Shown one piece after another: positions 1-31,219 of a stretch of DNA of 31,219 nt. Position numbers and translations under genes: made by a program. Location of the stretch: positions 1 through 31,219 of the IMG/VR virus record IMGVR_UViG_3300029981_000164. One strand, written 5' to 3'. The notes beneath the pieces are model-generated. The model saw nothing but the letters and a program-made list of their open reading frames with translations. It was not told the DNA's origin and searched no databases. The stretch is from a virus. The number at the start of each line of letters is the position of its first letter. Position 1 is the first letter of the stretch.

Positions 1-16
1 ATCAGAAATTGCTATA

Positions 17-1915
17 TTATTTGTTTAATCCGTAATGAGCTGGATTAGCTATGAAATTTGGATTCTTTTGGTCTACTCTTGCAGCTTCATATCCAGGAGA
101 TGTAGATTCTGCTGGTATATTATACGTAGTTGGAATAACTAAGTATGTAACCGTTTTTGCTGGTTTTGCAGTAGCTCCAGTTCCTGTAGCAGGACTAACC
201 TCTACTGTTTGTTCTGAAATCATACCACTCTTCTTTAGTGTAGAAATATCATAAGGAGTAAGTCCTGATTGAAGCGCAGATCCTTTATCTATGTATGCAG
301 ACCCATAGTTTTCTATATTGTCAGAATACTTAATTGCAGTAGAAGTAGGAGCGAATGATATTTTATTACTTAGTCTGCCAGAACTCATAAGAGTATTCAT
401 GGCGTGTACAGATTTATCTGTATGAGCACCAGTAGTTGTTAGTGGTAGCTTTTTATGTCTATCTACAAATGTTAGCTTCTCAGAACCTGGAACTGTGTAT
501 GTATTGGCTACTACGCCTCTTTGATTCTTTAATTGGAATGGAGTTCCTATACTAGTATTATACCATTGAGATATAAACGCTGGAGTCATTTTAGTTTTAT
601 AGGCCTCAGCTACCTGATCTTTAGTAAGTACTGGTTTAAGCTGTCTTCCTCCAATTGCTGTTGGATATTTATGTAAACTAACGTCTGCTGCTATCTGATT
701 ATCGAAATCTCCTTGCAGCCTAGAAACGGACTCGCGTGCATTAGACAACGCCTTTTCCTTTCCTGCTAACACATTCATTATGTTTGCTCTGGCGGCTGGA
801 TCTTCTGTTCTAGATAGAGTTATTTTAGCCTTAGCGACATCGCCTTCAAGTCTAGACGCATTTGAATTAGCAGTCCAATAACTTGCCCCTATAGATCCTA
901 ATGGGCCCCTAGTGTTAGCCTGAAGTTGACCATCTTTTCTAATTACCTGTTTTCCAATAGCTTCTAGATATGCGGTTCTTAAATTAGATTGCACTTGTCC
1001 TCCTAATAGGTTATTCTCCTCTTGAACTATAGAATACTGCTGAGGACTTTCTGCGCCTGAGTATGTAGGCCTATTAGCTCTAATCTTATCTCCTATATAC
1101 TTATAGTCTAAGTGTTCCCTAGCTTTAGCTAAAGCATATATCTTGTCTTCTGCATATTTAAATTTATCTACGGATGGTTGTCCAGTAGAAGGATCTACAA
1201 GTACATTTCCTTTGGAGTCAGTACTGTAATAAGATTTAGGTATGTTTCCATCCTGTAAATCTTTTTCTACGGCTGCGTTTATAAATGGATGAGTAGCTAA
1301 ATAGTCTTTTGTATTTGCTAGAACATTTTTTAAGTCAGTATCAGTAGTACCGCTAACTTCCCAATTACCAGTAGATAATGCTTTTTGATGAGTACCATCC
1401 TTTGGAAGATCTTTAAATATCTCTTCCTCTACTTTATCCCATCCTTCGTATTGAATATTACTTCCATCAAATACACCTTGAGCAGATGTATCATGAGCCC
1501 TAAGTTTATTCTTTTCATATTCACCCCATCTAGGGTCAGACTTCTTAGCCACTTCTCTCATATTAACAGCAGAGGTCATCAAAGCAGATGTAGTTGGATT
1601 ATTCTTTAATCTCCTTACCATAGCCTTATATTCAGACTGTAGCGTAGGATCTTTCATTGCTTGGTCGCTATTAAACTTAGTATCAACAAAGTTCTTTATA
1701 GGTCCATAGATATCAGAGTCCCATTTAGCCTTATCTGCATCAGACATGGTGTTTAAGCTAGAGTAGTTAAGAGTAGTGTCATCCATTAACTTCTCATTCT
1801 CGTCTAGATTCTTCTGTGCTTTATCGGCAACTCTATATAAGTTCTCAAACTGAATAGGAACATACGTATTTATGAACTTAGCTTGTGCTGGATTATCGTA
1901 TAAATTTATTCCCAT
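17..1915 (-). CDS. Putative virion cargo/ejected protein (632 aa)
   Basis: This 632-residue protein is hydrophilic, mostly helical in character, rich in Lys, Asp, Ala and Asn, and has no signal peptide or membrane segment. A Lys/Glu-rich, coiled-coil-prone stretch lies near residues 25-45, followed by MSDADKA at 57-63; another helical region lies near 350-400. The C-terminal part (about 480-632) is rich in Thr, Ser, Pro and Ala. It is the last complete gene downstream of the muzzle-type gene and starts 2 nt after the stop of the preceding 740-residue gene. In crAss-like phages this position holds proteins packed in the capsid or tail and ejected into the host; that role is inferred from position and composition. 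I see no enzymatic motif. It ends with TAA. It could instead be an internal tail or core protein. Confidence 0.5.
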   Translation of the reverse strand: MGINLYDNPAQAKFINTYVPIQFENLYRVADKAQKNLDENEKLMDDTTLNYSSLNTMSDADKAKWDSDIYGPIKNFVDTKFNSDQAMKDPTLQSEYKAMVRRLKNNPTTSALMTSAVNMREVAKKSDPRWGEYEKNKLRAHDTSAQGVFDGSNIQYEGWDKVEEEIFKDLPKDGTHQKALSTGNWEVSGTTDTDLKNVLANTKDYLATHPFINAAVEKDLQDGNIPKSYYSTDSKGNVLVDPSTGQPSVDKFKYAEDKIYALAKAREHLDYKYIGDKIRANRPTYSGAESPQQYSIVQEENNLLGGQVQSNLRTAYLEAIGKQVIRKDGQLQANTRGPLGSIGASYWTANSNASRLEGDVAKAKITLSRTEDPAARANIMNVLAGKEKALSNARESVSRLQGDFDNQIAADVSLHKYPTAIGGRQLKPVLTKDQVAEAYKTKMTPAFISQWYNTSIGTPFQLKNQRGVVANTYTVPGSEKLTFVDRHKKLPLTTTGAHTDKSVHAMNTLMSSGRLSNKISFAPTSTAIKYSDNIENYGSAYIDKGSALQSGLTPYDISTLKKSGMISEQTVEVSPATGTGATAKPAKTVTYLVIPTTYNIPAESTSPGYEAARVDQKNPNFIANPAHYGLNK

Positions 1916-1917
1916 TT

Positions 1918-4140
1918 TTATTTATTTGTAGGTTTTCTAATACCTGTTTTCTTTTTAAAAAATTTGCCAATATTTATATTATCTTGACCACCATACATCT
2001 TTGCTATAGAAGCATCTAATGAGGCTTTATCTGCGTCAGACATTGCAGTATTATATCTAGAGAATATTAATGATTTAAACATATCATCCTTACGTTGATT
2101 AGACATAAGTTGATTAGTTTGAATTCCTTCTGCCATTTGAGACAATCCAGTTCGCTTGATATTTCTAGCAGAGGCTTGATTTCTAGCATTAAGGTCATCT
2201 ACTCTTCTTTGTTCGTTAGTATTAGCTCTAATATTTTCATTGGCGACTGCATTGTATTGATTCTTATAACCAATATTAGCGGTATTTGCTCTATCTTGTA
2301 TATCAGACAATATATCTATAGATGGAGTTGCTGATCTGAATGCCATGCCTGCTCCAGTACTTGTATTTATAGATCTATTATTATATGCAGCTATTCTGCG
2401 TTGCTCTTCAGCATCTTTCATTGCTGGAGCCATATTGTATCTATTGTTAGTATTTAGATATTGCTCGTATACTGGCTTAGCAACATCAGCTGGACCCGAG
2501 AACATATTGTTCAATGCAGGTGCCATTGCAGATAGACTAGAAAATACATTCCCGTATCCTACTCCTGATACATCTATGCTAGGAGACGATGTAGGGCTAA
2601 CTATATTATTAACTGTTGGTTTAGTACCAAATCCAGTCATAGTCGACGGAGCTTGCTTTCCTCCATTAAGTCCATAGTTAGATAGACTATAAGATGGGTC
2701 TATTTGAGACTGAGCAGTAGTTGCCGCAGGTGATCCAGCTACAGCATATTTAGCTGCCTGATCCTTATAAATCCTAAGGTTCTTAATTCCGTCCGTATAC
2801 CCAGAACTCCCTCCAGTTTTGTAATTAGGATCTAGTTTATTCATTTGTCCAGTCCAATTCCCAGCCATTACCTCATCAACTGCTCCATTTTTAACACCAA
2901 AGTCAACATTTAGTCCCCATTTATCAAGAGCGGCTTTATTTGCAAAAGACACTCCTTGTCTAGCTATAGTTTGACCCTTAGCTACTGGAACTTGTATATC
3001 AATATAATCTCCCTCTGGAACACCAGTTACATCTACTTTAGGAATACCAACTGTACTTCCGCCTTGCATTACATCGGTAGATACTTTTTGTTTCTTAGAT
3101 GAAGTAACTCCATCGTCATATCTAGGTAATTGTGAATTTGCTGGAATTCCTCCCTGTAGTTGTTGATTAAGCATGGTATTCATGTTAAGCAATTGAGCTT
3201 GCTTCGATATATTAAGTCTATTTAACTCAGCAGTTTTCTTATCTAATCCAGCAAGTTTTCTTTGTCCTTCTTTTGGCATTAGTATTTTATCGTTAATTGT
3301 TTGCATTTTTTCAGCTCTTGCTATAATATCAGCAGGAGTGCTATACCCTCCAGGTATTACGTATTTGTCATTCTTAGAATACACTGAACTACCTTCTGTT
3401 AAATTAGCTGGGACGACATCTGGATTATTAGGATTATATGTACCATCTACGGTTCCAATTCTACCAGTTGCTCCATCCATTACTCCTTCTCCGTTAGCAA
3501 TTAATGCATTTGGATCATTAGAGTTTATTCCATTTGATTTAAACTTAGCAACGCCTTTATCAAATCCAGCTACTCTGCTGTTTGTAAAGTTCCTAGCGTT
3601 ATATTTTCCAGCTATAGCAGTATTTGAGTTCCTGTTGGAATTCATTCTAGTATCTATATCAGCTTGAGTCTCCGCAGCTATTTGTTGCCCAGCCGCCTTA
3701 TTAGCACCAAGCAATCCAACAACTCCTCCAACTACAGCTCCTGCTGCTGCTCCATATGGTCCAAATCCTGCACCCATTTGAGCAAACTTTCCAGCACTAG
3801 CTAATGTTCCACCTACTTTAGATGCGGTAGACGTAGCGTCTCCGCCACCAAACGATGTAACTAAATCACCTATTCCACTAGCAGCGGATGCTATTCCTCC
3901 AGGAGTAATTCCACCCATCGCGCTTCCAGCTACAGATTCTCCACCAGCTGCTACTCCATTTGACGCTATAGCAGTGTTTGTATTTGGATCAAAGTATTGA
4001 GCTCCGTATACTTGCTGCATTCCAGGCTTATTTAGCTTCATGTAACTATCTACATTAAAACCAGTAGTTCCTAGATCATATTTCTTTAAAAGTCTTTTAG
4101 AAGCAGTATTAGACTTCAATTTATTTATATTCTTATTCAT
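1918..4140 (-). CDS. Putative virion cargo/internal protein with Gly-Ala-rich hydrophobic region (740 aa)
   Basis: The protein opens with a basic segment (residues 1-25, several Lys and Arg). Residues about 62-150 are very rich in Gly, Ala and Ser and include a strongly hydrophobic glycine-zipper-like stretch near 124-146. The middle is Asn/Gln/Gly-rich, and the C-terminal third (about 580-700) is Arg/Asn/Gln-rich and helical, ending in a Lys-rich tail. A hydrophobic Gly/Ala block inside a long hydrophilic protein is common in phage ejection proteins that insert into or cross the host membrane. Here that is inference, supported by location between the tail genes and another cargo-type gene. 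No catalytic motif is seen. It starts 1 nt after the stop of the upstream FISUMP gene, so the two are surely co-transcribed. Confidence 0.5.
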   Translation of the reverse strand: MNKNINKLKSNTASKRLLKKYDLGTTGFNVDSYMKLNKPGMQQVYGAQYFDPNTNTAIASNGVAAGGESVAGSAMGGITPGGIASAASGIGDLVTSFGGGDATSTASKVGGTLASAGKFAQMGAGFGPYGAAAGAVVGGVVGLLGANKAAGQQIAAETQADIDTRMNSNRNSNTAIAGKYNARNFTNSRVAGFDKGVAKFKSNGINSNDPNALIANGEGVMDGATGRIGTVDGTYNPNNPDVVPANLTEGSSVYSKNDKYVIPGGYSTPADIIARAEKMQTINDKILMPKEGQRKLAGLDKKTAELNRLNISKQAQLLNMNTMLNQQLQGGIPANSQLPRYDDGVTSSKKQKVSTDVMQGGSTVGIPKVDVTGVPEGDYIDIQVPVAKGQTIARQGVSFANKAALDKWGLNVDFGVKNGAVDEVMAGNWTGQMNKLDPNYKTGGSSGYTDGIKNLRIYKDQAAKYAVAGSPAATTAQSQIDPSYSLSNYGLNGGKQAPSTMTGFGTKPTVNNIVSPTSSPSIDVSGVGYGNVFSSLSAMAPALNNMFSGPADVAKPVYEQYLNTNNRYNMAPAMKDAEEQRRIAAYNNRSINTSTGAGMAFRSATPSIDILSDIQDRANTANIGYKNQYNAVANENIRANTNEQRRVDDLNARNQASARNIKRTGLSQMAEGIQTNQLMSNQRKDDMFKSLIFSRYNTAMSDADKASLDASIAKMYGGQDNINIGKFFKKKTGIRKPTNK

Positions 4141-4141
4141 A

Positions 4142-5269
4142 TTATATCATTGAATATCTATATGTTGTTTCTATATAAGGCAATCTGAACGTATACCCAT
4201 CATTGCTTTTAAATTCGTAATCGCATACCATGTACTTACCTCTAAGCCTGGATGCAAATAATGCTTTTGATTCAGGAATATTTACTATTGCGTATACATT
4301 ATTCTCATCTCCATTATACGCCTCAACGGCGCCAATTGTTCCAGAGAAATCAGATCCTATTAGGTCTCCGTTTTGATAATGCTTAACAGCGAGATTTTGT
4401 TTTAGCCAAACCTGAGTACCAATAGTAACCGAATTATACGTATCTCCATCAATTATAATATCTCCTTCATTTATGGAGTCATCTTTGATTAATCTTATTG
4501 ATTTTGCTTGTCCACCAGTATTGTATAAATACACTGTGCTAACACTGCCATTATCATGCTCTAATTTGATATAATATTGTTCTAAAGCCCAAAAAGAACA
4601 TTCATCTCCAATATTTATATCAGAACCATACCTTATTCCGCTTGGCAAAGCCGTAAAATTAGATTCATTTGTAGCTCCTGTATTTGGGGAGTTCCAATTA
4701 AGGGTGCCGACTTCTTTAAGTTTTCCGCCAGCCTCACTTCCTCCTGAGTAAGTGATTAAGGTTTGCCATTCCTCTAGACTTGGAATATGCCAGCCAGAAG
4801 GGGCGATTCCTCTAGAATCTATAAAGGCATCCCAGCTATAAAGTCTACCGTGTTTTATAGTTTTTGACGACGATGAAGATATGTCTTCTGAGCTATCTCT
4901 AGGTATAGAAAACTTATAAGTATCTTCTCTACTATCTATAAATTCAACCTTATCTGTAGTGTACAATCTAGTTTTAAATTGCAATGGAACTATATTTTCA
5001 GTAGGATGAAAATCAGCAGAATATGATACATTGTCAAATGTTTTTGTAACTTCATAATCATCATTTATTAGAAATCTAATGAATGATCTATCTGGAGTAT
5101 ATGTATCTTTCATTCTATTATAGTCATTCTCTACATTATGAAGAAAACATTTACCGTCTGCATCAAATGAGTAATACGATCCCTTTAAATCAATATACCA
5201 TTTAGGATCAGATGAGATAAATGATGAAAAAGCCTCTATGGCTTCTGAGTAGTTTAATGTGCTTAGCAT
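4142..5269 (-). CDS. Tail-associated protein with FISUMP domain, halves in swapped order (375 aa)
   Basis: Residues 1-135 are a unique N-terminal region, probably the virion anchor, ending in a Ser-rich linker (131-135). Residues about 141-262 carry one half of the Fibrobacter succinogenes major paralogous (FISUMP) domain: GRLYSWDAF, IAPSGWHIPSLEEWQTL, GGKLKEVGT, NTGATNESNFTALPSGIRYG and a closing RLIKD. Residues about 275-322 carry the other half (TYNSVTIGTQVWLKQNL, then HYQNGD). In typical FISUMP proteins the QVW..NL half comes first, so this one looks permuted. FISUMP domains are common in Bacteroidota surface proteins and phage fibres; a role in adhesion is inference. The gene sits 1 nt from both the muzzle gene and the cargo-type gene, which suggests a tail-tip position. 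A paralogue with the same order lies at 13885-14994. Confidence 0.7.
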   Translation of the reverse strand: MLSTLNYSEAIEAFSSFISSDPKWYIDLKGSYYSFDADGKCFLHNVENDYNRMKDTYTPDRSFIRFLINDDYEVTKTFDNVSYSADFHPTENIVPLQFKTRLYTTDKVEFIDSREDTYKFSIPRDSSEDISSSSSKTIKHGRLYSWDAFIDSRGIAPSGWHIPSLEEWQTLITYSGGSEAGGKLKEVGTLNWNSPNTGATNESNFTALPSGIRYGSDINIGDECSFWALEQYYIKLEHDNGSVSTVYLYNTGGQAKSIRLIKDDSINEGDIIIDGDTYNSVTIGTQVWLKQNLAVKHYQNGDLIGSDFSGTIGAVEAYNGDENNVYAIVNIPESKALFASRLRGKYMVCDYEFKSNDGYTFRLPYIETTYRYSMI

Positions 5270-5270
5270 A

Positions 5271-8200
5271 TTATTCTATAGTAGAGGCATCCTTTATGCC
5301 GTAAAGAGATATCATAATCTCGTTATATTTCTTGTCGTATATGATAGGAATATTGTTTCCTTCTTCATTTATTGTAGATTTGCTATCATTCAATATCGAT
5401 TGAACTCCTTTAAGCTTCGATAGAGCACCAATAGAGCCCCTGTAAGCGACGATCTCCGCCCTGTCTGAGTCATACCAGTAAAGAGTATTATCAGAGCTAG
5501 AAATGCCCCCTATGATGCCGTATTTAAATCCATTGCTTGTAGATATATAATCAAATCTAGTAAGTATTCCAGACGTCCCAAGTACCAATTCAGTAAGGTT
5601 ATTATCTTTCATCAGTGATCGTTCGTTTACTGATAAAACTCCAAACGAATTATCTTGCCAGAAAAATAGCTTATTGTTGAATTTATACAAATTGGTCAGT
5701 CTACCAAATTCAGAGTCAACATCTATATAATTAGCAACTTTGAACTTAGTCCAACTGTCAGATAACTCATCATTAGTCTTAACCTCTGACGAATAAACTC
5801 TACAATCAAATGATTTATTTGACTCAGTACCTATTAATCTAGGGTAATACGACAATGCTGTAGGTTCCGCTGAGTACGCTGAGTTATATGCGTACTGAGG
5901 TAGCTCTTGAACTGATGTATATGTTCCTCCATATGAACCGGCTGGCATATATGATCCTGGATTCTTTTCTATATCTCCATTATAGCTACTAGCCACGTAT
6001 GACTTAGAATTAACCAGGTGTAAGTTTATAGATGATTCTAATGGTATCATAGCACCTACGTGCTTAGCTTGAGCAGCAAGACATTCTTCAGTTACAAATA
6101 GGCCGCTATCCATTCCAGCATTACCCATCATAGGTTCTGTAGACCTGGTTATAGTATAGTCAAATATTCCTATGAAAGTGTCACCTCCAAATACATCAAC
6201 GTTTGTCGCTTCTTCAGGGTTAATAGAATATCCAGTAGATATATATTCAGTAAATTGTCTATCAACTATAGATGATCCACCGTATATACTGCTATTCATC
6301 TTCTTCATATTCATTATATATGTAGAAAGAGTGGCCATCCCCATCTTATCAAGTCGCTTATGTTCAGTAGAGTAGTTAGAATTAGAGTATTCGTTTCTAA
6401 CCGTATCTATGGATAACATATGAGGTATTGTATTCTCATTATTAACTGAAAATATTATTCCTTCTCCGTGATGTCCTGAAGCCTTTGTTCCAGATATAGC
6501 TAATACAGAGCTAGTATATACGTCATCTATTTCAGATTTAGCTCCATTAAAGTCCCTACAATCTCCAATAGTCAGTGAATATGATAGATTTAAATATTGT
6601 TTACCTCCGTTAGACACATATCTATCGGGTGTAATTAATCCAGCCTTTGTTTTTGGCAACGTATCTCCAGAGTATTCAAATGAATCTGCTTGAAACAGTC
6701 TTCTAGTATAATCTGATCCAAATGGATTAGAAGTAGTCTCTATAGTTTTATTTGTAATGTTCCTGCTGTTTTGGTATAGAAGCTTTATAGTCTTTGAGTC
6801 ATTCTTAACATCGAATAGCCTTCTGAAGTATTTGAACGTTCCACCAATCAAACCACCTTCAATGCTAGCAGTATAGTAGGCTGGTGGTATATCACACATT
6901 GGTCTTCCGTTATCAAATGCAGCCGCATCGCTAAATACTCTTCCAGATCCACTTCTATACGAAGCTTGTTGATCTCCAGTTGATGTTACGTATGCTCCGC
7001 CAGTCGCAACATATCCCCTTGGGTACGTAATGTTATTTATTCCATCATTTAGCGTAGGTGGATATATATCAAGTTTCTCTGGAGCAGGTATTACTTTACA
7101 TAAATCTAATGCTAAATTGTGATCAAAGCTTGGATTTATATTCTTCATATCCATTCCAAATAAACCAAACAAAGAAAAGAATGTTGTGTTATTCCTGTTC
7201 TTTGTATTTATATCAGCACCAAAATATAAAGAAGATGGGTTCCATTTACCGCCACCATAGAACGATAGTCTTTCGTGTAGCGGACTTCCGTAATATGAAC
7301 TTCTTCCAGTATCTCCCCTAGCAGTTAATAATGTAGGTGGAGTTGATTTAGGGAATATTATGTCTACAGTTTCAAATGTAGGATTAGTAGTTATTCCTCT
7401 AATCTGTTCAGTAAAATCTACTCCGTAAAAAGAAGTTTCCGGGTTTATAAACAAGAAGTCAGTATTGCTTGCTCTATATGGAGATAATGCATGCTTAGTG
7501 AAGTCATATCTTACATTTCTTCCTCCACCAAAGTCATCGTATCCTACAAATTGAGTAGTATCGGCACCAGATCTTTCCCATACTATTGCATTAGGAAAGC
7601 CAAAGAAGCAACATTTATTGTCTGAAGTCCATGGAACCGCTATGTCGTTTGAGTTATATCCAGTCTCAAGTATTTCGTATACTGGGCCAAGTGACGAGTA
7701 GTTATATCCCATCGCAATAAATGGGTGTGGCATTATGCTTCCTTCTATCGGAGGAGTAAGATCACTATCGCCTATACTGTCATGGTACGTTCCAACTTTT
7801 TGGACCACCCCTTGAGACAATATAGTCTTATTGATTAAATCTCTCTTAGCTCTGACTATCTCTATCCTGCTAATATTAGAAGGTATATTATTAAAGTTAA
7901 ATGATAATCCAAGCGGCTTTACTAATAGCTCTTGATTCTTTAACATTGTGATGTCGGAATATCCAAGGTTATCAGTTTCTTCTGGCATCTCAAATATACT
8001 TGAATTCCATTCAGAGTTGCTTACATATCCAGCCGGAAATCTAATATCTGCTATCCATTTTGCAGTAGTACTTCTTCCTTTAGAATCGTAAAATACAGCA
8101 GCGAACCTGTAAATCTCATCCCTTTGATAAGATTTAAAATTATTAGATAGATATGGATTAGCATAGTTTAGTGGACCTTCATGAACTGGTAGACCAAAAT

Positions 8201-9704
8201 TAGTTATATCTGAATTACAATATGTACCATCGCTCTTAAATATGCGTACTGAGTCTATTTCTCTTTTTACGTCTCCAATCCTAGCAGTCCTATTGTCTAT
8301 GAATCTAGCTGCATCTCCAGCTGGCTTAGTAATTCCAGGAGTGTTGCTCCAAAAATCTCCATATGATTCTACAAAGTATGTATTAGTAAACAAATAGCTT
8401 ACGTTAACTCCAGATCCACCTAGATTACCGTTAGCGTCGTATATATCAGTAAGTGACGAATATTTATCTACAGTATATATTTCATCGTGTATTGAGTCAT
8501 GCGTAGTCGGAACTGTACCTATAACTTCTGATGAATAAGTATTTGTTACAGAACCGTTTTTTATATGGCAATATCCGTTTATATCAAACTGATATGCTCT
8601 AGTATCATAGTATCCAGGTTCTCCAGGATTAGGCATATCCCAAGTATCTTCTTTAACGTTTCCTGCGAACAGAATATTGTCTTTAGATTCTAGATAATTA
8701 GGTTTAAATAGATAGCCCCCTATAGAAGCGAACTCCTGTACTGACAATTCTCCTATAGCACCAGATCCACTATCCTCTATTATTATAGAGGATCCTGAAT
8801 TAGATTCAACTAGATCTAGCTCTTTAACTATGTGTATAACCGGAACTTCAGCATAATTATAATAGTATACTGATATTAATCTAATTTTAGAAAGCTTATT
8901 CCCTTCTGGTATTCCTATTTCTACTTTTACTGATTTGTTCGCAGATTTACCATATTTATCTCCAAGCCCAGTTCCAAGATAATCTATACTCTTCTGTTTG
9001 ATTACAGACTCAGTTAAGTGGACCATTGGGCTTGGCTGGCTAACCGCAGTTTCGCTACCAGATGAGTTAAACAACTGATAGTAATACTGTATCAGACCAG
9101 AGTTCAACAAACCAGAGTCAATACCATAGATAGATGGCCTTTTAAAGGCCGTAGAGGGAAGTATATCTAGCGTTGATACATTATCTATGATTTCATTCTT
9201 AATGTCGTTAGATGCAGCTATATTAACAGATCTCATGTATGATAATCCATCAGCCCAATATACTTTAATATTATCGAAATCCTCAAACCTACCAACTATA
9301 CTTAGTACGCTAGATTCGTTTATTCCCATATCTACTCCAACGTCAAGTCCTACTACTCTCCCTGGATTGCCAGGCAAAACATTTTTCTTTACTGGGATTA
9401 GAGGATTTGAGAAATCTATTCTGTATAGTCTATTCTTATTAGTGACTGTATCAAACGTAAAAACTACACCAATATTTCTAATTGCTGTAGTACCTATTAT
9501 CTTTTCATTCGCACCGAACGAAAGGTCGACTAATTTTGAGCTTTGTATATTTGTTATTGCTCCAGAAGTCGCATTGTTATTAGCAACGCATCTTATATTC
9601 TCCGCATATCTGTACTGATCTTTATTCAATAAGGATTTATCTAGATCAAGATTCATCCCCTTTCCAAAAGTATTTGCTACTTTTTTACCTGTTCTTGGAT
9701 TCAT
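5271..9704 (-). CDS. Muzzle-type large tail protein (1477 aa)
   Basis: This is the largest gene in the window. The N-terminus (NTFGKGMNLDLDKSLLNKDQ, then YRYAENIRCV) is of the kind seen in large tail proteins of crAss-like and other Bacteroidota podoviruses. The rest is rich in Tyr, Ser, Asn, Gly and Asp with alternating hydrophobic residues, as in all-beta proteins. Segments such as LYKFNNKLFFWQDNSFGVLS and LYWYDSDRAEIVAYRG near the C-terminus look like beta-propeller blades. In the crAss-like virion a protein of about this size forms the muzzle at the tail end. I assign that role by size, composition and position after the ring-type genes. No signal peptide, membrane helix or enzyme motif is seen. 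Its stop is 1 nt from the next start. Confidence 0.65.
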   Translation of the reverse strand: MNPRTGKKVANTFGKGMNLDLDKSLLNKDQYRYAENIRCVANNNATSGAITNIQSSKLVDLSFGANEKIIGTTAIRNIGVVFTFDTVTNKNRLYRIDFSNPLIPVKKNVLPGNPGRVVGLDVGVDMGINESSVLSIVGRFEDFDNIKVYWADGLSYMRSVNIAASNDIKNEIIDNVSTLDILPSTAFKRPSIYGIDSGLLNSGLIQYYYQLFNSSGSETAVSQPSPMVHLTESVIKQKSIDYLGTGLGDKYGKSANKSVKVEIGIPEGNKLSKIRLISVYYYNYAEVPVIHIVKELDLVESNSGSSIIIEDSGSGAIGELSVQEFASIGGYLFKPNYLESKDNILFAGNVKEDTWDMPNPGEPGYYDTRAYQFDINGYCHIKNGSVTNTYSSEVIGTVPTTHDSIHDEIYTVDKYSSLTDIYDANGNLGGSGVNVSYLFTNTYFVESYGDFWSNTPGITKPAGDAARFIDNRTARIGDVKREIDSVRIFKSDGTYCNSDITNFGLPVHEGPLNYANPYLSNNFKSYQRDEIYRFAAVFYDSKGRSTTAKWIADIRFPAGYVSNSEWNSSIFEMPEETDNLGYSDITMLKNQELLVKPLGLSFNFNNIPSNISRIEIVRAKRDLINKTILSQGVVQKVGTYHDSIGDSDLTPPIEGSIMPHPFIAMGYNYSSLGPVYEILETGYNSNDIAVPWTSDNKCCFFGFPNAIVWERSGADTTQFVGYDDFGGGRNVRYDFTKHALSPYRASNTDFLFINPETSFYGVDFTEQIRGITTNPTFETVDIIFPKSTPPTLLTARGDTGRSSYYGSPLHERLSFYGGGKWNPSSLYFGADINTKNRNNTTFFSLFGLFGMDMKNINPSFDHNLALDLCKVIPAPEKLDIYPPTLNDGINNITYPRGYVATGGAYVTSTGDQQASYRSGSGRVFSDAAAFDNGRPMCDIPPAYYTASIEGGLIGGTFKYFRRLFDVKNDSKTIKLLYQNSRNITNKTIETTSNPFGSDYTRRLFQADSFEYSGDTLPKTKAGLITPDRYVSNGGKQYLNLSYSLTIGDCRDFNGAKSEIDDVYTSSVLAISGTKASGHHGEGIIFSVNNENTIPHMLSIDTVRNEYSNSNYSTEHKRLDKMGMATLSTYIMNMKKMNSSIYGGSSIVDRQFTEYISTGYSINPEEATNVDVFGGDTFIGIFDYTITRSTEPMMGNAGMDSGLFVTEECLAAQAKHVGAMIPLESSINLHLVNSKSYVASSYNGDIEKNPGSYMPAGSYGGTYTSVQELPQYAYNSAYSAEPTALSYYPRLIGTESNKSFDCRVYSSEVKTNDELSDSWTKFKVANYIDVDSEFGRLTNLYKFNNKLFFWQDNSFGVLSVNERSLMKDNNLTELVLGTSGILTRFDYISTSNGFKYGIIGGISSSDNTLYWYDSDRAEIVAYRGSIGALSKLKGVQSILNDSKSTINEEGNNIPIIYDKKYNEIMISLYGIKDASTIE

Positions 9705-9705
9705 A

Positions 9706-10605
9706 TTATCTAGATTGGTCTTTATACCCTTCAGAGAGTGTTATATCTTCAAACATTGATGAATGAGCGTTCATGTTTGGAATCAATTTAACCCATACAT
9801 TCTTTATAGCTTCCATTCCATCTTCGTTTGGCATAAGTGATTCAGCATATGCTTGCTTACAGTAGAAATTCCAAGACCTTCTCATATCGTAATAGATCTC
9901 TCTATTCATTCGGCCTGACATGTATTCTGGGTATTTTAGTTTCATTACTACGTACCAGTACACAGCTTCTATATATGACATTAAGTCGGGTATAAGCATA
10001 TATCCATTCGAATCAACCTTAACTGAGTCGTAGCTTATTCTTAGGTATCCAGTAGGTATATTAGTCACTATATATCCAGGTTTAATTGAATACTTTATTC
10101 CACCATTAGGAACTGTAATCCCTTGTCCAGCTATGGACAACAGACTAACAATCATTGGCCTTATATTCGCATTCTCATTTATAAGCTTAAGCGCTTCCTC
10201 AGATCCAACATTGTATAATGATCTAACGATGTTTATTATAAGCTCTTGAGAAGGTATCGGATCAGACACTTCGCCTGAAACTTTATCTGTTGATTTCCAT
10301 ACGTTAAACGAACTCGTTGAAGCGCTCATTGGAATCCATGGTCCGTTTAAATTTGGCGAATATGTAACTTGGTTAAGCCTATGCAGTGATGCTGGAAGTT
10401 GAGCTTGATTTCCAATAATAGGAATAATAGGTTCCCCATCTACTCCAGATATCTTTCTATCTAGCTGAGTAACAGAACCTATCTTTTCAACAGCCTCTCC
10501 AATCCATTCAAGAATACTAGATATTCTAACATCCTCTTCTCTAATGTCAAGATCAGACAGTATCTTTGATACGACCTGCTTGCTCGATATGTATTTATAG
10601 ATCAT
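9706..10605 (-). CDS. Tail tubular/ring-type structural protein (299 aa)
   Basis: The N-terminal 55 residues are helical (VVSKILSDLDIREEDVRISS, then ILEWIGEAVEKIG). A beta region follows with INQAQLPASLHRLNQV-like character (actual IGNQAQLPASLHRLNQV, about residues 64-80). The C-terminal half contains GYLRISYDSVKVDSNGYMLI followed by helices with many aromatic residues (IEAVYWYVVMKLKYPEYMSG). A helical N-terminus, beta core and long C-terminal helices fit head-tail connector or tail tubular proteins, and position just before the muzzle gene supports this. Which ring or hub subunit it is cannot be said by eye. It overlaps the upstream HU/IHF-like gene by one base at 10605 (TAATG-type junction), so translation is probably coupled. 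Confidence 0.55.
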   Translation of the reverse strand: MIYKYISSKQVVSKILSDLDIREEDVRISSILEWIGEAVEKIGSVTQLDRKISGVDGEPIIPIIGNQAQLPASLHRLNQVTYSPNLNGPWIPMSASTSSFNVWKSTDKVSGEVSDPIPSQELIINIVRSLYNVGSEEALKLINENANIRPMIVSLLSIAGQGITVPNGGIKYSIKPGYIVTNIPTGYLRISYDSVKVDSNGYMLIPDLMSYIEAVYWYVVMKLKYPEYMSGRMNREIYYDMRRSWNFYCKQAYAESLMPNEDGMEAIKNVWVKLIPNMNAHSSMFEDITLSEGYKDQSR

Positions 10606-11051
10606 TATTTCTCTATGTAATCTTGTTTATTTTCTTTTATTTCTTTTGCTAGTCTTCTTTTATTGGCTCTAGACATTACCAATTCGTACATACTTTTGCA
10701 TCTTATAAGCATATCGTGCTTAGACCAAAAGAACTGATAATTATATCCATCGGAATGCTCATTCAAATGAAGTACTGTTTTCTCACAAGCTTTAGTCTCG
10801 TGAAAATCTACTCTAAGATAGGTGAAGTCGTAGCGTTTAGGCTTCTTCTTTATTACGCATAGCGTACCCATTCTAGCTGGTAGTCGTATCTCCTTTGAGT
10901 TGTCTATCAGCTCAGTAGCTAAGTATTTGAAGTAATCATTTAATATCTCCCTAAACTTAGCTTTTGAAACCTGATATAATCTATTGTCTGATACGTACTC
11001 TTTATATGATAGATAGTAATCTTCTATAGTATATGAATTTCTATCTGGCAT
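10605..11051 (-). CDS. HU/IHF-like protein of the crAss-like structural module (148 aa)
   Basis: Residues about 27-70 resemble the HU/IHF core: VSKAKFREILNDYFKYLATE fits the helical part, and EIRLPARMGTLCVIKKKPK fits the beta strand and turn that in HU reads close to V.L.GFGTF.V. Beyond residue 72 the protein continues with a basic, aromatic region in place of the short HU beta arm and C-terminal helix, ending in a Lys/Arg-rich helix (about 115-148). HU usually has about 90 residues, so this is longer. crAss-like phages are known to carry IHF-like genes in the structural block. Here, between two ring-type genes, a virion role is at least as likely as DNA bending. The 5' end overlaps the stop of the upstream gene by 11 nt. 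Confidence 0.55.
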   Translation of the reverse strand: MPDRNSYTIEDYYLSYKEYVSDNRLYQVSKAKFREILNDYFKYLATELIDNSKEIRLPARMGTLCVIKKKPKRYDFTYLRVDFHETKACEKTVLHLNEHSDGYNYQFFWSKHDMLIRCKSMYELVMSRANKRRLAKEIKENKQDYIEK

Positions 11052-11703
11052 TATTTACTTGCTGAATATCGTTTGTAGAATTATTAGTAGTGTCAGAAGG
11101 AAACTGCAACTTAAGTTCCTTTGCAAATATCATTTCCTTTATAACTGGCAACATATTTACCGGTATAGGATATAAGTCATCTGCACTAAAATTAACTGAG
11201 GCTTCTGATGGATTCTCAAAAACTCCTCTTATATTAACAGCTCCTAATTCATTAGGACCAGATATCATCAGTCTATCACCCTTCTTGTACGCTATATAGT
11301 CATTGCTAGTGTAACGTCTATTACTTTGCATGTTTGCAATATACTCAGTGGCTAATTGTATCTTATTTCCCATTAGGTCTGTTATTGCAGTTATTCCGGT
11401 ACCAAAATGAAAGTCTATAGTTTTGGGTATGACTATATCTGTTTTAGCGGTCCACCTTCTATTGTCTATATACGAAGGGCTATTACCAGCCTCAACTAGC
11501 TTAACCAGCTCCATTTCTTGTACATAGTCTGGATTGATATCTCTACCTTTATCTATATCTTGTTTTATCAGGATTGCTCTATATTGAACTATCCATTGCT
11601 CTATCTGAATCCTACTCAACGACTCAGACTCAGATATATTGCTATTCCTTGCCTCGTTTAGTATGTCATCTATAAGAGTGTTGAGTGTATTCAGTCTTAC
11701 CAT
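11041..11703 (-). CDS. Tail/connector structural protein (220 aa)
   Basis: The N-terminus is helical (TLNTLIDDILNEARNSNISE, then SLSRIQIEQWIVQYRAILIK), followed by a beta-rich middle (DIVIPKTIDFHFGTGITAIT; GDRLMISGPNELGAVNIRGV) and a C-terminal helix with PVNMLPVIKEMIFAKEL. Helix-beta-helix layout and its place in a run of ring-type genes suggest a ring or hub subunit of the portal vertex or tail. The exact subunit is unknown. It ends with TAG at 11041, inside the next coding region, and its start overlaps the stop of the DUF5675-type lysis gene by one base. Thus the tail genes and the lysis cassette are on one transcript with overlapping ends. Confidence 0.5.
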   Translation of the reverse strand: MVRLNTLNTLIDDILNEARNSNISESESLSRIQIEQWIVQYRAILIKQDIDKGRDINPDYVQEMELVKLVEAGNSPSYIDNRRWTAKTDIVIPKTIDFHFGTGITAITDLMGNKIQLATEYIANMQSNRRYTSNDYIAYKKGDRLMISGPNELGAVNIRGVFENPSEASVNFSADDLYPIPVNMLPVIKEMIFAKELKLQFPSDTTNNSTNDIQQVNNAR

Positions 11704-12134
11704 TATGATATTTTAATTGTAATTGTTTCTTTCATTTCGTGAGCGTCTACTAATCTAATCATTAGTTTTTCAAAAACCTTCCTAGAATCAGTAACCATTC
11801 CTTTTTCAGTATTGTTCCCAACTAATAGACACCCATGAGTATCTACTGCGGTATTGCCTGGATGAATTCTAATTCCTTCAAATCCTTTCACATTTTCAAG
11901 TAATGGAAGTATTTTTTTAAATCTATTAGAATGAGTAAGATCTATAGTATAGGTACCATAAGGAATTGCAGTTTGCCCATAAACCTTCTCCTCCCCTTTT
12001 TCGTCAAGATCGCCATCTTTGTTCAAATCTCTGACTGTATCTTCAAGTACATTACAGAAGAATACGTCATTTAAAAACAGATCACCTATGGTATAGGTAT
12101 CCATTAATGCTTTCCTTTTTAATTCTAGTTTCAT
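11703..12134 (-). CDS. DUF5675-type lysis protein, possible L,D-transpeptidase-like enzyme (143 aa)
   Basis: The protein has the DUF5675 pattern: CNVLEDTVRDLNKDG, VYGQTAIPYGTYTI, FEGIRIHPGNTAVDTHGCLL. Such proteins occur in phages and prophages of Bacteroidota near holins and spanins. The C-terminal part contains H91 and T99-H100-G101-C102; a [S/T]HGC motif following an upstream His is the signature of YkuD-type L,D-transpeptidases, whose Cys attacks peptidoglycan stem peptides. I infer a peptidoglycan-active enzyme serving as endolysin or its helper, but this is not proven. Residues 36-44 (DLNKDGDLD) resemble a Ca2+-binding loop. There is no signal peptide, so export would need the membrane proteins encoded upstream. 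It overlaps its neighbours on both sides by one base. No lysozyme or amidase gene is seen nearby. Confidence 0.7.
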   Translation of the reverse strand: MKLELKRKALMDTYTIGDLFLNDVFFCNVLEDTVRDLNKDGDLDEKGEEKVYGQTAIPYGTYTIDLTHSNRFKKILPLLENVKGFEGIRIHPGNTAVDTHGCLLVGNNTEKGMVTDSRKVFEKLMIRLVDAHEMKETITIKIS

Positions 12135-12760
12135 TATTTATCTACTGTTTTAATTATACGAACATCTCCTACCTTAATTAAATCATTGGTATTAACTATC
12201 TCATATCGTTCTATATCTTCTTTCCTATAGTCTAAATGTAATAACCTATCCAGCCATCCCTTCCTACTATTTACGAACTCCCTCGATGAGTAAACGTATA
12301 AATACTCAGTATTGTTTACATCAAGTATTGCTTTTAGTTGATTTTCGTGTAAAATAACTCTGGTATTTGTAAATTCGTTATGAATTATGGTGGTATCTAT
12401 GTCGCATTCAGCTGGTTTTGGTAGTTCTACGTACGCAGTGTCGTGAATAGTAGTACTTATGCCCGTAGAAACGTCACCAGACTTCTTCTTAGGCAATTTA
12501 AGCGACTTTCTTAATGAATCCATAGAATGTATGTATTTATCATTTGAGTCTCTTAAATCGGATACAGATAGCCTTAGGACACGCTTATCATTCTTTAATG
12601 CTGAATTCATATTCTCATATGCCTTCCTATTGCTAGTTTCGTTAGTTAATTGTTCTTTCAGCGAGTAATAGTTCTTTATTCCGGTTATTATACCCCCTAA
12701 AGAACAAATAGCCAGTACGGAAGTAATGGCTATTTTTAAAATACTTAATTTTATGTTCAT
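12134..12760 (-). CDS. Spanin-like membrane-anchored lysis protein (208 aa)
   Basis: A single N-terminal membrane helix lies at about residues 7-27 (ILKIAITSVLAICSLGGIIT). It is followed by a long heptad-like segment (about 30-90) and a soluble C-terminal beta-type domain with ATTEYLYVYSS-like character (actual NNTEYLYVYSSREFVNSRKG, about 150-169) and a closing strand DVRIIKTVDK. An N-terminal anchor, periplasmic coiled coil and small C-terminal domain is the build of inner-membrane spanins of phages of Gram-negative hosts, and the gene sits next to the enzyme gene and small membrane proteins. I see no lipoprotein signal in it or a nested outer-membrane partner, so spanin function is inference. 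It overlaps the DUF5675-type gene by one base. Confidence 0.5.
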   Translation of the reverse strand: MNIKLSILKIAITSVLAICSLGGIITGIKNYYSLKEQLTNETSNRKAYENMNSALKNDKRVLRLSVSDLRDSNDKYIHSMDSLRKSLKLPKKKSGDVSTGISTTIHDTAYVELPKPAECDIDTTIIHNEFTNTRVILHENQLKAILDVNNTEYLYVYSSREFVNSRKGWLDRLLHLDYRKEDIERYEIVNTNDLIKVGDVRIIKTVDK

Positions 12761-12761
12761 G

Positions 12762-13082
12762 TTATTTTCGTTTCATGATTTGAATTAAATCATCTTTTAA
12801 ATCTGTTTTTAGGTCAGAAATGCTCTTAGATATACATCCAATCTCTCTCATCAAGGAGTTATGATCTTCTCTATTCTCATTACGATCTCTGTAAACGATC
12901 TCCTTTATTTCACGAATATCGTCCCTATTTTTATTCTTGTGCTCTTCCATATCGTCTCTAAGTGATAGAATATCCTTAGCAGTTTCTGTTATCTTCACAT
13001 TGAGGTTAGTAAAGACAGTTAGTAGTCCGCCTATATTGACTAAGGCTATACCGACTATCATTATGATTTCCGAAGTACTCAT
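12762..13082 (-). CDS. Small membrane protein with coiled coil, lysis cassette (106 aa)
   Basis: One hydrophobic N-terminal helix (about residues 5-24, IIMIVGIALVNIGGLLTVF) is followed by an almost wholly charged, helical region of about 80 residues rich in Asp, Glu, Lys and Arg that would form a coiled coil. This layout recalls small holin-like or holin-associated proteins such as XhlA types. Position between a two-helix membrane protein and a spanin-like gene supports a part in lysis. It could instead be a membrane-tethered regulator of lysis timing. Its stop lies 1 nt before the spanin-like start. Confidence 0.45.
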   Translation of the reverse strand: MSTSEIIMIVGIALVNIGGLLTVFTNLNVKITETAKDILSLRDDMEEHKNKNRDDIREIKEIVYRDRNENREDHNSLMREIGCISKSISDLKTDLKDDLIQIMKRK

Positions 13083-13086
13083 TTAA

Positions 13087-13371
13087 TTATTCTTGTTTGT
13101 CGATGTCTATTGAATTTGTTGTGTCCTGTGTTGCGTGCTTTTTTGAGTACCCAAGCAACCCTGCTCCAGTGGCTATAACCCCAGCAGATAATGCTCCGAA
13201 TGCTAAAGCATCCCTTATATCTAAAAATAATGCAGATGTACAAAGCAAGAATGAGATACATCCTATTGTTACTATTTTATCTCCATTCAGCTTAGAGCCA
13301 CTTGTCTTGCCATTTGAATTACTCATGGCTTCTGCATATGAAAATTTACTCACTTCTGTCTTATTTGTCAT
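13087..13371 (-). CDS. Putative holin, two membrane helices (94 aa)
   Basis: A hydrophilic N-terminal region (residues 1-32) is followed by two hydrophobic segments at about 33-50 (IVTIGCISFLLCTSALFL) and 55-74 (ALAFGALSAGVIATGAGLLG), separated by a short charged turn (DIRD), and a charged C-terminal tail (KKHATQD onward). Small size, two membrane helices and a polar tail are typical of class II-like holins, which permeabilise the inner membrane at the end of infection. Assignment rests on topology and position beside the other lysis genes, not on sequence identity. Its start overlaps the stop of the 52-residue gene by 11 nt. Confidence 0.5.
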   Translation of the reverse strand: MTNKTEVSKFSYAEAMSNSNGKTSGSKLNGDKIVTIGCISFLLCTSALFLDIRDALAFGALSAGVIATGAGLLGYSKKHATQDTTNSIDIDKQE

Positions 13372-13519
13372 TAGCTACTTCATCTTTAGTTTGGCTTTCA
13401 TTTCTTTTTGAAAGTTCAGCGTATATTAATGATAGGTTATTTTTACTTTGCTCTAGTAATTGAATTTGATCGAATGCAATTACTTTTAGTTGGTCTACAG
13501 TTAGTTCAGTTAAGTTCAT
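13361..13519 (-). CDS. Small hypothetical protein (52 aa)
   Basis: Short reading frame from ATG at 13519 to TAA at 13361, beginning MNLTELTVDQLKVIAFDQIQ. It fills what would otherwise be a gap between the 113-residue gene and the putative holin, overlaps the holin start by 11 nt and has the tight spacing of this operon. The sequence is predicted to be mainly helical and amphipathic, with a charged C-terminus (TKDEVANDK). Small helical proteins of this type often sit near phage fibre genes, but I do not recognise a family and give no function. Confidence 0.6.
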   Translation of the reverse strand: MNLTELTVDQLKVIAFDQIQLLEQSKNNLSLIYAELSKRNESQTKDEVANDK

Positions 13520-13524
13520 GTGAT

Positions 13525-13866
13525 TTATTTTATTTCTATTGCGTCTAAGTGATTAGGGAGTGTTTTTATATAAGAGTATGCATTTGACAATGAATCTCCA
13601 GTGCTAAAATATTTAGTGAAGCTATCTTTATTAGATGTACTCTCTACAATTCCAGTGGTAGGCAACATAATATCATCAGATACATATATATTTTCAGGTT
13701 GGATTATTGTGTTTAATCCTGCTTCTTTAGACTCTTTATTTAGATAAGTCTTTAAAGTGAAATTAGCTGATTTTCTTTCAAAGTCTAAGTTTATGCTAGT
13801 TACTTCTAGGTATGCACTTTTGGATACCACCCCGTTCTTAAAATCTATTGATTGCTGTAGTGCCAT
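13525..13866 (-). CDS. Small structural protein of unknown function (113 aa)
   Basis: A 113-residue protein starting MALQQSIDFKNGVVSKSAYL. Alternating hydrophobic and polar residues in the first half (LEVTSINLDFERKSANFTLK) suggest a beta-sheet, while residues about 80-106 may be helical. It lies 18 nt downstream of the FISUMP fibre gene and 5 nt before a small gene of 52 residues. Proteins with this kind of start are found beside tail-fibre genes in phages of Bacteroidota, so a virion or fibre-assembly role is reasonable but unproven. Confidence 0.4.
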   Translation of the reverse strand: MALQQSIDFKNGVVSKSAYLEVTSINLDFERKSANFTLKTYLNKESKEAGLNTIIQPENIYVSDDIMLPTTGIVESTSNKDSFTKYFSTGDSLSNAYSYIKTLPNHLDAIEIK

Positions 13867-13884
13867 AATTATTTATTTATTTTT

Positions 13885-14994
13885 TTATAATCCACCTTTT
13901 GTATAGTGGTACGTTCCATTGTTTGTAGGGCTTACTGAAAGTAATGCTAAAGCAGTAAAGTATCCTCCTATGATAGTACTTGATGACTGAGACTGTCCAG
14001 ATGCTATTATCAAATTAGCTCCAGAAACATTAAATGACCTTCCTGCGGAAGCATCATAGTAGCTGTAGTTAAATGTTATAGTGACATTAGTGTTTACGGT
14101 AACAGCACTAGGAGATCCAGCATATACAGAATATGCATACATTTTCCAATTGGTTCCATCATACGTAGTATCAACATATATTTCGACATATGTATCATTG
14201 ATCACATAATTATCAGCATAAGCCCATGCATCGTTATTGCTATAACTGCAGCAAGCTCCAGTGCTAAGACTAGCCCAGGTCGAATTGTCTGTTACTACTG
14301 GTATATCATTACCGTTTCTATATTTGGTTCCTCTTAAATTCGATGCCATCCACACTTGACTGCCAATCTTTACAGTTTTATATGTATATCCACTATTGTC
14401 AGTCATTATTCCGTCGTTAGTAGAATTATCTTTAATAAGTCTTACTGATAAACCGGTATTTCCATTTCCTCCGTCACCTGATCCTATGCTAGCTAGATTG
14501 TAATATAACTCCAATCCATAATAAGTAGTAGTTCCGTATAAACCATACGATCTTATATAATTAAATACTCCATTATATAATCTATATCCACTTCCGACTC
14601 CAGAAAAACCATAAGAATCAGTCGCACTAGTATTTGGAGTAAGCCAATGAGTAGTTCCCACTTCCTTTAAATTTCCACCAGCAACCGAACTTCCTCCGAC
14701 TGTAGAAATAAGAGTTGATAGTTCTGCAGCAGTTGGAACATGCCATCCGCTTGGGGCTATATTTCTGCTATCGTGTATTGCATAGTTATTATATAATCTA
14801 CCATATCCACCATTAGGAATAATATGTTGATAATTTCTAAAATTATACAAGCTATTTTTTGAGCCAACGTAGCTAGAATCAAAAGTGCCTACTGCCGCAG
14901 AAAATAGTTCAGTTAGAGTCATATCACTGCTATCACCATATATTTCAGTTACTACATCGCGCTGATTAAATGAATCAGTATTCGGTACAGCCAT
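13885..14994 (-). CDS. Fibre protein with FISUMP domain, halves in swapped order (369 aa)
   Basis: Residues 1-62 are an N-terminal region with VGSKNSLYNFRNYQHIIPN, a stretch seen in fibre proteins of Bacteroidota phages. Residues about 64-189 hold one FISUMP half (GRLYNNYAIHDSRNIAPSGW, then HVPTAAELSTLI, GGNLKEVGTTHW, NTSAT, and a closing SVRLIKD). Residues about 203-255 hold the other (YTYKTVKIGSQVWMASNLRG, then KYRNGNDIPVVTDNSTW and TGACCSYSN). The canonical order is the reverse. The last 110 residues are Tyr/Thr/Ser-rich and beta-like. A receptor-binding or adhesion role is inferred. The gene follows the collagen-like fibre directly (start 14994, fibre stop at 14995). It resembles the protein at 4142-5269 in domain order but has different N- and C-terminal regions. 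Confidence 0.7.
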   Translation of the reverse strand: MAVPNTDSFNQRDVVTEIYGDSSDMTLTELFSAAVGTFDSSYVGSKNSLYNFRNYQHIIPNGGYGRLYNNYAIHDSRNIAPSGWHVPTAAELSTLISTVGGSSVAGGNLKEVGTTHWLTPNTSATDSYGFSGVGSGYRLYNGVFNYIRSYGLYGTTTYYGLELYYNLASIGSGDGGNGNTGLSVRLIKDNSTNDGIMTDNSGYTYKTVKIGSQVWMASNLRGTKYRNGNDIPVVTDNSTWASLSTGACCSYSNNDAWAYADNYVINDTYVEIYVDTTYDGTNWKMYAYSVYAGSPSAVTVNTNVTITFNYSYYDASAGRSFNVSGANLIIASGQSQSSSTIIGGYFTALALLSVSPTNNGTYHYTKGGL

Positions 14995-17790
14995 CTATTT
15001 ATTCTTTAGTTTATTTATCTCAACTTCTAAGTATGCTATTTTAGCTACCAATAAATCAATATATTTTACTTTGTATTCACCCTCTTTGTCTCCAGTTACA
15101 AATTCATCAAATCCATTACTAAGTAAATCTTGAGCAATAGTACCAAATCTAAGTTCATCTAAGTTATTTTTAAAATTAAATGATACTAAATTAAGTCTGC
15201 TATAGTCTTTAATAATTGGTTGAATATTGGTTTTTAAGGTTCTATCTGATGATAGAATAAAGTTACTGGCAGTAACGGTTCCGCTTACAGAAATAGAACT
15301 TCCGCTTTCGCTAATCAAACTATTTACCATACTACTACCATTCCATTTAGGAAGGTAGTTAGTTGATAAAGTATTTGTTAGATTGCCTGAGTGATATACC
15401 TTATTCCATGGACTTACTACCTGTCTAGTACTTCTAAAATACATACTAGAGCCATCGTAATTAAAATATAATTGAGTTCCATAGTAAGTATTAAAATTTA
15501 AAACGGAACCATATCCACCATCTATAGGATAGTTTAATGATGAAGGCATGCCAAATACATTATAACCAGCATGTCTTGTTAAATCATTGGCATTTTGACC
15601 TGTTGCGTTTCCAAGTTCTCCTACAAAATAACTAGATTCTGATTTATTACCAAGATATTCTGCATTCAAGTTACTAACTATTGTAGTAGAATTTACAGTA
15701 AGTGGAGAAGTTCCAGTTGCTACTGTTGATTGAAGTTGAGTAGCATTTACAATAGAAGCAAAAGTTGCTGCTCCTGTCGTTGCAGATATTTTTAATCCTT
15801 GAGCACCAGTACCAAGTAAATAAGCATCACCACCAGTATTAAACAATATAAAATCTGTTGATGAATAACCCCCCGATATATCACCACCAACTCCAAGAAA
15901 CATAGTTGCATCAACTCCTGTTCTAATATGTGAATTAGCGCGAGCAACCCCACTAATCCACATATTTGCAGATTGAGCAGAAGCATTTTGGTTTAGTATG
16001 AAATTACTTCCACTATAAGTAGGTATATCTGTTATTCCATATCCACTAATTGTAGTAGGGTGACTACTAGTGTTCCATGGGGTGTAGCCTAAAGCAGTAG
16101 TCACCATTCCACTATTTATACCTGTTATCCAACCACCATAGTTACCAAGATTATTTGTAAATTGACTTAGGTTAGTTGGAAAATTACTAACCTGCGACTT
16201 AGTAATGCTTATACCAGTAGATTTATTCCATGCAGTAAATATAGGGTCTGTTTCAGTAAAACTAGATAGGTAGTTGTGCGTGTGAGTAGTTATTAAGCCA
16301 GTAAGAACTGATTCAACATTAGCTTTAGTTATTCCGCTAATATAACTATTAGGATTTGACGCTAAGTAGTATGATGAATTATCGTAACTAACCGTAGTTC
16401 CACTAGACTTAACAAATCCAGTCCCGTTTAATTGTGGTTGACCGCCAAGGCCAGATAAAGTTTGATCTCCAGTGTTACTACCACTTAACGTAGTTACACC
16501 TAACTTAGTTTTAATAGTTGTAATTGTCTCATCACCAGTATTAGATCCAGAAAATGAAAGATTTGGGACATTAGATAAACCTATATCGGTCTTAGATGTA
16601 TTATGAGGATTTCCAGTTATTATCTGAGAGTGGTCATATGCAGTCTTTCCCCTATCTCCTCTATACGCCGTAGAAGAAGTTTCTCCTAATGCCAATGATT
16701 GGCTAATAAGAGCATATATACTGCCACTCCATCTATATGTAAGATTAGTAGTGGTGTCTATATAGATCTTACCGGATTCTCCAGTAGCTGGGAATAGGGT
16801 TATTGATGAGTACTCCAAAACATCATCTACATATGACGGCAATTGGGAGTTCTTTACAAATCCACTTGAATCAAGTTCGGCAAGGCCATTTATAGCACCT
16901 TTAAGCGACGTTTCTAGTTTATTTGATAAAGCACTAGTTAAATTATTTATGTCGCTTATATCAGCCTTAGATGAGCTTACAACGAGTCCATGAGAGTCGT
17001 ATGTTATCTTGGAATTAGATCCAGCAGTTATTGGAGTGTTAAGACCAAGCTTTAAATCTAATGCGCTTTGAGTTGCAGTAGATATTGGCTTATTTAGATC
17101 ACTAGTATTATCTACATTAACAAGACCTATATCAGCTTTAGTTAATGTAACGTTGCCATTTATTTGAGTTACTCCATTTACTGAGGTAGTTAACCCGTCT
17201 TGTCCAGGTGCACCCTGTATCCCTTGTGGCCCTTCAGCTCCAGGCATTCCTTGATCACCTTTGTCTCCGGAAAGTCCAGTATCACCCTTATCTCCTTTAA
17301 AACCTTGATTCCCTTGATCTCCTTTATCGCCTTTAGCGCCAGTAAGGCCTAAGTCTCCCTTATCGCCTTTATCTCCTTTAGGTCCAATAGAACCGGTAGA
17401 GCCAGTATTGCCTGTTTGTCCAGTAGCTCCAGTATCTCCTCTATCACCTTTGTCTCCCTTATCGCCTTTTGGACCAGGCTGGCCATCAGAGCCTTGATCT
17501 CCTTTATCCCCCTTATTTATATCTGTATTTACGTCTATAGTAAAGTCTATGGAATCATTAGTAGTTATATCGACGTTTAAGGCCATTTGCGGCTCTATAG
17601 TGACACTTAAAGGTACCTCTTGGTTATCTAATACTACTTCAATATTAAGTTCATTAGAAGCGCTTAAAACGACATCTACAGGAATAGCCTCAACTGACGG
17701 TGATTCTATGCTTAATGATAAATCAATATTTCCAATAACATTGTCTATTGATATTACAGATTCTTCTGCCTGATTGAATTCTAATGTCAT
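14995..17790 (-). CDS. Collagen-like fibre with C-terminal S74 intramolecular chaperone (931 aa)
   Basis: Residues 1-93 form an N-terminal beta-type anchor domain. Residues about 94-199 are some 35 uninterrupted Gly-X-Y triplets rich in GDK and GPK, which should form a collagen-like triple helix. From about 200 to 840 the chain has fibre repeats (KADIGLVNVDNTSDLNKPIS; SGSNTGDETIT; SGSNTGDQTLSGLG). Residues from 847 (SSDRTLKTNI) to 931 match the peptidase S74 chaperone domain, which drives trimer folding and cuts itself off at a Ser-Asp site; S848-D849 and K853 are present, and the C-terminal helix (YIDLLVAKIAYLEVEINKLK) is typical. The protein is therefore a trimeric host-recognition fibre. 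It ends in TAG. Which part of the virion it attaches to is unknown. Confidence 0.85.
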   Translation of the reverse strand: MTLEFNQAEESVISIDNVIGNIDLSLSIESPSVEAIPVDVVLSASNELNIEVVLDNQEVPLSVTIEPQMALNVDITTNDSIDFTIDVNTDINKGDKGDQGSDGQPGPKGDKGDKGDRGDTGATGQTGNTGSTGSIGPKGDKGDKGDLGLTGAKGDKGDQGNQGFKGDKGDTGLSGDKGDQGMPGAEGPQGIQGAPGQDGLTTSVNGVTQINGNVTLTKADIGLVNVDNTSDLNKPISTATQSALDLKLGLNTPITAGSNSKITYDSHGLVVSSSKADISDINNLTSALSNKLETSLKGAINGLAELDSSGFVKNSQLPSYVDDVLEYSSITLFPATGESGKIYIDTTTNLTYRWSGSIYALISQSLALGETSSTAYRGDRGKTAYDHSQIITGNPHNTSKTDIGLSNVPNLSFSGSNTGDETITTIKTKLGVTTLSGSNTGDQTLSGLGGQPQLNGTGFVKSSGTTVSYDNSSYYLASNPNSYISGITKANVESVLTGLITTHTHNYLSSFTETDPIFTAWNKSTGISITKSQVSNFPTNLSQFTNNLGNYGGWITGINSGMVTTALGYTPWNTSSHPTTISGYGITDIPTYSGSNFILNQNASAQSANMWISGVARANSHIRTGVDATMFLGVGGDISGGYSSTDFILFNTGGDAYLLGTGAQGLKISATTGAATFASIVNATQLQSTVATGTSPLTVNSTTIVSNLNAEYLGNKSESSYFVGELGNATGQNANDLTRHAGYNVFGMPSSLNYPIDGGYGSVLNFNTYYGTQLYFNYDGSSMYFRSTRQVVSPWNKVYHSGNLTNTLSTNYLPKWNGSSMVNSLISESGSSISVSGTVTASNFILSSDRTLKTNIQPIIKDYSRLNLVSFNFKNNLDELRFGTIAQDLLSNGFDEFVTGDKEGEYKVKYIDLLVAKIAYLEVEINKLKNK
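17194..17511 (-). repeat. Collagen-like Gly-X-Y coding repeat
   Basis: About 35 consecutive Gly-X-Y triplets within the fibre gene. Many codons spell GDK, GDQ or GPK. On the plus strand the repeat unit reads close to ctttatcac/ctttatctcc variants. The run is unbroken, so the region is probably a rigid triple-helical shaft. Such repeats change length readily by slippage or recombination. Confidence 0.9.
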
Positions 17791-17800
17791 TGATTAGTAT

Positions 17801-18199
17801 TTATTCCGGAATTATTACTGGTATTTCATTTACCGCCTCATCTTTAATTATGCTTGGCAATATATATATTCCAGACATTGCTCTTTGTATAATATTGTCA
17901 GCCTTATCTCCATCTATAGAAGTGGCTATGCACATTATATCTAGCATTATCTGACCGGTCATTAGTTTAGTAAATTCACTCCTAATAACCCCTTTTAAAT
18001 TAGTTGAGCTGAATGAAGTCAATGGCTCATACCCTTCTTTGAGATCCCTAGAGAATTTAACTATGTCATTTTCACCTGTGTACGCGTATACTATTACATT
18101 TTCCAAATCATCAAAGCTAGATATATTTACATTACTAGAATTGCTGAAGTTTAATGAAAAGTATATATCTTCTCCTTGGTATTTTTTCATATATAACAA
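17801..18199 (-). CDS. Fibre-associated structural protein (132 aa)
   Basis: Beta-rich protein starting MLYMKKYQGEDIYFSLNFSN; the third codon onward also offers an internal Met (residue 4) as start. Sequence such as DDLENVIVYAYTGENDIVKF and MTGQIMLDIMCIATSIDG suggests an immunoglobulin-like or baseplate-type sandwich. It sits between two fibre genes, 2 nt after the stop of the upstream head/tail fibre and 10 nt before the collagen-like fibre. A role as fibre adaptor or in fibre assembly is plausible by position; similar small beta proteins precede fibres in phages of Bacteroidota. I do not recognise a named family. Confidence 0.45.
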   Translation of the reverse strand: MLYMKKYQGEDIYFSLNFSNSSNVNISSFDDLENVIVYAYTGENDIVKFSRDLKEGYEPLTSFSSTNLKGVIRSEFTKLMTGQIMLDIMCIATSIDGDKADNIIQRAMSGIYILPSIIKDEAVNEIPVIIPE

Positions 18200-18201
18200 T
18201 A

Positions 18202-19683
18202 TTAAGCAACTACTCCTTTAAGTACTGTATATCTAATAGTGATAGCTTCTGACAGTGAAACAGCAGCAACATTTCTTATTGAGACTGTAGCTGTACCAGC
18301 GCCAGCAGCAACACATATATTATATGCTCCAAGAGTACCTCCACTAATATGAGTAGCTATGATTATATCATTTGCAGCTATAGTAGTATTGGTCCATGTA
18401 GAAGTAACTGTAGTTTGAGAAGCTAATGCATCAGCGGCGGTTATTATTGTTCCACACAATTTGCTTAATGTAAAAGCAGTAGCCTTGGATGTTAATTGAG
18501 TAACTGTACCGCCAGCACCAGTAGTATAACCTATACCAGCTGAGCCAGAGTGTAATAAAGCACCAGCATTACCAGTAGCGTCAGCCCTGGCTATGGTAGC
18601 AGAAGTAGAAGGGAAGGTCATTGTGGTAGCATCAGTACCAGCCAAAGTCAATGTGTTGTTAGATATTAATTTTTTACCAGTGGCTGAATTTGCGCCAGAA
18701 TATTGTACATTCCACGAAGCAACTCCAGTTCCTCCAGCAGTATTTATACATGTAATTGAAGCAGAAGTACCACTAACAAGGACTATCAATGCATTAGCAC
18801 CAGAAGTATTAACAGTTACTAATCCTGTAGAGTTATTTGTGATTAACCATTGCTGACCATTAGTGAGAGTAGTAACAACTGGCATAACAACTGTTTGCGC
18901 TAAAGTACCAGTAAAGTATTGTTGATATGGGCTAGTTGCTACAAATGTAGTAGTTGCTCCAGCTGTAGCTACTGTTGCATACCCTTCTATGACATTAGGG
19001 GATGAAACCAACCCAGAGAACGTTGACATTGAATCACTAAGAGTTAATCTAGCATTAGCCGCCAAAGTGCCTCCAGTAAATAGAACTAAATTCTTTCCAG
19101 AAGTGGCAGTACCAACTGCAATATTGCTTGATTGAGAATATAAATATCCATCAAGAGCCCCGTTTATGGTCCATGTTCCAACTGAATATCCAGATCCATT
19201 TATACCAAAGTCTACGTAATTAGTAGTATCATTGCCAGAATCAGCTGTAGCGACTAAGTCAGTTGACGCTGTAGCGGAATTAGATAAATTCTGTATATTA
19301 TTTTGAAATACTCCAGATACAGTATCCCATGATTGATAACTTAACCCAGATAAAGCTGCAGGAGTCCCTGTACCAGATCTAGATATAACGCCAGTAAACG
19401 TTGGATTTTCCTTATCGGCCTTCAAAGCAGCAGCTGTAGAAACAAACCCGGTAGTGGCTAATTGAGTAGTATTAGTACCAACTGTAGCGGTAGGGGCAGT
19501 AGGTATACCAGATAAACTAGGAGATACTAATGTATCGCTAGCGTCAGAAGCCCATGAGCTGCCATTAAAATATTTTATTACTGAGCCATAAGGATCAGCG
19601 GATAGGTCCATCCAAAGACAATTCATTGATGGAGATGGGGCTATAGTACTTGCGTACGTTTTAGTAAATGCTCTATTTATCAT
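18202..19683 (-). CDS. Head or tail fibre protein (493 aa)
   Basis: The composition is dominated by Thr, Ser, Ala and Gly, as in fibrous phage proteins. The N-terminal region (about 1-60) is likely an attachment domain. Next come fibre motifs: SGIPTAPTATVGTNTTQLAT and LKADKENPTFTGVI (about 58-101). The middle holds beta-helix-like repeats and a segment with TGTLAQTVVMPVVTTLTNGQ. The C-terminal part has TLAGTDATTMTFPSTSATIA followed by a compact domain (LSKLCGTIITAADALASQTT; ATVSIRNVAAVSLSEAITIR), an end domain common in fibres of phages of Bacteroidota. It could be the head fibre seen on crAss-like capsids or a tail fibre; context does not decide. It is the first gene after a terminator at 19741-19765. 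Confidence 0.65.
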   Translation of the reverse strand: MINRAFTKTYASTIAPSPSMNCLWMDLSADPYGSVIKYFNGSSWASDASDTLVSPSLSGIPTAPTATVGTNTTQLATTGFVSTAAALKADKENPTFTGVISRSGTGTPAALSGLSYQSWDTVSGVFQNNIQNLSNSATASTDLVATADSGNDTTNYVDFGINGSGYSVGTWTINGALDGYLYSQSSNIAVGTATSGKNLVLFTGGTLAANARLTLSDSMSTFSGLVSSPNVIEGYATVATAGATTTFVATSPYQQYFTGTLAQTVVMPVVTTLTNGQQWLITNNSTGLVTVNTSGANALIVLVSGTSASITCINTAGGTGVASWNVQYSGANSATGKKLISNNTLTLAGTDATTMTFPSTSATIARADATGNAGALLHSGSAGIGYTTGAGGTVTQLTSKATAFTLSKLCGTIITAADALASQTTVTSTWTNTTIAANDIIIATHISGGTLGAYNICVAAGAGTATVSIRNVAAVSLSEAITIRYTVLKGVVA

Positions 19684-19740
19684 AAGTTTTTTATTAAGTT
19701 TATTCAGCTATTTAGGTAGCAACCCGTATTTTTTGGTAAT
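19684..19740 (-). promoter_or_regulatory. Leader of the fibre operon after the terminator
   Basis: The 57 bases between the terminator T-tract and the fibre start at 19683 are AT-rich and contain no clear Shine-Dalgarno site and no match to the Bacteroidota -7 element TAnnTTTG. Because a terminator lies just upstream, either readthrough or a promoter here must serve the genes from the fibre to the left. No promoter is assigned by sequence. Confidence 0.25.
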
Positions 19741-19765
19741 AAAAAAGGCGACCATTACAGCCGCC
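19741..19765 (-). terminator. Rho-independent terminator after the 323-residue virion protein
   Basis: On the minus strand the stem GGCGGC/GTCGCC (one G-U pair) encloses a 7-base loop and is followed by six T residues. It begins 17 bases after the stop codon at 19783-19785 and is oriented for the minus-strand transcript. It is the only canonical terminator facing the transcribed direction that I found in the window. Confidence 0.85.
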
Positions 19766-19782
19766 TCCATTATTTATTTTGA

Positions 19783-20754
19783 TTAGGCAATCATCCATGC
19801 AGCGATTCCGTCTCTCAACGCTTCTGCTCCATTACCAGCAACGATATAAATCTCAGATGCTAGGTCAGTAGATTTTATATATTGATTGTCAGGGCTTTGA
19901 TATGCTTTAGAAAACTCTAATGTAAGCGTATCATAAGTTTTAGTTGAATCAACGTTTAAGTCAGGTTGAATAACTGGGAATTCAGTACGGTAAGTAATAC
20001 CTTTATATCCAAGAGCTTCACGTTCACGATCTCTAACTATTTTCCAATTTCCACGACCAGGTTTGCTTTGAACGGTAGTAATGGTTAGACCAGTAACAGC
20101 GTCTTGTGAGCTAAATGCAGCAGTAGGGTTAGTTACATAAGCAAATACCTCCATAGCAACTTGAGAATAAGGAGTAATAGCATTAACGCCATCAGTTCCC
20201 ATTCCTGTGATTACTTTAGCAGTAATAGTCAAAGTAGAAGTACCATCATCTGTTGCAGTTACTCTGGCTCCAACATGAGCATTAATACGAGCAGCAAAAG
20301 CGGCAGACAGGACTGCAGGATTTACGCTAGTAGCGATAACTTCATAAGAGTGAGTAAATTGACCTGGATGTTCGTAAAGATCTTTGTATACAATACGAAG
20401 AACGTAACGATTTCCAACAGTAGGAGTTACACCAGAGAATTCAACTACAGAGGAAGCTTCAGTTTTTGCAACATAAGCGCAAGTTCCGTCTGGAGTGATA
20501 CTGGTAATTTTCTTTCTGCTGATTGGCGATGTTTTAATTATTGTAGCATCTTGAGTCAAAGTTCCTACAGCCTTTACATATCCTAATTGGATAGATTCTA
20601 CTGCAGAAGTAAGATCTGCGATTGCACAAACATTACCGTTTGCTGGGTTGATAACAACAATATCACCAACAGTTAAAGCATTGGCAGCACCAGGTGCTTT
20701 TTGTGTTACGTAAGTTTGTTTACCGACAAATACGGTATTTGGTTTTTGCATCAT
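19783..20754 (-). CDS. Probable abundant virion protein, auxiliary capsid or decoration candidate (323 aa)
   Basis: The protein begins MMQKPNTVFVGKQTYVTQKA and has VGDIVVINPANGNVCAIADL near residues 28-48, followed by beta-rich sequence with Ala and Thr. It has no membrane segment or enzymatic motif. It lies alone between a structured leader (20755-20860) and a strong terminator (19741-19765). By hand count 8 of 12 Arg codons are CGT, as in the major capsid gene, whereas the adjacent adaptor gene uses mainly AGA and AGG. Own transcription unit and capsid-like codon use point to a high-copy virion protein; crAss-like capsids have an auxiliary capsid protein, which is my best guess. It could also be a tail tube or hub protein. 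Two ATG codons in a row begin the gene; either may be used. Confidence 0.5.
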   Translation of the reverse strand: MMQKPNTVFVGKQTYVTQKAPGAANALTVGDIVVINPANGNVCAIADLTSAVESIQLGYVKAVGTLTQDATIIKTSPISRKKITSITPDGTCAYVAKTEASSVVEFSGVTPTVGNRYVLRIVYKDLYEHPGQFTHSYEVIATSVNPAVLSAAFAARINAHVGARVTATDDGTSTLTITAKVITGMGTDGVNAITPYSQVAMEVFAYVTNPTAAFSSQDAVTGLTITTVQSKPGRGNWKIVRDREREALGYKGITYRTEFPVIQPDLNVDSTKTYDTLTLEFSKAYQSPDNQYIKSTDLASEIYIVAGNGAEALRDGIAAWMIA

Positions 20755-20860
20755 AATATTTTAATTTTTATAGTTAATTGTTCTTTAAAACTCAGCTTAA
20801 CTATAGTCTAGTCGCTCTACTACCGTTAAAGGGTTCCACGTTAAACTAAGACTGAGAACT
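20755..20860 (-). promoter_or_regulatory. Structured leader before the 323-residue virion gene
   Basis: This 106-base gap holds two structures on the minus strand. One is a 9-bp perfect inverted repeat, TATAGTTAA/TTAACTATA (20769-20777 and 20797-20805, spacer 19), ending 14 bases before the start codon. The other is a 6-bp hairpin ACTGAG/CTCAGT at 20851-20869 with the stop codon of the upstream gene in its loop. No Bacteroidota-type promoter was recognised. An operator, a phage-polymerase promoter or an mRNA-stability element are all possible. Confidence 0.4.
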
Positions 20861-21814
20861 TTACTCAGTTGCCTGAGACTCTGCTGCATAGGTTTGATAC
20901 CTTGACTCAGAGATATTTTCCAATGCTAATCGAACAGCTCCTACTAGTATTTCATCCCAAGTATGTTCTGGCATTGTTATAATTTTAATTTCTTCGAAGT
21001 AATCCATATTAAATGCTCCACCTGGCCTGTCCTGTGTACATACATAATGTTGTCCATTATATAGAACCTTATCTCCAATTACATAAGAAAGACTCTGGTT
21101 GAATGTAGGATACTTATATGTATCTATCTTCTCAGGTAGAAATATGTAAGTCAACCCGTATTTAGATACATAATAGTTACTGTCGGTATACAATGATATA
21201 GAGTCGTCAGTAAATGCCCTCAATGGCTTAGCAGTATTATTATGAAATAAATGAGGAGCTATTGAATTATTTAACTTAGAATCCAAGTTCTCTATAGTAG
21301 CCTCAGTAATATCATTTCTTCTGCGGATTAATATATTGTCAGGAGTGAATCTATTATCGGGAAGTTCGGTGGCAACAAATGTACCAACTTTTGCAAACTC
21401 TCCAACAGTTATCATGTAGTCTAAAGGGTATGGAAAATAGACAGAATTTTCTGATGTAGATATAGAATCCCATTGAGACTCAAATATATCCCCAGAGATA
21501 TCATCTATTTTGCATTTATAATAAAATCCTCTACTAACTACAGTATCTCCCATGAAATACGTTTTCGAATAATTAAATGGAGTTACGTCATATTCCACTG
21601 TCTTAATAACAGTTCTTAAGTCGTCGCTCCTTTTTTGATTTTGCTGGAATCCAGCTCTATGTGAATTTAGTCCAGAGTACCTAGTTTTGATGAATCTTTG
21701 TGTAGAGGCGTTAATCCAATAATCCTTTTCTTCTGGAAGAAATGAAGGATAGCTAGACACGTTTAGTTTGTCTAGCTCTATATCCCAAATTCTATGTAAC
21801 TCTTTTAATGTCAT
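20861..21814 (-). CDS. Adaptor/ring-like virion protein with two CBM5/12-like inserts (317 aa)
   Basis: The frame is of connector type: N-terminal helices with LKELHRIWDIELDKLNV and LPEEKDYWINASTQRFIKTR (about residues 3-46), a beta core with YFPYPLDYMITVGEFAKV (126-143), and a C-terminal helix with WDEILVGAVRLALENISESR (286-305). Set into it are two segments of about 40 residues, 79-119 and 237-276, that share F-N-x-S-x-x-Y-x-x-G-D-x-V and then G-x-x-Y-x-C. This is the pattern of small carbohydrate-binding modules of the CBM5/12 type. I infer a virion protein near the portal or tail that may hold glycans or simply use the fold for stability. It lies 3 nt after the preceding gene and before a structured leader. 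Confidence 0.55.
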   Translation of the reverse strand: MTLKELHRIWDIELDKLNVSSYPSFLPEEKDYWINASTQRFIKTRYSGLNSHRAGFQQNQKRSDDLRTVIKTVEYDVTPFNYSKTYFMGDTVVSRGFYYKCKIDDISGDIFESQWDSISTSENSVYFPYPLDYMITVGEFAKVGTFVATELPDNRFTPDNILIRRRNDITEATIENLDSKLNNSIAPHLFHNNTAKPLRAFTDDSISLYTDSNYYVSKYGLTYIFLPEKIDTYKYPTFNQSLSYVIGDKVLYNGQHYVCTQDRPGGAFNMDYFEEIKIITMPEHTWDEILVGAVRLALENISESRYQTYAAESQATE

Positions 21815-21817
21815 ATA

Positions 21818-22570
21818 TTATTTTACTTCAAGCTCATTGAGGATAGTCATCTTCAAATCTTGATTGTTTTTATTATCTAAGAACGCAACAGCGTCATCTA
21901 TAGAAGTGCCAATTATCTCAGTACCGTAATAATATGCATTTTTATTCTTACGCATAATATTTTTAGCTATAGCAGCCTGTATTGTAAACTCAGTATTTTT
22001 TGTCTTGTTATTAACCCACTTCAAGAAGAATTTTTCAGGGTCTTTCTCAACTAGTTCAAATAATTTACTCTCAACCAATTCGGCAGACATGGTATCTGCT
22101 TTATATCCGAATAATCGTAAGCATTTACGCATATCCTCTAATGACATCTTGTCAAATTCTTTAATAGCGTCTCTCTTACGTTTGTTAAGTCTGTTGGATT
22201 CTTGTGCTTCCGAGTCTTTATTTATAAGTACATAATCAGCTTTTGGTTTCATATCGTTAATGCCATTTGAAACTCTGTGGTGATTTTTAAGGAATAGATA
22301 TTGAAGTTCATCCCAAGGACGATCTGTATCAAGTACTAATTCTCTGTTTGTAATTTTAACAGTGAATGTATTCCAGTACGAACTATATTGTGCTAGTGTT
22401 TTTTCTCCAAGGCCTAGCGCCTTTTCTAATCTCGATTCATCTTCTGGAGTTAAGCCAGTGTGATGATTACCAGATCTAGTTAATGATGGTGCGATATAAT
22501 CAGAACAGCTTTTATATTTAGTAACGCCGGACCAAGGGTCTACTCTTTTATGTTTTAGTAATATTTCCAT
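21818..22570 (-). CDS. Conserved-looking structural or assembly protein (250 aa)
   Basis: Starts MEILLKHKRVDPWSGVTKYK. Residues about 30-55 contain HHTGLTPEDESRLEKALGLG, then YWNTFTVKITNRELVLDTDR (65-84) and PWDELQYLFLKNHHRVSNG. The C-terminal half (about 110-250) is helical and highly charged, with LNKRKRDAIKEFDKMSLEDM and a region resembling a small helix-turn-helix-like fold (KCLRLFGYKADTMSAELVES). No membrane segment or catalytic motif is seen. Position between head genes and the adaptor-like gene suggests a head-completion or neck protein. It is preceded by a 134-base leader with a 12-bp hairpin and a GGAG site about 16 bases upstream of the ATG, which is a long spacing. Confidence 0.4.
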   Translation of the reverse strand: MEILLKHKRVDPWSGVTKYKSCSDYIAPSLTRSGNHHTGLTPEDESRLEKALGLGEKTLAQYSSYWNTFTVKITNRELVLDTDRPWDELQYLFLKNHHRVSNGINDMKPKADYVLINKDSEAQESNRLNKRKRDAIKEFDKMSLEDMRKCLRLFGYKADTMSAELVESKLFELVEKDPEKFFLKWVNNKTKNTEFTIQAAIAKNIMRKNKNAYYYGTEIIGTSIDDAVAFLDNKNNQDLKMTILNELEVK

Positions 22571-22662
22571 ATGGGTATGTATAATTCTCCTTTACGATAA
22601 CGTAAGTGCAATTAATTGTTTTAATGTTTTGCTATACAAATAGAAGCTAATCTATATGTACA
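22571..22662 (-). promoter_or_regulatory. Leader of the 250-residue gene
   Basis: On the minus strand this stretch is AT-rich and contains a 5-bp palindrome TTACG-TTAT-CGTAA immediately followed by AGGAG, about 16 bases before the start at 22570. I see no TAnnTTTG promoter element. A phage-specific promoter is possible because the hairpin at 22663-22697 would partly separate it from the upstream genes. Confidence 0.25.
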
Positions 22663-22697
22663 ATATAAGGCTAGTGATTGAGGGGCTAGCCTTATAT
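22663..22697 (-). terminator. 12-bp perfect hairpin downstream of the 157-residue gene
   Basis: Arms ATATAAGGCTAG and CTAGCCTTATAT pair perfectly around an 11-base loop. It starts 7 bases after the TAG stop at 22705-22707. The minus-strand sequence after it (TGTACATATAG) has no T-tract, so it may be a weak terminator, a processing site or a 3' end stabiliser. Confidence 0.5.
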
Positions 22698-22704
22698 ATG
22701 TGAT

Positions 22705-23178
22705 CTACAAATCAGTCATTGCTTTGTAATAAAGAAATGCTTTACCAACTGGGGCGTCTGCATCCATTATAAAAGCCTTAGCTAATTGTTTATATACTTC
22801 TTTATTATCAGGTCCAAGTACTACGCAAAAGTCAGAATATATCATATTCATTACATAGTACCAATCGTATACCGTGAATTTATCAAATGTGATCCCAAGT
22901 TCAGATGCAGCTATATTGCTTTCATCCATTGAAACTTTTTGTCCAAATGTACCATCTTCGTTCTTCATCGCAGCGACTGCTTTTGTGGCAGTATCTACAT
23001 TGAAGTATGGACCATGCACTATAATACACATCTCTTCTATAACATCAGAATATGTAGTAAAGTCTTTAATGCATATAGCTTCTAGGTGATCGTCTAGAAC
23101 TTCGAATATTTCAGACATTGGTTTAGATTGACTCTTAGATGGGTATACTTTCTCTATTAATTCTATAAATTTGGTCAT
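22705..23178 (-). CDS. Hypothetical head-region protein (157 aa)
   Basis: A mostly helical, acidic protein starting MTKFIELIEKVYPSKSQSKP, with VYDWYYVMNMIYSDFCVVLG near residues 111-130 and a C-terminal ADAPVGKAFLYYKAMTDL. It has no clear membrane segment. The start overlaps the TGA stop of the upstream 86-residue gene (ATGA junction), which implies translational coupling of the two. It ends with TAG just before the 12-bp hairpin. I do not recognise the family. Position after the capsid gene suggests a structural or chaperone role in head assembly, no more than that. Confidence 0.45.
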   Translation of the reverse strand: MTKFIELIEKVYPSKSQSKPMSEIFEVLDDHLEAICIKDFTTYSDVIEEMCIIVHGPYFNVDTATKAVAAMKNEDGTFGQKVSMDESNIAASELGITFDKFTVYDWYYVMNMIYSDFCVVLGPDNKEVYKQLAKAFIMDADAPVGKAFLYYKAMTDL

Positions 23179-23435
23179 GTTAACATTTTTATATACGGAA
23201 GATATTTCTTAGCTTTTTGAATCATTGACGGATTCTTTATAAGATAGTCATACGTTGATAAAATTTGTTCTGATCCCAATTCATTAACTAATACCTGTAT
23301 AGCCATTAGCAATCTGTATCCTTCTTCCTCACTCTTAACTGGAGCTTTGAATGTCATTTCCTCTACTAGTGGATAAACTTTTTTTGGTTCTATAGGAGAA
23401 TCACTAACGACTGTAGGTAATTTTATCTCTTCCAT
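23175..23435 (-). CDS. Hypothetical small protein (86 aa)
   Basis: Starts MEEIKLPTVVSDSPIEPKKV, then a helical, charged region (VEEMTFKAPVKSEEEGYRLL) and a C-terminal helix with LIKNPSMIQKAKKYLPYIKM. It ends in TGA overlapping the start of the 157-residue gene by 4 nt. The start is 10 nt after the stop of a 57-residue gene. It could be a tail-assembly or head-assembly helper, but no family is recognised and no function is claimed. Confidence 0.45.
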   Translation of the reverse strand: MEEIKLPTVVSDSPIEPKKVYPLVEEMTFKAPVKSEEEGYRLLMAIQVLVNELGSEQILSTYDYLIKNPSMIQKAKKYLPYIKMLT

Positions 23436-23445
23436 ATTAGTTTAT

Positions 23446-23619
23446 TTAGCGAGTGAATAGTTTCAATATCTCAGAAGGTTTAGGTTCGTATGCATCTAGC
23501 ATATCAGCAGTAGCCTTACCAAGTTTATCTAGATAGAATCTTCTTATGTCTTGAATAATTTCACTACTCCTTAGTTCAAAAACCTTTTCCATACTTATTT
23601 TAAAATATTCCTCTTCCAT
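23446..23619 (-). CDS. Small hypothetical protein (57 aa)
   Basis: Short frame from ATG at 23619 to TAA at 23446, starting MEEEYFKISMEKVFELRSSE and continuing with IIQDIRRFYLDKLGKATADM. It is charged and helical throughout. It fills the interval between the 97- and 86-residue genes with gaps of 4 and 10 bases, the usual spacing here, which supports it as a real gene. No family is recognised. Confidence 0.6.
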   Translation of the reverse strand: MEEEYFKISMEKVFELRSSEIIQDIRRFYLDKLGKATADMLDAYEPKPSEILKLFTR

Positions 23620-23623
23620 TATA

Positions 23624-23917
23624 TTAAACTTTTTTAGTTTCGTATATAGCTAGAAGCCCTGGAGTTCCAGGAGATATAGCCATGAATGATAATATTGAAT
23701 CTGTTTCAAAAGCCTCTCCACCTTCTTGAGATGATGATGCTGGAAATAAGACTGCTTCATAGTCAGTAGCAGATACTAAAGAATAAGCTCCTTCTAAAGG
23801 AATCCTTTTCAAGTATATCTGAGTTGTCCCTGCATTTTGAAATCTAATTGAATTTCTTTTCTTATTTATAGGTGCGACTGCTACAGCCGATACGCCTATG
23901 TTTAATGGGCTAGCCAT
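23624..23917 (-). CDS. Small beta-rich head-region protein (97 aa)
   Basis: Starts MASPLNIGVSAVAVAPINKK and continues with RNSIRFQNAGTTQIYLKRIP and TDYEAVLFPASSSQEGGEAF. The chain reads as a small beta-sandwich: strands around RNSIRFQNA, QIYLKRI, EAVLFPA and LLAIYETKKV. Proteins of this look (RxxIxFQNxGxxxxYLxR) occur in head or tail modules of phages and may decorate or stabilise the virion. Position two genes after the major capsid gene agrees with that. Function is inference. Confidence 0.5.
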   Translation of the reverse strand: MASPLNIGVSAVAVAPINKKRNSIRFQNAGTTQIYLKRIPLEGAYSLVSATDYEAVLFPASSSQEGGEAFETDSILSFMAISPGTPGLLAIYETKKV

Positions 23918-23931
23918 GTTTTATAAGATGT

Positions 23932-23957
23932 ATACAAGGAGCCGAAACTCCCTGTAT
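23932..23957 (-). other. 10-bp hairpin between the 242- and 97-residue genes
   Basis: Arms ATACAAGGAG and CTCCCTGTAT (plus strand) pair over 10 bases with one G-U pair in the minus-strand RNA, loop of six. It begins 9 bases after the stop at 23967. The T-rich stretch (AATTTTT) follows on the plus strand, not the minus strand. It may protect the 3' end of the upstream message or affect translation of the next gene. Confidence 0.5.
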
Positions 23958-23966
23958 AATTTTTAA

Positions 23967-24695
23967 TTAGATAATAACATCGGCTGGTTTCAAATGAGCA
24001 ATCAAAGTACTAAGTAAGTACTGATTTTGTTCATTGTTGGAAACTTTATTATTAGCCGCAGCTAATTGATCTCTTAAGTTTTGAACATTAAGGTCATTTA
24101 TCAATGCTCTAGTAGAATTGCCGTCGGCAAGGATAGTACTCTTTATTTCACAACAGCAGTTGGCCATAGCCATTGCATTTGCAGTACCTTGTGCTATAAT
24201 TTGATTTGTAGCATTTTGCATTTGCATTGCCTGACTATTGAATCCTTGCAATGTGGTAGTAGATAGATTATTGAAGCTATTCAATTGCTGCAAAGCATTT
24301 TGATTTGATTGTGCAGTAATGTCTCTTCCTAAGCCATTGATAGAGTCTAGAGTAGTAAAATTAGCAGAAGCTTGAGCTGTAGCTAATTGACCAATCTGAG
24401 TTCCCACTCCAGCAATACTTCCAGCTAGACTGATAGCATCTGATCTTATCTCTGAAGATAAAGCCTCATTGCTAATTTGTCCGGATAGATTGTTTATTTG
24501 TCCTTGAACAGCATCGAATTGAACGTCATTATTATTTCCGTTTCCTCCGAATAGTCCACCACCATTGTTTCCAAGTAATCCACCTATAAGCAAACCGGCG
24601 ATACCACCACCAACTGCTCCTAAGCCAACTCCTGAACCTAATCCTGAGCCACCCATTGCAGGCAATGTGGTAGTTCCATCTAATGTAAGTGCCAT
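23967..24695 (-). CDS. Virion-region protein with glycine-zipper helix and triple-Cys motif (242 aa)
   Basis: Residues about 14-55 form a Gly-rich hydrophobic region (GSGLGSGVGLGAVGGGIAGL, then LIGGLLGNNGGGLFGGNG) that resembles a glycine-zipper membrane helix. Residues about 60-180 are Gln/Asn/Ser/Ala-rich and helical. Near 180 is NCCCEIKSTILADGNSTRAL, followed by INDLNVQNLRDQLAAANNKV, a coiled-coil-like segment, and a closing LLSTLIAHLKPADVII. Proteins with this C-terminal pattern occur in phages of Bacteroidota without a known function. It is the first gene after the capsid gene, with a 218-base gap between them. A membrane-active or DNA-ejection role would fit the N-terminal helix, but this is a guess. 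Confidence 0.5.
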   Translation of the reverse strand: MALTLDGTTTLPAMGGSGLGSGVGLGAVGGGIAGLLIGGLLGNNGGGLFGGNGNNNDVQFDAVQGQINNLSGQISNEALSSEIRSDAISLAGSIAGVGTQIGQLATAQASANFTTLDSINGLGRDITAQSNQNALQQLNSFNNLSTTTLQGFNSQAMQMQNATNQIIAQGTANAMAMANCCCEIKSTILADGNSTRALINDLNVQNLRDQLAAANNKVSNNEQNQYLLSTLIAHLKPADVII

Positions 24696-24846
24696 AATTT
24701 TATAAGATTTAAATTAATATTAAATATAATTAATCCAACGCTATAGGATCAATTATTCCCTATGAGTTAGTAAACTAATTCAAAATATCTTTAAGCCTTA
24801 CTATTTGACATTATTGACAAAATTTGATTTTTTGCTTTATTTAGTT
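24696..24846 (-). promoter_or_regulatory. Long AT-rich leader after the major capsid gene
   Basis: This is most of the longest gene-free gap in the window. It is AT-rich. On the plus strand TTGACATTATTGACA (24806-24820) is a direct repeat of TTGACA. A small ATAGG/CCTAT stem lies near 24740-24765. No TAnnTTTG element with proper -33 partner was found. It probably holds a promoter for the genes to the left, perhaps for a phage-encoded polymerase, but I cannot define one. Confidence 0.25.
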
Positions 24847-24881
24847 GTATGCCTCTAAACCAATAGAGGCATACTTTTTTT
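24847..24881 (+). terminator. Strong hairpin with T-tract facing the plus strand, 3' of the major capsid gene
   Basis: Arms GTATGCCTCTA and TAGAGGCATAC pair perfectly over 11 bases with a loop of six, followed on the plus strand by seven T residues. As an intrinsic terminator it would stop plus-strand (antisense) transcription. In the minus-strand capsid message the same hairpin lies 39 bases after the stop but is preceded by an A-tract and has no T-tract after it; there it could stabilise the 3' end. Confidence 0.7.
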
Positions 24882-24913
24882 AATTCATGAAAAAGAATTA
24901 ATCTTTGATGTTG

Positions 24914-26389
24914 TTAATCAATAACGTCGAGTATGAGCTCTCCACAAGCACGTGGGTCGCGAACCATGATACCAACTTCACCTAAGAAGTGTACAGAGTA
25001 ACCATCTTTTGCATTTGAACGCAAAGTGTTAGTTGACTTAGCATAACCTGCACCAGGAGCTACAGAACCAGCATTATGCCAGATACTCAACTCTCTTTCT
25101 TTTCTAGCTACCTTAACGATATTAGCTTCACCATCTCTTACACCGAAGTCAAGGAAAGTGAAACGATATGATTCAGTTGGCTTTCCAGTGATTGGATGCA
25201 ATTTACGATTATGAATCAAGTCATCATACAAAGGCATATGTTTAACAGTAAGTTCAATACCGTTAGTCATACGATAAGTAGTGAATTGACCACCTAATGT
25301 AAGCTCTTGACCAGAACCAGTAATGAATTTGCTATCTACTAAAGTAAATGCAGCAACTTTTTGTTTCAATACTTTGTCAAACTCACGCATACCCATTTCG
25401 CCAGTAAAGGCAACGAATTTACGATCGTTAGTTCCAATCATGTTATAAGACATATCAAACAAGAAGTCTTCTAGCAATTCTGCTGTCAATTGAGTATAAT
25501 ATCTACGGTTAGCAGGTGCAATTTGTTGCAATAGACCAGCTCCGATATATACTGGACGACCATTAGTACCCATCAATTCAGTAGTGCCATCAGCAGCTGC
25601 ATTGTATTTAGAGTAAACTAATTGGCGTTCTAGACGTTTGTACCACTCACGCATTGCTTTCCACTCTTGGAAGTCTGACCACAAGTAAGAAGTCTTACCA
25701 GTTTTAGGATCTTTTAAAGCTACTGCAAGAACGGTGCTATAAGCAGAACCGGTGATGTCATAAGACAAACGAACAGTAGTAAGGTGATTATGCAATTTGA
25801 TATGAGTGCTATAGTTGATGATATCAGCTTCTTCTGAATACTCTTCATAGGCAGAACCTAAACGAGAAACTTGAGATCCAGCTGTTAAATATTCAGCAGG
25901 AACATAAGAAGTTGCTTGACCGTCAGCGATGAAACAGGTATAAACCCATTCATTACCATCTTGGTAAGGAGCGCCAGCTACACGTAATTGATATTCTTTA
26001 TCGTCCAATTCGATGATTGAGCCAGGTCCGAACCATTTATCTTCTAGAGACAACATGATTGGAGTATTTCCTAAACCAGCTGTTACGCCAGTAGTCACTG
26101 CTGAGCCATTCCATTTAGCAGAACGAATAGTAACCGCACGATCAGAATCGATCATAACTGACCATCTGAATTCACGTTGATCGATAACCATAGTCTTACC
26201 TAAACCACCAGTAAGGAAGTCAAGAGATGAGTTATAGCCACTATCTTTAGTACCAAATACGTAAGAGATTACGCTAGATACTTCATGAGGTTTAATAAGT
26301 AAAGCATTAGACAATTTGTTTTCATCAACTAAGTCAGAAAACCATTTGCCTTTGTAAAGTTGCAGATCGTTTAAAATTCCGTTTTCCAT
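24914..26389 (-). CDS. Major capsid protein, crAss-like HK97-fold type (491 aa)
   Basis: The length, about 490 residues, and the position after portal and scaffold-like genes fit the crAss-like major capsid protein, which has the HK97 fold and forms the icosahedral shell. The N-terminus reads MENGILNDLQLYKGKWFSDL; later landmarks are WFGPGSIIELDDKEYQLRVA, REWYKRLERQLVYSKYNAAA (a long helix, probably the spine), FVAFTGEMGMREFDKVLKQK and a C-terminal GEVGIMVRDPRACGELILDV. It carries a strong codon preference: by hand count about four-fifths of Arg codons are CGT or CGC, unlike neighbours that use AGA, as expected of the most highly expressed gene. The leader has no clear Shine-Dalgarno site. 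A palindrome ATAAAACTTAGTTTTAT lies just upstream of the start. Confidence 0.85.
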   Translation of the reverse strand: MENGILNDLQLYKGKWFSDLVDENKLSNALLIKPHEVSSVISYVFGTKDSGYNSSLDFLTGGLGKTMVIDQREFRWSVMIDSDRAVTIRSAKWNGSAVTTGVTAGLGNTPIMLSLEDKWFGPGSIIELDDKEYQLRVAGAPYQDGNEWVYTCFIADGQATSYVPAEYLTAGSQVSRLGSAYEEYSEEADIINYSTHIKLHNHLTTVRLSYDITGSAYSTVLAVALKDPKTGKTSYLWSDFQEWKAMREWYKRLERQLVYSKYNAAADGTTELMGTNGRPVYIGAGLLQQIAPANRRYYTQLTAELLEDFLFDMSYNMIGTNDRKFVAFTGEMGMREFDKVLKQKVAAFTLVDSKFITGSGQELTLGGQFTTYRMTNGIELTVKHMPLYDDLIHNRKLHPITGKPTESYRFTFLDFGVRDGEANIVKVARKERELSIWHNAGSVAPGAGYAKSTNTLRSNAKDGYSVHFLGEVGIMVRDPRACGELILDVID

Positions 26390-26418
26390 ATATAAAACTA
26401 AGTTTTATTATTTTTTTG

Positions 26419-27543
26419 TTATTGGGGCTTTCGCAAAAGTTGTTGTGACGCTAATGACCACAATGGTACTGCCGACCCGTTATTTATTGTTTGTTTTGAA
26501 CCACTTATTTTGTTAGAACTTAAAGTTTGTTTAAGTCTCGATACGGCAGATGTCTCTCCAGATCGTTTAGCTTGACTAATCAATGCATCGCCCTTCATAG
26601 TGAAGTATGCAGATTCGATCAGATTCTTAGTAGATTTGGCATATTCTTTTTGGTATTTTGTTTTACCATCAGCCTCAACTTTGAATATATATTCCATTAA
26701 TGCCTTCTTATCGGTCTTCGGTATTTGGATACCTCTTACATCATTAAGTGACTCTATTTCATCAACAACGGAGTTGTAGAATGTTTGTTGGCTTTCGATA
26801 GCAGCCTGGTTAGCAAGATTTTGGCTCTCTAATAGCGCTTTCTTATTTTGCTCCTTAGATTCTTTAAGAAATTCGAGTGCATCGGTAGCCTCATCCTCTA
26901 AAAGGTCAGCATCTTCATACTTTTCAAGCTTTCTTTTGATCTGAGTATCGCTAAATCCCTTTTCAGATAGATACTCTCTAATCAATTGTTTCTGAGTAGT
27001 AGTGTCCTCTATATCTAAGGCATCATAATCAGTTCCAGCTTTGGCAACATTAAGATAGTCCTCTATAGATCCACCAGCCTTTACGTAGGCGTCTAAGCTA
27101 GCTATATCGTCATTTGCATACTCTGGGACACTTGATGCCTCTACAGCGGCTTTCATGTAGTCTATAAGACCTTCTACAGACTTAGGTTTGTCATCTTCTT
27201 CTATATCAGTCCATCCAACTGATTCAGCGATAGAATCAAATAGAGCTCCAACCGTTTCAGCTTCAGCAGTGTCTTCAGCAGATGGCTCTACTTCTTTTTC
27301 TTCTTTAGCTTTGGGCTCTTTGGTCTCTTTAGCTTCTTCTACTTCATCTTCGTCTTCTATATCTAGAGCTGGAGTTTCTTCAAACTCATCTTCGTCTTCT
27401 AAGTCAAAAGCATTTGTATCATTCGTAGGATCGTTTGGGTCTTCAACTACTTCTACCCCTTTAATTTTAATGTCTTCATTAGGTGTTAGCGTATCAAACA
27501 TAGCGCTGAACCCACCCAGTATCTCATTATTATTCTTTTTCAT
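26419..27543 (-). CDS. Putative scaffolding protein, acidic N-terminus (374 aa)
   Basis: The N-terminal third is very acidic: residues 47-56 and 61-70 are two near-identical blocks (DLEDEDEFEE and DIEDEDEVEE) followed by a Glu/Lys stretch to about 95. The rest is helical and charged, with a long coiled-coil-prone section (about 200-260, ESKEQNKKALLESQNLANQA) and a basic Ser/Lys/Gln-rich C-terminus. Highly charged, helical proteins encoded between portal and major capsid genes are usually scaffolds for procapsid assembly. This assignment rests on position and composition; no protease cleavage site was identified. A capsid-maturation or ejected protein is the alternative. Confidence 0.6.
   Translation of the reverse strand: MKKNNNEILGGFSAMFDTLTPNEDIKIKGVEVVEDPNDPTNDTNAFDLEDEDEFEETPALDIEDEDEVEEAKETKEPKAKEEKEVEPSAEDTAEAETVGALFDSIAESVGWTDIEEDDKPKSVEGLIDYMKAAVEASSVPEYANDDIASLDAYVKAGGSIEDYLNVAKAGTDYDALDIEDTTTQKQLIREYLSEKGFSDTQIKRKLEKYEDADLLEDEATDALEFLKESKEQNKKALLESQNLANQAAIESQQTFYNSVVDEIESLNDVRGIQIPKTDKKALMEYIFKVEADGKTKYQKEYAKSTKNLIESAYFTMKGDALISQAKRSGETSAVSRLKQTLSSNKISGSKQTINNGSAVPLWSLASQQLLRKPQ
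27344..27401 (-). repeat. 16-bp direct repeat in the acidic region of the scaffold-like gene
   Basis: The plus-strand word TCATCTTCGTCTTCTA occurs at 27344-27359 and 27386-27401, 42 bases apart, and encodes the repeated acidic block. This looks like a past in-frame duplication of about 14 codons. Confidence 0.7.
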
Positions 27544-27565
27544 AATTATTTAGTATAATTGTATT

Positions 27566-27880
27566 TTATTTAGTTACTAGAACTTTAATCTTTCTATATC
27601 CAGGCCCATTATCTGTGGCCGATTCGTCATTATTCTTCATAGCTGCTTCATACTCATCCTTAGTTAATGTTCTAGTAAGAGTTTTTGGATCATACAAAGC
27701 CTTCTCTGTATCGGATAATTGACCGCTATTATAGAAGTTTAAATCAGTAGTATGTGTATACTGAGTATCATATACCGGCTTAACTAATTTAGCCGGTTCA
27801 TTTATAGGAAGTTTGCTCTTAATTCTTTTAGCAGTAACATTTAGATCTGGTAGATCTACTAATCTTTCTTTTAATTTCAT
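27566..27880 (-). CDS. Hypothetical protein between portal and scaffold-like genes (104 aa)
   Basis: Starts MKLKERLVDLPDLNVTAKRI, a basic region, then a polar middle (YTHTTDLNFYNSGQLSDTEK) and a C-terminal GPGYRKIKVLVTK. No membrane segment, metal-binding or catalytic motif is visible. It starts 1 nt after the portal stop and ends 22 nt before the scaffold-like start. Position suggests a head-assembly function, but the family is not recognised. Confidence 0.45.
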   Translation of the reverse strand: MKLKERLVDLPDLNVTAKRIKSKLPINEPAKLVKPVYDTQYTHTTDLNFYNSGQLSDTEKALYDPKTLTRTLTKDEYEAAMKNNDESATDNGPGYRKIKVLVTK

Positions 27881-27881
27881 A

Positions 27882-30800
27882 TTATCTTTCTCCTGTTACC
27901 TTATTCTTCATTGCAGTCTTAGCTTTTAATCTCTCTCTATCCATAGCGTTCCGATCCTTCATAGCCTGAAGTTCTTTCACAGCCTTAATCTTTTTATCCT
28001 CCAGCTCTAGCTTATCATGATCCAAAGCAAGCTTACCGTCTTCAGTAGCTTTCTGTTGCTGAATCTTTCTAACTTCTAAATTATGTTTCATAGCAGCTTC
28101 TTTCTGTTTAACAGACAACTGCATTGCTTTATCCATCTCGTTAGAGTCTTGAGCTCTTTGCTTCAATGACATGTCAGCAATTTCCATTACATCTGGAATA
28201 CCGTTCTGATCAGCATCAAGATCTTGTTGTCCTCTATAAGCACTAAGCTCAGCAACATATATCTTAGTCTGGTTGTCAGTATCAATTTTATATTTTTCAA
28301 GTTCGAGTTTTTGTTGCTCTAATGATAATGCTTGAGATTTAACTTGATTTTGAGCATCAATCAATTGCATTTGACGTTGATTTTCTTGTTCGGCGGCAGC
28401 CTGCTCTTTCTCTCCTCTAGCTTTTTCAATACCAGCTAATTTAGATTTAATTGCACTAACACTATCAAGTGTCATGATTTCAGCAATATCTAATATAGTA
28501 GCACCATTCTGCATGGCAGGTTGATAAAGTGATTTAACAGCTTCCAAGTCCTGTAGATCCTTAACTGAGTCAGATACAAATATATCGTAGTCCTCATAGA
28601 AGAAGTTATCTGCCAACTTAAGGAATGTTCTTGTAGAATCATCCATTATGTATTGCAAGCTAACACGCTTAGAGTCCTTCCAGACCTCCTTAGCGGTATT
28701 CAATAACATTCTTAATGAATTACGCTTACATTGATTATGAGTCCAGTAGAGAGGTTCTGTGATGCTTGCAGAGTTACTTACAGCTGCATTAACATTACCA
28801 ACTAATTCGCTTGGAGAAATCTCGCCTTGACGTTGTCTAGATACGCCCGATATCTCAGCCATCATATCCTCTATCTTATTCATTAATCCAATATACTGGT
28901 TAATAACATTAGACATAGTTAAGTCTAAAGCAGTGATCTGATTGAACTGTGCTGAGTTGTGAGCTATTGTCAAATCTCCAAGAAGGAACAAATGATCTTG
29001 ATCCAACTCAAATCCAAAATATTCATCAACTCCATGATACTCGACATTAAACATTGATCTATTAGCATCTCTTGCGAAGAATTTTACTTGATTAGTTTGC
29101 TTTCTTTTTATTCTAGTTGGAATTCTTTCGCATCCACTTAGTATACTTGCAACATAACAAAATTCAGCATGGTTTTTACATAATTCCGATGGAGTACATT
29201 TTCTTTTTCTAACAGACACCTTCATTCCTAAACTTCTTGCAATAAATGCAAATTTATCAACAATGTGCTTTCTATACTCTGTTTGACAGAATCCAAATCT
29301 ATTTTTTGTTTTATCGTACCATCCATCGGTATCTATAAGGCCAGCAAGGATTGAAAGCCTATTTTCCTTTGATGTGTATATATACTCTTCTGGAATATCC
29401 TTATACTCTCTTATGTTCAGATCGGAAAGCCTATCCAAAAACCAATTGCCAGGCAGGTTCCTGTATTTTGATCTACTTCCTCCAGATAAATTTACAGTAA
29501 GAGATCGACTATTTATGTTCGCAGTTATTCTAGTATTCATTCCATGAAGAATAGCAAATTCCTCTAGATAGTTTATTATCTCCGTATCCATACTTTCGAA
29601 CTGAGCTTTGTTTGTGCTTCCATCGCCAATCCATAGTCCAAGAGTGTACGGATCTATTAAATGATCTCTATAATTCCCACTTCGCCACATATCTATCTCC
29701 CCTCTCCTATATAGAAAGTGCCTATCTCTACATGATGGGGTTTTATTGAACTTTAACATCAGCTCTTCTGGGGTGGACGTAATAAAAGATACTTCGTTCG
29801 TATGATGATTTTTTAAACCATAGTATATATCGTGTCTGCTATTAACTATTTGAACATCTCCTCCAGAGCTAGGGACTATCTTATACATATTGTCGACTCC
29901 ATTGTGCGTATTAAGTACTCGTCTAGGAGACAAGTCTGGACCCATTACTAAATTCCCAACAGACACATCTTCAATGTTTTTTAAACTTCCGTCAAACATT
30001 AATATCTTTGTTCCGCGACCAAAACACTTACCACCTTCACGTCCTGGTATATCCCAACCTTCTTCGTATGGATTAATAAAGTTAACGCCTACAGATGATA
30101 GATAATGCATCCATTTAGCTGGATCTATATTCATCGATTTAGGTATCTGCGTGATATCCATGTTGATAACCTTCCCTTTATCTCTAGCTAACGCAAGTTC
30201 AAGTCTGTACCATATAACTATGTACATGTATTGAAGCGGTTTCATTATAGCCACTAATGACTTAGGAGTAGAATTAGTGTTATTATATATAACGCCACTA
30301 TAAGGTAATTTCTGTGAATTAAGGTTATCTGCAGAAACGTGTTGATATTCTAGTGGAGCTATCCCAATATAGATATCTTCTCCAATTCTATAGCCTTCCC
30401 ATACTTCGATAACCCATTTCCATTCGATGCTAAGTTCGTTGCCGATAACCATATAGTCTTCACTTACTATGATCTCGTTAGGCTCTCCATTATCGCCAAG
30501 TACTTTTACGAATCCAATCTTTTTGTATGATTTCCATACCGCATGCCATAGATTAACTTGATTTGGTTGATTAATAGTACTATCACCTCCACCTGCTACA
30601 GTCTTCATGTTCATGTTGACATAATCTAATGATGATGGAGTATCTTTACCATATCTACCAGATTGTGGATTCTGACCAGTAAGTTCTAATAACTTATCTA
30701 GCTCTTTCTCTGTCATCTTATCAAACAATCTATCGTATACCTCAGTATAAGACATTCTCATACGTCTAACAGCCCAATCACCATCTTCTATGAACTCCAT

Positions 30801-31219
30801 ATCAGGTGAATGATCATGACCGAAGTATAGTGGATTAACGCGTTCCATATTTGGCTCTCCGTTAACTACTCCAGTGTAGTATACCTCTTTACCAGCAATT
30901 AAAGCATCTTTCCATCCTTTAGAGTATTCGTGAGGTAGATTAAGCTTTTCTTTTAGATAGTTAAGTGTATGATATGCTGAGTTCTCTGCAATGTCTTTAT
31001 ATCCTTTAGATACATAGTTCATTATTTTTTCAGGCGGCATTAATTCACCGGTCTGTAGCTTCTCTTGGTATTCTTGAGCAGATTTCTCATCCATTCCAGA
31101 TAGAATAGTAGCCATGGTATAATCCATAAGCATTTGCTTCATCTTATCTTGTACGTCAGACGCTGCATCTTGGCTAGTTCTAATAACTCTAAATCTAAAT
31201 GGATGCTTAGCTTCTTCTC
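27882..31219 (-). CDS. Portal protein, 5' end outside the window, interrupted by an intein
   Basis: The reading frame is open to the right edge: upstream of the first ATG (31142) 25 further codons read EEAKHPFRFRVIRTSQDAAS and on with no stop, so the true start lies outside the window and the ATG at 31142 is internal. Without the intein the visible chain is about 754 residues, in the range of crAss-like portals. The N-terminal extein contains NYLKEKLNLPHEYSKGWKDA, DGDWAVRRMRMSYTEVYDRL and IVIWYRLELALARDKGKVIN; the C-terminal extein begins SAQFNQITALDLTMSNVINQ and has EISGVSRQRQGEIS. The last 190 residues are Gln/Lys/Glu-rich and helical, as in the portal crown. The portal forms the ring through which DNA is packaged and ejected. 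Ca2+-like loop at 28182-28223. Confidence 0.8.
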   Translation of the reverse strand, partial: EEAKHPFRFRVIRTSQDAASDVQDKMKQMLMDYTMATILSGMDEKSAQEYQEKLQTGELMPPEKIMNYVSKGYKDIAENSAYHTLNYLKEKLNLPHEYSKGWKDALIAGKEVYYTGVVNGEPNMERVNPLYFGHDHSPDMEFIEDGDWAVRRMRMSYTEVYDRLFDKMTEKELDKLLELTGQNPQSGRYGKDTPSSLDYVNMNMKTVAGGGDSTINQPNQVNLWHAVWKSYKKIGFVKVLGDNGEPNEIIVSEDYMVIGNELSIEWKWVIEVWEGYRIGEDIYIGIAPLEYQHVSADNLNSQKLPYSGVIYNNTNSTPKSLVAIMKPLQYMYIVIWYRLELALARDKGKVINMDITQIPKSMNIDPAKWMHYLSSVGVNFINPYEEGWDIPGREGGKCFGRGTKILMFDGSLKNIEDVSVGNLVMGPDLSPRRVLNTHNGVDNMYKIVPSSGGDVQIVNSRHDIYYGLKNHHTNEVSFITSTPEELMLKFNKTPSCRDRHFLYRRGEIDMWRSGNYRDHLIDPYTLGLWIGDGSTNKAQFESMDTEIINYLEEFAILHGMNTRITANINSRSLTVNLSGGSRSKYRNLPGNWFLDRLSDLNIREYKDIPEEYIYTSKENRLSILAGLIDTDGWYDKTKNRFGFCQTEYRKHIVDKFAFIARSLGMKVSVRKRKCTPSELCKNHAEFCYVASILSGCERIPTRIKRKQTNQVKFFARDANRSMFNVEYHGVDEYFGFELDQDHLFLLGDLTIAHNSAQFNQITALDLTMSNVINQYIGLMNKIEDMMAEISGVSRQRQGEISPSELVGNVNAAVSNSASITEPLYWTHNQCKRNSLRMLLNTAKEVWKDSKRVSLQYIMDDSTRTFLKLADNFFYEDYDIFVSDSVKDLQDLEAVKSLYQPAMQNGATILDIAEIMTLDSVSAIKSKLAGIEKARGEKEQAAAEQENQRQMQLIDAQNQVKSQALSLEQQKLELEKYKIDTDNQTKIYVAELSAYRGQQDLDADQNGIPDVMEIADMSLKQRAQDSNEMDKAMQLSVKQKEAAMKHNLEVRKIQQQKATEDGKLALDHDKLELEDKKIKAVKELQAMKDRNAMDRERLKAKTAMKNKVTGER
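28956..30026 (-). mobile_element. Intein with LAGLIDADG homing endonuclease in the portal gene (357 aa)
   Basis: The insert starts at Cys (codon 30024-30026) after GREGGK and ends with His-Asn (codons 28956-28961) before Ser, the residues required for splicing. The N-terminal splicing block reads CFGRGTKILMFDGSLKNIED; a block B-like NSRHDIYYG follows about 60 residues later; the C-terminal block reads FGFELDQDHLFLLGDLTIAH then Asn. In the middle are two dodecapeptide motifs, DPYTLGLWIGDGST and LAGLIDTDGWY, about 100 residues apart, which mark a LAGLIDADG endonuclease with both acidic catalytic positions (Asp in each). Removal joins GREGGK to SAQFNQ in frame. The splicing and the endonuclease look intact, so it is probably an active mobile element. 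Its codon use (mostly AGA for Arg) resembles the surrounding genes. Confidence 0.92.

Follow-up and report, generated by a model that had tools for sequence, protein, structure and literature searches.

The DNA analysed here, called the window below, is a viral stretch of 31,219 nt (IMG/VR record IMGVR_UViG_3300029981_000164, positions 1 to 31,219) that carries a portal gene with a large in-frame insert. This raises the questions of what the insert is, how a portal could be made from such a gene, and how the insert came to lie at this site.

The insert and its host gene

The host frame was assigned to the portal by a profile search (phrog_6547, E 2.4e-124) and to the Crassvirales portals by homology to gp20 of PhicrAss001 (PDB 7qog), at E 3.1e-56 for the frame itself and E 1.9e-122 for a profile of 16 intein-free relatives. 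The open frame of 1111 aa runs off the high-coordinate end of the window (Table 1), but contigs L002 and L004 contain it in full. What was fetched of these contigs shows 1 mismatch with the window over 8335 nt, and their portal frame, intein included, measures 1209 aa from stop to stop. The insert comprises 357 stop-free codons in frame with the portal, and the limits proposed for it in an initial annotation were exact to the base, from the Cys1 codon through the terminal Asn codon.

Table 1. Portal gene, intein and splicing or endonuclease residues in the window. A slash marks an insertion point, here and in the text.
Feature	Positions	Strand	Basis or remark
Portal gene with intein	27882..31217	-	1111 codons, 5' end open beyond the window; profile searches
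N-extein, part within the window, ends ...DIPGREGGK	30027..31217	-	Matches gp20 residues 97-502
Intein, 357 aa, HINT splicing domain and LAGLIDADG homing endonuclease	28956..30026	-	Pfam, PDB profile, model
C-extein, SAQFNQ... to stop	27882..28955	-	
Cys1, N-terminal splicing nucleophile	30024..30026	-	Invariant in 14/14 aligned inteins
Block B, Asn62-Ser-Arg-His65	29832..29843	-	Asn62 and His65 invariant in 14/14
First LAGLIDADG motif TLGLWIGDG with Asp135	29619..29645	-	Aligned with PI-SceI Asp218
Lys209	29400..29402	-	Aligned with PI-SceI Lys301
Second LAGLIDADG motif LAGLIDTDG with Asp234	29322..29348	-	Aligned with PI-SceI Asp326
C-terminal His356-Asn357	28956..28961	-	Invariant in 14/14
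Terminal Asn codon of intein	28956-28958	-	
Ser+1, C-extein nucleophile	28953..28955	-	Mostly Pro or Ala in intein-free portals
Boundary NPYE/EGWD (portal site a), empty in the window	30062..30063	-	Related intein present here in L119, L140, L203

The insert is a full-length class 1 intein of the PI-SceI/VMA type with both LAGLIDADG motifs. Searched alone, it matched the Pfam families Hom_end_hint (1.8e-20), Hom_end (2.6e-11) and LAGLIDADG_3 (1.5e-6), each above the curated cut-offs. When aligned with 13 relatives, Cys1, Asn62, His65, Asp234, His356 and Asn357 were invariant across the 14 inteins and Asp135 was nearly so. The Pfam matches, the portal profiles and this alignment confirm the initial reading of a full-length intein in a portal gene; the splicing landmarks it had named (Cys1, a block B His, a C-terminal His-Asn and Ser+1) were all found. 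The assignment to class 1 follows from an in-frame insert that is missing in homologues and has Cys1, Asn62-x-x-His65, His356-Asn357 and Ser+1. Both LAGLIDADG motifs, GLWIGDG and LAGLIDTDG, are indeed intact and carry the acidic residues (Asp135 and Asp234) of a PI-SceI-type homing endonuclease, so that judging from its sequence this enzyme is apparently intact.

The fold points the same way. An AlphaFold2 model of the intein (pLDDT 88.6, pTM 0.86) matched the PI-SceI miniprecursor along its entire length (1ef0_A; Z 32.8, 337 residues, 3.3 Å, about 27% identity) and the Prp8 intein, as expected of a HINT fold, and its best match in a structure library of viral proteins was the portal of phage cr118_1. 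In a profile search of the PDB, PI-SceI was found at 2.1e-47, with its Asp218, Asp326 and Lys301, which we take to be the catalytic residues, aligned with Asp135, Asp234 and Lys209, respectively. PI-SceI, the yeast VMA1 intein, thus shares with the window intein the fold, the order of motifs, two LAGLIDADG motifs, the position of Lys301 and the C-terminal His-Asn, but it has 454 rather than 357 residues, Cys rather than Ser at +1, and a V-ATPase rather than a phage portal as host.

Two other identities were considered and rejected. Class 3 inteins lack the N-terminal nucleophile and have a Cys in block F; Cys1 and the Cys-free block F stretch YFGFELDQDHLFLL rule out this class. A group I intron was rejected, with no Rfam match in the window at the gathering score. 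Elsewhere, a group I intron (Rfam, 94.7 bits) at 12607-12904 of L081 overlaps the end of the first of the two pieces in which the major capsid protein of cr118_1 is annotated. Outside the portal gene of the window, the predicted proteins at 4142-5269 and 13885-14994 have a common type of segment (APSGWHIPSLEEW and APSGWHVPTAAEL, respectively), presumably resembling the Fibrobacter succinogenes major domain, and the predicted protein at 14995-17790 has collagen-like Gly-x-y repeats and is presumably fibre-like.

Sequence alignment places the insertion site (site b) between gp20-equivalent residues 502 and 503; an AlphaFold2 model of the intein-free portal L012 was set aside for this purpose (pLDDT 49.8, pTM 0.27). 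The inner stem helix of gp20 spans residues 519-541 and the tunnel loop 550-563 (PMC10172136). By this alignment the site falls in the segment just ahead of the inner stem helix; from the usual order of portal elements, this segment would belong to the end of the clip. For such a position it is sound to expect that assembly of the portal ring would depend on splicing.

Carriers, empty sites and the +1 residue

Among 170 loci that span the region and hold 94 distinct portal stretches, 7 distinct portals contain an intein. The search for related inteins at the same site, suggested at the outset, returned four distinct portals with an intein at exactly site b: the window with its twins, L003, L005 and cr118_1. 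In the other three (L119, L140 and L203) a related intein occupies site a, 12 codons upstream of site b, where the sequence reads NPYE or NPHE, intein, then T, C or S. None of the 7 distinct carriers has both portal sites filled. Of 603 phage records with a match, 2 were covered to at least 80% of the portal and intein together, both of them cr118_1. A short-pattern scan of bacterial and archaeal genomes matched 14 stretches, 0 of which encode a relative, a pattern-bound result that does not imply absence. The viral scans likewise see only sequences with the chosen short patterns, and one of them comprises the best 80 of 121 stretches.

The portal of cr118_1 (MT774379/NC_055872; Besingivirus, Suoliviridae) thus has an intein of the same family at the identical site, 57.7% identical to that of the window along the full intein. 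This phage is from human faeces, and its record names a portal protein and lists features without an intein; the same-site intein is therefore present, unremarked, in a deposited portal. In L005, the portal frame (5001-8276, intein 6198-7262) contains 15 TAG codons and 0 TAA or TGA codons, one of the TAGs lying within the intein at a position that is Gln in relatives, and a gene for a tRNA with anticodon cta lies near the portal (L005 1661-1733). With in-frame TAGs, an intein and this tRNA, making the L005 portal would take the reading of stop codons as well as protein splicing.

We carried out the alignment check that the initial annotation had proposed, and 96 distinct intein-free portals read through across the GREGGK-SAQFNQ junction, none of them with an insert above 200 nt there; up to 17 of the 96 are distant and align loosely at the junction, with small gaps. 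The claim that the insertion point falls in a conserved part of the portal was borne out by Gly387 (93/96), Arg393 (91/96) and Gly396 (93/96), in a set to which one scan that took the conserved block as its pattern and two further scans that did not contributed. At +1 the intein-free portals have Pro in 54 cases, Ala in 22, Asp in 14, Ser in 2, and another residue or a gap in 4 (not corrected for relatedness). The Ser+1 noted earlier is therefore present in the window but is not a conserved portal residue. Since Ser+1 occurs in 4/4 distinct site b carriers as against 2/96 intein-free portals, we regard it as a change accompanying the intein. At site a, the +1 residues are Thr, Cys and Ser in the three carriers, and Glu (85), Asp (8), Asn (1) and 2 unlisted others in the 96 intein-free portals. 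The two intein-free portals with Ser+1 at site b, L023 and L066, are the sole such cases; their Ser may mark an intein since lost, or may be due to chance.

One occupied and one empty portal are nearly the same sequence. The contigs L003 (with the intein) and L017 (intein-free) come from two metagenome data sets; over 2562 nt their portals are 99.4% identical. Counted from the junction, there are 2 differences in the 1606 nt upstream and 20 in the 1460 nt downstream. Three differences are found no more than 2 nt from the junction, where L017 reads AAG/CCT (Pro) and L003 reads AAA/AGT (Ser); the next ones lie about 980 nt upstream and about 170 nt downstream. From this spacing, gain (or loss) swapped almost only the intein and its edge, including the +1 codon, and in this pair the splicing nucleophile accompanies the intein. 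The pair is compatible with homing. Because most intein-free portals have Pro or Ala at +1, the simplest reading would be a homing gain with a very short converted flank, although L017 could also have arisen from an L003-like phage by recombination that removed the intein. L017 was the only empty site of its kind found in viral contigs, and phage records contained no empty allele close to cr118_1.

Splicing, homing and their alternatives

Very probably, in our judgement, the portal gene holds a class 1 PI-SceI/VMA-type intein that splices itself out before ring assembly and homes with a short flank bearing Ser+1. The case for splicing, cleavage and homing draws on the anatomy of the insert, its family, its distribution and the occupied/empty pair. 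Portal and intein would be translated whole, as one chain; the intein would excise itself through Cys1, block B, His-Asn and Ser+1, joining GREGGK to SAQFNQ, and the spliced protomer would be made before the ring assembles. In a mixed infection, portal genes lacking the intein would be cleaved at site b by the endonuclease; repair templated on the occupied copy would then bring in the intein together with a very short converted flank that supplies the required Ser+1.

The intein tree united the 4 site b inteins, the 3 site a inteins and one TerL intein (from L025, described below, filling 48% of the columns only) in one group with support of 100/100. Within this group the inteins fell by site, with 100/100 for site a and 94/96 for site b. 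The remaining rows were 18 relatives found in viral contigs and other phages, all gathered because they resemble the portal intein. The tree does not include L093 and L096, which nearly duplicate rows already present, L095, which lacks a proper C-terminus, L102, which resembles L099, L107-L110, or the TerL inteins at IAG/CDP, Y/SFKG and D/RGKR. On the portal tree, by contrast, the carriers are scattered: a single clade was rejected for the site b carriers (p-AU 8e-96; 87 of 104 rows, without the 17 most distant) and for the site a carriers (p-AU 2e-8; 34 rows, all 7 carriers plus one in three of the rest). The occupied/empty pair and these scattered carriers are new, and are unusually clear signs of recent movement.

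The alternative that survives best, although we consider it unlikely, is an ordinary splicing intein whose endonuclease no longer homes, its distribution being due to old inheritance with losses and the L003/L017 pair to one recombinational loss. The low number of carriers, 7 distinct ones among 94 distinct portal stretches, would suit it. So would the divergence of the window and cr118_1 inteins, about as large as that of their portals (59% and 58% identity, respectively); this comparison and that of the window with L005 (intein 57%, portal 60%) fit old inheritance as well and would count against transfer. In the window and L003, the identities are 81% for the intein and 73% for the portal. 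Against loss of homing, L119 and L203 have inteins 69% identical in portals only 48% identical, one-clade carriers were rejected on the portal tree (for site b, losses alone could produce the same), and both LAGLIDADG Asp residues and the Lys are retained. The dN/dS of the endonuclease part was 0.119 between the window and L003 (dS 1.3) and ranged from 0.119 to 0.565 in the 12 of 15 pairs with finite values, all but one with dS above 1; these ratios are rough because nearly every comparison is close to or beyond synonymous saturation, but low values would fit a working endonuclease.

It is also improbable, though less so than the regulatory switch and the retained insert taken up below, that an endonuclease specialised on Walker A motifs reached the portal because GREGGK/S mimics a P-loop. 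Judged from their flanks, relatives outside the clade do sit at P-loop-like positions (GK/T or G/xGK), and a P-loop matrix ranks site b 7th among 745 in-frame positions of the spliced window gene, or 14th of 745 without the +1 codon, which is suggestive. However, a KGK/V position outscores all others in 9/10 genes, site b scores negative in 9/10 genes, site a ranks 475th of 745 in the window gene, and the hypothesis was framed once the sites had been seen.

Inteins in the packaging motor

The clade has a third site, EEAG/S in TerL, seen in L025. The TerL of this contig is cut at its 5' end and retains the C-terminal half of a related intein, 50% identical to that of the window, ending HN/SFKD where other TerLs read EEAGSFKD; the start of the intein falls outside the contig. 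A pattern scan of viral sequences for further inteins of this type gave only the contig itself. A single intein clade thus occupies three sites in crassvirus packaging genes, which is new. DNA likeness between the three sites as a driver of site change was rejected, the likeness in the L017 genes alone being not above chance: the sites agree in 9/30 (a and b), 10/30 (a and TerL) and 12/30 bases (b and TerL), and fractions of 0.64, 0.46 and 0.15 of in-frame positions, respectively, score as well.

Other TerL inteins accompany some of the portal inteins. In L004, TerL lies upstream of the portal with one open frame of unassigned function between them, and an intein at IAG/CDP is present in TerL of both L004 and cr118_1 alongside the portal intein. 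TerL inteins at this site (L004 2144-3268, L081, L012, L007, L066 and others) matched in 27 loci; that of L004 shares about 22% of 274 aligned residues with the portal intein. Further TerL inteins at Y/SFKG (L024, L019) and D/RGKR (L028) are without an N-terminal Cys and by our reading of the sequences would be class-3-like. In L012, a 276-nt insert (from about 3765), with no Rfam match up to E 1, breaks TerL after CDP, the first C-extein codons, and before DHDKAG; L007 has a 243-nt insert (from about 6129) at the equivalent position between CDP and DHDKAG.

With inteins in TerL of L004 and cr118_1 as well, neither motor component would be ready before splicing, and a regulatory role has been suggested for a cyanophage TerL intein (PMC7156551). 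We nevertheless give little credence to the intein being a switch that delays maturation of the portal (and TerL) until packaging conditions are right: the near-identical portal of L017 manages without it, and TerL is unbroken in the portal-intein carriers L005, L119 and L203 (one alignment each). We also know of no trigger for conditional splicing. That the mature portal keeps the insert as an additional domain is hardly credible, since all splicing residues are preserved, a nucleophile stands at +1 in 7/7 distinct carriers across two sites but rarely there in intein-free portals, and about 40 kDa would adjoin the inner stem helix of the 12-mer ring.

Returning to the self-splicing, homing intein, we tentatively propose that one lineage of it has specialised on the crassvirus packaging motor, moving among TerL EEAG/S, portal NPYE/x and portal GREGGK/S, and that in some phages the splicing of both TerL and portal may serve as a checkpoint on assembly. 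Ectopic moves of inteins to new sites are considered very rare (PMC1635734); given this rarity and the occupied/empty pair, such a lineage, if real, would offer a natural system for catching them.

Known systems and implications

Portal inteins are already known as a kind from mycobacteriophages: Kelley et al (2016) reported six in cluster C1 (PMC5050341), in unrelated phages and likened to ours by host gene alone. Inteins are also known in crAss-like phages, as the initial annotation noted, in TerL of the Delta group (Yutin et al, 2021; PMC7886860); these are in the same phage group and packaging region but in TerL, and the text available to us names no portal intein. None is described for crAss-like phages in the portions seen of PMC7886860, PMC10136315, PMC12363816, PMC5050341, PMC7156551 and PMC3556154, a set in which subscription literature is little covered. 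The closest parallel for the +1 residue is the haloarchaeal MCM-d intein, where empty alleles have Pro at +1 and co-conversion to Ser is needed for splicing (PMC10643990); the Pro-to-Ser change is common to both, but MCM-d lies in an archaeal helicase and has been studied experimentally.

L003 and L017 would illustrate how a site with a +1 Pro, which forbids splicing, can still gain an intein, and the related inteins at nearby sites are relevant to how inteins move from one site to another. Annotation of crassvirus portals, the cr118_1 record included, should mark the intein. Portals nucleate head assembly, and the unspliced precursor would have about 40 kDa inserted next to the inner stem helix, so the viability of these phages should hang on splicing.
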